Below, in pieces: positions 1 through 64,000 of a stretch of DNA of 64,000 bases. The stretch spans positions 1,736,001 through 1,800,000 of the forward strand of contig CAJVGD010000005.1 in assembly GCA_910890315.1 (NCBI GenBank), in the 5' to 3' direction. Below the pieces are notes generated by a model. The model saw nothing but the letters and a program-made list of their open reading frames with translations. It had not been told where the DNA came from and made no database searches. Each line of letters opens with the position of its first letter. The stretch's first letter is position 1. The translations under genes were made by a program, and so were the position numbers. This DNA is from Serendipita indica DSM 11827. Its lineage: Eukaryota > Basidiomycota > Agaricomycetes > Sebacinales > Serendipitaceae.

Positions 1-71
1 CGTTCTTTCGGCTTTCTCCTGCTCCCCTCCCTTCTCTCTCTCTCTCTCCTGTGGCTGATTTAGGCTTCTAG

Positions 72-284
72 CGACGACGGCTCTGTCAAAGAAGCTTCTG
101 CAACAGGGCCTCAAGATTCCTGGGGTTCGTATTATTCACCCGCTGTCCCGAGGTGTATCTGCTGAGCGAGGTCCAATAGCGCACTAGAAACAAGGATGGC
201 CCAGCCCCTCGCAAGAAGCGACGATTGACCGATGCGGAGGAGTGGGCCCCTGATGGTGCCCTGTCCAATTCGGAAGAAGAATGA
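72..284 (+). CDS. 3' end of an unidentified gene (partial)
   Basis: Only the last two exons are in the window. A C/T-rich intron ending in CTAG at 71 precedes exon 72-128, and a 59-bp GTATTA...CTAG intron (129-187) leads to the last exon, which stops with TGA at 282-284. The encoded tail is short, hydrophilic and basic-then-acidic (APRKKRRLTDAEEW near its middle, ending SNSEEE), which resembles the C-terminus of a nuclear protein with a basic localisation signal. No domain is visible and I cannot name the family. The call rests on a clean open frame across one canonical intron. Confidence 0.5.
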
Positions 285-908
285 CCTCGTAATCTATTTT
301 GATGGACTCTGTGGCAGGCATGCACGGGTACTCTCTGCTACTGCACTCGAGCAAGAGATTCTGGTTTATAGACTTTTGTTTTCGTGTCGTCTTGTCTGTA
401 TCCTGATTTCGAACGTGGGCTGTCTTTTATTCTTGGGGCCGAGACTCGTGTAGAGCTCAGTCGAGATGGAGGGATGGATGGCGACATAATCCAGAGACTT
501 GTGAGCTGGGCAGAGGGGGACTGGTCATTTACCTCCGATGCTTACCCTGCCACCGGGACTCCCGGCAGAGGTCAACTGCGGGTGGGATTACCTAATCCAG
601 TCCTCTGAGGCTTAAGGGTGACGCGCCGAGCACCCACAGCTTGGCCTCTACCTTTGCCGTCTATTTCTTCCCAATTTCTGCCTCTGTGCAACGAATGCAA
701 GTTTCCCGTCAAAACTTATCATGTGACTACAACGCATTCGATAAATCGCCTCTAACGAGGGTGAGTGAGCTCGCCGTACACGTCGGCGACGACTGACATG
801 GCCACGCAGACGAGCGGGCCGCACTGGAAACTCTGGCAGCCTCTGCTCGTCCATACCCGTCCAGGACTCTTGCCCAACAAGGCAGCAGTCGACACCACAA
901 ACACAGCA
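285..908. other. Intergenic stretch; possible 5' exon of the NADAR gene
   Basis: No independent gene is visible between 285 and about 690. From 695 an ATG opens a short stretch (695-760) that meets a GTGAGT...CAG intron (761-809), after which the frame runs on into the NADAR gene at 909. This could be a coding 5' exon or a leader intron; the NADAR domain does not need it. Confidence 0.4.
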
Positions 909-1647
909 ATGAGCCAACCAGCGACCAAGCGTACTCGCAAGGTCCCCCAGATCCTCTTTAGTGAAGATCATGGCATTTATAGCGAGTTTGCTACTTCGTC
1001 TCCTCATCCTGTACGTCCTCTTGTCCGCCAAGTCGGTCCCCTGCTCACCCCACAAATTCTGGAACGATGCAGATCTTGTATGACGGCGCGCTCTACCCGA
1101 CTGCAGAACATCTCTTTCAAGCTCTCAAGGTATGTTCATTGTATTTCACGATCATGTGCACTCACACTTGATCAGTTTGTCGATGGCCGCCCCGATATTG
1201 CAGAATACATCAGGACGTCGTCTCCACGTCCAAGCCAGGCTCATTCTCTCGGCAAGGCCTATCAAGCCTTTGTCCGCGAGGATTGGCATATTGTCCAGAT
1301 CGCCAAGGTGGGAACCACGGAGCTTATCCGTATTTGTCCTCTAACTGACCCGGCCCTGTGTTAGATGAACGAAATCATTACGCTCAAGTTTTCTCAGCAT
1401 CCAGAGCTCGTCAAACTCCTCCTCGGCACTGGGGATGCCGAACTCGTAGAGGTGAGTTCGTGATTACATACCGTGTGCTTCAAGATTACTGACAGCGTCA
1501 TTGCAGAACTCGAATGATGCATTTTGGGGCATTGGTCCGGACAAAAAGGGCCGCAACGAATACGGCAAGGCCCTCATGCGTCTTCGTTCCAAGCTCGTCC
1601 AGATTTCGAAACGCCATCGTAGTCGCGCATCGAGCACCTCTTCTTGA
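909..1647 (+). CDS. NADAR-domain (YbiA-like) N-glycosidase
   Basis: Five exons (909-1010, 1073-1129, 1176-1307, 1365-1451, 1507-1647) give a 172-aa protein that is almost entirely one NADAR domain. Visible hallmarks are the opening 'GIYSEFATSSPHP', the 'YPTAEHLFQALK' block, 'SLGKAYQAF', 'LLLGTGDAELVE' and the closing 'DAFWGIG' with 'GRNEYGKALMRLR'. NADAR proteins hydrolyse N-glycosidic bonds; bacterial YbiA acts on riboflavin intermediates and other members remove ADP-ribose from guanine, so the substrate here is open. All introns are phase 0 and 44-65 bp. The ATG at 909 is chosen because the domain starts about 14 residues later; an upstream in-frame start at 695 through one more intron is possible. 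No signal peptide, so probably cytosolic. Confidence 0.88.
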
Positions 1648-1968
1648 CCAAAAAAAATTCAAAAAGGGTTTTTGACTCTTGAGTTTGTACCATTCATAGT
1701 GTGAAATCGACTCGTCTCGACCCCGAGCCATAAGTGGCTGTGAGCACCTTTTGATTCTTTGAACTGTGCGTTGTCGTGACCCGCGGGAAAAAGAGGCCGA
1801 CGAGACGCTTTGTGGAGGTGAAGAAGGGAGTGAACGACGCTGAAGCTGAAGATTCCAGGTCAGCAATTGCGTGTCTGCATCCTTGCGGCCAGCTGGCTTG
1901 GCCTGCAGCAGATTGACATCATTGGACTTTGAACAGTGCAGAGAAGTAAAGATACAAAGTTTAGAGAA

Positions 1969-2850
1969 ATGAGTAATCCAGTCAAGAGACTCGGCTGCTT
2001 CAAATGTGGCACGCGTACGCCTTTTCTTGTTGGGGTCAGCTCCTCATTCGAGACTAACCCTACATTCCTGCCTCTTTTATCTTGCTCTTGACGGTCAGTT
2101 GGACATACCGCCGACGCATGCACGCAGCCGCGGCTTTGCTTCAACTGCCGCAAACCCGGCCACGAAAGCTCTGCGTGTCCTGAACCACGAAGTGTTGCTG
2201 GAAAACAGTGCTATGGGTGTGGTGGGATCGGTCATGTCCAAGTACGCAACCCCCGCCCATTCTCCATTCCCTTCTCCCATTCTGACAGATTTTACCAGTC
2301 GGATTGTCCGAGTCTGAGGAATGCAAGTGCAAAATCTGGGCATACGACGCAGAAATGTCATGTACGTTTGGATCATATCTGCGAGTACTGGATGATGTTG
2401 TGATGCGGTTGGTAGAGTTGTGGTCGTGCGGGGCACCTCGCGCGGTTTTGTCCCTCTGTACATGTTCCTGGGAGTGCAGGGTTTGGAAGAGGTGTACCCT
2501 CTCGTCCAGCACGCACGCCGCAAGCAGGAACGGCTCCCGTCAAGTGCTGGCGGTGTGGCGAGTTGAACCACTATTCTAGGTTTGCATTTCTCTTGATCTT
2601 TGTTGTGCTGGTGATGATATGTGGTGTAGGGATTGCATGGCACCTGCTGGTACAGTTGTCGAAGGGCAGCAAGGCGTGGGTGGCAAGAGTGTCAATGATG
2701 CGCATGATGGGCCTGTCAACGGAACGTCAAAGCCTAAAGTGTGCTACAAGTGTCACAAGGAGGGACATGTGAGTACCGTCTTGGGTTTCGACTCTGGCTA
2801 ATCCCACATCGTAGATTGCCCGCAATTGTCCGTTGTTGGCAGATGGATAG
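1969..2850 (+). CDS. GIS2: CCHC zinc-knuckle nucleic-acid-binding protein (CNBP/Gis2-like)
   Basis: Six exons (1969-2014, 2099-2241, 2299-2361, 2416-2579, 2630-2768, 2815-2850) encode about 196 aa with six CX2CX4HX4C knuckles, for example CFKCGTLGHTADAC, CFNCRKPGHESSAC, CYGCGGIGHVQSDC and CYKCHKEGHIARNC. Introns repeatedly fall inside or next to knuckles. A Gly/Pro/Arg-rich spacer separates knuckles 4 and 5, and a longer linker separates 5 and 6. Yeast Gis2 and animal CNBP bind mRNA and G-rich single strands and act in translation and RNA granules; that role is inferred by family. The gene ends only 175 bp from the convergent small membrane-protein gene. Confidence 0.9.
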
Positions 2851-3025
2851 TGCACTCGTTTACTCAAAGCATGGCCATTGGTGAAACGACGTTCTTGGTT
2901 GCTTACTAGTATGAATAGAGCGAGACTCATTCCCAAAGCATGGTAGAAAGCTATCATTCTTGATTCAGGAATGGAATAGGTAAAATTTTATACAGTAGGA
3001 ATCGCAGCGTTGGATTTCCAGCCGC

Positions 3026-3649
3026 TCAATCACGCTTTTCAGGATTGGGAGAAGCGTCGCGCGAAGGACGCTCTCGTCGTTGCTCATGGATCATCTGTAC
3101 AAAGAGGTGAGATCCGTTACATACTAGATGGGAGGAGACGTACCCTTGTCAACGAGTCGATGCTGTCACGGAGGGAGTGGAGGCCACTCTCGGTGGCGGA
3201 GAGCATCTACAAGAAAGTACGTCAGCGTGGCTCTTTTACGACATGCATCTGCGACATACCGTTTCACGTGCGTTGATCAACTCCTCTCGAAAGGCATCCT
3301 CACGCTCACGCTGGATCCTCTCTTGCTCCTTTTCGCTTCTCAGCTTCCACAACGGCTCGGGCTCTGGTCTGCTATTCGCAGCGGCTGCTGGATCTGATAG
3401 AGGGTTTGCGCTCCCGCTAGACTGGTATTGGTAAGACCTCGACTCGGGCTCGGGATCCCCACGCAGCTCGCGCTTACGGCGCGCATTTGTACACCAAAAG
3501 CCACCTTCACGCTCCTTTTTGGCAGAGTGATGTTGCCACCATGCCATGGCGACTCCACCTAGGAAGAACCACCAGAGACGAGAGGGGCCAGGTCGACGCC
3601 AATAAGGGGCTGGGCCGCTGTATCCATGCCAGCTTGTGCCGTGGTGCAT
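3026..3649 (-). CDS. Small single-pass membrane protein, unknown function
   Basis: Three exons on the minus strand (3649-3260, 3206-3144, 3094-3026) encode about 173 aa. A His/Trp/Pro-rich start (MHHGTSWHGYSGPAPYWRRP) leads into one hydrophobic segment (about residues 24-38, LWWFFLGGVAMAWW), then a charged Glu/Arg-rich region that is probably helical, and a short tail. There is no cleavable signal peptide, so a membrane anchor with a cytosolic or matrix tail is likely. I do not recognise a named family. Both introns are canonical and the frame is kept across them, which supports a real gene. Confidence 0.7.
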
Positions 3650-4529
3650 TATCTAATTGTCGAGGTTGAATGAGATTGGAGAGTGGATATCGGTTGATTC
3701 CTAAGTCTTGGTGGATGGATGGGGTCAGGACGGTGGGAGGATGCGCTTTTTTATAGACGGATGGATGGAGATGCGCAGTAGTGCCGAAGAGAGACGTGCG
3801 CAGAAATGTACAAAGCCCAGGCCGAGTCGAGTCGTCATCCACCGACTCGGGCATTGGCCATGCAAGCCCTCGGCACCGGACAGGCGGCAATCCGCAGACA
3901 ATTGTCAAAAATATAGATTCATCGGAAGATACGCGCGGAGGATCTCCAGCTGCTGCGACGGTTCAGACAGACGTGTGTGGTCGGCACAAACCTGAACTCT
4001 GACCTAATCATGGACGACATTCTCTTTCTGATAACCAGGTCGATCTTTGCAAAGAATTTATATCAGAAACAGTCATATTTGCATTTGAGGACGGTTACAA
4101 CGCAGATTTGCTCCACCTCTTCTCAACAACAGATATGAGCCGCAAGACTGGACTCTGTCTCGATCAAATCTTAAATTCAATGCATTCTGGGACGCGCAAA
4201 GCGGACTTTGTGCGTGATTCGCTACATCCCAATTCGAGTATTAAACTGGCTAGGAGGGACAACAATCCTTGCGTTACATGACCACTCAAGGACCTTGATC
4301 TCAGCTCTGTGAGAGCGCTGTCTGTCCTTGCCTGGCAAATCTGACACAACGTATGTATTAGATGTCATATTACTGTGGGGAATTCTGACCCAAGTCAGAC
4401 TCCATTCGTCAATATTCAACGCCCCAGTCTCGCTTTCCACAGAGTGACTCAGGATCAGAAGCCGACCAGGCTCCAGGCACACGACCTTATATACCAGCTG
4501 GTATCATCAACGAGAAAGGTGCCGTCCAC
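3650..4529. other. Gene-poor stretch before the retroelement relic
   Basis: No gene is supported. The stretch holds the promoter of the minus-strand membrane protein and a few imperfect TGGA/GGAT tracts near 3710-3770. Its right part may belong to the retroelement relic that becomes recognisable at 4530; I see no terminal repeat that would fix its border. Confidence 0.4.
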
Positions 4530-7100
4530 ATGCATTCCAAGCCCGAAGGACAGCACCCGGCGAGCAAGGCCAATCCCTTCCAACTCCTGCTGGGCGGAAA
4601 CGCCAATAACAACATCCGTCCCAAAATCTACCGCCCCGATGACCCTCGCAAGATCGTCACGACGTTCAATGTGGTCCGGTTAGAGCAAATATTGCGAATG
4701 TATGGCCTCTTGGACGCAAGGAACAAGGAGAACCTAGAGTTTTTACGGAATGGATTTCCGCTTGGTATTGCCAGTGGATGGACACTCCCCAAGCGAATCA
4801 TCCATCACAACCACGGTTCAGCCCTTCGGCACCCGGAAGCCATCATCAAGGACATCAAGAAGGAAGAAGCGGCTGGACGCTACTCGCGGGCGTATGAACC
4901 TGATGAGCTCGAAAGGATCATCGGACCTTACTTCTCCGCTCCCATGGGTGTAGTCGACAAAGACAAGTGGAACCCAAACGGGGAGAAGCGAGTCATTCAC
5001 GACGATAGCTTTCCATTCAAAGGGCACGAAAGAGCGCTCAACACTCATTGCATATCACAAAGCGACCAATATTCGTCAACCGGCTTCAAGTTAATGTGCG
5101 ACTTCATCCTCAACGCTCCCCCTGGATCCAAAGCCTGTGTGTTCGACGGCAAGTCTGCGTACCGCATGTGTCCGCTACGAAGAGAGGACCAGCATCTCAC
5201 ATGCATCTATTGGGACGGCAAAGTTCGCGTCGACCGCGCACCGCATTTTGGAGGTACGCACGTTCGAGTATAGTATCTCCATTAACTGCTGGTTAGGTGT
5301 TAATGCCGGTGTTCCCCATGGAAGAATGGCGGATATGTTGCACCAGATACTCAAAGCGAAATGGCCACATCTCATCCCGGCAAAATGGCAAGACGATCAC
5401 GTCATTATCCAAACCCCAGTCAAAACCACTGGATGGGCCAACTGGTTGGGCATAGGCAGTCACGATGGGATGACCATTTCTCTAGGGGACATCAAGCGTC
5501 TCTTGAAAGAAATTGGCTATCCGACAAAGGATGAAAAGGATCAAGAATTCTCGGACCATTTCACCTATGTCGGCTTCGATTGGGATATGCCCAACCGCAG
5601 CGTCACGCTCACGGACAAGGCAAAGAAGAGCTACCTCGAGCGAGTTGAGAGACTCTTGGCCGAAAAGACAGCATCCCTTGAGCAGATTAACGAACTGCGG
5701 GGACAGTTGATCTGGTGCTGCTCGGTCATCATCGACGGCAAGGGCTACACGCGCTCCTTTGTCAAGGAACTGGAAATTCGTAAAGGCATCCCGCAAACAA
5801 GGCAGATAAGACTCGAAGAACGAACGATCATAGACTTGCAGTGGTGGAGGTCCGCTTTACAAGACTGTACCCCTCGCATTTTACAGTTTCAGAAGCCAAT
5901 TTCGGACAAGTGGAACGTCTATGTGGATGCCAGTGGATGGGGATGTGGCGTTGTAATCAATGGCTGCTGGGACAGGTGGCAGTTGCGAGATGGATGGGAA
6001 ACAAATGGTCGAAATATCGCATGGGCTGAGGGAGTAGCAATTCAGCTTGGTATTCATATCCTCTTTCGACATTATGATCTGTCGCCTGGCACCCACGTCA
6101 AGATCTTTTCCGACAACCAGGGATTCACAGGAGGATATAACAAAGGAAATTCACGGAATATATTCCAAAACGACGTAATCGTGGATATTCGACGAATGTT
6201 GAAGGAAAGAGGGTGCGAATTGACGTTGGAGTATATCCACACCTCACAGAATCCGGCCGACAAGCCATCTCGTGGAATGGACGCAGCGTATGGCACCAGG
6301 CAGTCATGGTCGAAAGACCCATTGCCTTCGAACCTGCAGGGTATTTTTAGATCAAAAGGTTTGTATGCATATCACTTGTCACTTGTACTCATGCGACTAT
6401 AGAAATCCCAGTCAAGGAACCTGTTGTAGGACAAGGCCTCCCACCTCCTTTGGCCCCGACCAAGTTGCATAATATCACCAAGGTGGAGTCGGAGCCTACC
6501 ACGAGACCTGTCAAGTCGACGGGTCCTACATCCACTAAGACCAAAGCTGACGACATCCAACCCGAGTCCAGCTCGAGAAAGCGTATGGCTCCTTCTCCAA
6601 ACACTGAGAAAAAGTGTGAACCCCCGGCTCTCATGCTGGACTTCTGCCCTTCGTCTCCACATGTCAAGGGGAGAAAAGCCATTACCAACGGGACTAGTAG
6701 CAATGCGACGAGGACTGGGACCATCGGTAAGAAGGACCCATCGCCTGGTTCAAACCCACAAGCTTCAGCTGCTACCAGCACAAAGAAGATTGGTACTCCG
6801 TCGTTGATGCTGGACTTTGGGGTACCATTATCCGACGCGAAACCAGCTGCAGCTGCGAGACCAAGCCATGAGGGACGCAGGACGTTTGGAGGACAGGGGG
6901 TGCATCAAGCCCTCGAACGGCACCAAAGGCTGCCTCTGGAGCTGCAGAGTCGAATCTACCACCAAGCAAGTATGCCAGCGCTAATGCGACGTCGGTTCGC
7001 CATTTATCCAGTAACTCCCCGGCAAATAGTTGCCATGCGAGATCATTGGCATTTGAAGCCATTGTACCGCTTGTCCGAGGAGCCCTCAACCCCCAAGTAG
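4530..7100 (+). mobile_element. Reverse transcriptase/RNase H retroelement relic (DIRS-like)
   Basis: The left two thirds (about 4530-6400) encode a reverse transcriptase followed by an RNase H region in the order typical of DIRS-like (tyrosine-recombinase) retroelements. The RT core shows a 'FDGKSAYRMCPL' type block and a 'WQDDHVI' catalytic-type motif. The RNase H part shows 'VYVDASGWG' and 'FSDNQGF'. A Ser/Pro/Lys-rich reading frame follows at 6450-7100, with two short LMLDF repeats. No gag, recombinase, integrase or terminal repeat was seen, so the copy looks incomplete. The coding stretch uses more than one reading frame (about one change) and is otherwise rather open, which suggests a fairly young fossil. 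The DIRS assignment is tentative. Confidence 0.65.
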
Positions 7101-7478
7101 GCGCGGGGCAGCAGTCGGTCAGGAAAGAGACCACAACCACCACCACCAACAGACCAAGAGAATCCTCAGGTGTTTCCAATATCAGAAGGGGTAGTCCAAA
7201 TGGTGCTCGAGCTCACCAGGTTGAGCCCAAGCCACCACGGCTGAGTTTGTGGGTCGCGTAAAGCGGAACTTGTTTGTAGAAACCGAGATTGAATGATTAT
7301 TTTCCCTTTTCGACGGAATGGATTCTTGGACCAATTCTGGGCCCCAATGACGTCGATTCTTCGGAAGCGCATAAAGAGCGCGGAGACGCAGGCTGACTCA
7401 AAGCTCACTTGACCACCAAAGCCTGACCTCCTTGATCCACAACCACATCATCCAAGCCAACCAATCTTATACTTAAAC

Positions 7479-8086
7479 ATGACAAAGTCGCTCACCAAGC
7501 TCATCTACAAGCCCGATTCGCAATCCACCGACGAATACATCATGTTCGTCAATGCAGACGAGGTGAGTCGGCGCCGAGAGCAGCAGCCACAGAGAGTCTG
7601 ATAGCGAGATCAGTACAGGAAGTACTCGAGCGGAGGTGCGTAGTCTTTTATATTCCTAGACTCAATGGACTGACAAGCGCGTAGATTCATCGTACGTACC
7701 CAGCGCCCCGTTGGATGCAGATAAGGTCTGATCCTGGAATAGCGTACCAATCGTCGAAGTCGTAGACTGTATGTCGCTTCTGCGGGGCTGGTGATGGCGT
7801 TCTGATGTGCATCATTCCAGCCTACGACGTCTTCTTCTCCACACAGGGCAACCAGGGCAAGCTCGGAAAGGCGTCGAACCAGCAGCTCGAGTCCGTGTTC
7901 AACACCAAGAATGAGGACAGAATCGCAGAGTTTATGCTCAAGAATGGCGTTATGCAGCACAGCGAGAGGATTGGTGCACACGACACCGCGCATCTGAACA
8001 TGGCCCGGTACGTATCCTTTACCTCTCAATCACTTGGTATCCTGATCGCCTTGTTTAGCGGCACTGGCAGTGTGGACACTCGATGA
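7479..8086 (+). CDS. RTC3: SBDS-domain protein of the Rtc3 family
   Basis: Six exons (7479-7562, 7614-7635, 7685-7691, 7743-7768, 7821-8007, 8059-8086) give a 117-aa single-domain protein. The third exon is only 7 nt, but it is needed to rebuild the conserved block 'EYRKYSSGDSSVPIVEVVDS' that links the first strands to 'YDVFFSTQGNQGKLGKAS'. The N-terminal 'KLIYKPDSQSTDEYIMFVN' is also typical. Rtc3-like proteins are short relatives of the Shwachman-Bodian-Diamond protein N-terminal domain and are proposed to act in RNA metabolism; the exact job is unknown. The gene ends 159 bp from the convergent eIF3m gene. Confidence 0.88.
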
Positions 8087-8245
8087 ACGATCTCTTGATT
8101 CTTTGACGCAGTTGTGTGTAGCAGCATCCAAGTCGTAACACAGAAGCTTTACAAACCATACATCAGAATTGAGTATCTCAATCCAGAGAAGATCCTGGTA
8201 GCGAAAATGTAACATCTCTATGCTCTAGGATCAGAGCGTACGATA

Positions 8246-9964
8246 TCAGGCTGCTACGGGCTGTACGCCGTTTACTTGCGGTCCACCAGCAGCACCAGCG
8301 CCAGCACTCTTCTTTCGTGCAGCACTCACAACACTGAGCACGCCTAAGATGGCCTCTTTCCACTTTTCCAGTTTATCTTCGAGCACTTCCCAATCTCCTG
8401 GTGTAAACTGCCGTGTCGTGCTTCGGATTACGACAAACGTCTGCGCTGGCTGGTTTAGCTTGCCCAAGACAAGTTTGGCGCGAATTGCTAATATGGAGCT
8501 CTTAGCTTTCAGGATGAGGCAGAAGTAAAAACACATGCCTTGAATTACCCAGCTCTCAACTTCGGATTCGCCCACATCCAGCGCTCTTGCAATCTCTGCA
8601 TACGAGATTTCTTTGCCAATATTATTCGACGCCAGCGCCGTGAGCGAAACGAGTCGGACTTTGCGTTCCACAGCATTTTTATCCAACCCTATACGAATAG
8701 GTTATCATAGCAATACCTCATTGATTAACCCTGCTCACCAGCGGTTGATAGCTCGGCTTCGTGGCTCTCGAGCCATGCCTTCCATTCAGCGAGTCCGCCA
8801 CGGAGAAAGACTTTGACAAGTTTGAACAGAGGATGATCGCGGACCATCGTAATGTTTGGTAGAGCGAGAATGGGTTCAAAACTGAAGACAGAAGCAAGCC
8901 GGAGACCGTCAGTGATGGCTTCTACAATGGCCTTGGTAGCGTTTGGCGAGTTTGAGGGAAGAAGTTGGGCGCGCAGGATTAGATAGGGATATGCTTTGAC
9001 TCTACAGGTGCAAATCAACGCGGTTTCTTTGTTCACACGAGATGAGGACGTGAACGTACGGTTGAGATGCCTTTACAAGTGCGTCGGCGATGTCTTTGCA
9101 GAACTGGGCACGCTCTTCGGTATCAATTTCCCATTCTTCTAGCCACTTGTCCACCTCGGCTTTATGCAAATGGAGTACATCCAGCTCCTCGTTGTCACTC
9201 GCGAGTTTGAGGAGCTCGGAGAATGTGCGAGGTCGCAGAGGTGACGAGTGAGGTAGGGCATTGAATATGTTGGACAGTCTATGTAATGTTAGATGAAAGA
9301 TGATAGCCATGGTAATGGGCTTACAGTCGATATTTGATGGTGGATGATCGATGGGCAGAGCAAATGCTCTTTGTTAGACTACTCAGCGGAGCACTTGGAT
9401 CTGGATATGAATCGAGTACATGTGCCACCAAGAGGTTGAAGAAGCCCTCGACCTCTAGACACAAGTGTCAGCCGCCGCTGCTAATTGCTTCTCCCATGGA
9501 TCTAGTCTGAACAGAACCATACCTTTGTCTGTTCCCTCTCCAAGTCCACTCACGCGGCCGACGACAAGGTCGAGAACAGCTTTTCGTCGTCCTGCATCCT
9601 CTTCAAACGTCTTTTTGCTCTCATCTGGAAGCAGCGCCGTCACGAATGGTTTGACAAACGCCGCACGTTCTTCTTCGCTCAACGGCCGTGCAAGGTAATC
9701 TGCGAGCTCTTGGATCTTTTCCACATGGACCGCCCATCAAGAGAGACCAAAATGATTTCCAACAAACCACACGATAATACCATGTATATTTGTCGTTGAA
9801 AATCGGTTTGGTCGGTCGAGGAGACCCATGTAATATGGAAAAGGAGAGCAAGGAACACGATGAGCCTTTTACAATGCATGTAGATGGGAAACTGTACACC
9901 GTACATGTTCATCAAATGTCCCTTCCGAGTAGAGCGCTATCAAGTCCCCCGTACGGCCCGACAT
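8246..9964 (-). CDS. eIF3m: Translation initiation factor eIF3 subunit M (PCI domain)
   Basis: Seven minus-strand exons (9964-9905, 9715-9523, 9454-9325, 9278-9060, 9001-8739, 8688-8539, 8487-8246) encode 418 aa, the usual length. The short first exon carries the family hallmark EGTFDEH and joins in phase to IQELADYLARPLSEEERAAF. The C-terminal half is a PCI/winged-helix domain (ISYAEIARALDVGESEVESW, then AIRAKLVLGKLNQ). eIF3m is part of the eIF3 complex that recruits the 40S subunit. Two oddities: intron 1 is about 189 nt, three to four times its neighbours, and intron 6 (8538-8488) begins with GC instead of GT and is 51 nt without a stop, so retention would insert 17 residues. Confidence 0.93.
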
Positions 9965-10555
9965 GGCTCGCGATGGGTTTTAAGGTTGGCAGCAAGAATG
10001 CGAATGTGAGTGGCGAGAACTAAAAAGGGGCCATATGTGCGTGTATAATGATTTTAAATGCCTTATAGAAAGAAAACTATTCGATTGGAACTTAGCAAAA
10101 AGTAGACGACAGTACATTTCTCTGTATTTGCGATGCATAGAGACCAGCCCCGCCACCACCGCCGTCATACCTCGGATTGTAGGATATAGAAGAACTGAAG
10201 ACAGGCTAAGCGGACAAAGTGGTGGCGACGGTCGGATGTCAGGGGATACATTTGTCGTTGCTCGGACAGTACGATCGATGCGAGCGGCAGGGGGAGGGTG
10301 TCGTGAATTGGATCAGAGGGTAATGTAAAGGGGAAAGTAGAGTTTCAACAAAGAATATCGTGAATAACTTAGGGTCAAGAGGGCGGCCCAAGGAGAAGGA
10401 GCGAGAGAAGCCCACTAAAGATGAGAATTATACCGCGAGTAGAGAGATGAAAATGCGCCCAAGCTATGGACGATAATGTTGAACAGTGGTATGGCGGCGC
10501 GCGGCGACGGCACCTTTGACAGGGAGAGTTGGTGGAACAAGCTGCAGATAACCGT
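9965..10555. other. Intergenic: eIF3m promoter and RGS 3' region
   Basis: Nothing gene-like is supported in these 591 bp. Open stretches here have no homology I recognise and poor coding character. The left side is the eIF3m 5' flank and the right side the 3' end of the RGS gene. Confidence 0.5.
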
Positions 10556-12756
10556 TCAGATATCGCCTCGAGTCGCTCGCTGCAGTTTCTCTTTGGCCGC
10601 TGCAGCTGCTTTTTCGTTGGCCTGCTGCGACACCGTCATGTACGCGCCGCCAATCTCGCCGCTGTTCTCTCCTTCGAGTCCCGGTGGTGCAGAGGGGTTT
10701 CCATAACCTGGAGGCAAGAAAGAATCATTTTCGCTGGCCTCGTAGTCTTCGACCCAATGACGCAGTGCAAGGAAGCGCTTCGTCTTAATGAACTAGAAAC
10801 ACAATCAATTCCGGGATCAGTCGCAAAGATAAAGGTGACACACCTTGGGAACCGAATCAGTGGCCATCAGCCTGAAGACGTGAAGTTGGATACGTTCATA
10901 GAGCTGGATAATGTGCTTGAGCTGCGTCGCGTTGATCGACGCCGCCTGTTCCAGATCGACTCGCCCTTGAACGGCCTTTCCTGTCGACTCTGTCATGACC
11001 TCGTTTAGGTATGCCACCAAGTCGTTGCGCAGACCGTGATCAATGTTCAGCTCGCACTGCGAGCTCGGCGCCAGATACATGTTGTAGATCACAAATGCCA
11101 TCTGGATCAGCGACTCGTGATGCTTTTCCATTGCAGCATGCTGAGGTATATTTCGCCCTCCCTGACCTGCCACGTTGCGCTGCGAGACTGCAGTCGAGGT
11201 GATCAAAAACTTGCGTTTAAACTCTTGGACCTCGAGCCAAAACGACAAATTTTCCTCGCAGAAATTGCCTCGCAAAAATTCGCGGAACAGGGATCGAAGC
11301 GCAGGTTCATCAAGAATAAACTTGAGACGGTCTGTATTGCTTTCTTTTTGCGTTGGGCCCTTATCTCCTGTACCATGGTCTGCTTTGAGCTTTTCGTCCA
11401 TGGATATACGCCTGTGGATCTGGTGATCCGTCGTATGTTCCAGCGTATTGGGGACATGAGACCCGCTACCGGGACCAAATGCCAACTCGGTGGCTCGCGG
11501 GGCGCCATCGTTGGTGTCCGAAGACACGCGATCGGATCCTTGACGACTGCTGGGGGTGCCGACCGGCGAGTCTCGGCCGGTACTGCTCTGCGTTGGGCGC
11601 GCCTCGGTCCATCTGGCAACCTTTCGACCCTCTTCTGTGATGCGGTAGATTGCTTTTGCCGTGCACCTAAACTCGCCCTGGGTCGCCGCCGCGGAGTTTG
11701 GACCGGTCGCCGTACCACGGACAGTGAAGATGACGGCAGAGTCGGAGGTCTTGCGCTTGTCGCTCAAAAGCGTAATCAGCCCAAACCGGACAAAATGAGC
11801 CGCCATCTCCGCTGCTTCGTCTCGACCAACAATCGACGTAAAGTCACACAGCCATTCGAGGGCATTGACAGCCAAGAAGCAGTATTTGAACGTCTGCAAT
11901 GGGCCTTTTCCAATCAGTTGGGGGGCTCGCTCCACAACGTCGCTCAAGGGAATCCCCGCCGAGCGCTGGTTGTATTCGACTGCCGGGTCGTCTGACTGGC
12001 TGGCCTCGTCGATGTAGTTGGGCGAGCGACCAGCAAAGCGGCGGAAAAGGGCGGTCACAACTTGTTGAGAGATGATGATTTCGTCGTCGGATGCTCTGCG
12101 TTCGAGATGGAGGAGTTTCATGCAAATGGGCTGAGATTGGAAAACCTTGACGAGGCCCTCCGCGTTGACGCCGTTCTTGGAAATGAACCGTTCCAACACA
12201 TGGAGTCCTTTTGGTGTGAGCTGATAAACAGACCGGTCCTTGAATTGGTTCGAGGTCTTATCAATCGCATTCTCGATGAGCCGGGCATCCATAAAGTGTT
12301 GGGACATTGCTTTCGCCATGTCGCGCGTCATACTAAACGTGGTCGTCGTCGTGGTAGTGATTATCCGGTCTGGATCTCTCGGATCTGCCGAGCGGTTGGA
12401 TTGAGAAAACTTCAGACACGAGAGACATTCGCAGGCGTCGTCGCTATGCGAGGCGGCAACACAGATGAGCACAGTTTCATATGCACCGACCAATATAGGG
12501 GGGCACGTACGTTGTAAAAGAGTTTGGAAACGATCGGAAATACTGTTTGTGGGTCGTAAGCTCCATCGACGTGATCAGCGTGGCGAAGAGGTCCAGCGTG
12601 TCCTGTAAAGCGCCACGTAAGGGGCAAAAATGAGTAAATAATGCAAAGAATAGCAGCGGGGGTGTGCTATCGAGCACATACCTTGAGAAACGGACGACCC
12701 CGCTTCGTCGTCTTCATCATGTGCGAGCTAGTGGCTTGCGGATGCGTCGTCGGCAT
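10556..12756 (-). CDS. DEP-RGS regulator of G-protein signalling (FlbA/Sst2 type)
   Basis: Four exons (12756-12682, 12602-12511, 12443-10844, 10792-10556) give 667 aa. The N-terminal part holds two DEP-like segments with the family signature 'RGRPFLKDTLDLFATLI', 'CLKFSQSNR' and 'FSMTRDMAK' followed by 'QHFMDARLIENA'. After a Ser/Thr-rich linker comes an RGS domain starting at 'LKFILDEPALRSLFREFL' with 'NLSFWLEVQEFK'. A short Ala/Lys-rich helical tail ends the protein. Proteins of this architecture (Sst2, FlbA, Thn1) stimulate GTP hydrolysis by G-alpha and set pheromone or growth signalling at the plasma membrane; DEP domains bind receptor tails. Start chosen at 12756 because the conserved RGRPFLK block follows within 20 residues. 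Confidence 0.93.
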
Positions 12757-13066
12757 GGTTGAAGAGGGATATACTATCAAAGAAATACGAGGAAAAGAGG
12801 CGAGAGGCGTTTGAAGAGGAGGGCCAGTCCAACGAGACGGCGGTGGGCGGGAGCAAGTTAGATAGTTACTAAGTCGGGACCAAGCAAGCGCTCGCCAACG
12901 CCTCTGGCAGAAGTAAGGAGAAAATAGTAATATCATGTTCGGTTCTCTTTGTTACAAAATTTGTTTTTCCATGTGTTCCACAGAACTCAGGAATCATCCT
13001 ACGGTCAGATGAGCCAGGCACACCCCGAAGAACGGCTGCAGTTTCCATCATCGAACCCAAGCCTCT
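12757..13066. other. Intergenic: RGS promoter and NUP160 3' end
   Basis: These 310 bp separate two minus-strand genes. No gene or RNA is visible; it must hold the RGS promoter and the NUP160 polyadenylation region. Confidence 0.5.
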
Positions 13067-16000
13067 TTAACTCCACTCCCAGCGTCCCATTTTACCTATT
13101 CGCGCCTCTATCTCCGCCTTGATGCCCGCCGCCTTGTGTACCTCGTCCTCGGTCTGCGCAGCGGCAACGACGGCATCAATGAGCGGATACGGCAAACGTG
13201 TCTGTGTGACTGCAACAGTAGCTCCCTTGTCAAAAGGTTGGTTTGCCTGTTGTCCAACGTCGTTAGCATATGAAACAGCATCGTCCGACTCCTCCGGACC
13301 AGTCGTCACCGGCCCCTCCCTGCCTGCGACCGAAGCGGGTGACTTACATTCTGGATCATCAATAGAGTGTAGTCAAGGGCAGGTAATATCAGATGATATC
13401 GCATGCACGTCCGGATTAGGTACTCGGGTTCTCGGTCCTGGAAGAACGTGGCGAGCCAAGTCGGGGGTGAGGACGAACGGTCGGCCTCCAGAATACGTTC
13501 CAGACAGGTCTAGATTGAACTGAAGTTAGCAAGATGAACTGCCGCTTCTCGGTCAAGGGTCACCTTGCGGTACTGCCACCCACTGTCAGACGTGTCGTGT
13601 CGTTCTAGTGAATCCTGGAGCAACCTCCACGCCTTTGATATCGGCTCTCCTTCCCAAATCATGGCCCTGTCCTGTAAAAGCCACCGTTCCTCAAACGGCG
13701 TCCTATTACTTGGGTCAATATTTGCAAGATATCAAGGGGCAAATGCACTAACAGGGCTGCTTCACCGCCTTTGGACAGGCGCATGCACATGTCGACCATC
13801 ATCGTGAAGATGACCGTCATGTCCGCACGAAATACCCGCGCGCTGTATAAAGCCTCTTCGTAGCGCGCGAGTTGACAGTACCTACGTAACACCTCCATGG
13901 GGGAAATACTGAAGTCTATTGCACTTCCGGTTAGTCTCCCCGTCGGATGTCAACGATCCCGCTTACCCTTCTCGTCTACCTCTGTCGCCTGCTGCACACG
14001 GTTCAGACCGGCCATCATGTACACCAGGTGCCGTCTTGCTCGGCAAAGTTCCATCTCTCTCCGCATGTCGTCCAACTCTACGATTTCCGAGTCGTTTCCG
14101 CCTCGCTCTCCAACGTCAATGCCAAAGTTGGACCTTCGCCACTCTGGAGGAAGTTCACCAGATTCGTCATACACGGGTAAACTGATCCAGGCGTCCTCCG
14201 GATCAAGAAGACACAGGGCATTGATAGCCACTGTATAGGCTTCGAGTTGCAGCGACATGAGCATGAACCGGGTATCCGTATCCGGCTTGTCCTGTTGTCC
14301 GAGAATACGCGCCCGCTGATACATTGTGGAGGCCGCTAGCACGAGCTGTCAGGACGAGAGCCGGGCGGTAAATTAACATCACAGCCCACCTGCACGATAA
14401 TCTCCCTTCTTCACAGCCCACGCATAATAAATTTTTGAATAGACCGGCCGGTCAAGTGGGTCCGCGTTTCTCGCCTTGAAACCTAGCGCTTGCTCCACAT
14501 CGTCGGCAAAGCCAACAAAGTTGAAGCTGAGAAGGGTTTCAACCTTGTTTCTCTCACACATCTTGGTGACGAGTTCGGTAACCGAGTTGGTCCGCCTGTT
14601 CGATGAACATCCGTTAGACATGGCCCAAGCAACGGAAACAAACCTACTTACAATACTGGCTGCTCGGACATTTCCGCCAGCGTCGTATATGCCCTTTCAA
14701 AGTTTTCCAAGGCCAATTCACCTTTGAAGATGTTGTACCAAAGGTCGGTGGTCGGTTCGTCGTCATTTGCGGATTCGATGGCCAAGCGATAGAACAGCAC
14801 AGCCATGCCGTATTGTGCTTCGGCCTCGAAGAGCTTAGCCACGTGGTCGTAGTAAGCAGCCAAGGAAGACAAGTCACCGAGCGAGGGCGGCAACACGGCG
14901 ACGAGGGTGGCTTCCTCGACCCCTGTCTTGTACGATAACGGCCCTGAGAGAATTCAGTAACGAAACATAATATACGAATATACGAACCAAAGCTTCGCGC
15001 GCTGTGCTCAAACATGGTCGACGCTTCCCCATATTCTCCCTTTTGTAGCTGAAGTCGAGCAGCCACGTAGCAACAAGCGTTAGTTTTTGGCAGCCAGTCT
15101 ATCACATCCGCAGCACCCTGTGTATGGCCTTTTCTTCGAAGTTCTTCGGCGAACCGAACTTCGTCGTATCCTGCCACCAGCATGGAGTCCGCCTGAATTA
15201 TCCCGTTAAACTCTAAGAACGCATCTGACGCGTATGGGAGTGAGAATGGTCGCCTAAGCGGCGGCAGAAGCGATTGCAGCAGAGTAATAGAGCCTGACCC
15301 TCTCGTCGTAGGAGGTAGCGTTGGGAAAGAAGAGCCTGTAGGCGAAGCGAAGTGCACGTGCGGCTTTGGTTGAATGGCAAACTGAACCGAAGGTGCTGGT
15401 GCCACTCGCATTCCAGCCAACTGACGAACCATCGAGTCGGCCGTTCCTGCTCGCACATGCCTAGCAATAGTCCGTGATGGAGCAAGCGCGCTCGGAGGAC
15501 CAGGTGCTGGACGAGTGACCGTGGAACTCTCCACAACCCTGGCTGCAGTTTGTCGAAGCATGCTGGCGCTTCTCAGCCCAGCGAAGAGTTCGTCGATGAC
15601 AACGGCGTTGGGCAAGCCGGAAAAATAGTTTGCTTCTCCTCCTCGGGCAACAATGAATATGAGTAAGAATAATATGCTAGAAGCAATCTCGTAACGAGCT
15701 TGCAGTGTCGCTGACAGATAAACGGCGGTGAGGGACCTGCTCCATTGATTATGGTAGTCTGCAGGTCGTGTCCCAGGCAGAATGGCTGCATTCGAAGCGT
15801 CGGCCAAAAGAGATTGATTAGGGTCAGGCTGAAGCAGCATTCGATCCACTTCCTCTTCGTCGTCCTCTTGCTTTACGCTGTCCAGCTCTTTTGCGATGCC
15901 AGTCGTCCGAACAAGGGCGCTGATGGCCTGGAGAGCCGTATTGAACGATTCATTACCTCCGAGCGAGTCGACACGCTCAAAGACCCATTCTATAGTGTCT

Positions 16001-18449
16001 ATATCAAGATCCATAATCTCCAACTTGAAAGCCAAGTCCACGAGAAGATCGTGATAGACAAATTGTACGGTATTGTGCATAGTGTTGTAGAGTTCATGTG
16101 CGACATCGGCCCAACTCGCTGGTGAGAAGAGAGCACGGAAAGATAGGGCGGTATAAACGAGGTATTGTGGAGCCTCTGACGCTTCAATAGATTCACGGGC
16201 GTCGTACCCATTCGTGGTTTCATCTTCCTGCATCTTTGAGAGAGTTTGTCGGTACAGGTCGAGTGGTCCGTCTTCAGTGACCATTAATCCCATCCGTTCC
16301 CTCTCTAGAATGACGCAGTGCCCACTCGTCGTATTTTGAGATGATCGCGCGCCTCCAGGCTTTTTAGAGCCCACCAGTCCCAGAGCTACTGGCCAACTTC
16401 CTGCCTTTTCAATTTCGCGACACCGGGCAAGGAATCCTTCCCAATCTCGACGGAATGCTACATCGAGCTCTGTATGTTGAGCAATGGCCATCTCATTTTC
16501 CGGCTCTGCAATGACAGAGGCATTGAAAGGATTTGCACTGGCGGGATCCGAAAAGACTTCGGGAGCTTGGAGTCGGCAACCAACAATAGCGCTGACTCGT
16601 GCTCGTAACGTAGGGTATTGCCTGGAAAGGGCAGCGCGTAGGCGTGAATTTGGATCCTTTATAGGGTCTACTTGATCTGTAGATACCCATGCCGCCTCTA
16701 CGTATCCGTTGAGTGCCTCGGAGATTGTATATGGTGAGAATCCACCACGGCCTGCCCGGAAGAGAGCATCCAAAATGGTGGCGGCGGCATTAGGAGAGGT
16801 AAAATCGATTGTGGAAAGGAAATCAACACTATCTGCGGTGGGCTCGGGGGATAAGGATGATGCGGCGTTTGAAGGCATCGCAAGGGGAGTGACGATATGC
16901 CAATCCACTGGATGGAAGTCCTCTCCATCGTCGTCCTCGTAGATGAGTTCATGTGGTAGCGAACTCGACCCAACCTCTCGCATTTCAACGTCTCCACTAG
17001 CGGATGTATTTCGTCCATTGTGCGCTCTACGCACTTCTATATCCAGCTCGGTGTATTCATACATGCTTTCCCCCGAGTACTCCCATAGGCAATGAATCTC
17101 CTTTAGCTGTATGATATCAGCAATATCCCATGGTATCGTGGATGAATACGCACATTCCGGAATTGAGAGTTTGGCATGACCATGAAATCGCGCAGTGAGC
17201 ACCTAATTGTTTCCATGCTAGTCTCCTTCTCTCCCAAAGGCTTGAAGCGATTGCCTTCCATTTTGTAGAGTGCGAAGATGCCGGCTGAAGAAGGCTGATG
17301 CGCAGAGGATCCCGCTCCAAGGCCAAGCGGCGTCGGAAGGAATACAAGAATCCGGAAATTCGAGAGATTTTCCTCGTCCTCGGTAAAGAAAGTACGCAGG
17401 AGAGATCGACGTTCTGGTGGTAAAAGTTGTGGAATTGACGACCCGGCAACTTGAGGAGTGACTGATGATCCACGAATGAGAGAAGACCCTCGAACGGGTT
17501 CGGAGGATGTATTATTTCCTGGTGAAATACCAATGGAGATGGTGTTGCCCCCTTGCCTGTCCCATGCCCTAAGACAGCGGTCTCTGGACAGGGTGATGAG
17601 GATATCAGATCCAGATACTGATGCAGAGACGGCAGAAACGATAGTGTCTTCTTCTTGAGCCGTTCGGAACATTTTGGAGAGGAGTGAATGATGCTGAGGA
17701 TAGTGCAATTTCTCTCGTAGCTGTCCGTCGTTGTCGACATCCACCTCCATTCGTAGGACGGCTCCTGAATTGACGGTGACTACTACCGTCTTCTCTCCTT
17801 GCAGGATCATTGAGCCGCTGGTCCCACCAATGGGTCTGCTGACAGTCGAGGGAAGTGTGAATTCCTTGCACCATCCACGTTTGGCGACCCAGTTTTCGTC
17901 ATGAAATAGTGGAGGGACGAGAGGAAACGCAAGACGGTACAGCGTTCCACCTTCGAGGAGGACATAGACGAAAGCAAGCTGCCCGCTTGGAACCGCAAGA
18001 CCTCTGCTGCGCGCTGCTGCTTGCACATCCTGAGATGGTGAAGTAACTGCGATTCCTGGCATGGGAACGATGCGCTCTGCAAACTCCCAGCAGACTGGTG
18101 TGCCGTCTGCCCAGTCGAGAAGGGTGAGCTCTAGCACGTATCCCGAGTGCGTAATACGCATCAAAGCATCTCCTAAGGCTTGAAGAGACGTTGTCGACGC
18201 GTAAACTGCGTGCTCTTCAAAGCTTTGCGCGAGCGGGCCCGTCTGCGCATTCGTCTGGTGACGGCCCTGAGGTGCATCTCTCCTCTTCTTATTGTTCAAT
18301 CTCTCTACAAGTTTTTGAGACGCGTGTGTGAGTGGTTGCTGGTGCTGGTGCCGCGACGAGGCCGTCGGAGGGACTTGGTAGAAGATTGGTTGCGTAAACG
18401 CGCTCGAGATGTGAGACGATACCAATGCGCGTTGTCCGAGTTGAGACAT
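13067..18449 (-). CDS. NUP160: Nucleoporin Nup160/Nup120, Y-complex scaffold
   Basis: About nine exons on the minus strand; those mapped are 18449-17154, 17106-14988, 14943-14652, 14595-14390, 14335-13967 and 13915-13710, then three more down to the TAA at 13067. Together they give roughly 1,645 aa. The first about 500 residues form the beta-propeller (for example 'TLSRDRCLRAWDRQGG'); the rest is helical repeat. The C-terminal part has clear family blocks: 'LQLEAYTVAINALCLLDPED' (with 'AWISLPV'), 'MEVLRRYCQLARYEEALYSA' and 'EPEYLIRTCMRYHL'. The protein is a core arm of the nuclear-pore Y complex and acts in mRNA export and pore assembly. A 105-nt intron before the last exon is longer than usual and its acceptor is the least certain junction. 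Confidence 0.9.
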
Positions 18450-18592
18450 TGAGAGAATATACGCGCTGGCGATTCCCAACGCCCCCGCAGATTTTGGTGG
18501 TCAAAGCTCAACAAGAAAGGTTGGCTGCCACCACCTCGACCTGTGTTCACAATCCACTCCTGCTTTCTTCTGACAGTCCAATGTCTGATTAG

Positions 18593-18603
18593 GTATATAT
18601 ATT
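18593..18603 (+). promoter_or_regulatory. TATA box of the HExxH-protein gene
   Basis: GTATATATATT lies about 55 bp upstream of the ATG at 18658, a normal place for a fungal TATA box with a short leader. Position and sequence only; no transcript data. Confidence 0.5.
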
Positions 18604-18657
18604 CTACACCCGCTTGTCGCAAACTCACAACTCTCCAGCCAACGTGGCAACCACAAC

Positions 18658-19646
18658 ATGAAATTCACCGGATTCTATATATTCACTATCATTATTCAAG
18701 CGACATGTACCACCACCAGAGTCTCCGAGAGTCTGCTGCAAAAGCCCTTGCTCCATCCATCCGACATCAACCCCCTCATCTCTCCACGCCTCTACGAGAC
18801 ATTGGTGGAAAGCGACTACTTCATTACAGAGCTACCTCCATCTACGACCACAGCCATGCAGCGTTGTACGCAGTATGTAACCCAGTTTTGTCAAGGAGAC
18901 AGCGTTCAGCGACTACAAGTCGGCTTCACCGACTCGAACAAAACATGGCTCTTGTGCAAATGTACGCCTCGCAAGCTTGCACAGGTCGTTCTACCAGGCA
19001 AAGCGGATAACTGGTCCTACTTGCTGGGACATCTATCAAGGATTCCAGTACCTCTTCGCGAATACATCCACGTCGTCGTTTCTACCCCCCTGGAGACAGA
19101 GCACACTACATCCTCATCCCTAGCCCCGACAAAACCCAGCCTTCGATCCACCCTTCCACACGGAATGATGTCCCAGAACACTGTTGTATTATTCGGGGAA
19201 CCTTCCATTGCGACGTGGATCCACGAAGCCGCTCATGGGTACTCAGGAGAACGCTTGAGCTCCTCCGTCCGCTGGGTAGAGGCAATCCATCGGGACTCAT
19301 GCCTTCCCGACCCTTACTCGAGAACCAATCTTGAAGAGGTGAGTATTTTCTAGTTTATATAGCTCAGAAGATTAACTACGAAAAGGCATTCGCTCAGACC
19401 GTCATGCTCAAGGTCTATCTTCAAATGCAACCAGTCTCAAGCGAGGGAACTCGGGATGACCTCCTAGGGGATGTTTCATGCATGAGACATCAGTTAGACA
19501 TCCTCGAAGGCCTTTCAATCTTCGCTCATGATCGCAGATCTCTATCGCGCTCAGGCTCAACGCTAGAAATTGTGCAGAAAGAAGCGACATGGTGGGAACT
19601 ATGGGTTATCACCAGTTTTCTCGTCATCCTGTTTATGCTATCTTGA
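18658..19646 (+). CDS. Secreted protein with HExxH metallopeptidase-like motif and C-terminal anchor
   Basis: Two exons (18658-19338, 19386-19646) encode 313 aa. The first about 19 residues (MKFTGFYIFTIIIQATCTTT) look like a signal peptide. The middle has several Cys and Ser/Thr-rich stretches. 'TWIHEAAHGYSGE' near residues 182-194 contains HEAAH, the zinc-binding HExxH motif of gluzincin/metzincin-like peptidases, and an acidic residue follows in 'VEAIHRD'. The last about 20 residues (WWELWVITSFLVILFML) are hydrophobic and could be a membrane or GPI anchor. The family is not one I can name; it resembles conidiation-type HExxH proteins in layout. The peptidase role is inferred from the motif only. 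The convergent GRR1 gene ends 59 bp away. Confidence 0.75.
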
Positions 19647-19705
19647 TATCCTTCAAACTATATATGGAGACAAATGGTACATTTCCCGATGAGACGTATA
19701 TCAAC

Positions 19706-22700
19706 CTATCTATCCTTGTCGTCGTGAGCTGCTGGACTTGAATTCGAACTCTGACCATGGCTAAGATCTTCCCTTCCTTTTCCCTTTGACCTAAACAACG
19801 ACACCGTATACCGTTCAGCCGCATTCAGTGTCCCCTTGATTCCCCTCTTGGACCGAGCAGATCCATTTGGTGTCGACGAGCGTGAATCCTCCATAGATTT
19901 CCGGGACACATCTTGACCAGCTGACCGCGGAGAGTGCTCAGCAGCCTCGTCAGCCGCGCATTCACCGCGCGGTTGCCCGCCCTCCACCTCCACGTCGCCT
20001 TCACGGCTCGAGTCGGATGTCCAAGCCCCATCTGCCGGTCGAGATCGTTGACGAGTCTGGAATTGAGATACCCCGCCGACAGAGTCTATACTCTGCGGCA
20101 GATCCGCACTGTGGCTCGAGCTCCCACTTGCCATCTGGCCACGTGCTTGGCCAGGTCCACTCGTCGATGGGTCAGAATTATTCGCTTCAGCACCAAGAGT
20201 AGATCCTCCACGACGAGAAACCGGTACATTCGGACGTGACCGGCCCATGGAGAACAATTTCGTCGGCGATGGCAAATGCGACGTTCTCTTCTTCCTCTCA
20301 TCGACGTAGATCACCTGATCCTCATCGGACGCTGGGTGCGCAATGATTCGAGGCGATGGCGAATGCTGTTGGAGGGGAGTGCTCGTCGACGTAGTTGACC
20401 TGGAGGATTCCGCGGCAGTACTCTCATCCCTTGTGCGAGCACGCTGAAACCGCGAATGCATAAGTGCACCAACGATCGGGTTTGGCAAGTTTCCGCCTAG
20501 AGACGGAGCATTGGCTCTCAGGCGGAGATTGTTACTGGCAGAAGCACGATCGCTGCCCGTCGCTACTGCCTCTGCATGGCCCAACGAACGGGATCCAGCG
20601 TATGATGCACTTTGGGAATGAACATCCGCGTTTGGTGCTCCCCGCGAGGTGGCGAATGACCGAGGCGAGCGCATCATTTGCAAACCCGAAGCGAGCTGAA
20701 AGGCGTTTATACCGCGTTGCCGTGGTCTAGGCGTATCCCTTTCCTCGTCGCTCCCGAGTACTGTCTCTCCGGGGCATCCTCTGCAAACAATCCCGCATCA
20801 GCGTCTGGATAGTCGACAAACGCGCTTCGATTGACCATTTCGATTGGTTGTGGGGGTGGGTGTGTTCCCTCTCCCGAGAAGCCCTGGACGGCGTCGTCGT
20901 CTTCGAGGTTTGCAGAGTCGGCCTCGTCATCGGCATCAGGCAACATTGTGAAATCGGAGAGTTTCTTTGCAAGATACTGACGGAGGTTCTCGATCCCACT
21001 TCCAGAATAAACGCAGAACTGTGCGCGCTGCGTCTCGTTGAAATTCTATAAACAGTCAAGACGATTGGCGCCTCATACCAGTTATCGGACGTACCGATGG
21101 TGCTGGACGGCAGAATGCCCGCAAATCCTTTCGTTTAAAGGCATTAACATCCGTCAAGCTCAGATGTGTCAGTTTCGTGAGGCTTTGTAGTAGTCGATGA
21201 ATCGCCTGGACGGATATTCTTTCGCAGTAGGATAGATGGACTCTCTCGAGCGTAAATGCCCTGGCTGTGAGGTAGTCGACGGCGTCATCGGTCAAGTTTG
21301 TGATCTTGACCAGGCCAATGCGTCGCAATTTCGGTAGTGCAGATAGGGCATGTACAGAGGCGTTTGTGAGTGAAGTACAACCTATGAGAGCACGTTAGCT
21401 ACAATACCCTTGCTTCGAGATAGATGGCCGCGTACATGCGAGGTCTACATATCTCAGACGTACACAACTCTGTGCAAGGTGTATGATACTGGCGTCCGTG
21501 ATGGACTCCACATGACCCAAGTGGAGAAGCTGCAGATGTTTACCGAGCTCGCTAATGCTACGCACGGCAGCATCGGTAAGAAATGTACACTTTGCCAGGA
21601 CCAAATTGCGAAGTTTGGGGGCATTGGAAACGATACCCGCCACCGCGTCGTCGGTGATGCGAAGCGACATGAGATCGAGTTGCCGAAGGTGAGTAAGCGG
21701 TTTTTGTAGGAGCAACGGCGGTAACGTCGGCATAATCAGGCGAGCAGGATCACTATTCGAGTTTTGGAAGCGATAATTAGATTGATCAGGTTGATTGTTT
21801 GAACTCGCTAATCGCTGAGGGACTGGGAATGCAGTGTCCCCCAGATTGATGCATCGGCCCAGTCGCAGCTCCCGAAGATGAGAGCAATGCATCCAAATGT
21901 CCCGAACGGCTGCATCCCCGACGTTGATGCAGCCAGTGAGATCTATTTCAATCAGGAGGGGACATTTCTGGGCGAGCTTTGAAACGCTCGTATTGGTAAT
22001 ATTGTCCAGCTCGCAAAGCTTGATTCTCCGGAGCATAGGACAGTGTTCTGCAATAGCAAGGACTCCTTCGTCTGTAATCTTTTTGCATCCCTCCAAGTTG
22101 ATTCCCTGTATCTTGGCAGACGCCGCCGTGACACCCAATAGAGTGCGGTCAGTTACGTCGACCACTCCAGTAAGGTCTAGTGCGATGATCTGTGGCATAG
22201 TGGCGAGTATGGCGAGGGAAGAGTCTGTAAGATGAACGCATCCATTGAGAGTAAGCCTCTCCAGCCGGATGCAGGCGGAGAGGCGCATGAAGTGCATATC
22301 ATGGACTTCATCTGCAACCACAGAGAGATTCAGTCTCCGCACGAACCGTGCATAAGGAAATAGCGGTTCGACAACGGACTCTTTTGGCTGCCTGCCAAGG
22401 GACTGGCCATTGACGACGAGCTCCGTCGAGTCGAATGGGAATTGTGAGTTGGAGGGAGAGATGACAGATAAGAACGAGAGGAAGGATTCCTTCGTGGCGA
22501 GGTGCGGCTTGAGCCAGAGGAGTTCGACGGCGCATTGACACCAGTTGCTACAGACGAAAAGACAGTTATAGAGGTCCAAGGTGTCTGTTAGCGAGCGTAG
22601 GATATGGATAAGGAGCTCCGCGGGGAGAGCGTAGATTGGCGACTGGTGCCATTCTGCTGGATATCGGAGCGCTGCGTTCCCAGTGGTGGGAGATTCATAT

Positions 22701-22882
22701 CCAAGTCGTGGAGAGTGTATACTCAGTCTTTGGTGAGACCATTCGGCGGGCGACGTTGGTGCGTACACCTTGTCGTCGTTATCCAGCTCGTTTTCGGAGT
22801 CAGTCGATGCCACAGGCGACACACTCCGCTGACGAGCAGCTTTTCGGGACTTTCGTTCAGCACCGCGACGCCGCGAGCTCAT
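19706..22882 (-). CDS. GRR1: F-box/leucine-rich-repeat protein GRR1 (SCF ubiquitin ligase)
   Basis: The protein opens with a basic Ser/Arg-rich head, then an F-box ('LPAELLIHILRSL' to 'CSNWC') and about a dozen Cys/Asn-type LRRs ('LERLTLNGCVHLTDSSLAIL', 'GCKKITDEGVLAIAEHCP'). Two clear introns lie near 21382-21434 and 21057-21105. After the LRRs comes the Grr1-specific block 'FCVYSGSGIENLRQYL'. The frame then stops at 20707, while a Ser/Arg-rich tail runs in another frame down to 19706. Either a short intron near 20761-20813 or a one-base error near 20760 joins them, and I cannot decide. Grr1 is the substrate receptor of SCF for cyclins and nutrient sensors. The start codon lies only 97 bp after the NDUFAF3 stop. 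Confidence 0.88.
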
Positions 22883-22979
22883 GCTCTTGTAAGTGGTTGG
22901 GGTCAACGTACGCGCGGTGGCTCAGGCGACAAGCGCAGGTAGCACATAAAACACAAGTAAACGTATTGTAACACGATTT

Positions 22980-23696
22980 CTACCACACTCGGTGCGACAG
23001 AGGCAGCAGCGCCGCAGCGACTCGGCGACCCTCCTCGGAAAGCAGATTATACGTCGAGCATGCATTTCTCTGCAGAATTGAGTATACTATGTATTAGAAG
23101 TAGAATGCTTACTGTGTCCATATACTCGGCCTGGACGCCAATCTCTCTCAAATACTCTCGAACAGACACAGGAGGCAGCATCAAAGACTTTCCTGTCCCA
23201 AACACTAGTATTTCTATGGCAAGAACAACGTCAATACCTAGACAGCATCCTATTGGCTATAGCACTCACCCGGCTTTGGCAGGAGGACATCAAAGATTTC
23301 AAAGTCGTCCTTTGTCCATTCGCCACTCGAAAGGGAACTCTCTGGAGTTTTCCATAGAAACACTCGTCCGCCAATGAGGATACAACTCGACTTCATGGTC
23401 AACCCGTCTTCAAGCTCTATTCCATCATGTTCTGTGACATTTCTGACTTGAATTCCACCAATATTCGACGTATCGAAAAGATTTGTCAGTCCTCCTGTAT
23501 TGATTAACCGTGTTTGAGGTTTGTAAAGATTCAAGCCCAGGCGAGGGGATGTCACAATGCACCGAGAGCCATAGACAGCATTCTGAGGCGACGAAAAGGC
23601 ACGAGAAATTGAAGTTAGGCGGCTCACGCGCCCACGGCTAGATGAAAGGGAGCGGAGGACGGGTTCAAGGTACGCCATAACGGTTCCAAATGACAT
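22980..23696 (-). CDS. NDUFAF3: Mitochondrial complex I assembly factor NDUFAF3 (DUF498 family)
   Basis: Three exons; the first (23696 to about 23271) encodes an Arg/Ser-rich mitochondrial targeting stretch and the start of the domain. The remaining exons supply 'EILVFGTGKSLMLPPVSVRE', 'YLREIGVQAEYMDTRNACST' and 'YNLLSEEGRRVAAALLP', the family's signature order. The stop TAG is at 22980-22982. NDUFAF3 works with NDUFAF4 in early assembly of the membrane/peripheral-arm junction of complex I in the matrix. The last intron shows two nested possible acceptors; the downstream CTGCAG fits the frame. It sits 32 bp downstream of the SNRNP40 stop and 97 bp upstream of the GRR1 start, all on the same strand. 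Confidence 0.92.
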
Positions 23697-23728
23697 TCGT
23701 ACAGGCTAAAAGATCACATGGACTATAT

Positions 23729-25217
23729 CTATGATGATGTCTCTTCAAGCTCCCCGAGTAAAAGCGTCGCGTCTTTGCTCCCAGTTAAGACTGTGAAAAG
23801 CCAATCAGAAGTTGTTACGCATAGAATGCACAACCTACTTATGGGCTCTTTAGGGTGAAAGTCGACACAGGTAACGGTGCCTTTGTGGCCAGGTAGCTTG
23901 TATCTATAAAGAGTTGGACATCCCGGCCTCTGAACCTAGGAGATTACTCACTGAATTTTGGTCGACTCCACATCCCACACCGTGACTGTGCGGTCAGCTC
24001 CGCCAACCGCTACCCTCGCACCGTTATCCGACCTCGACCACGCACCACGCAAGAGGGCGTTTTCGAATCCAGCGGGGGCACCTTTGACAACAGTGAGATG
24101 GTAGATTTTAGGCAGAAATGAGCAAAAAACCTTGTAGAACGCGATGAATACGGGTTGGAGACGAGCTGAATGGACGAATGTCGTGGATCAAGGTCTGTGA
24201 AGAAAGAGAGGGTGATAGAATATACGATCCTGTCTGGCATAAGAGAATGCCGAATCTAGATGATAAAGCGCTTACCATCGGGGGACAAGGAGATCGAGGT
24301 AGGTGTATCAGTGTGTCCACCCAAAGCCGAGACTTCTGCGCCTTTTCGCAGGTCGTACACCTGAGTAGAACGTCAACTTGCAGACAAAAACACGTGAAAG
24401 CATCGCTCACGTGAATCATGTTATCCAATGCACCAATATATACCGAGTTGCCATCGGGTCCCCAGCAGACTGCTGTTGCTGGGCATCCAATATCCCAAGT
24501 GGCGACAGGATGCTTGTTGCCTTCGACACCACCCTCCCATATTCTCACAGTTCGGTCATCCGCAGCACTGGCGAGAAGTTCGACACCAGCCCCAGCAATA
24601 GTGCGTGACAGGCCGTTGATGATACCGGTGTGGCCCCTGAGACGGCGCGCCCGTTGACCTGTTGTGAGGTCTGAGATGGCTAGCGTCTTGTCGGCTGATA
24701 CAGTATATAGATGCGAGGAAACGAGAGACCATTGTAGGTCGGTAATGGCTGTTTTGTGGAGATGGGGGAGTTGGCCATAGTTTGTCGACGGTGCATAGGT
24801 TCTCCATAGCGCTAACATGCTAAGACGCCGTACTCGGAGGAACTAGATGACTTACAGACTGAGCAGTCTGTTGAGCAGGCTGCAAGATTTTGGCCGGTAG
24901 GATCGAAGCGTGCGCTGAGAATTTCCGCCTGTGCTCAGCATCAGTATCTATACGAGTAATTTTGACTACAGGGTGGTCATGTGCGATTCGAACAAGAAGC
25001 CACGTACAGAATGGGCGCCTGTGAGTGCGACAATAGGGCTTTCAAGGGCACTTGTCCTTTTTACGGTCCTGAAAAGGAGAATTAGTTGCCTCTTATAGCT
25101 TTTTCCGAGACATACGGACCGGATGAGGGCCTGTTCTCGCGCGTTGGCAGGGACAGAGATTGCAATTTGGTTATTTGGAGGTGCTGCACCTTCTGTACGT
25201 CTTGTAAGTGCCTGCAT
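23729..25217 (-). CDS. SNRNP40: U5 snRNP 40-kDa WD40 protein (SNRNP40/Cwf17)
   Basis: Several short-intron exons encode a seven-bladed WD40 protein. Blocks seen in order are 'TSALESPIVALTGAH', 'SADKTLAISDLTTGQRARRL' and 'RGHTGIINGL', 'SAADDRTVRIWEGGVEGNK', 'CWGPDGNSVYIGALDNMI', 'VAVGGADRTVTVWDVESTK' and 'YKLPGHKGTVTCVDFHP'. The last intron ends at TCACAG and the final exon ends ELEETSS. The order and wording match the spliceosomal U5 40K protein, which contacts Prp8. The start is uncertain: the first in-frame ATG is at 25217, but the frame stays open upstream to 25316 without an ATG, so a 5' exon or a sequence error is possible. It is divergent from the first CCCH-array gene. Confidence 0.88.
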
Positions 25218-25382
25218 AATATGAAACTCTCCGCCAAATAGAGGGATGGATGCAGGTTCTGGATTCCGGTGGAGTTCAACTTTGTTCTCCGCCACTTTGG
25301 CCGTTGGTTTCGACACCGGATTCTAATTCTTAAACTACCAGACAATAAATCTGCACGGAGGAGACTGGTGACAGATTAATAC

Positions 25383-27166
25383 ATGGAAGACGCGACCCCA
25401 TTCGGCGACGCGTCTTTGTTGGATGCAGATGGCGTTTTGGAGCGGTGGTACGTGCTTCTACTTGTCTCGAGCTTTTTTCAACGCGTCAAAATAGGCGTGC
25501 TTCGACCATAAAGCAGGAAGGTGTGATCCTCTGTCTGCATGGCTTTTCAACCTCTAACAACGACACGATAGTGCTGTTAAATGCAATACTGAAAGAAAAT
25601 AAGGACTTGAAACAAAGACTTCAATCATTGGAACTGGAAAATTATTCCTTTCGGACGACAATTCAGGCAATGAAGGCTAGTGAGGAGGAAAGCTCAAAAG
25701 CCAAAGAACTGTTGCAAACAGAAATTTCGAATGCATCTCAGCGAATCTCTCAACTCGAGGTGACGAAGACTAAGAGCTCTCTGTACTGCGCTAACCCCGC
25801 GCAGGGCGATTCAAATTTGGTCCTCGCTTTGCTCGATGGCGACGGGTACATTTTCACTAAAGAGCTTTTGTCTCAAGGAGAATCTGGTGGAAGGGAAGCT
25901 GCTGTATGTTTCACCCGTTACGCCGCTTCCGTCACTAATGAGGCAAGTCGAGGCTCAGTACCGGAATTCTCCATCATCTTCGTGAACAACCCAATTTCCC
26001 ATCAAACCCTATTCTATGGACCATGATATTCCTGTCCAAGGATCGTCTGGAGCACGTACTTTCCAAATCCGTAAATCTCCTTCGCTGCGATTTGACATTT
26101 CCCTCTTACATTTTTGAAAGGACACCTGTAATCCACATCAATTTAAGCACTTCATCAAGGGTTTTTCTCAAGCGCACCCGCTATTTTCATTTGTAGAAGT
26201 CGGACTCTCCAAGGAAGCAGCGGACTATAAAATAAAAGGAAAGCTTACAAGCCAGTTGAGGCAATCAACTGACAATCAAGTAGATCACATGAACAAATTT
26301 ATTGGAATACACAAGGTTTACAAGGTCGTCGTTGGAGGTGGGTTTGGACATTCAGTTTGCGCAATCATTTACAGAAATCTAGTCGACCATGACAACGGTT
26401 ATAGTGCAGCCATAGCTGCAGAACTCACTGCTGGCTTCAAAGAGAAGTTGATTCTCCTGAGAGCTCATAACGTCGTTGCCCGCGACATTTCGTCCCTTAC
26501 TCTCACTACATTCAGCATCGATGGTCTCTTTATGCCTGACAAAATTACCATTTGTGACACGTCCTCGCCACGTATTGTTGACAACTATAACCAGAATAGC
26601 CTGGGTCTAGTCCCCGAAAGTTTACCCTCCCGACTCGCTGCACACAATAATCCTGGCAATGGTTCTTCGACAACTTCGAGTCCACGAACGAGAGAGGCGA
26701 AATTAGTAAGTTTCTATATATTAGGTCGACCTCTACTTAAAACGTCGTAGCCTAAACGTTTGCCTTTATTTCCATCCCTCTGTTTCTGACTAACTTTTCC
26801 AGTTGATCCACCAGCATGCAATCTGTTCTATATAACTGGAAAATGCAATAACATTGAGGTCAGATTCAAGACTATCCAATGACGGTTGGTAATATCCCAT
26901 ACAGAAATGCAAATTTGGTCATTACTACCAACTTTCGGATGCGCAGATCAAGCAGCTCGCTACTGGGGCCAAAAAGCAACCGTGCAAATACATGAATGAA
27001 GGCAAGTAGTTAGGTTGCGCACCTGAATCGTTCTGAGTCTCAAGCAGGAAAGGCATGCCACTTGGAAAACTGTATATTCGGACATGCATGCCCACAAGGA
27101 GCCAGGTGCTCGTTCTTAGCGGCTGGAAAGTGCAAGTTCAGAGGGCCAACCATGCATAATGTATGA
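25383..27166 (+). CDS. CCCH zinc-finger/DGDG-domain protein, array copy 1
   Basis: About ten exons. The order is an acidic start (MEDATPFGDASLLDADG), a coiled coil ('LKENKDLKQRLQSLELEN'), a domain beginning 'VLALLDGDGYIF' and including 'LWTMIFLSKDRLE', 'FIKGFSQAHPLFSFVEV' and 'VDHDNGYSAAI', then CCCH fingers ('CKFGHYYQLSDAQIKQL', 'CIFGHACPQGARCSF', 'GKCKFRGPTMHN'). I place it in the basidiomycete family often labelled DUF7923; the fingers suggest RNA binding, but no function is established. Odd introns: the one at 26239-26283 begins GA (GAAAGC) and is 45 nt without a stop, and that at 27002-27047 begins GC. Divergent from SNRNP40. Confidence 0.82.
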
Positions 27167-27426
27167 TACAGGCAAGGACCCGTCATGGAGGAACAAGATT
27201 AGGCTTCGCTGCCCCGGAAGGAACCCAAGGGCCTTGTACTCATATGCTGTTCTATAATGCCCACTTTGTGACATAATGAACGATTTTGAGGCGAAAGAGC
27301 GATCTATGTAACTCTAACTCATTCCGTTCCTTGCTCGCGCGAGGTTGTCCTCCGCCACGTCCGCTCGCCTGGCGAGTTGTATTCTCCTCGTAGACTCTCA
27401 AACACCAGAACTTATTGAGAATCAAT

Positions 27427-29170
27427 ATGGATGAAAACATTGGCTCTGATCTACAGCAAGAATGGTACAGCTCGCCAGTTTTGATACCGTTCTGCCCTCT
27501 TACGGCCTTGGTACAGGCTCGAGATACACGACAGGCACGAGAGTGTGTCTGGGGTTATATCACATGAAGACAGCTAATGGTTTCCAGATGTCATACTCCG
27601 AATCCTGGAAGAGAATCGAGTGCTTCATGACAAAGTGGAACAGTTAGAGTCCGAAAAGTTTACCCTTCAAAAAGCGTTTTCGAAGTTGAGGCAGGAAGTT
27701 GAGGATAGCGAGTCAGCAAAGCGAGACCTTCAATCCAAGCTAGCGTCCCTGACGCATAGGGAGGAGGCGAGCATCCACCCAAAGCCACTCTTTACTCTGA
27801 CATTCTCTAGGAAATTGTCCTTACTTTACTCGATGGAGATGGTTACATCTTCGACAGAACACTCTTATGCAAAGGAGAATCTGGAGGACGAGAAGCCGCG
27901 GTTTGAATCCTCCTGGGATATAAAGCATCACTGATACTCAATGTAGCAAATACTCACAAACGGAATAATGAGATACATCGCGAAGCAGCCTGATAGACCA
28001 TCTCAAGTTGTTCTATGGACGATGTGGTTTCTATCCAGGGAGAAACTAGAAGCAACACTCGTCAGATCTGTACATCCAAGTCACCGTTTTGTATCTAGAC
28101 TGACGGCCCTCAAGGGTGTATGCTCTCAGGAGCAGTTTCGATACTTTATGAAAGGCTTCTCAAGCGCACATCCTCTCTTCTCAGTGGTTGACGTTTCAGA
28201 TGGGAAAGAAGCCGCAGACGCCAAAATACGAGGTGTCTAGTTTCACGCAACTCATCTTACACTGACGGCGCCACAGAGCACTTACGGAAATTTATCAAGC
28301 ACAGAAGCTTCTATCGCGTGATACTGGGAGGCATGATCATTTCCACCACTATTATTTAGCTTTCTGATCCCATTCATCTAGTTGACCATGATAACGGTTA
28401 CGATGTGGCGATTTCCGCTGAGATGACGAACGGTTATGCGAATCGAATGGTACTCCTCCGGGCTCATTCCAATATTGCCAGACAAATAGAAGCTCTACAA
28501 CTCGGTAGTATGTCTATCGATGACCTTTTCCTGGTGGATGGCCTGGGCCCGGGCCCAAGCAGTGTAGTCTTACCGCAACGCGATCCATGGTCTAGTTTCA
28601 AGACAAGAGCATATGCCTCACCAGTCATGGAGAAAAGAAAATCTGTTTATGGTTCCCCTCCGTCTCCAATCGATACCTTGGCTTCCTGGAGAAGAGACAA
28701 AGCCCCTGTAAGCTCCCTTGCGCAAAAACTAGCGAATTAACATTTAATGCTCTGCAGACCCGTAAGGGATAGAATAACACAGGTTTTCTTCTGATCAATC
28801 TCAACTCGCGTAGGTGATCCGGCACCTTGCCATGCCTTCTACCTCACCAAACGATGCTGCGATAAGGTGTGTTCGCAGCGTTGCACGAGGATACCATCCC
28901 TCATCCATCTAGGACTGTCCTTATGGACATGATTATGAACTCTCAGAGCAGGAACTTCAAAAACTTATTCAATGGGCAAGAGCCCAGCCCTGCAGCTACG
29001 CGACCGAAGGTACGTTGGCGAAGAGCTCCCCTTGCTACTACTTATTCAGCATAGGCGAACGCTGTCCGCGCTTGGATTGCATATACGGACATAAGTGCTC
29101 CAGAGGTTCGGACTGCCCTTTCCGGTGGAATGGAACCTGCAAGTTTACTGGTCCTGATTCGCACGATTGA
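27427..29170 (+). CDS. CCCH zinc-finger/DGDG-domain protein, array copy 2
   Basis: Same layout and intron positions as copy 1: MDENIGSDLQQEW start, coiled coil ('ILEENRVLHDKVEQLESEKF'), 'IVLTLLDGDGYIFDRTLLCK', 'FMKGFSSAHPLFSVVDV', 'VDHDNGYDVAISAEM', a Pro/Ser linker, then fingers 'CPYGHDYELSEQELQKL' and 'CIYGHKCSRGSDCPF' with 'GTCKFTGPDSHD' at the end. The intron after the coiled coil (27764-27810, 47 nt) has no GT: it starts GAGGCG and ends CTCTAG, exactly where copies 1 and 3 have GT-AG introns. The intron at 28331-28381 starts GC. The intron before the fingers is about 120 nt and holds an extra short open stretch, so that junction is less sure. Confidence 0.8.
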
Positions 29171-29203
29171 AGCATGTGCTTTTCAATTTACTGATGGAAT
29201 ATT

Positions 29204-29220
29204 ATTGGCTCTGATCTACA
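29204..29220 (+). repeat. 17-bp remnant of a duplicated array unit
   Basis: Seventeen bases beginning ATTGGCTCTGATC are identical to 27439-27455 in the first exon of copy 2, 1,765 bp upstream, close to the spacing of the array genes. Here the match sits in the 5' flank of copy 3, whose own start (29397) lies downstream with different sequence. It looks like the edge of an old tandem duplication. Confidence 0.6.
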
Positions 29221-29396
29221 CCGCTGGTTAGGAGAGAGGCCTTCTGGTCAGCCCAAAATGTGTACGCGGTGCGGAGCCGTCGAGGCAGCTAGGCGCCTGG
29301 CTGGTTGTCCCATTTCTTCGCTCACTCAAACCCGACCACATTATCGACTTCAGAAGTGCTTTCCCGTCATTCTGCTCATATTATAGGACTAAATCA

Positions 29397-31191
29397 ATGG
29401 ATCCTGGAATACAAATGCATCATGTCGAATCTGGCGGAGATCCGCTGGCACAATGGTGAGCTATCTGTGGGTTCACCTTCATATTTAACAATTGTAGGAA
29501 TATATCTGTCAACGCTATCGATGGTACGTTCTCCACCGCAATGGAGACTGGCTAACGTCTTGCCAGTCCTTATTCGCAAGCTTGTCCAAGAAAACGCTGA
29601 ACTTAAGGCGAAGATTGAAGACCAGGAGTTCCAGAACTATACTTTGACGACCGCATTGAGTACGACTCGTTCGTCGTTCCGAGAAAAGGAGAGCCTGGCC
29701 AAGTCTTTGGAGGTGAAACTAGAAGAGATTCAGCGTGAAGTCACAATTTCAAATGCTAGAAGCCAAGTAAGCGCTTTGATTTATTAATAAAGTTATGAAG
29801 GGTCTCATGGGTCGCCTAGGCTGAGCGAAATCTGGTCATGACACTGATTGACGGTGATGGATACATCTTTGACCGTGAACTTCTGACCAGAGGTGAAGAT
29901 GGAGGAAGGGATGCAGCGGTTTGTCTTACTCGCCCATTAGCGAACTTTGCCTCACTACCAAAAGAAAATTTTGAGCAATGGAGTGATGAAGCATCTGTCC
30001 AAAGAAGCAAATAGGCCAGCTTCGCCTGATCTATGGACCATGATATTCTTATCCAAGGACAAGCTCGAAGCGGTTCTTTCACGCTCGGTTGGTTCATTTA
30101 CCCTCAATTAGGAGTCACTTCTAATCAGACTAGAGTACTTGCACCGCAGAGCAATTCCGTTTATTTATCAAAGGGTTCTCTCAAGCACAATCTCTCTTCT
30201 CCTTTGTTGAAGTTGGTCCCTCCAAGGAAGCTGCGGATCACAAGATCAAAGGTGCTCGACTAGAAGGTGCTACTACTCCTTACTGACATTGTTGCAGAGC
30301 ATTTGAGCAAGTTTATTGGAAATCCGAAGATATTCAGGGTGATCCTAGGAGGTACGCATCTATAGTTGACTATGCGAGAATCTGAACCGGTGAAAAGTGG
30401 ATCATGATAATGGATACAGCTCTGCGATATCTTCAGCTATGACCAACGACCCTGATCAGAGGCTCGTGCTCTTGCAAGCTCACCCAGACATTGCTAGGGA
30501 CATCGCCGCGCTAAACCTCCCAATGTTCTCAATAGATACGCTCTTCAAAGTGGATAAGCTTACGACCCAGGCACCTTCGCCTCCTACTTCGGTGCCGACT
30601 CAGGTGGCCATTGTAGCAGGGTCTTATGCTGCGGTAGCTGGTCCCCCTAAGAGTCCTCCAGCTAGTGTGGCAGTCACAATCAAGAAGATTACGTATAGTC
30701 CCGAGAAGAACACGATTGGTTGGACTAAAGGAGCAATAGTACGCTCGCCCTGTTGTCCTATACTCTACTGACATCCTGATAGAAACGTGAGTGAACCTTT
30801 GGTTACTAATTACCTGCTTGACGCATCGATAGGAAATCCTCCACCTTGTAACGCACATTATTTGATTGGATACTGTAATTCCCCAGTGCGTATTAGAAGT
30901 GCTCCACTCCATATGCTGACAGGAACATGTAGGATTGCAAGTATGGTCACAACTACGAGCTGTCACATGCAGAACTCTCGCAACTCGCTCTGGGAGCGAA
31001 ACAACAGCCTTGCCACTATGCCAACGACAGTGAGTATACCGACTGGAATTTTCCTAGTGACGAAGCCTGGGATAGATCAAACGTGCTGGGTTGAGAACTG
31101 TATCTATGGGCATGAATGCCCTAGAGGACGTAACTGCACATATCTCTCAAGAAAGACGTGCAAGTTCATTGGGAAAGGAATGCATGATTAA
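29397..31191 (+). CDS. CCCH zinc-finger/DGDG-domain protein, array copy 3
   Basis: Starts at ATG 29397 (MDPGIQMHHVESGGDPLAQW); this start is chosen because it gives the same intron phases as copy 1 into the coiled coil ('LIRKLVQENAELKAKIED'). The DGDG domain follows ('LVMTLIDGDGYIFDRELL', 'KILSNGVMKHLSKEANR', 'FRLFIKGFSQAQSLFSF', 'VDHDNGYSSAISSAM'). A Pro/Thr/Val-rich linker then leads to fingers 'CKYGHNYELSHAELSQL', 'CIYGHECPRGRNCTYL' and 'TCKFIGKGMHD'. All introns I could place are GT-AG or consistent with it. Function unknown; RNA binding inferred from the fingers. Confidence 0.8.
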
Positions 31192-31363
31192 TTTGTGTAG
31201 TTTCCCAATGAGAATATACCATTCAATTCTGAACCCCGTTGGTGAAGGGCCGAACAGGGCGGCCAGCTCTTTCCCGACCACAGCCGTTCTCCCCAGTCTG
31301 CAGCTCGGAGCTAGACTCCTGCACTCTTTATTTACCAAGAAACTCGTTACAGTACGATATATC

Positions 31364-33021
31364 ATGTCCCATCACGATCTTTGCTCGACGCCCACAACAC
31401 GCCCCCTCGACAACTGCATCCAACGCTGGAACCATGCGACCAAAGAACAGGAAAATATCCTCAATGATCTCGTGACTCGAAATTTGGAACTTGAAGCCCG
31501 AAATGCCGAACTTGAGAAACAAATCAAGAAGCTGGAATGGCGCCTCCGGAGTGACCAGGCCGCGGCAGACGCCAAGGAGAAGGTACTCATAGGCGAGATT
31601 GACTTCTTACGCAGCGAGCAGGAGAGCTTCAAGGCAAGTATTCTTTGGTTATGTCGAGCCCGCCTGACTCAGCACCGGGTTCCATAGTCCGAAAATCCCC
31701 TCATAGCGTGCCTTTTGGACGGGGATGGATGCATCTTCTCCGAACAATATCTTTGCCAAGGCTACGAGGGGGGCATTCAGGCGGCCCAGGCATTGTCAGA
31801 GGGACTGACAAGATACCTGCGCACATCGAAGCAACGAATGCCTACCGGCTGCCGCATCTTGACCATGCTTTTCCTCTCCAAGAGTGGAATGGAGGCTGTC
31901 TTATGCCGAAATGTCGGTCTCTCGTCACCAGTCTTGCCTGACTAACTCCCGGTAGCACATTTGCACGCTGGAGCAATTCAGAGCATTTATGACAGGATTC
32001 GGTACTGCACATCCACTCTTCTCTGTAGTAGATGTAGGGATGGGAAAGGAGGCTGCCGACTTCAAGATGCGTGGTAGGTTGAGGCTGTCTTGCTCGAGCT
32101 GGGTAGCTTATAGCTCTAGACTATCTCAAGGTATTTGTGCGTCTCCCTCAGACGTTTAGGGTATTCTTCGGTGGTTAGTACACACAACTGGGCTCCACTC
32201 TTCCTCACATCAGCTCAGGCGGACACGATAACGGCTATGGACCATGTCTGACGGAATTGAAAACCGAAGGACTTCAGGAAAAGATTGTGGTCCTTCAATC
32301 TTACACGCAGCTAGCGCGTGAAATTGCGTTGTTGAAGCTACCAGATTTGATGATCCCAGATCTTTTCATGCCGGAAAAGCTAGAAAGGAGACCAGCGTTT
32401 GCTCACATGCATGCAAACACAGATCCTACGCCGACTTCGGACACTCTCTACGCCGGCTCTTTCAAGAGTCAGAAGAAGAAGCGAGGCAAGAAGCGCAATG
32501 TGCTCTCCATCTCTTCCATCGACGAAATTATAATTTCTTCCCCAGTATGTGCCAGAGCGGCCTCGCAAATGTTCACACTAACTCTTCCTTTAGGCCACCG
32601 GGGCATCTTCAATATCGCAAACAGATGAATCCGAGACAAGGCTTCCTTGCCTCGCACATCATTACTCCCCCCGTGGCTGCTTAAACTTTGTTACTTGTCG
32701 CTATGACCATAGTGATGAGCTAGATGCTACGCAGGAAGAGCAAATGAAAGATCTTGCACGTTGTACCCCATGCGAATATGTGAACGAAGGTGCGGGCAAT
32801 TTCGATCGGTGCTCTCTGGCTGATGACACTCCAGGTCGTGAGTGCCCTTCGGCAGGTATGTATTATGCTTCGCTCCTCTGAATAGCTATTCATTCTTTGT
32901 AGTTTGTCATTATGGCCACAAATGCCCCCGTGGATCACGCTGCCAGGACTACCTTATCGGTGTCTGCAAATTCGTGGGCCTTATGATGCACCAGGACGAA
33001 GAGATTATCGACATGATCTGA
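31364..33021 (+). CDS. CCCH zinc-finger/DGDG-domain protein, array copy 4 (diverged)
   Basis: The most different copy. Its coiled coil is encoded with the start in one exon (MSHHDLCSTPTTRPLDN, then 'EARNAELEKQIKKLEWRLRS'), so the two short 5' introns of the others are absent. A GC-AG intron (31634-31687) leads to 'LIACLLDGDGCIFSEQYL', 'RILTMLFLSKSGMEAVL', 'FRAFMTGFGTAHPLFSVVDV' and 'GGHDNGYGPCLTELK'. A basic linker with a KKKRGKKR-type cluster (possible nuclear signal) precedes the fingers ('CRYDHSDELDATQE', 'CHYGHKCPRGSRCQDY', 'GVCKFVGLMMHQ'). Copy 4 looks like the ancestral or most constrained member, but this is inference. The next gene starts 233 bp downstream. Confidence 0.8.
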
Positions 33022-33254
33022 CTCCGTTTATTGAGGGTAGTCCTTTCCCTTTGACGGTTTTTGGTTGCGTGCCGGAGCTCTCCTTTTGTTGCCTCTACTC
33101 TGTATTTCTATCACCTTTGTCACTGCTATCTACCAGCTCTCTGGTGTCGTATGTACCCTGAAACGTTACATGCCGATTCGCCGTGTTGGAATGGAGCGGA
33201 GCCTGGCTTTGTCCACCAACCTTGCTTTCACCGACAACAAGGCCGCAACTCTAA

Positions 33255-35459
33255 ATGGCGAAAAAGAAGAAATCTAGACCACCAGTTGACTCCAATGCAT
33301 CAGCAGAACTTTCGGTTCCTCCTGCACCAAAGCCGGTTGTTGATCCAAAGTGGGTGTGGCCACCCTTTCCGAGCCCGCCAGAGGGCGTCACGATCATTGG
33401 ATTTCATCAATTCGAACCAAAGGGTATCGTTGTCAGTCTAGGGGATGAGCCAGAAGTCGACGGCGAGGGCATTCGCACCGTCGAGTTGCTCGCCCGCCAC
33501 ACCGTCGGCGGTGGAGGACATCGGAAAGCCAAAGTGAAGAAGGGTCCATTTGCAGACATCACGGATGAAGAGCTCAGAAAGCTTACATGGGATAAGAGAT
33601 GGGAGCTCGGTGAGCATCTCAGAAAGGCGCAACCGATGGATCCGTGAGTCTTTCTGAGCGTAAGGCGAGCTTAGTGAAACTTTATGCTCAGAATGGAACC
33701 GCTGGAGGAGAGATTCAAGCAATCCGTTCAGCAGTTTCTGCCAAATAGACAATGGGATCCTAGTCGGCAGCAGTTGTGGGACCAGGTTCGTGCTGCAATA
33801 CATTTTGCTTGTATCTGACTTCTTTGCTCACAGTGGCGCCTGTACGTCGGGATCATTTCTGGAGTGAAGAAACCGCAAGGCCGCAAATCGCGGCTCCCAG
33901 AGGATGACGAGCGGCCATTGGTAGAATTGAATCCAGGTCTGGAAGACGATATGAGCGAGGAGGAAGACTTAATGGAGGTCGACTCTCAAACTCCAATTGA
34001 AGGCCAAGTGGAAGAAGGTGATGCCAGAAGGCTCCAAGAACGTCTTGCCCGTGATTATGCTAAGTATGAGAGGATGATTGCCGCAAAGGACGAGCGCACC
34101 TTGTTTTGGGTGACCGAGCCGGAGAAGGCAACCAAGATCTTCCTTTCATCTCATTTCCGTGACAGAGGACTTATGTGGTGCGTATTATTGGTTCAATTCA
34201 CACTTATACCCATTATGCACAGGAGCGAGCCTCAAGCGCGGGATATGCCACTACTCCTCTGCTTCTACCTGAGCTTCGTCCTTCGCAACAAGATGTTTCC
34301 CGAGAAGGACTTTGTTCGTGGATACGAAAAGGCTCTTGTCGTTGCACAACGTGCATGCAGCGAGCTTCTTTATACCTTTCGCATCTCTCGCGCTTTGCCC
34401 GATAAATGGGGGCACGCTTGCAAGAACCAGTGGGGCCAAAAGTACCATCATCCATTTGAGCTCTACTTCATCAACTCCTCTCAGGCCAATCATTCCGATG
34501 GTGGATTGGTCGAACCACATATCGAGCACGAAGCGAAGCTTGTGGCCGCAAACTATGATCTAGGAGACCAAGAAGTGGAAGAAAAGGGAGATGTGAACAA
34601 TTCATCAAACGATGGATCTGCAAATGAGGCATTCCTCGAAGAAGTCACTGCAGAAGATATTGAGCCGGTCTCTGTTCCGATCGAGGAGTCTCCAGCCATT
34701 GAACAAAACCACGAAGCAGCAGCAGAAATCGAGCCAACCAAAGCCCCGTCTGTTTCAGGCTGGGGGGATTGGGATGCAGACTTTGATCCTTCACGCGCCT
34801 CTGACCTCGCGAGGAACTGGGGAATGCAAGACGAGATAGTTGAAGACACCGTCGAGAATGCGTGGGGTGAGATTGTCCTCGAAAAACTCACCGATGTCGT
34901 CGATGAAACCCTTGCATCCTCGCTGATTCGATCCGCGATCCCTATCCGTGCAGAGAAATCAACGCGGCGCATCATCGACATCCTCCCACCTGACCCCACT
35001 TCGTCAAACCCAATGACGGCATCGCTGGCAACACTCGTCCTTCAGCCATGGCCGATACCGGACACAGACCCTGATGCACTTGTCCAGCCACCCGTGATGA
35101 TTGATATGGACCCCGAAGATGCAGTCGTGCAAGCATCAAAGCGCAAGGCGCGCTCCTTTGATCCTTCTAAGCACGATATACGCGTGTATATCCACAAGGA
35201 GGCTGCATCTGAGTGCAAAGTCGGCATGGGGGTCGGTGCGGTTTGGGTCCAGGTTGACAAGCGGGTCGAACCAAAGGATGACGAGGAAGAGGCGGGAGAG
35301 GGAAAAAGAAAGAAAGGCAAGAGTAGTGATGACGAGTGGTGGTACGTGGAGAGGCTAGAGTGGGCTATTCCAGGGTATTGGACCGTCGGTGAGGCTCACC
35401 GTGATTTTACTCGTCACGAAAATCACCCAGAGTACGCGTACGCTGGGTTCAGCGACTAG
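33255..35459 (+). CDS. Arb1-like protein (Argonaute siRNA chaperone subunit), tentative
   Basis: Four exons (33255-33643, about 33692-33785, 33833-34178, 34224-35459) give roughly 690 aa, hydrophilic and without membrane segments. A Lys-rich start (MAKKKKSRPP) is followed by a region where 'RQWDPSRQQLWDQWRLYVGI', 'FLSSHFRDRG' and 'LSFVLRNKMFPEKDF' lie in the order of the Arb1 family (basic helix, FLSS block, N-terminal part of the ARC-subunit domain). The acidic middle contains Trp-Gly motifs (GWGDW, NWGMQ, AWGE) of the kind that bind Argonaute pockets. A Trp-rich C-terminal segment ends the protein. Arb1 in fission yeast binds Argonaute and restrains slicing. The identification is by eye and moderate. 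The third intron is 45 nt and stop-free. Confidence 0.5.
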
Positions 35460-35743
35460 AGGAGATCCACATACGGTTTCGTTTCTTGGTTTACAATCAA
35501 ATTTGACTGATCTGTGCTAAGTCAACTATGTAAAAAGACAACATTCGTTTACCTCCGAATATAACAGCGTCTCTGAGCTTATACCAATCCGAGTGAGCAT
35601 CCTCGAATCGAGCCATTCGGTACAGACCTAATAATGCTTCTGGAAAGATAATACCACTAGGCGACCTTAGAGTCAAAAGCAACGAAGGTCAAGTAAACTC
35701 CGTATTCCAAACTCGAGGTGACTCTATATCTACGAATGATGAA

Positions 35744-37511
35744 TCAGTACTCCAAGGATCCCTCAAGAATAGCGGTGAGATGCTCCCTGCCATCTTCTCC
35801 CGCAACATCGCCAATGCCTGGCGCAAGATCCAAAACTCTACGTTGTGGGATAGTGCCGTCGACAAGTCGCGGCACGTCGTCTTTTGTATATCCAACCTTT
35901 TTGAGTCCCCGTGGAACGCCCAAGCCGTCCAAAAAGGCGGCAATAGCATCGTAGATTGCTGGTCCGACCTCTGCATCGGCCAAACGCGAGATGGCATTTT
36001 CGTCCAGTTTCGAATAGTCTTTGAAGATGCCGAGCACTTCGCGGTGTCGGTCCGGTGATGAAGGTGCGGTGAAGCGGAAGACCGCGGGGCCGGTAAGTGC
36101 GACGCTGATACCGTGTGGGATAATTGGGTGATCAACGGCATACCCAGGCATCTTGAATTTTGGACCAGTCTTGTTCAAACCGGAAATCTACTCCCTCTGG
36201 TCAGAAGGGGTGTGGCAGTGGTTATTGAACCAGAGACGTACCGGATAGCTCATACCGTGTGCGAGATGCACTCCTGCCGAGCCAAACCCAATCCCTGCAA
36301 ATGTTGACGCCAGGAGCATTTGGCGCTTGGCATTACGATCCTCTTGGTTGCGAGAGATCCGTGGGAGGTTTTGAACGGCTTCACGCAGTGCCCAATGAGC
36401 GAATACATCGCTCACAGGGTTACTTCCCTGATACGCCGGCCGGAGTTTGGGGTTGGCTGGCCGCGGTGAGCGTTCATAGTACGGGATGGCGGTATAACTC
36501 TCCAACGCGTGGAACAGCTATTCATTATCAGACCACAGTATCATTAATAGTGAATTAGATAGACGTACGACGTCTAGACCAGCACTAATGTGCACTTCGC
36601 GCGGGCAGGAGTCGGTGCTGTAGGTATCGACGACGCCAAGGATAGGTCGCAACGCACGATTTGCGATACCAGTCTTGAAATTGCGCGACGGAATATCAAG
36701 AATGGCTGTTCCAGTCGTTTCCGAGCCAGTACCCGCTGTCGTCTATCAAGCTTGAGAACCAAATGGCAGTCCTTGATGTACTCGTACCGGAATAGCGACC
36801 AATGGCCTAAGTGTCTCCGTAATAGGGAGACCTTTGCCTACTGGTGCGTTGATAAAGTCGTATAGATCTGCATCTTTGTAGACTGTGAAGAGATTGGCAG
36901 CTTTGGCGGTATCAATGACTGAGCCACCACCAACGGCCAGGAAGTGCGAGAAGTCATGCTTTCGAGACCAATCGATGGCTTCTAGCCAGCTCTTGTCTGT
37001 TGGCTCTACGGCGACGTTGTCAAACACCTCATACGGAACGCCTTCGGCCTCTAAAGCTTGTACAGCCTAGAAGAGCACTTTAATACCATGAAAGAGATGG
37101 ATGGTGACTACTTACGGTTTTTACTGGATACAATTTCGCGACGTTGGGGTCCGTGAATAGACCGACCTGGGGGCGGTCAACACGTGCTTGACGTGTAACT
37201 GGTTAGTACCTTGCGGGCCTTCATATTCTTGAAATCCATGCCAACTTCTCGGGCGACACCGTCTCCGAATCGCAAGTTGGCTGCTGCGACCTGTTGAGGT
37301 CAGGGGGTTGGTTGTTCTGGTGAGATTGATATACCTCGAATGCATACTCTTTGGTAGGCATATCTACAGGTGTTGCAAACTTGCGCCATGCATTGACGGC
37401 TGCCATTGGACCAGCTCTTGCTCCTGAGCACGAATGGCATGGACATAGACCATGTCTACTGGCGTTGAGGAGACGCAGAATGGACGTTCTAGATGCTGGA
37501 GCTGGTGACAT
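35744..37511 (-). CDS. ADHFE1: Hydroxyacid-oxoacid transhydrogenase, iron-type alcohol dehydrogenase, mitochondrial
   Basis: Multi-exon minus-strand gene. An Arg/Ser-rich N-terminus (MSPAPASRTSILRLLNASRH) resembles a mitochondrial presequence; the start at 37511 is the first ATG in frame. Family blocks: 'GVAREVGMDFKN', the NAD-binding 'FLAVGGGSVIDTAKAANL', 'PTTAGTGSETTGTAILD', 'AGVHLAHGMSYP' and 'DHPIIPHGISV', the last two holding the metal-binding His residues. ADHFE1 enzymes couple oxidation of 4-hydroxybutyrate to reduction of 2-oxoglutarate, giving succinate semialdehyde and 2-hydroxyglutarate. Every intron junction I checked is canonical and in phase, and the C-terminal exon runs to the TGA at 35744. 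A plain iron-ADH substrate range cannot be excluded. Confidence 0.9.
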
Positions 37512-37885
37512 GGAAATACTGGCAATGGTAGAAACCAAGATGGTCCGGCAGGTTGGTCACCGGACTTGGTCGAACGGGGGAGAGGGACGGAAGCTATTGC
37601 GGGTCCTATTTTCTTTTGGGATTTGACGCGGCCGCCGGGCCAAGTGTCTTTCGCCATCTCTACATCGAAAGACGAAATCAAACAGTTGAGAGGAAAAATA
37701 TACACTCGAGACTAATGTCCGGCTCCTTTCACATCTTGGATCCACCTCCGTTGTCTACCCATCAGCGCCCAACCAGAATGCTAACGATAATACTGTACAG
37801 GCCATATGGTGCCCCTGGGCTCGTTGAGCAATATTGGTCATCAGCCTCCTCTTGACGCTCGCCATCTCCCCGAGTTTATCTCAAA
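37512..37885. promoter_or_regulatory. Shared divergent promoter region, ADHFE1 / ARO8
   Basis: The 374 bp between the two start codons, which point away from each other, hold no other gene. It must carry both promoters. I see no clear TATA box or operator. Confidence 0.5.
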
Positions 37886-39875
37886 ATGTCCCAAGAGGAG
37901 AAAAACGAGCTTCCAAAGTCGATTGACTTGTCGCATCATTTATCAGACCTCGCCAAGGCCCGCAATGTATCCCCTCTCAAAGGTTCCCCACTTTCTGATC
38001 AGACGGCGCTCCTAACACTGGTCAGGCTTCTTCAAGTACTACACCCCAGATGTTCTAGCACTTGCAGGAGGTGCGTTCGACTGTCCACTCTCTCCCCCTT
38101 CCCTATTTACATGGCTTGTAGGCGTTCCACACCCGGACTACTTTCCCTTTGCAACTCTGAGGCTTCCACGCTACCCGTAGATACATATTCGTCCACACCA
38201 GGGACAATAACCTCTCCGTCTCCTCTCGCATGGCTGTGGAATCTTTTCTCAAGCCCGAGCGCCGCACGAACTACCAAGATTTCTGTGCCAAAGTACGTCT
38301 CCGACCCACTGAATGAGGTCAATCTTGCAACTGCACTCCAATACGGTAATAATTTTGGCCCATTTGTCTATTAAGCGTTGACGAAATGTAGGAATGGCCA
38401 CTGGCGTTCTGCCGCTTCAGCAGTTTCTGAGAGATTACTCTCGCATCTTCTATAAACCTGGGTTCTCCGACTTTACGACACTCGTTCATACAGGCAACAC
38501 GGACGGGTGGTCTCGCGTTGTCTATTCCTTGCTGAATCCCGGTGATAGCATGCTCGTAGAGGTACGTCTAGAACCCGTCTGAAGCAATGTATTTACACAC
38601 GCAAGGAATGGACGTACCCCTCTGCACTCTCAGCTGCCCTTCCTATTGGCATACACACCGTCGCCGTCCCTCTTGACAGCAAGGGCATGCGCCCAGATGC
38701 GCTTCGTCATATTCTTTCCACATGGGACTCAAAGTCTCGTGGCTTCAACCGCCCACGCTTGCTCTATACTGTTCCCATCGGGCAAAATCCAAGCGGTCTC
38801 ACCACGGGCGAAGAACGCAAGAGGGCCATTTACGAAATCTGCGTCGAGTACGATATCATCATTGGAGAAGATGATCCATATTATATCCTTCAAGAGGGCG
38901 AGTACATTGCGCCAGACGTACGCGCGAAACGAGCCAATGCTCGCAAGGAAACAAAGAAGAAGACTGATGAAGAAGAGATTCGGGCTTTTGTGGAGAGTCT
39001 GGAGCGTAGCTATCTCCATTACGACTACCAAGGTCGCGTAATCCGACTGGACACGTTCTCAAAGGTCCGATTCTTCTTGCATATCAAGTTGACCTACTCA
39101 CGGGCTTTCGTAGACAATTGCACCAGGATCTCGTCTTGGTTGGTTCACCTGCAACCCCATGTTCGCCGAACGTCTCGAACGTGCTGGAGAAGTCTCCACC
39201 CAAGCGCCATCAGGCTTCACGCAATCAATGGTCACACAACTCGTCGTCAAGACTTGGGGGATGGCAGGCTATGTGCGATGGCTGCGTGGGTTGCGAGCAG
39301 AATACACCACGCGCCGGGATACACTCATCGACGCGTTTTGCAAAGCCATGGGTGTTGAGCTGGTCACAGAAGAGTACAGGAATGAAAAGCCTGGAGGGGA
39401 TGTCTGGGATGGCGCGACAGTGTGGACGGCTACTCTTACTGCCAATGCAGGCGCGGTGAAGGGTGCCAGGGGGTGGAAAAGAAAGTTCGCGTGAGCTTTG
39501 TACCGCCAACGTCGGGCATGTTCGTCTGGGTCAAAGTCGACTTTAGCGATCTCTCACCGCCGATTCACGTCCCCGGAGAGGAAGAAAACGAAGGTGAGAC
39601 CTGGAATCCGCTGCATTTATCTCTGTGTCATTATATAATGAATGGTATGCTGACGGGATGTAGGCACGCATGAAGGCCGGTTCTGGGTCACCCTCGCCAA
39701 GGCTGGGTTGCTGATTCTACCTGGGTGGGTGTTCCGCGGTGAAAAGGAGCATGCTCCTATCGATCCGAACAAGTACGCACACTACAGAATCAGCTTTAGC
39801 GATTCGACAGTCGATAATATGGACAAGGCGGCAAAGATTTTTGCCAAGACGCTTCGAGAGTATTGCTCCCAATGA
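37886..39875 (+). CDS. ARO8: Aro8-type aromatic aminotransferase (PLP fold type I), with two apparent frame changes
   Basis: Blocks in order: 'ALAGG' then 'VPHPDYFPFATL', 'VNLATALQYG', 'HTGNTDGWSRVVYSLLNPGD', 'LYTVPIGQNPSGLTTGEERK', 'IIIGEDDPYYIL', the PLP-lysine site 'LDTFSK' followed by 'TIAPGSRLGWFTCNPMFAER', and 'VSFVPPTSGMFVWVKVD'. These are the alpha-aminoadipate/aromatic transaminase signatures; the enzyme moves amino groups between aromatic amino acids or 2-aminoadipate and 2-oxo acids. Two junctions do not fit: near 38156-38162 the frame shifts by one base after 'PFATL', and near 39469-39473 (a run of five G) it shifts again before 'VEKKVRVSFV'. No intron can explain either. They are either consensus errors or recent loss of function; everything else is intact. 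Confidence 0.8.
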
Positions 39876-40062
39876 GGAAGAGAACCTCATGAGGGCTTGG
39901 ATAGTCACTGCATTCCTAGAGAACGCGTGCTGATATAGTTGCATACGTTGACACACACGCATAATAATAGAGCATTCATTCTGCGAAAGCGAGTTAGGAG
40001 TCAGGGACTCATGCAGTCTTAGTTGGATAAAAGTTCGATCTTCAACCTCGCCGCTACACTCA

Positions 40063-41287
40063 ATGTCTTCGACGAGGAGACACTCGGTGTTCAGACCATG
40101 TATCGACTTGCATAATGGGCTCGTAAAGCAAATTGTCGGTGGAACGCTCTCTGATGTAACGCCATCCGAGCTCAAGACAAATTTCGTGTCGAGGTCGGCG
40201 GGTTCAAGATGTGCGTTAGGGCCGATTAACTGACGATGGACAAAGTAAGACTGCTGGGGAGTTTGCGAGACTGTATAAGGAGCATAATCTTCGTGGAGGG
40301 CATGTCATCAAGCTCGGGCCCGGAAATGATGCTGCTGCCGAAGAGGCACTTACGGAGTGGAACAGTATGTAGTATGTATGTCCGAGTTTACGCGACCTGA
40401 AAATTGGGTAGATGGACTTCATATCGGAGGAGGCATCACGCAGGACAACTGTCAGCAATGGATAGATGCTGGAGCAGAAAAGGTGACTTCGTGAACAGAC
40501 CTATTCTAACTAGTCCGTCTCATGGTATTTCAACAGGTCATCGTCACCTCGTATCTATTTCCCTCTGGCCAATTCTCCCTCGAAAGACTGCAAGGGATAT
40601 CCGCGGCAGTAGGCAAGGAAAGGTTGGTCGTGGATGTCAGGTATATATTGGCAAATTGTACTATACAATTCTCTGAGTACGCTAGCTGCCGCCGAAGGAA
40701 CGACAAATGGATTATCGCGATGAACAAGTGGCAAGATATGACTGACATGGAGGTGAACAAAGGAACGTTATCAAGTTTAGGCCGTGATATCTCTCTGAAT
40801 AATCGCAGAATCTCTTGACCTACTCGCCGAATACTGCAGGTATGTGGCTCCTATTGACCCGCCCGACTCTGGATGAGATTCGATAGTGAATTCTTGATCC
40901 ACGCTGCCGACGTGGAGGGCCTATGTCAGGGTATCGACGAAGAGCTGGTAACAAGTGAGCAAACTGGCTGACCACTCACCGGATAAGATTCCTCATGGGT
41001 TCTAGAGCTGGCGGAGTGGGTGACGATTCCAACTACGTACGCAGGGGGTGCCAAAGGCATGTTTCACATTCGCTTATTTTCAGCCTCTGAGTCGTAGTAG
41101 ATATCAGCGACCTTGACCTCGTCGACCGTCTGTCTCAAGGCAGGGTTGACCTCACGTTTGGAAGGTATGCGATATGCTCTTAGTATGGTCTCTGTCTTAC
41201 CCGCATAGTGCGCTCGACATATTCGGAGGATCGCTCGTACGCTTTGATGACCTCGTCGAGTATAATCGAAAGTACCAAAGTCTGTAA
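40063..41287 (+). CDS. HIS6: HIS6, ProFAR isomerase (histidine biosynthesis)
   Basis: About eight short exons. [19 protein letters not shown] opens the protein, then '[11 protein letters not shown]', '[18 protein letters not shown]', '[20 protein letters not shown]', '[18 protein letters not shown]', '[17 protein letters not shown]', '[20 protein letters not shown]', 'TYAGGAKDI' and '[17 protein letters not shown]'. This is a full beta/alpha barrel of the HisA/HIS6 type, which converts ProFAR to PRFAR in the fourth step of histidine synthesis. Two introns have non-GT donors: 40763-40808 starts GAACGT (GA-AG, 46 nt) and 41057-41100 starts GCATGT (GC-AG, 44 nt). A GT-AG alternative for the first exists (a 34-nt intron starting GTTTAG) but adds residues that fit the family less well. 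Confidence 0.9.
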
Positions 41288-41663
41288 TCGCGATCAACTC
41301 ACGGAGGCGTTCCTGGCATCAAGTTCCAGATTCAATGTAGAAAGCTACTTGGCTTTTCAACACCGTACAACTGTGCAAAGTCAGAGTAATTGTCTACATG
41401 AATGGAGGAAAGCGTGAAGGTGATTGTCCATTGTGAGCCCAGGGAATTATCGGGCTAGAGATAGAGTATGCGCGATTGGCAAGAGGGTAGGGAAGGCGGA
41501 TGTAGTGAACGGAGATAGAGTGAGTGGACGGAATCTTGGCTTGCAAAAGTCCTTGTTTTAAAATGAAGGTCGTTATCAGTCTGAGAGAGATATTCGGTGA
41601 ATAATATACGAGTCTGCTATCATGATGGCGGAGCTGGCGGCGATCGCGAGGGCGCGTTTGAGC
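41288..41663. other. Convergent intergenic region
   Basis: 376 bp between the HIS6 stop and the aspartic-protease stop. No gene, repeat or RNA was seen; it holds both 3' ends. Confidence 0.5.
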
Positions 41664-44610
41664 CTAGCGAAGACGGGTTAAACGGCGATGGTGTCGAAAC
41701 GAAGGGACCTCGTCGTAGAGGTGAGCCAGCCATGTAAGAGCTCCTCTGTGGACCAGCACCTTCCGCCGCTGCCGCTGGTGCCTGCGGATAACCTCGTCCT
41801 CCGACAAAGCCTGGGCTATTCGGACCAGGCGCATACGAGTGACGTTCGGCTGCGACGGGAAGTGCACCTCTTGCGATGGACTTCGCGCGTGGTAAGCGGA
41901 CATGCGAGCTCCTTGGTCCTGCGCAGGTTGCAATCCTCTGCTCGCCGCTCTCGGTCTTCGTGGCGGGGGGAGGGGTTCTTCGAGCGCGGCCATGAATGCT
42001 GCGCGTTGCGCTTCTTGTCTTGAGGCAGTCCTACGATGCGACGAGCCTTCTTCAGGGATCGTATGAGTGTCATCGACGACGACGGCGGGAGATGCCGCAG
42101 AGTGAGGGGATGGTACCATCATAGACGCTCGACCTGTATTGGGCGCATCTGCAGGGAGGACGGATTGGCTCCCATTCGCATGCGAATAGTAGCTCTGCCG
42201 AGCGTCTTGATAATTGCTTTCCGTCGGACTTGGGCTTGGCTGACCATTCTCTGAATTGTAACTGCCTTGGCGGACTGGGACTTCCATCTGAGCAGACATT
42301 GTCCTCTCCCGCGCGGCATAGTGGAATTCTGAACCGGCCACTGTGGGGCTAGCACTAAAGTCTGAATGCATCGATTTACGGAACCCTGGAGCGACAATGG
42401 GCGGGGGTGGCCTAAACGAGCTTCGCTTTCCTTTGGCGAGCGAGACGTCGCCCGCCTTTTCGTCCTCGAGCGATTCGTCGTGTGGCCGCAACATGACATC
42501 TGTCATGCCTTCTTCAGGCGATACCTTTCCTGGATTCGGAGAAGTCCTGCCTGTGTTCGAGAACGAGTTGGATAGGGGTGAAGAGGGGTTGGGTGCCATG
42601 TTTGATGGGAAACGACTGTGACGGGGGGATGGACTAGAGGCCTCGTCTGGCGGAGTGAGGCGTGAGCTGCGGCGAGAAGCATCTCCTCCAACAGGGACGC
42701 GACCAGACCGTATCGAGGCACTGTCGTCGTCGCGATTGACCGTAATGGAAGGACGAAGCAAAGAGGACCTCGACATGTTCGGGTGCTCGGTAAGCTCGCC
42801 CTCGTTTTTTATAGAGCGCGACGAAAGTGAGTGCTTTGAGCCAGATCTCGACAACATCCTCGTCGAGTGTCTGGTGTGGACCGACGATGGACGTTCTTCG
42901 TTGTCCGCAGTTGGCACCGCCTCGTAGGCATGGCTTGACGAAGCCATTGTCGCGAGAGGAAGTGGCGCAACTTTTGGCTTTCTGGCTTTCTGCTTGCGCA
43001 TATGACAGCAGAGCCAAATACCAATGACAAGAATGGTCAACAGGATGAGCGCATTTGCTCCGAGCGCCGCGAACATTAATGGAATGAGGTTCATCAACTT
43101 GTCCAACTTTTCGCTGGTCGTCATGACGGATACACTTGTGCTGGCAGATCCGTTACCGCTGTTGATGGGAACGGTCCCACCTCGAGCGGCTTGGAAGGAA
43201 CTGGCGGCTTCTTCAATGTCGACGACGGACAAAAGCTGGACATAAGGATTGCCCATGACGTTATTCGAGTCAAAGTCGCCAAAGTCGTAGACGGCGTAGA
43301 CGGAACGAAGAATATTGGTGCCGAGGATCCAGTCAAAGTCGGATGCGCCAACTGCAATGCGCGTTGGAATAAAGGAACCTATGCAAATTGAAGGGTCAGC
43401 CAAGCTCTGCACGACGACGTCCAAGGGATGGATGTCAAACGCGCGCCCACTGTTGGCGCGTCAGTAGACGGAGCGCGCGGTAGCAATATTACTTACGCGA
43501 ACCATAGTGTCAATCGAATGCCCCCAGAGCACGGGACGGTCCATTGATTCGTCGTGGTGTTGAGGAACGCGCCGTTGACAGAAGAGTAAATGCTGGCGGC
43601 AACCTCGGGAGGCGCATACGAGTAGGTTGTACCACTGTCCAATAAGACGGATAGACGTCCCGCTGGCACGTCTTGAACGGTCGATGTCGCATTTTGGGTG
43701 GCCCCGTTGACCACGTACGAGTCAAGCAGCACAGTCCACCGCTTGGACCCCTCGGGCGGGAAGAGTGGAATATGGTCTGTACTACTGACAGACTCGTACT
43801 CTTTTGCTAGTTCTCCAACTCCTAGGCTGCCGTGGACAGTATTGTGCTCGTCACTCTCTCGTTCGAGAGCCATGGCAATAAAATTAGGCTCTGACGGATT
43901 CTGTGCAAAGATGTTATAGAGTAGGGAGCTCGCCCAGGACTCGGTGACTGCGGCATCAATGTGCGACAAGGTTGTGAAACCAAGTCCGATGATGCCCTGA
44001 GCGCCGAACGAGAGCACGGGGTTATGTCCGGATTGAAATACGAGATAGGCTTGGTCTGGGATGTCGTAGCTGATGGGCGGCTGTGAGCATCAAACGTCGT
44101 GCGAGAATAGGGAAACGCCGTACCCAGCAAAGGTGACTGGCCCATGGGCAATGTTCCCAAAGACGTTGCCGGTACCATAGGTGAGATTGAGCGTGTTGCT
44201 AGTCTAGATATTGACGTCCAAAGGCGTGCAAGAGCGAATGCGGGGTAAGTCTTCTGGCTATATATAAACCGGAAATACGAACGGGGTTGGCGGGTGTATT
44301 GGAACCCATGTCCACCCACAAGTCACTAGAGCCAGTGTCCATTTGCAGGGGATAAGAGCGGCCCTCGATAGTCACGTTGGCGATGTACAACACATCCCGA
44401 GTCGAACTGCCAGCCAAGACATGAGCAAATGTATCGGAATTAGAATTAATAAGTAGATAGTACGCACGAAATATCGTCAGAATGGTCCTCTGCCGCCAGA
44501 ACATTGGCGTTGATCGTCTTGAGGTGGGCGACGCTGCGGCCGGCAATGTCGAAGCGCAGCGCCTGGACCGTCCATGCCGGAAGGAGGAGAGAAAGAAGGA
44601 GAGCGCGCAT
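41664..44610 (-). CDS. Membrane-anchored pepsin-like aspartic protease with long cytoplasmic tail
   Basis: A signal peptide (MRALLLSLLLPAWTVQA) is followed by a short propeptide, the first catalytic motif DTGSSDLWVD, 'GIIGLGF', 'ALERESDEHNTVHGSLGVGE' and the second catalytic motif LLDSGTTYSYAP. A late 'FDWILGTNILRSVYAVYDFG' completes the A1 peptidase fold. After the domain comes a Ser/Gly linker, one transmembrane helix ('ALGANALILLTILVIGIWLC') and a basic stop-transfer segment, then a Ser/Pro-rich tail of about 400 residues with many SPR/RSS motifs. The enzyme likely sits in the plasma membrane with the protease outside. The tail is far longer than in yapsins. Stop TAG at 41664. The final about 50 residues are Arg-rich and could reflect a missed intron. 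Confidence 0.88.
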
Positions 44611-44900
44611 GAAGACTGGTCGTAATTTTTAGGATAATTTAGAGGCGAATGCTGGACTTGCAGCGCGCGCCGTGCGGTCCAAGTGAAGCCTTAGCAGTCA
44701 AGCAAAGCCTGGCCCTGTAGATCTTGGGTGGCCGAGAACTTGTAAGATACAATGCCGAATGATTCCCTTGAGAATATTTCACACAGTTGCTGTTGAGCTA
44801 TTTGCAGACAAGCTATAACGGGAGATTAACCGACAGTAGTACACGTTTGTACATTTAGATTATACCCTTCAAGGTGTTGCCCACCTGCCTCTAAAACTTG
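44611..44900. promoter_or_regulatory. Shared divergent promoter region, aspartic protease / PPR gene
   Basis: 290 bp between the two divergent start codons. No gene seen and no strong TATA box. Confidence 0.45.
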
Positions 44901-47056
44901 ATGCTTCCTGTGACGACGCGCCGAGTGTCAAACTCGATTGCAAGCTGCTCATACACCTCTACGCGCTCTTTTGCAGCTGCACGAGTAAAAGAACGCGCTA
45001 ATTCCACCCAACACGCTCTACACCCCGTCAAAGCGATTTTCTAACGCGGCTCAAGGCACACCAAGTCGCTCAAGATGCTGGGAAGGTTCAGAGCTCAAAT
45101 TCAGAGGACAGAAACCGTCAAAACACGTCGAGGACTCTAACTGTCAAAGGCCTGAAGCCGATTGAAGTCGTCCAGCGTATCAATGCGTTGCTCAGAGAGG
45201 AGAAACTCGACCACGCCATTACAATGGTCGAAAATTTACCTCTGGATGCCGTAAATGTCGTTGTATGGAACGTTTTGATACAAGCCGCTATCAAGCAAGC
45301 CCGTTATAAACTTGCATTCGAGTTGTTTTACGACGTACGCGCTTTTTGTTTCCTTGGACGTAAAGTGCTTACAAAGACATGTCTGTAGATGAAACGAAGG
45401 CATGTAAAACCCAACACACGCACGTTTTCAACCCTCTTCGTTGGCCTTTCGAATATTGAGGACTGGGCCCCTTATTCCAACATTCTCGAACGCGCCTTTA
45501 TCGCATACGATCAACTCCTCGTCCACTTTGAAAAGATAAAGCTCAAAACACCTAACAGTCCCGAAATATCGACATGGCCACTCAACGGCTTTCTCGTGCT
45601 GTTGGGAAACGCCCGACGCTATGCGCGAATGTGGGATGTCTTCTTTTCGATGGAGGGACAACTCGCACCAGACGAAGTGACGTATACTATCATGTTACGA
45701 GCACTGGAGAGGCGTAAATCGCTCAATGAAGGACCAGTTGAGACAGCAGCAGAAGCAGAAGAGCGAGCAAACATGGAGCTGGTCAGAAAGGAACAATGGA
45801 TCCGTTACGACAGTATCGATACAGTCCCAGAGGAGACACTGGGTTTGACGTCGCAATACTTCCGATCCCTCGCAAGGAAGAACCCACCAGAAAGTGTCCA
45901 AGTGCAGAATGCTGCTGACGCCCGTCTGCTTTGGGAACAACTCCAAAAGGCTCACAACAAGGATCCGTCCAGCATCGCCATCGAAGGGTCGCACGTAGCT
46001 CTCGTGCTTCATCTTCTATCCCATGGACGTCCATCGGACCACATGCTCGCATTCGACATTGTCCGTGACTATGTGGATATTGACCCTCCTATACGCACTC
46101 GGCATACACCAAATCTGCCCGAAAAGGAACCCTCTGGAAAGCTTCCGGTCACCGGATACATCTTCGCCTCCATACTCGAGCTCTGTGTGAACAGTGCGAG
46201 AGCAGAGACGGCCATCCAATACTTCCAAACGGTCGCAGAAAGGCCAAATTTCGCAAGTATCATCCAATATCAACACATGATGTTTGTCATGCGGGCATTT
46301 GCCATGCGTCGTCCGCCCAAGGGTGGGGTCATTGACGCTCGGGAGGCTGTATCGGCATTGGAATGGATGTTGCGTCAGGCAGAGTCGCGCGAGATTGGTG
46401 CCCGAGTACGACCAGGCATCGACCATTTCGTGTACGGACTCACCGCCGCATGGAGAGGAGCAGACATGGGTAGTGCACTCCATATCTTCGAGATGGTGAC
46501 TGGGATACCACGGAAGTCATTCATGGCACATGTGCCTAATGTGTTCAAGCAGTTGGAGGCGGAAGAATTATCCGTGGCTGTTCGCAGGTTCAAAGACATG
46601 CAGCCAAGGTATGTCGGTTGTACGTGGAATACGACATGCATGGCTCTGCTCCTCAAGACGGCGCGTGCGACGGAAAAGCGAGAACACTTGCGCGTCGCGC
46701 TCCGTATCATTCGTTTTGCAGGTATGAGGCGGTTTTTCAACAAGAGGGACGGACGGGATCCTCTCCCCATCTCGGACGAGACGCTCGCGGCGCAAAAGGA
46801 GCTCGCAACGAGGATCGTGCAGGGGGTAGACTGGCTGCTTCATCATGATCCACAAGAAGCCGAGGCTCACTCGTGGAACCAACTTCGCGACTATGCGGCT
46901 AGGGAGTTGGAGAAGAGTACGGTCGAAGACGTGCATAGACAAGAAGACAAGGTTGATGCAGAACATAAGAAGAAAGAAGCGGTAATCCAAGATGGACAAA
47001 ATCAACTGCTCGTTACGCTCAAAGGCCGCAAGAGTCAATGGGCGACCGGCCTCTGA
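44901..47056 (+). CDS. Mitochondrial pentatricopeptide-repeat protein
   Basis: Three exons. Exon 1 (MLPVTTRRVSNSIASCSYTS) is a Ser/Arg-rich likely mitochondrial presequence. An intron of about 71 nt with a TTCTAAC branch site ends at CTCAAG and rejoins in phase before AHQVAQDAGK. The body has helical repeats such as 'VVWNVLIQAAIKQARYKLAF', 'MKRRHVKPNTRTFSTLFVGL' and 'EVTYTIMLRALERRK', typical PPR wording (order of 35-residue repeats, VxTYxxML motifs). The single long last exon ends at TGA 47054-47056. PPR proteins bind organelle RNA; the target transcript is unknown. A Lys/Glu-rich tail closes the protein. Confidence 0.85.
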
Positions 47057-47237
47057 GCTTTCAACTCGAATATTCTATCTTCGTGCTGTATTTTTATTCT
47101 TATCCGCTACACAACTCGATACTTTTGCCTACTCATTCCTCGCTCATTGGCTCAGCTTGACAGCGGGTCGCTACGAAATGGCCAAGAATCAATAGACGAG
47201 GGCGTTCATATTTACAAAGCTGAGTATGTAATCCTAT

Positions 47238-48229
47238 TAAGAACTGCTCGAATGAGAGGTCATTGGGAGATGACATTATAGTACGACGACGGTGGATGAA
47301 CAGCCATGCGAGAAGACTAACCAGCAGGAGGGCTCCCACCACGCTTCCCACTGCAATACCAGCAATCTGGCCCGAGGACAGCTTGTCCTTGGGGGCCTTA
47401 ACGAAGAATGTGGGATCGATAATGGGAATTGCGGCTGCAATGGTCATGTTGAGGCAGTTGAGAAAGGCTGAATCGAGACCCGTGGTGTTTGGTGATGTGG
47501 CCTTCCAATAGTCGGTATTATTGTTCCCCTGATGGCCGTATTCGTTGCCGTAGGAGCTATTGGCCAGGAATGCTGATGGCGGACTGAGATACACCATCTG
47601 GACAAATGCCCAGTTTTTGTGTCGGTCCGTTCTGTATGGATTGAAGGTCAACATAGTACCCGCTTTGGCGGAAATCTCGTCCATGCCGCAGCCTCCTTTG
47701 TCCTCGGGCAGGCGACGGATATCGAAAAGGATATTCACCGTGACAGAGTCAGCCATAACAATCCACTGTTCGTCTCTCTTGATCACAATGATGTCTCCTT
47801 CTCGCGTGGGCCCGCCGTACGATTTGGACCAACGTAGTCGACACCTGGAACATCCTCCATACTGGTCTGGAAATATACTTTTCCTCCTCCTTATTGTCCC
47901 CAGGATATTTACTGGAATCCAAAGTGAAAGTCACGGCCAGCGACATCCAAGCTCGCCGTGTTCAGGTTCGTATTTCCAGCCATCGTCGGTCTGGATGTAG
48001 CGCCCATACCCACTTCCGTATCTTGCAGAGCCATAAATCCAGTTTCTTGTCCCCCTCCCAACTCGACGATTCTTGAATATTCCCTCGGGAATGGTGTGCT
48101 CGTCACCCCCACTCTCGGCGAAGGGAGTCGCGGCGAGCAAGAGGTGAGGAATGGCAATTTCCCTGTGTTGTTGGTAGGGATGTTTGCAGCTCTCGAATTC
48201 AAGTGGACTGTAAATTGAGTCGCGGCCAT
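47238..48229 (-). pseudogene. Decayed copy of the secreted GSGYG membrane-protein family
   Basis: Homologous along its length to the intact gene at 48685-49755: 'NRRVGRGTRNWIYGSARYGS', 'VNILFDIRRLPEDKGGCGMD', 'LNCLNMTIAAAIPIIDPTF' and 'SGQIAGIAVGSVVGALLLV' are easy to match. The reading frame changes near 48167 (a base appears missing after AACAACACA), near 47954, and again around 47920; part of the region before the second Asn-rich block is missing. A TATA-like element (48286-48293) still precedes it. It lies tandem and in the same direction as the intact copy, so it arose by local duplication and then decayed. The start MAATQF at 48229 survives. I call it a pseudogene because the defects are several. 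Confidence 0.75.
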
Positions 48230-48684
48230 TTCGCGGGAATATTGTCAAGAAAAGAACGATGGCTAGGCGTCTCTAGCCCCTCTGCTTATATCACTGACAA
48301 AATAACCCGTGGCATCTCCTTCTTGGATGGTTGGTCGGACTTTATTTGCTTGTCACCGTGGCTTCCATGGAAAGCCAACCCATATGTGCCCTTAAGCCGA
48401 GCGAGATCCGACAGACTCTGCTTGAATCAAGTCCTCTTGACCATCATATAGAGTTTAGTTCATGTAAAATCTTTCGAGTTGTCACCGCGGAACTTTGAAA
48501 TGAGTATTCAAGGGGGCTCTCGTGACACAAGGAAGACCTGAGAATATACGCAAAAGTGGAGTGTCTTCCTTTCAATGGAAGCAATACTAGCACCAAATGA
48601 GAGATAATGTAAGAATATCCACAGCATTTACCCAGGGAGAACAATAGACATGGAAAAGCTAGCCAGACGTCGCAGGAAATCTTA
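48230..48684. other. Spacer between tandem membrane-protein copies
   Basis: 455 bp with the TATA-like element of the decayed copy (TATATC on the plus strand at 48287-48292) and the 3' end of the intact copy. No gene supported. Confidence 0.45.
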
Positions 48685-49755
48685 TTAGGAACTACTCGAG
48701 TGAGAGGGCGGAGCGTCTCCTTTGGAAACGGCATTATAAGTATTGTGCGCACGGCGTCTTCGGATGAATAGCCATACGAGAAAACCAACCAGCAAGAGCG
48801 CTCCCATGACGCTTCCCACCGCAATACCAGCAATTTGGCCCGAGGACAGCTTGCCCTTGGGGGCCCTGACGACGAATGTGGGATCGATGATGGGAATTGT
48901 GGCTGCAATGGTTGTATTGAGGCAGTTGAGAAAGGCTGAATCGAGACCCGTGGTGTTCAGTGGTGTGGCCTTCCAATAGTCGGTGTTGTTACTGCGTTGA
49001 TGAGCGTACTCGTTGTCGTAGGAGCTGTTGGCCAGAAATGCTGAGCTCCCTCGATAGTACTGTACTACGTTCCATGGTTGCAAGTGGAAGATATAAGGCG
49101 GAATCGGGATGTCCTGCTGGAAAATTGATACGTTGCTTTCCGGGTCTGGATTGAGTGGATCGTAGGAAACCCTCGTAGTTACTTTGGCTGAACTCTCATC
49201 CAAAGCGCAGCCACCTTGTTGCTCGGGCAGGCGAAGAACATCAAAGAGTATGTTAACCGTGGCAGCATCAGCCACAAAGATCCATGTTTGGTCATTCTTC
49301 TTCGCAATGATAGCCCCTTGTTGTGAAGGTTCGTCGTACGGGTAAGGACGGAATGTACCAACGAAAGCGGCACCTGGGAGGTCGTCACGGCGGACCCAGA
49401 AGTAATCGAACCCTCCACTATAGTTCCCCCAGCTTATTGGTGGGAACCCAAAGTGAAAGTCACGACCGGTGACATTGAAGTTAGCCGTGTCGGGTTCATA
49501 TTTCCATCCGTTATCCGTCTCAGTGTAGTGGCCGTACCCACTTCCGTATCTTGCAGAGCCGTAAATCTCGTTTCTTGTTCCCCTCCCAACTCGACGATTC
49601 TTGAACTTGCCGTCGGGGATGATGTGCTCGTCACCTCCACCGTTGGCGAAGGGGGTAGCAGCGAGCAAGAGATGAGGAATAGCAATCTCCTTGGTCGCGT
49701 TGATAGAGGCATGTGCAGCCCCTTGATTCAAAGGGACTGAAGGCTGAGTAGTCAT
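48685..49755 (-). CDS. Membrane protein of the GSGYG family, intact copy
   Basis: A single exon encodes 356 aa. The first about 310 residues are probably extracellular or luminal: rich in Asn (many N-x-S/T sites), Gly and aromatic residues, with the marked block 'GSARYGSGYG'. One transmembrane helix (about residues 308-330, 'IAGIAVGSVMGALLLVGFLV') is followed by a basic RRRR stop-transfer and a short Ser-rich tail. There is no classical N-terminal signal peptide (MTTQPSVPLNQGAAHASIN), which is odd for an outside-facing N-terminus. Function unknown; a surface protein is inferred. Sister copies are at 47238-48229 (decayed) and 53862-55002. A TATAAA-like element on the minus strand (49803-49810) lies about 50 bp upstream. 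Confidence 0.8.
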   Translation of the reverse strand: MTTQPSVPLNQGAAHASINATKEIAIPHLLLAATPFANGGGDEHIIPDGKFKNRRVGRGTRNEIYGSARYGSGYGHYTETDNGWKYEPDTANFNVTGRDFHFGFPPISWGNYSGGFDYFWVRRDDLPGAAFVGTFRPYPYDEPSQQGAIIAKKNDQTWIFVADAATVNILFDVLRLPEQQGGCALDESSAKVTTRVSYDPLNPDPESNVSIFQQDIPIPPYIFHLQPWNVVQYYRGSSAFLANSSYDNEYAHQRSNNTDYWKATPLNTTGLDSAFLNCLNTTIAATIPIIDPTFVVRAPKGKLSSGQIAGIAVGSVMGALLLVGFLVWLFIRRRRAHNTYNAVSKGDAPPSHSSSS

Positions 49756-51044
49756 GCCGCGCGAATGAGGTCGAGGAAAGTAAGTGTGGATCGCCTTTCC
49801 TGGTTTATATGTTCAACAAATGAACCGCGATTTCTCCGTCTTGGATGGTTGACCGGACTTTGCAGATCCTTGTCGCCGTGACTTGCATGGAAACGTGTGG
49901 ACTTAGTTTACATTTTCTCCGATGCGCTATATCCGAGGGAAATCGTGTGGTTTGCTTAATCCATACATATCCCTAACTGTTATCGTTTGAACCCGCGGGC
50001 CATGACTCTTTGTCAAGAAAGGATTCTATCAACAGCCTGAAGCAGCAGAACTGACCTTCTGGGGCCGTCTTCAGCGAGAGTCGCATGTCGCCTGTCAGGC
50101 CGAGATCAGTCCAACCTTGGATCTCGCGATTACCACTCGACGACATGTTTCCTCTCCAGCTTCTCGAGAAGCTCTCTAGAATATCTAAATCCTAGTCAAT
50201 CTTTCATTTCGGTGCCACCGCAGCCAGAAATTGCTTGTTACCCCAACAGTTGCCAACTGATTCTAATGCATGACGCTCAGAGTGGCTTTAATCTGCAATT
50301 AATATGTCACGAGTCAAAAGCCTCGAGGTGGAAACGCCAATTTCGAACCCGCAACTGGGATTAATTGCCTCCTCTCGATGTCATCAACTCTGCTCTGTAT
50401 CCTCAACCGGCCCTCTCGTTTCACTATTCTAGAAGGTGTCGATGTCATCTGATGCAGTAAATGCTTCGGCGTGTCCTTGTTGTCAGAATTGAGCACGCCT
50501 CTTGGGGCTGGACGCTGGAAAGCGGTTTTATTCAGAGTGGCAGAGTTAACGACTCTTGAAGTGAGGCGTGAGTTTGTTACTTTTCTCGCGTGATAATCGC
50601 GGCATTCCGTCTCCGTGCAGGTCTGCATTTCTCAAGCGCTCAACCCCCAGCCCGTATCTCGTTACAATGTGAGAGGTTAAACTATCATTGAGAAGCGCGG
50701 AGACCGAGCCAGCTGTGCTCTAATCTCTGCCTCGCTCGATGGGGAGAGTAGGAGAGTCGACAATGATAGTAAGTATTCGGCTTTCTGGTACGAGCAATTG
50801 ACGAGCGTTTATATGTATCACTCTACAGTCAATGACGAACACGCGGACCTGGCCATTCTCCTCCCGCCCTGCGATCCGCTTCTCTAGAGTGGTACAGGCA
50901 ACGACCAGCCTGAATTAGCAATGAGCCTGCCTAAATTTCGAGTTTCTCCATCCTGAAAAGACCTGCTGATGGCCAAGCCACGGCACTATTTCAGGACTGC
51001 GTCTCTGTTTCCTCAGCGAATCCTTCTCGCCTTCAATCACTCGT
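49756..51044. other. 1.3-kb intergenic region
   Basis: Apart from the TATA element of the membrane-protein gene (near 49803-49810), nothing is supported here. A 104-codon minus-strand frame at 50314-50628 has no recognisable features. A ten-base inverted repeat (ACTATCATTG at 50681-50690 and its complement at 50761-50770) is within chance expectation. Confidence 0.5.
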
Positions 51045-52038
51045 ATGGACCATTGCCCGCGTAACGTACCTTGGTATGATCTCTGCCCCGACTGCTTTCA
51101 AGCTCGGTACATCGATCCACCCAGCCCGTCTGTCCCCAGCCATGTTCTAAATCCCTCGCAGTATGACGAATTGTTTGCGAGTTTGATTCTTCAATCGTCG
51201 CATAACATCGTCCCGCCCTCTCCGGCCGCGATGACGAGCATTGCTCATTCCTGCCCAGCATCAATTCACATTGGCCTTGGCAAACAATCGCTTCACCTGG
51301 ATACTCAAATTGTTCAAGAAACCTCAAATTCACTATTTGATCGTGCCAATAGCAGTTCGGGTCGGGTTCCGGGCAGCTCAACCTCCCGGCCCATTCGCCG
51401 TCCACGCTCACGAAAAACATCGGGTTCCAGGCCGAGATCCACGGTGCCTACACCATCCGAACTCCTTGAAGATTGCTATCCTCTTCGCTTTGGGGACGGT
51501 GCACGTCGAGGACGGCTTCAACGTTTCTTACAATCGTCCCACTACGTCAACAACACCCTCGAAGACTCCGACGTTCTTCTTGGATTCTTCGAGAAGGAGG
51601 ATGGGATGCTACGTTGTACCGTCTTTGGGTGTGATGAGGATTTTGATCGTACAGACAGGTAAAAATTACCCCTCTTCCATAAATCTTGTCTGATTCATTA
51701 TAGGGCCCGAAATCACTTCAGGACCCATGTCAATCATCGCCCATACCCTTGCTTGGGATGTGATAATCCCAACTGGTGAGTAGTGTTTCATATCGTGTTT
51801 ACGCCTCTCACTCCCAACCCAGCACCCAGCGGTTCTACAGCAAGGGTAATCAGACCGCACATCAAGTGCGCCACTACGCGCTATGTCCACGGTGGTAAGT
51901 CACTCATTATCTTACAGCGACGAAGAATGACTCGATTTCAGTGGCTCAGCGCTCGAGGAGAAGAACCTGTTCCGCCACATGAATGAAACGCGTCGGTGCA
52001 TCCACTTCATGAGCACGCAAGGAAGCCAGCTCACCTAA
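51045..52038 (+). CDS. C2H2-type zinc-finger transcription factor
   Basis: Four exons (51045-51658, then about 51705-51777, about 51828-51893, and 51942-52038). The N-terminal about 200 residues are low-complexity and Ser/Pro/Arg-rich, with a small CX2C start (DLCPDCFQARY). The C-terminus holds three fingers: a first with 'CTVFGCDEDFDRTDRARNH' then FRTHVNH, a second with CLGCDNPNCTQRFYSK and 'GNQTAHQVRH', and a third CPRCGSALEEKNLFRHMNET then RRC, which uses a final Cys instead of His. It is a likely nuclear DNA-binding regulator of unknown target. The third finger is close to the one in the partial gene at 63830-64000. The acceptor of exon 3 is chosen as CCAACCCAG because only it keeps the second finger intact. 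Confidence 0.75.
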
Positions 52039-52233
52039 TACACCCACCGGTAACGTCAATTCAACTCTCCGCATTCTTGCCCTCCATATGCCCTATGTAT
52101 TCTCAATCTATGCATTCTGTTCAGCTCACTTATTCACGTAATGTTTTATAGCTATTCCTTCATAATTTTATTTATCTTTATTTACTTAAACGGCTTTGGT
52201 AGCAGCGGGGGTACTAACTTTGAGTCAGCCACA

Positions 52234-53384
52234 ATGACTCTGCCATCCAACCCCCTCAAAGTTGGCGTACTGGGAGCGACTGGGACCGTCGGACAGCGCT
52301 TTATTCTACTCCTTTCGACCCATCCATTCTTTCAAGTTCATGCACTTGGGGCATCGGCGAGATCAGCAGGCCTCCCATACAAGCAGGCCGTGCGGTGGAA
52401 ACAAGTGCAGCCCATCCCAGAAGCTGTACGCGACTTGGTCGTCAAAAACTGCGTAGCGGAGGAGTTTGCCGATTGTGCCATCGTGTTTTCGGGCCTCGAT
52501 GCCGACGTAGCAGGGGACATTGGTGAGTCGGTTATCCCTTTAGATTTCTCGACTAATGAGTCATGGTTTTTGCAGAGCAGGCTTTCAGGGCCGCTGAACT
52601 CGCTGTATTCTCCAATGCGAAGAACTTTCGACGCGATCCGACGGTGCCACTCATCGTTCCTTTGGTTAACACCTCGCATCTCTCGATGATACCCTATCAG
52701 CGCTCCCAATTATCACTCCAGAAGGGATTCATTGTCACCAATGCAAATTGCTCGACGACGGGTCTCGTTATCCCGTTGGCTGCGCTGGAAAAGGCATTTG
52801 GCCCTATCGATACGTGCCTGGTCACCACAATGCAAGCTATCTCCGGAGCTGGATATCCAGGCGTACCGTCATTCGACATCTTTGACAACATCGTACCGCA
52901 TATTGGTGGCGAAGAGGAGAAGATAGAATGGGAGGCAGCCAAGATCCTCGGTGGGATCTCCGACAATGGCCAGTCATTTGATCTCCGAGAGAAGACTCCG
53001 ATCAATGTGTCGGCAAACTGCAACCGAGTGCCTGTGCTCGAAGGGCATACGGAATGCGTTTCTGTACGCTTCGCCAGGCGACCTCCACCTACTGTCGAAG
53101 AGGCAATACAGGCAATGAGAAGCTTCACTTGCGAAGCACAAACAGCGGGCTGCCCCTCTGCTCCTCGTGAAGTCATCTTCGTTCATGAAGAGGTCGACCG
53201 GCCACAACCACGACTAGATCGCGACTTTCAAAAGGGCGCTGGTGTCAACGTCGGACGTATACGACCATGCCCAGTACTAGACCTCAAGTTTGTCGTGCTC
53301 TCGAACAACGTGGCCATTGGTGCAGCGACGAGTAGCATCATCAACGCGGAATACGCAGTTTTGACAGGTGTTGTCGCTAGCTGA
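52234..53384 (+). CDS. HOM2: Aspartate-semialdehyde dehydrogenase
   Basis: Two exons split by a 52-nt intron (about 52525-52576) give about 365 aa. The NADP-binding motif 'VGVLGATGTVGQRF' opens the protein; 'FSGLDADVAGDI' follows. 'FIVTNANCSTTGLVIPL' contains the catalytic Cys, and 'QAISGAGYPGVPSFD' and 'NCNRVPVLEGHTECV' include the substrate-binding and catalytic His. The enzyme reduces aspartyl phosphate to the semialdehyde, the branch point to threonine, methionine and homoserine. ATG at 52234 is chosen because the Rossmann strand starts eight residues later. The family length and motif order are complete. Confidence 0.96.
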
Positions 53385-53802
53385 GTAACTTAGAATCAAA
53401 ATAAAAGGCATTATCTTTCCACCTGGACAGATTGACGTGAACACGGACAGAACCTCTTATGAACTCAGTGGCCTTTTGGCTGGATTGTTTATGCATTGGG
53501 CAGCTGACCTTTACTAAAATAATGCGATCAGACCAAAGAAACGAGACGATTGCTCTCCTTGTAAGCCCAACTGTGCTAATTTCCCCCAATTGACTGTTAG
53601 TCCTATATTTTGGAGATCTATTTACAAAGGTAAGCATTCATTCTACCCTCGCAAATTGTCCTCGGATGCAGTGCAGTAAAGATCCGAGTGAGGGGGCCGA
53701 CTTTGGACTGAGAATCTGGACCCTCTGCTGCCTCTCTAGGATCTCACGGTGAACGCTGTGTAAACCCGCGTGTATGCCAAGACGTAACAGTGATGAATGA
53801 AC

Positions 53803-53810
53803 CTATATAA
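53803..53810 (+). promoter_or_regulatory. TATA box of the third membrane-protein copy
   Basis: CTATATAA lies about 52 bp upstream of the ATG at 53862, at the end of a 477-bp spacer (53385-53861) after HOM2 in which no gene was seen. The sister copies have comparable elements. Confidence 0.55.
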
Positions 53811-53861
53811 GCCCCTTGAACGACATCAACAAGGCGCAGCCCCTCCATTAGACTCTCACCA

Positions 53862-55002
53862 ATGGTTCTCCGACGACGAAAGGACTACATCGAGTCCTCG
53901 GGAGCGCACCCGCTTCCTTTCAATTTTACGATCCCTCTGAATCGAGGAGCCGCCGATACGCCTCTCAATGCCACAAGCCAAATTATCATCCCGCACGTCT
54001 CGCTCGTGGCCACTCCGTTTACCGACGGTGGCGGAGAGATACGCACAATTTCGACCGGGAAATTTCAAGGCAGAAAGGCTGGGGGAGGAGCTCGGATTCA
54101 TATATATGGATCAGCGAGATACGGGAGTGGATACGGAGTATATAATAAGAAGGAGTGGGGCTGGACCTACAGTGTCGAAACGGGCCTCAACGTCTCTGGC
54201 CGCGACCTCTTCTTCGGATATCCACCCTTCCACTGGGGAGATTCCTACAGTGGTGGCAAGGAGTACTCAGAGATACCAAACGAGGACATGCCAGGAATGG
54301 CGTTGATCGACGACCCCTACCGGGCTTACCCAGGCCCTCAGTACCCAAATCAATATGGGTACTTGATGGCAAAGAAAGGGGACCAAAGCTGGATTACTGT
54401 TGCAGACGCCGCGACGATCAACATCCTCTGGGACGTCCTCTTGCTTCCAGAAGACAAGGGAGGATGCGGGGTCGACCGAGACCGGTCAAGGCGGGGGTCA
54501 CCAGCGTCTGGGATCAAGTTCACATTGGGTGGATCAGAGGACGATGGTGTAAGGTTCCTCTCGATAAGCATCAGCATGCTTCAAGCGCCAATCGAGATAT
54601 ATCCTTGGAACGTTATCCAGTACTATCGTGCTAGCTCTGTCTTTTCTTGCCAATTCGACATACGACAACAAGTTTGCGCATGTCGCGAGCTTGAACAACA
54701 CGGACTACTGGGCGGCCTCGCCGCTCAACACGACGGGCGTTGACCTCGATTTTCTCAAGTGTCTCAATACTACTATTGCAGCTGCACTTCCCATGGTCGA
54801 CCCAACCCTCGTCGTGCGCTCACGACTGTCGCCGGGGCAAATTGCGGGGGTTGCAATCGGAAGTATAATTGGTGGCATATTGCTGATTGGACTCGCTGTC
54901 TGGCTCTTCATTCGACATAGAAGAGCTCGTCCGAAGAAGGGAAAGGGCATTCCGGAGATCCCGTCGTCACAGAACTCTGTCCATGAACTCATGAACGCGT
55001 AG
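53862..55002 (+). CDS. Membrane protein of the GSGYG family, third copy, one apparent frame change
   Basis: Start MVLRRRKDYIESSGAHPLPF, then the family blocks 'IIIPHVSLVATPFTDGGGE', 'RIHIYGSARYGSGYGVYNK', 'NILWDVLLLPEDKGGCGVD', 'YPWNVIQYYRASS', and in another frame 'SFLANSTYDNKFAHVASLNN', 'LKCLNTTIAAALPMVDPTL' and a transmembrane helix 'IAGVAIGSIIGGILLIGLAV'. The frame changes at a run of four T (54644-54647); three T would keep the protein whole, so this may be a consensus error. The protein is about 40% similar to the copy at 48685-49755 but lies on the other strand, 4 kb away. Function unknown. Confidence 0.75.
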
Positions 55003-55107
55003 ATGATTTTTGATTGACGTATTTTAATGTAATCTGATGTAATTGTCCAATGCAGAGCAGTTCAAGTTTTGATACCCGATGCTGATCGCATCTTGAACCC
55101 CTCCACC

Positions 55108-56531
55108 ATGAGTAGCCTACCCGCCCGCTATGAATCCTTTCTAATCTCAAATTCATCAACCATTGCTACCATTGAATCCTCTCTACGCTCGTTGACATGG
55201 CTTTTACCTGGTCGATTCAAGGATGCAGAGATTGTTGGTGAAGCGCGTGAGCCATTCTCGTTCAGACGGCCAAAGAGATACCGGCTCACTATATTCATTC
55301 TTCTTCTTGTATATGCATAGTCAATTCGACGCTAAACTTGCTGTCGCTGTACCACGATACGCTACTCGCTCGCCGGCTCATGCTCGTGAAATCGTCAAAC
55401 CCCAAAGCTGCGCGCGAGTTGATTCCTCCAAGTGTTCATACGCGCTATACACGGGCGTGGTGCGAAAAGGATGGCCTTTACAAGTGGAGTGCGCGCAGTT
55501 TGGAAGTCGTGCGCTTCCTGCAGCTCGTCGTGGAGATGCTCCTGGCCCGCTTCTCGACTCGAAACGGCCGCTGGAGGGGCATATTCTTGCTCGAATTCAC
55601 AAAGTACGTCGTTTGTTTCGTCATTTGTTAGACCCCGTTTATGCTCATCCTTTGCGTAGGGCATTCCTTCAGCTCGTTCTCCTTCAACGGACAAAACGAC
55701 CTGTGATATCTCCACCAATACCCGAGCGGGATGTTGATCCTGCCATGCTCCCGGCGCTGGGTGATCTGCCTTCAACAGCGCCAGATTCGCCGCCCCTCAA
55801 AGCCAAGCCTATACGACAGGACACTGGCTCATCTGAAGAAGGTTCTCGGCAAACCACGAGGCCGTCGCATCTCGCGAACAATCATGTCCCATTTACTGGA
55901 TCATCCGGCAAGCCTCACCCACTCCTCTTGTCGCTGCCGAGCAGCCCTCTGACGCGCACTGTAATAGAGGACTATCTCCTCCCGAAAGCGCTCACGTCGA
56001 CGCTCGTCAAGTCACCTACCAGCCTCCTCCAACCTCTCGCAGGCCTCGGACAATGGACGTCAGAGATTGTTTACATTCTCCGGCCTCTCATCTACGTCCT
56101 TCTCCTTCGACCCACGTCCAAAAACATGCCGAAAAGCAAGTCGACGAGTATAAACTACAACACGGGGCCCATCACAAACGGGCTGCGGACGCCCCTAGCG
56201 GTTTCGCTCATGCTCTCCGTGCTCTCATTTTACCTCCGCCGCTCCCCGCCTGCGTCACCTTCGTCGTCCAACTTGCTTGAGCGACAAGAGTATGCGAGGC
56301 GCGACCGCGATTTGCTCTGGTATGCGTTCCGTGGAGAGCTGTGGACCGAGTGGACGCGTCCAAAGATTGATGGTATGCGCCAACGACTCGAGGGCAAGCC
56401 GCTGCTCGGGTTGCTGTCCGGATTGATTCAAGATTGGCTCCCGCTCGTGGACGAGTATTGGTACTGTGAGTACAATTCCCATCCCCGCTTATGCTAGGCT
56501 CACTGCTCCGAAACTAGATATGGGACCTTGA
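55108..56531 (+). CDS. PEX16: Peroxin PEX16 (peroxisomal membrane biogenesis)
   Basis: Four exons. Exon 1 (MSSLPARYESFLISNSSTIA) is joined by an intron of about 75 nt, most likely with donor C|GTGAGC, to 'LNLLSLYHDTLLARRLM'. Then come 'WCEKDGLYKWSARSLEVVRF', 'LLEFTK', 'AFLQLVLLQRTKRPVISP', a Pro/Ser-rich insertion, 'YILRPLIYVLLL', 'LRRSPPASPSS', 'ERQEYARRDRDLLWYAFRG' and 'EYWYY' at the end. This is the PEX16 order. PEX16 inserts peroxisomal membrane proteins, often through the ER. Stop TGA at 56529-56531, in a short last exon. The insertion between the two halves is longer than usual. Confidence 0.9.
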
Positions 56532-56627
56532 TAGGCTTATATGGCGTCTATGCCCTTGTACGGCTTACATGTATCATTAGTGCTAGGGAAAATGAGCGAC
56601 GTTTCAAGCGAATGGTTGATGAGGAAT

Positions 56628-58603
56628 TTAGTACAGGACGATCGAGTCAAAGATGATATTGGGTGAGAGGAAAGTATCACCCGAGGATCCGCTCGCTACG
56701 TAGATGGTAATGGTATTCTTGCCGGCGATCAATGTTCCAGATGGGATGCTGTACTCGAAAGCCTGGTTATTTCCTCTCCACGTGCCGCGTGTGACGCCTC
56801 GGCTGTCGATTTTGGTAGGTGCTGTACAACAGTATCAGCTTCTATTCGCAGATGTACTTTCACTGGGGGGGAGCGAAAGTGGCATGGACTTACCTGCTGG
56901 TGTCGAGCTGGTCCATGAGTTGACGGTGATATAAGGCCGTCCGCCTGCAAAGCTCGACGTGATGCGAATACGGATTTTTCGTGCACCGATTTGAGACGAA
57001 GTCGCTGTCCATATAATCTTGTTACCGTTGTTGACGGAGATGAATTGGGCCATAGGCCATTGCGAGGCCGAGGAGGAACCAATGGTGTAGGTAACGGGAC
57101 CCCAGCTACTCATGCGTGAATCGGACCTGTATGCAATTGAGCATTGTGAATATGAATGTCCTGTCAAGGTGCTTACGGGTGCATTGTCTCGATCTTGTCG
57201 GCACTGCGAACCCCATTAGTATATGGCAAAGGAAAGGAGATATACATACTTGAGGAACCCACTTGGCGTACCATCGCTATTTCCAATACTCCAAATGGCA
57301 TTTGGAATACTTTCATTTGACGACAGATTGACCGTGGTCGTCCCGCCCGCACTCACACTTGCAGAGCCAGTGCCAACTTCGAGCTCGCCCTTGAACAACG
57401 TCACGGTATATGTTCCTGGTTTCATGGCGGGAGAGGTGTAGGAAGATCCGCTGGCAGTCGTCCAGTATTGGGCGGCCGAGTTCTTAAAGCCAACGACGAC
57501 TGGGTAGCCGGATTGGACATTTGAAATCGACCCGGTGACTTTACCACGACCAGAGGCGGCGACGTAACCTTTGATGCTCAGAGAGGAGAAGAAGGACGTA
57601 TCGAGCGATGCCGAAGGGGCTGAGCCAGATGTGAATACCATTGCATAAGGACCAAAGAACCCGGTCCTATGGGATGTCAACGTAGAGCCTAAGTGGTTGA
57701 CGAAACGAACCTGTAAGATTCTCTGAGAGAGTGTGAGTGAGAGCACAAAGAGGAAAGGACAGACGTACGTTTGCTCGTGGTTTGAATTCATGTCTGTAAG
57801 CTCTTAGCAAGGTAGAGCAAAAGCAAGAAGATACATACACCAATATAGCTCTTGCTGATCGCTACCCTGATTGTTTATATCGCGCATGAAAGGACCGCCA
57901 GAGCTCGTCTCGTAGCCTGTTCCAGGGATGACCTGATATTTTAAGCCACAAAGTATCTCTCATAGATGTAAACGCACCATGTAGACACCGACGCCGCTAC
58001 CAGTAACTCCGTGGACCTGATCACCAATGAACCGTTTGCTGGAGTAAAACTTGCTCCTTGTCTGTCCATTTACATTATACACATCTGATCCCTCGATTGC
58101 TGAACCACCTTTGATATCAGAGGCAGTCACTCCATTGGGAAGAGCACTTCTGGACAGTCGGGCAATGAAACGGAGTTCTCCGACGGATGGTTCGGCGGTA
58201 ATGTATGTGCCAATGTAGAGCGTATTCTGACCATTGACAACGACGTAGGTCTGTATAAGAGTCGAGGTCGTGAGTGTCACCCTGGCATAATTGCCCGATA
58301 CGCTCGTGGTGGTCGTCACGGATCCTAGACCTGAACCAATATGCGTAAACTTTGACGAGTCCTGGAGTTGCTTCGAGTTGTAGACGATTGAGTTGATGTC
58401 ACCGGTTGAGGAGTTGACTATTCGCAGGCTTTGATCAGAGTTTACTCTGAAAAACAACCAAGAGGAGACGTACTCTTGATGACAAGACCCGCACCACTAT
58501 CTACTGTGACCGTTCCACCAGAATTTGTGATGCCAAACGCCGCAAAGACGCTGGCAGGGAGGGCAAAGAGCGTAAGGGCGAGCTGAACGACCGAAACCTT
58601 CAT
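56628..58603 (-). CDS. Rhamnogalacturonan lyase, polysaccharide lyase family 4
   Basis: Signal peptide ([20 protein letters not shown]) then '[19 protein letters not shown]', '[18 protein letters not shown]', '[20 protein letters not shown]' and '[11 protein letters not shown]' of the catalytic beta-sandwich, '[19 protein letters not shown]' of the fibronectin-like domain, and '[19 protein letters not shown]' and '[19 protein letters not shown]' of the C-terminal carbohydrate-binding-like domain. PL4 enzymes cleave the rhamnogalacturonan I backbone of pectin by beta-elimination and are secreted. Many short introns; the first (about 29 nt) is very short and its borders are uncertain. Converges with PEX16 at a distance of 96 bp. 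TATA element (58646-58653, GGATATAAACC on the minus strand) about 45 bp upstream. Confidence 0.9.
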
Positions 58604-58964
58604 GGAGACAAGCAATTCTAGTGCCCCGAGGTATCTCTCCCTGTGGTTTATATCCTAATGGTCGTCGACGGCCTCAGCAAGGCGATGAGGCGATTCCTCC
58701 AACGAGTTCCAATCACGAGTCCTCCCGTCGTCGATTCGGGAGACATTTGCCAAGAAAGATGCGGCGTTGCGACATCTTGATTCTCTGCGCGGGCCGTGGT
58801 CGGGTCAAAGTCTGTTGCTAGCACGGGCCACCACTCGGATCACTACCATTTGGACCTTGCCTTGTCATCCGGAGACGTCTCGCAAGTACGAAGTTCTTTA
58901 GAATCTTACATACGGATCAAATAGAAACGATGTATAGAGTGTGGAGAAGCATTCAATCAATCCT
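58604..58964. other. Intergenic: PL4 promoter
   Basis: 361 bp before the PL4 gene, including its TATA element at 58646-58653; nothing else seen. The other end is the 3' end of the sterol-desaturase gene. Confidence 0.5.
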
Positions 58965-59810
58965 CTAGCTCTTCTTTTTTTCATTGCGGTCCGTGAATGC
59001 ATTCTGGACCTTTTGCTTCTCCTTTGTTCCGTGCATCCAGTCAAACCAGTCCAAGCACGCACCAAAGTTCCAGATAAAGACCTCATGCTGGTTGTCGATC
59101 AGCATCAGACCCACTCGAAGGGAGAGAAAACGTACATGTCTATCGTGCTTCTCCGCCAAATGAGGCCAGAAATCATAGCCCGAGTGGACCGTCGACGTTT
59201 CGATGAGCATCGCGGCAAGAAACGCCCAAAAGGTGAGAATGTGCGATCGTAGGAGCGCATTTGGAAGCACAACCGGAAGTACATTCACCAAGATGTGCTC
59301 AACTGGATGCGCATATTGCGCTGCCAATGCGACGGGAGCCGTGAACCGATGGTGAATCTTGTGGATGTACGGGTACAGCCTTTTGGCGTGGAAGAGTCGG
59401 TGCAGGTAATAAAACAAGGCTTCGCGTATGATGAGCGCAATCGCGAAATCGCGCACAAAGATTTGGAGAGTGGGGAACGTTGGCGAGACGTCGTAGATGC
59501 AAGGCAGACCATGCTGCTGCCGAATCCACACACCAAGGAATTGGATTCCAAATGCGATGAGTTGGTTCCGAGAGACGACAAAGACGGCGTCGAGGATTTG
59601 GGCACGCGTGGGCTGCTTCTCCTGCTTTTGCAGCTTGTGTCTCTCCGAAAATGCAGGGAAAAGTTTCGGGAGAGACATATAGATTGCACACGGAAGATAA
59701 AAGGTGAGCAGTTGCACGACTACAGTCCCCGTAATCTCAATCTGTAACGGGCTGTAGGTCGTGGCAATCTGCGCCCATGTCTCTTGTAGCCACAGATTCG
59801 GGGAGAGCAT
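58965..59810 (-). CDS. Sterol desaturase/fatty-acid hydroxylase superfamily membrane enzyme
   Basis: Two exons separated by a 48-nt, stop-free GTACGT...CAG intron. At least four hydrophobic segments (for example 'VVVQLLTFYLPCAIYMSL') and the three histidine boxes of the family: HRLFH, HKIHH and, only when the intron is removed, KHDRHH followed by EVFIWNFGACLDWFDWMHGT. The di-iron ER enzymes of this group (ERG25, ERG3, sphinganine hydroxylase and relatives) oxidise sterols or lipids; which substrate this one uses cannot be read from the sequence. Start chosen at 59810 (MLSPNLWLQETW) to match family length of about 265 aa; the frame remains open upstream. Confidence 0.88.
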   Translation of the reverse strand: MLSPNLWLQETWAQIATTYSPLQIEITGTVVVQLLTFYLPCAIYMSLPKLFPAFSERHKLQKQEKQPTRAQILDAVFVVSRNQLIAFGIQFLGVWIRQQHGLPCIYDVSPTFPTLQIFVRDFAIALIIREALFYYLHRLFHAKRLYPYIHKIHHRFTAPVALAAQYAHPVEHILVNVLPVVLPNALLRSHILTFWAFLAAMLIETSTVHSGYDFWPHLAEKHDRHVRFLSLRVGLMLIDNQHEVFIWNFGACLDWFDWMHGTKEKQKVQNAFTDRNEKKKS

Positions 59811-60207
59811 GACTCGAGAGATTTGTTGAGTGGGCACAAGCAAAGACAGACGGAGCACCGAGTGGCTTAAATGCACAAGCGGCCGCCGAGAGCCCCTCGC
59901 GAGCCAGGTGATCCTGCCAGCCATGGAGGCCTTAGTCCAATCAGTCGTGCATCCTTCGTGTCCACTGCGGGGCCCCCTATCGGTAATCAACCGACCCGAT
60001 CAGATGGCTCTGTCATCTTAGGCCGCCTCAGTAACACCCTCTTCACGAAAGCCAGCGATTGCAAAAGACTACTACACAACTTCTCGCTCACAAAGCGTCC
60101 AAGCCGATAGCTAGTATGGATCGACAGCCGTTCCTGCCCTGACATGTTGTTCATATGGCCTTCAGATGCTATTTTCAACGCCGCATGAAGATCTTCTTCG
60201 GCCTCCG
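59811..60207. other. Intergenic region
   Basis: 397 bp between two minus-strand genes, holding the sterol-desaturase promoter and the YVC1 3' end. Short open stretches here lack any recognisable feature. Confidence 0.45.
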
Positions 60208-62783
60208 TCATTCTACATTGCCATTTTGTACCTTCGCGGTCAACTCGTCTAGCCGTTGCCGGAGCTTCTGAATCTCGTTGATGATAGTCGCCTCCATGCT
60301 CTGCAAAATTCATCAGCGGCCGCCTTTCTATCCAAATTCAACCGCATTTCACCTGCGAAGTGTTGGGGAACTCGCGAACCAAGTCTTCAAACTTGGTCTT
60401 TGTGATTACCCCCGGCTCTCAGAATCCACATCGGGATCCTGGTATTCCGGGTTGTCGTCGGCCTCTTCTTCGTTAGCCTCGAACCACGCCTTGGTGAACT
60501 CGTTCTTCCGAGGGTCCAGTGTCGCCTCGAACAACGCGATGCACGTCAGCGGGATCCAGAACAGAGTCCGCATAATTGCGCGGTTCAGTTTGGCATACGT
60601 GTCCGCGGGCATGCACGGTCTATAATATCCATCAGATGACTTCATACAACACGCAGTGGATCTTACTCGAGTGGCGCGATGAAGAAGATTTCAATCAAGT
60701 TGAACGGAGCAGGGTATACCTAGAAAGTGATATGTGAGTTTAAAGTGTGGTGGTAGATGTATAGCCTACGTAGGAATCAGGTGCGCGAATCATCGAAACT
60801 GTTTTCCCGGCTACAAATGCCAAATAGTGACTTTCTGCAGCTCCGACAACCTAGTACGTTGAGCCAATCCTCTTGCAATCAATGATTAACTCACATCTTC
60901 ATATGCGGACGAGAACAAGGAGATGAGGACGTTGAGAAGCACAATCGTTGTCACCAAGCACCACATATAATATAGCAGTAGTCCAAATGCTCTGTGCTGC
61001 ATTTAATATATGAAACCACAAGTTGAATGCGGACACTTACCCCTCGGTCGCGTTAAAGTCTGGCGCCTGTAATAAAGCTTGGAGTAAAGAGTGCATGACG
61101 ACCCCGCCTTTATCCGTCACACCGTCTGCGGCATCCAACGCGTACATGCCCTGGTAGAAGCCGATGAGAAGAATTGAGAGGAGCTACAGGAGGGTGAGAT
61201 AGTGAGAGTTGCGCCACGAATATAACATACGACAAAGAAGATGGTAGATTCTTGCATCATGCGTGCTACGCAAATCTGCATTGTCCCAATATATTTGAAG
61301 CCGTCGAGGACGGTAATGACTCCTGTAGATCATATTAGAATGATTTTTCAGGGCCATTTCGTTACGTACTCATCCTAAACGGGGTGTCAGACTCTAATCT
61401 CGCTTCATAGGATCATGAACGTACCAAATGAACGGACTGACACAGGCCAACACCTGAAAGCTTCTGAAATGCCAGTTATCGGATTTTGTCTGGTCATGGG
61501 ATGCGATACCCATAATACGTAGCACGAATGCTGCGATGAGTAGACCATTAGTGATGAGACCTATAATAGTCCAGAAACCAAAGGCTCTCCACGTAAAGTA
61601 GCGTAAGGTTGTGTACAGTCTGTGCGTCTCTGGGACCGTTGTTAGTAAATGAATGGAACGGCCCATTAACACACCTTCAAACGAAAATGCGAGAGCCATC
61701 GTGTAAAGCATCCCCTCGAAAAAGTCGAAATCGTGGTGGGGATCCACCTTTTCCAACGGTTGACGAACTGGTAGCAATGAGATATCGAATTCAGTTTGTT
61801 ATTATACTTGCCTGCTTGTGAATAGACGAAGAGGAAGAAGAACCAAATGATCACACGAAACGCGTTTTGGTACCGAGGGACAGACATGCGAGAGGGATCC
61901 AAATGTCTCCACCAGGATTTCTCTTCTACCTGCCGATACTCGACGTCTGCAAACTGTTAGCAGAGGCGTTCGTCATGCTCGTGACTTACAGTCGATGTCG
62001 TGGTCCTCGTTATTCTGTTGCACCCAAGTACCTGCGAGAGGTTACAAAAGTTTGCCAACAAGTTTCATAAACTGACCACTCCATAGAGAATCGATCACTG
62101 CCTGGATATGAGACAGGCTAGGGGTAATGGAAGGAGTACTGACCGAACTGAGCCTCGTTGGATGATAAGAATATGGTACAGTGTTGATCAATAGCGAGCT
62201 CGAGGGCAGAGCTTAGACTACTGTCATCACCGTCCCACTCCTTGTGTCTGTAGCGCGTTGACATGATGGACTTTAGACGTTCCTGTGGTGCATTGTGGAC
62301 GATACGACGGGCAAGGACCTCACAGGCAATTGCACGACCCATATGCTCGTCATAGTCTGCCGCACTATGATTCGCATCCTGAACAGAGCTCAGAGGTCGA
62401 CATGACGAAGGCAGCTTGGCACATACCCATATAAAGGTTTGACGAGCACGTAAGAGACAGTACGGGAGCTAAAGCCATGGTGAGTTCTTCGTGGCCCAAG
62501 ATGCAAGATCCATACCGCTTCTCCAAAGTCACCCGCCGCTTTTGCGTACGCGTTGATGACCTTTGGAGTGATAACGCGTGATGTAGGCTCTGCGAGCTCC
62601 TCTAAATTGACTTGTACCGGCAATAACTTGAACGTCAAGGCGCGAATACGTTTGATGAGCTCTGTACATGGTCAGTTGCTTCCATTCGTCATGCCAAGTT
62701 GACAAGTACGCACTGGTTAGAGTCGCTGGAGCAGGTTGTATGGACCTTGTGGAGATTAAAGATGCCGCTTCTGGGTCTGCCAT
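60208..62783 (-). CDS. YVC1: Vacuolar TRP-type calcium channel YVC1
   Basis: About ten or more short exons. N-terminal cytosolic region: MADPEAASLISTRS, 'LTKLIKRIRALTFKLLPVQV', 'AIACEVLARRIVHNAPQERL'. Membrane region: 'FRVIIWFFFLFVYSQA', 'FFEGMLYTMALAFSFEG', 'FWTIIGLITNGLLIAAFVLR', 'FFVLLSILLIGFYQGMYAL', a pore-type loop with 'LLQALLQAPDFNATEGAFG', then 'LLLYYMWCLVTTIVLLNVLI'. The C-terminus has 'TDPRKNEF'-like and acidic stretches and a final coiled coil ('INEIQKLRQRLDELTAKVQN'). The family releases vacuolar Ca2+ on osmotic shock. At 60409-60413 (five C on the plus strand) the frame changes between 'DSESRG' and 'ITKTKFEDLVREF'; six bases in the run would restore continuity, so a consensus error is likely. 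Confidence 0.88.
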
Positions 62784-62860
62784 GGCCACAGGGCTGTCTA
62801 GGTGGATTTGCGAGTTGAAGTCGGAGACGAAGTGACGCTTGTGTTGACCTCTTCCACAAT
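62784..62860. promoter_or_regulatory. 77-bp bidirectional promoter, YVC1 / ARC18
   Basis: Only 77 bp separate the YVC1 start (62783, minus) from the ARC18 start (62861, plus). No other sequence is available for two 5' leaders and core promoters unless they overlap the neighbour's exons or the first ARC18 intron. No TATA box was seen. Confidence 0.6.
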
Positions 62861-63592
62861 ATGCCGGTCAGCAAATTATTCCCAAAAATATTCAAGGGCC
62901 CTTGTTAATATTTGTATCATAATCAGGCATATCACTCATCCTTCAACGAAGAGGCCGACGTGCGGCTCGTTGGAAACTTGTCTCTGCTGCCCTTCAAATC
63001 CAAAATCAGAGGACCTGCACCGATAGGTACGCTCACATCGCCTGTCCATACACCTTTAAATATCTAAAAGCCCACCAGCTGATCCAAACTCTGTCGATAT
63101 TATCGACGAGACACTCGATCTCTTCCGCGCAAACTCGCTCTTCCGAAACTTTGAGATCAAAGGTCCGGCAGATCGTCTACTCATCATTCTTATCCTCTTC
63201 ATTTCCGACTGCCTGGCCAAAATCGCCGCATCGCGCGTGCCACCGTCGCAGATAGAGGCCACCAAGACGCTGAACACGTTGGCTGTGGACAATTTCCCTA
63301 TACCAGGAGACGCCAATTTCCCACTAAACGCCCACTATGCTACGCCCGCAAACAGAATCGAGGCCGGTGAGTACGCGCAGTCTCCCCGTCTTGCATCGCC
63401 CGCAGTTGGACTTGTTCTTCTAACGTTTGATTTTGCCTTTTAGACTCTCTTAGACAATATCTTGTTCAAGCGAGGCAGGAGACTGCGGCGAGACTGGTGG
63501 AGAAACTCTATGCCGACGGGACTGGCAAACCAAGCAAATGGTGGACTTGCTTCACCAAGCGCAGATTCATGAACAGGAGTCTGGGTAACTAG
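62861..63592 (+). CDS. ARC18: Arp2/3 complex subunit 3 (ARPC3/p21-Arc)
   Basis: Four exons (62861-62866, 62927-63026, 63079-63366, 63444-63592) encode 180 aa, the usual length. The first coding exon is only ATGCCG; it is required to give the conserved start MPAYHSSF. Then 'LVGNLSLLPFKSKIRGPAP', 'DIIDETLDLFRANSLFRNFE', 'DRLLIILILFISDCL', 'NFPIPGDANFPLNAHY', 'RQYLVQARQETAARLVEKLY' and 'PSKWWTCFTKRRFMNRSL'. The Arp2/3 complex nucleates branched actin at the cortex and endocytic sites. Acceptor of exon 3 is CCACCAG (63078), chosen because only it keeps frame. Confidence 0.95.
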
Positions 63593-63829
63593 CATTGCAG
63601 TAGCATTCCCGCTCAATACACACGGCTGTCAAATCATCCGTTTATGAGCTATAGTCACTCTTTCAGGGACCACTTGCATTGTTTATGCCCTCTAAGTATC
63701 GGAGATTCATTCAATTTTCGTCGCCGATTGTTTGGAAGGGTATTCTCTATTGAAACACATGGGTCTTCGATTACAGGGAGTTTGGAATAACAGAATACAG
63801 CATAGCAGAGTATACACGCGTCCATATAT
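63593..63829. other. Convergent intergenic region
   Basis: 237 bp between the ARC18 stop and the stop of the partial minus-strand gene; nothing recognised. Confidence 0.4.
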
Positions 63830-64000
63830 TCAATGGGTTTGCAACCTGCCGCGCCTTGCTTGCTTGCACTTGCGCGTTCCTTGGTGCCGAATAAGATTTT
63901 TGTCCTCGACTCTTGCCCCGCTGTATCACATAATAAGTCGGGAGCTAGAATATGCGCAGCAGACTTACCAAATGTCGCAGTCCTTTTCGTGCTTTGAGCA
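63830..64000 (-). CDS. 3' end of a zinc-finger gene (partial), related to the C2H2 factor at 51 kb
   Basis: Two exons at the right edge (from 64000 to 63969, and 63920-63830) joined by a GTAAGT...CAG intron (63968-63921). The translation contains CSKHEKDCDICGARVEDK then NLIRHQGTRKCKQARRGRL and a TGA at 63830-63832. The finger CX2CX6KNLIRHX4KC matches the third finger of the gene at 51045 (CX2CX6KNLFRHX4RC). It is probably another member of the same family, continuing beyond the window. Only about 40 residues are visible. Confidence 0.55.

Follow-up and report, generated by a model that had tools for sequence, protein, structure and literature searches.

Genes and Curated Introns in the Window

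The window, i.e., the whole 64,000-nucleotide stretch of Serendipita indica DSM 11827 that was analyzed, carries four tandem paralogues that form a CCCH zinc finger array, and a HIS6-like gene (Table 1). HIS6 comprises 10 exons, with seven GT-AG introns, one GC-AG intron (41057-41100) and one putative GA-AG intron. Its spliced product scores 394.5 bits against TIGR02129 (cut-off 229.3), also matches PF00977, and aligns to the yeast protein (2agk) with E=1.3e-86. Once spliced, the rest of the gene is open from start to stop, and this open frame together with the TIGR02129 score rules out an obvious pseudogene.

Table 1. Genes, introns and splice candidates in the array and in HIS6 (a slash marks a splice boundary).
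Feature	Position	Strand	Description	Evidence
Array copy 1	25383..27166	+	DUF7923 and tandem CCCH zinc finger gene	PF25540, PF25543
Copy 1 segment	26239..26283	+	45 nt, former or present intron, AAAG/GAAAGC...ACTGACAATCAAGTAG; if retained, adds GKLTSQLRQSTDNQV	frame, sister alignment, finder, domain score
Array copy 2	27427..29170	+	GC-AG introns: 27767, 28331	spliced alignment to copy 3; first two introns provisional
Copy 2 intron	27767..27810	+	GC-AG, 44 nt, phase 0, GAG/GCGAGC...CTCTGACATTCTCTAG	spliced aligner choice; context score
Array copy 3	29397..31191	+	11 GT-AG introns	spliced alignment, domain search
Array copy 4	31364..33021	+	GC-AG intron at 31634, the site of the copy 2 GC-AG intron	spliced alignment, finder
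HIS6-like gene	40063..41287	+	eukaryote-type HisA	TIGR02129, PF00977, yeast 2agk; spliced translation start to stop
Decoy GT donor in HIS6	40753..40808	+	GAG/GTGAAC, 10 nt upstream of the HIS6 GA	choice of GT/GC-only finder
HIS6 intron 5	40763..40808	+	putative GA-AG, 46 nt, phase 1, AAAG/GAACGT...CTCTGAATAATCGCAG/AATCT	spliced alignment, spacing, donor context, finder, in-frame enumeration

Introns were curated by hand rather than automatically, giving 61 from the array, HIS6, a rhamnogalacturonan lyase gene and an iron alcohol dehydrogenase gene; those of the last two were taken from the models of the gene finder, and the set leaves aside introns 1 and 2 of copy 2 and those of every other gene. 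The set contains 54 GT donors, 32 of which trained the donor matrix, and five GC introns, four of them in the array. Within this hand-curated set, the seven non-GT donors have better contexts than the 54 GT donors (Mann-Whitney p ~0.002). Both the spliced aligner and the finder penalize GC less than GA. The finder also fuses neighbors, turning copies 2-4 into one "gene", and overlooks the final exons of copy 1. For copy 1 the model is partly hand-set; with the 45 nt taken out, it is open from start to stop. The 31634 boundary in copy 4 was set by hand and is also used in the finder's protein.

In stretches of low similarity, the aligner placed odd donors in copy 1 (25406, 25751, 26725 and 26856, the last being GA), copy 2 (27558, 28560 and 28730) and copy 4 (31646). 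These were dropped or reset by hand to GT or GC with the sister introns as a guide.

Three segments had been proposed as GA-AG introns in an earlier note on this DNA, at 26239-26283 in copy 1, 27764-27810 in copy 2 and 40763-40808 in HIS6. The window sequence agrees with their descriptive features: they are 45, 47 and 46 nt long, end in TAG, TAG and CAG, and have the branch-like motifs CTGAC, CTGAC and CTGAA 5′ of the acceptor, respectively. Likewise, GAAAGC (copy 1) and GAACGT (HIS6) differ only at +2 from GTAAGC and GTACGT, which occur three and seven times among the 54 curated GT donors. As to whether they are GA-AG introns, the three sites part ways.

Intron 5 of HIS6

When HIS6 was aligned to the yeast protein with any donor allowed at a penalty, the spliced alignment chose GA-AG for intron 5. 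The GA at +1 and +2 and the terminal AG are both present in the assembly sequence, and in-frame enumeration indicates that the identical mRNA is formally obtainable with GG..CA or AG..GC cuts. The 22-residue spacing in the GA product is matched exactly in 80 of 80 intronless bacterial relatives (the best 80 of 243; 51-59% identical), and therefore the cut must leave ...NK/ESLDLL.... The intron position and exon junction are thus fixed by homology, and an A at +2 is present in this assembly.

The donor context at this site scores 4.96, a value reached by one of the 54 GT donors, and AAG/GAACGT equals the best of them. The branch A of CTGAA lies 10 nt before the intron end, and context, branch and length are all those of a U2-type intron. 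When 14 extra donor dinucleotides were offered to the finder one by one at a prior of 0.001, GA alone was used, once, at HIS6; at a laxer prior of 0.01, four other GA introns appear along with 0-3 introns for each other dinucleotide, and the finder can then put an AT or CG donor onto the HIS6 acceptor. Predicted pairing of the donor with U1 is weak (−3.0 kcal/mol; the median for 52 GT rows is −5.15), although some GT donors pair more weakly still.

Taken together, 40763-40808 is probably a U2-type GA-AG intron, one further case of a class that is rare but already known, and at the level of sequence the proposal made for HIS6 is upheld. We infer that the spliceosome uses the GA donor through contacts outside +2: U1 would pair with the strong flanks (AAG/G, +3 A, +5 G and +6 T), the CTGAA branch and CAG acceptor would act as normal ones, and the mismatch at +2 would be tolerated, so that the mRNA would read NK/ESLDLL. 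In the literature on GA-AG introns, searched without aiming at HIS6 by name, we found no report of one in a fungal HIS6.

Other routes across this intron fare poorly. Enumeration yields two in-frame GT donors, with introns of 34 and 25 nt. The longer, a GTTTAG donor (40775-40808) that the earlier note had named as an alternative, would replace NKESL with NKGTLSKSL, and its product still lies above the TIGR02129 cut-off at 385.9 bits, compared with 394.5 for the GA product. However, none of the 61 curated introns falls below 42 nt, so that one of 34 nt would be the shortest, and its donor context of −2.48 is below the lowest of the 54 GT donors (−1.13). The four residues that it adds bring the spacing to 26, found in none of the 80 relatives, and the GA product outscores it against all 80 (again the best 80 of 243). 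Since homology fixes the junction elsewhere, we regard this route as very improbable. The 56-nt GTGAAC route shifts the frame, and with every one of the 80 relatives (the best 80 of 243) its product scores below that of the GA splice. Retention of the intron is likewise rejected, as the reading frame is lost and a stop follows shortly downstream.

A different doubt concerns the base itself. The living fungus may have GT here, with the A at +2 a consensus error, or the allele may be broken and complemented by another nucleus or copy. A single base decides, GAACGT is one base away from a common donor of this genome (GTACGT, seven of 54 GT donors), and the DNA is just as compatible with a consensus error or a loss-of-function allele; moreover, the rate of GA-AG introns reported for Ganoderma predicts only ~0.05 of them in 134. 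On the other hand, the consensus looks good across the array and HIS6, because the spliced alignments of the four array copies and HIS6 required no frameshift; this site apart, the reading frame of HIS6 is uninterrupted. The usual assembly error is about 1e-5 per base, and at this rate an error at one given donor base would be rarer than a GA-AG intron. We therefore consider an error or a broken allele unlikely, while giving it appreciable weight.

The Two Array Sites

In copy 2, the expected GA start does not hold up. The spliced aligner chose a GC donor 3 bases downstream of the proposed GA at 27764, which leaves the phase unchanged and puts one more Glu in the protein. This GC is strongly flanked, in phase with an AG acceptor, and scores 2.91 in context vs. 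−1.73 for the GA; a better standard donor in phase thus exists at 27767. The site has a phase 0 intron in every sister copy, as had been noted, with GT in copies 1 and 3 and GC in copy 4 (AAG/GCAAGT); the boundary in copy 3 comes from the aligner, and those in copies 1 and 4 were set by hand and checked to be open end to end. A splice at the GA would keep the same phase and acceptor, but the far better GC context 3 nt away and the GC-AG intron of copy 4 at this site leave it hardly credible. Judged from these sequences, the copy 2 intron is an ordinary GC-AG intron and the GA reading a mis-set boundary. Three independent GA introns are ruled out accordingly.

The copy 1 site is ambiguous. Spliced alignment places phase 1 GT introns at this site in copies 2, 3 and 4, and the claim that an intron belongs here is sound in that respect; however, the 45 nt of copy 1 are a multiple of three without an in-frame stop and need not be an intron now. 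Retention would add 15 amino acids without breaking the reading frame, so splicing is not required, though not thereby excluded. An open segment of 3n length could be kept without unusual splicing and at no cost to the frame, and its retention in at least part of the mRNA is therefore most likely. The finder keeps the segment as coding when restricted to GT and GC, and with GA allowed it does not call an intron there at either prior (0.001, 0.01). The mean codon score of the segment is 0.042, compared with −0.208 for GT introns (five of 54 are as high); the exons on either side score 0.112 and 0.096.

It is nevertheless possible, if somewhat doubtful, that copy 1 also has a true GA-AG intron and that A at +2 is tolerated at more than one site of this genome. 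The branch (CTGAC), TAG acceptor and donor context of AAG/GAAAGC are intact, the last at 3.70, which nine of 54 GT donors reach, and these signals favor either GA-AG splicing or a recent loss. The three sisters have GT introns of matching phase, and DUF7923 scores better with the 45 nt removed (156.4 bits spliced vs. 142.2 retained). Both GA sites, in HIS6 and copy 1, read AG/GAA, as has been reported for GA-AG introns in two animals (PMC7072748). Against this, the 3n and open state of the segment is seen in only seven of 54 GT introns here, and copy 1 is one of four tandem paralogues, so that constraint may be weaker. On these signals, in-frame retention in copy 1 is at least as likely as splicing. 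In the simplest reading, copy 1 lost its GT donor by a T to A change at +2, and its mRNA would, at least in part, keep the segment as 15 added codons.

Interpretation

The earlier note held that three hits at one donor position would be a coincidence. HIS6 stands as one firm hit, whereas copy 1 is ambiguous and copy 2 is GC-AG, and the argument is weaker because copy 2 drops out. With some confidence, we favor a three-way split, in which HIS6 would have a genuine U2-type GA-AG intron, copy 2 an ordinary GC-AG intron, and copy 1 would have lost its GT donor and most likely keeps the segment at least partly. A broader hypothesis is that the reading of +2 is relaxed in this fungus, with GC-AG donors several-fold more frequent than is usual in fungi (5 of 61 curated introns), GA-AG splicing in HIS6 as well as copy 1, and strong flanks paying for the mismatch, a variant U1 or U6 being a conceivable cause; we hold this to be improbable.

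Splicing of HIS6 at GA would mean that a housekeeping enzyme relies on a donor that no GT/GC gene finder can call; the GT/GC-only finder indeed broke the HIS6 protein. The gene, being histidine-selectable, would also offer a clean test of how far strong U1 pairing in the flanks can offset a mismatched +2. Copy 1, in turn, would capture an intron on its way to becoming coding sequence.

Comparison with Known GA-AG Introns

GA-AG introns had been described as very rare in fungi. They are rare, but the class is already on record in fungi, and the claim of the earlier note is therefore less surprising. In Ganoderma lingzhi, a basidiomycete with the same combination of GA donor and AG acceptor as HIS6, 35 of ~92,100 introns (0.038%) are reported as GA-AG; that set comes from manual annotation with full-length transcripts and RNA-Seq, whereas HIS6 here comes from homology alone (PMC11590231). 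GA-AG is also named among the minor intron types of Fusarium graminearum, a fungal nuclear intron class as here, but in an ascomycete; seven genes with non-canonical introns are reported there as Sanger-confirmed and are not known to include a GA-AG one (PMC3577648).

Outside the fungi, intron 12 of SYMRK in Trema orientalis is reported to have changed from GC to GA and to be spliced at ~95% (PMC10668435). Like HIS6, it has GA through a single base at +2 in an otherwise intact, needed gene; unlike HIS6, it belongs to a plant, and its ancestor was GC (PMC10668435). Eurytemora affinis and Oikopleura dioica are described as having thousands of supported GA-AG sites, as against one or two among the 61 introns curated here, and their GA flanks, AG upstream and A downstream, are the same as at HIS6 and copy 1 (PMC7072748). 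Finally, the GA 5′ splice site of FGFR has a GT site 6 nt upstream that is reported as needed, and HIS6 is similar in having an upstream GT nearby, with GTGAAC at 10 nt (PMC4176328, PMC7072748).

The HIS6-like Gene

Spliced alignment to yeast HIS6 predicts nine introns in the HIS6-like gene, among them the GA-AG intron 40763-40808 proposed in the earlier note, and the model with these introns translates from start to stop. Retention of the segment destroys the reading frame. The in-frame alternatives listed (donor GT, GC, GA or AT at or after 40690, with an AG end before 40838) were GT introns of 34 nt (GTTTAG) and 25 nt, a GC intron of 28 nt, and three that would remove conserved residues, namely one of 118 nt with a GC donor, one of 115 nt with a second GA and one of 73 nt with AT.

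Intronless relatives were drawn from one scan of bacterial genomes (best 80 of 243, 51–59% identical over the best segment). The distance from W of NKWQ to E of EFLIHAAD is 22 residues in all 80 and in the product of the GA-AG splice, and 26 residues in that of the 34-nt splice. Against every one of these best 80 of 243, the GA product had the highest score, with a median margin of 15.5 (minimum 2) over the 34-nt product and of 48.5 (minimum 30) over the frame-shifted 56-nt route from the GTGAAC donor. By spacing and score over the 80 relatives, the HIS6 cut is fixed at the mRNA level, and the GTTTAG alternative named earlier is disfavoured. Identical mRNA would result from GA-AG, GG-CA or AG-GC cuts; only GA-AG has an AG acceptor. 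HisA relatives this close to fungal HIS6 occur, among the same best 80 of 243, in many bacteria (Desulfobulbaceae, Verrucomicrobia, Fibrobacteria and others).

Coordinates of features in the window
Feature	Position	Remarks
ORFs resembling a retroelement	4530-6402	reverse-transcriptase and RNase H, judged by eye from translations
Array copies 1-4	25.4-33.0 kb	four tandem genes
GC-AG intron	27002-27047	curated set
GC-AG intron	27767-27810	curated set
GC-AG intron	28331-28381	curated set
GC-AG intron	31634-31687	curated set
GC-AG intron	41057-41100	curated set
Micro-exon, copy 1	26751-26757	7 nt, CCTAAAC
Micro-exon, copy 2	28758-28761	4 nt, ACCC
Micro-exon, copy 3	30783-30786	4 nt, AAAC
HIS6-like gene	40.06-41.29 kb	TIGR02129 394.5 bits; yeast enzyme 2agk E=1.3e-86
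Strong-looking GT donor, HIS6	40753-40762	GAG/GTGAAC, U1 duplex -7.0 kcal/mol, 10 nt upstream of GA
Rhamnogalacturonan lyase gene	56628-58603 (minus)	E=2.1e-166 to 1nkg; draft model with eight GT-AG introns

The HIS6 GA donor has a context score (fit apart from +1 and +2) of 4.96, matched by one of 54 curated GT donors (copy 2, AAG/GTACGT) and reached at 0.02% of plus-strand window positions; a context of this strength is in line with the pattern for +2 mismatches that are tolerated. The donor matrix rests on 32 GT introns, other HIS6 introns among them but not the GA one. An ab initio finder was allowed one extra donor dinucleotide per run (14 tried). At a prior of 0.001 it used GA once, at 40763, and the other 13 never; at 0.01, calls stood at five for GA (four in addition to 40763) and 0–3 for each other dinucleotide, and the HIS6 acceptor could also be paired with AT or CG. 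It is therefore the stricter run that is informative.

Against use of this donor stands its weak computed U1 duplex (-3.0 kcal/mol vs. a GT median of -5.15); the HIS6 GC donor at 41057 also gives -3.0. Moreover, a consensus error at +2, or a broken HIS6 allele, would give the same DNA picture. However, about 0.05 GA-AG introns are expected in the 134 predicted window introns at the Ganoderma lingzhi rate, and this expectation, though low, is above that for errors of a single base type in an assembly of good quality. With the strong context, this leads us to consider the GA-AG intron probably spliced.

The CCCH Array

The window has the look of fungal DNA, and its introns are short (median 46 nt, range 42–72; n = 61 curated, comprising 54 GT, 5 GC and 2 GA donors). 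Copies 1 and 3, those scanned, encode DUF7923 (PF25540) and a tandem CCCH finger (PF25543). The micro-exons of copies 1–3 lie at the same place, between two short introns; copy 4 has one intron only there.

The segment 26239-26283 of copy 1 had also been read as a GA-AG intron. GT introns of the same phase occupy this site in copies 2, 3 and 4, CTGAC and TAG are present, the donor context is good (3.70, reached by 9/54 GT donors), and DUF7923 scores 156.4 with the segment removed vs. 142.2 with it kept, although any 15-residue insert is bound to cost some score. On the other hand, its 45 nt are open in frame and if kept would add GKLTSQLRQSTDNQV. Only 7/54 GT introns in the window, and 9.2% of fungal GT-AG introns at large (PMC7072748, Table 2), are 3n and stop-free; that the GA copy falls in this minority favours a lost donor and retention by a factor near 8–11. 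At 0.042, its mean codon score resembles those of the exons on either side (0.112 and 0.096) more than the GT-intron mean (-0.208); 5/54 GT introns score as high. We lean towards a segment retained as coding, current GA-AG splicing being the less likely reading.

For copy 2, the GA donor claimed at 27764 (GAG/GAGGCG) gives way to an ordinary GC-AG intron: the GA donor has a poor context score of -1.73, equalled or bettered at 35% of plus-strand positions, and GAG/GCGAGC three bases downstream scores 2.91 (reached by 1%), with phase 0 and acceptor unchanged and one Glu gained. Both spliced-aligner settings, any donor being permitted and GC penalised less than GA, picked the GC donor, and copy 4 has a GC-AG intron (AAG/GCAAGT; boundary hand-set, model open end to end) at the same site.

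The GC share, 5/61, exceeds 1.0% for fungi (P 0.0004) and 1.85% in Ganoderma (P 0.005) in a small, hand-curated set with 4/5 from the array; the finder gave 10/134 under a 3% prior. The raised share is a lead, not a result.

Comparison with Known GA-AG Introns

As proposed for HIS6, GA-AG introns occur in a basidiomycete, Ganoderma lingzhi (35 of about 92,100 introns; PMC11590231, Table 1), and they are reported from the ascomycete Fusarium graminearum (PMC3577648), Blastocystis, the animals Eurytemora affinis and Oikopleura dioica (PMC7072748) and human genes (PMC4176328). Given this spread, the HIS6 intron is a probable addition to a known rare kind, and would carry wider weight only if a genome-wide count showed relaxed reading of +2. 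In FGFR, use of a GA site reportedly depends on a GT 6 nt before it (PMC4176328, PMC7072748); in HIS6 the GT lies 10 nt upstream. In SYMRK of the plant Trema orientalis, a GC to GA change is reported to leave splicing at about 95% (PMC10668435).
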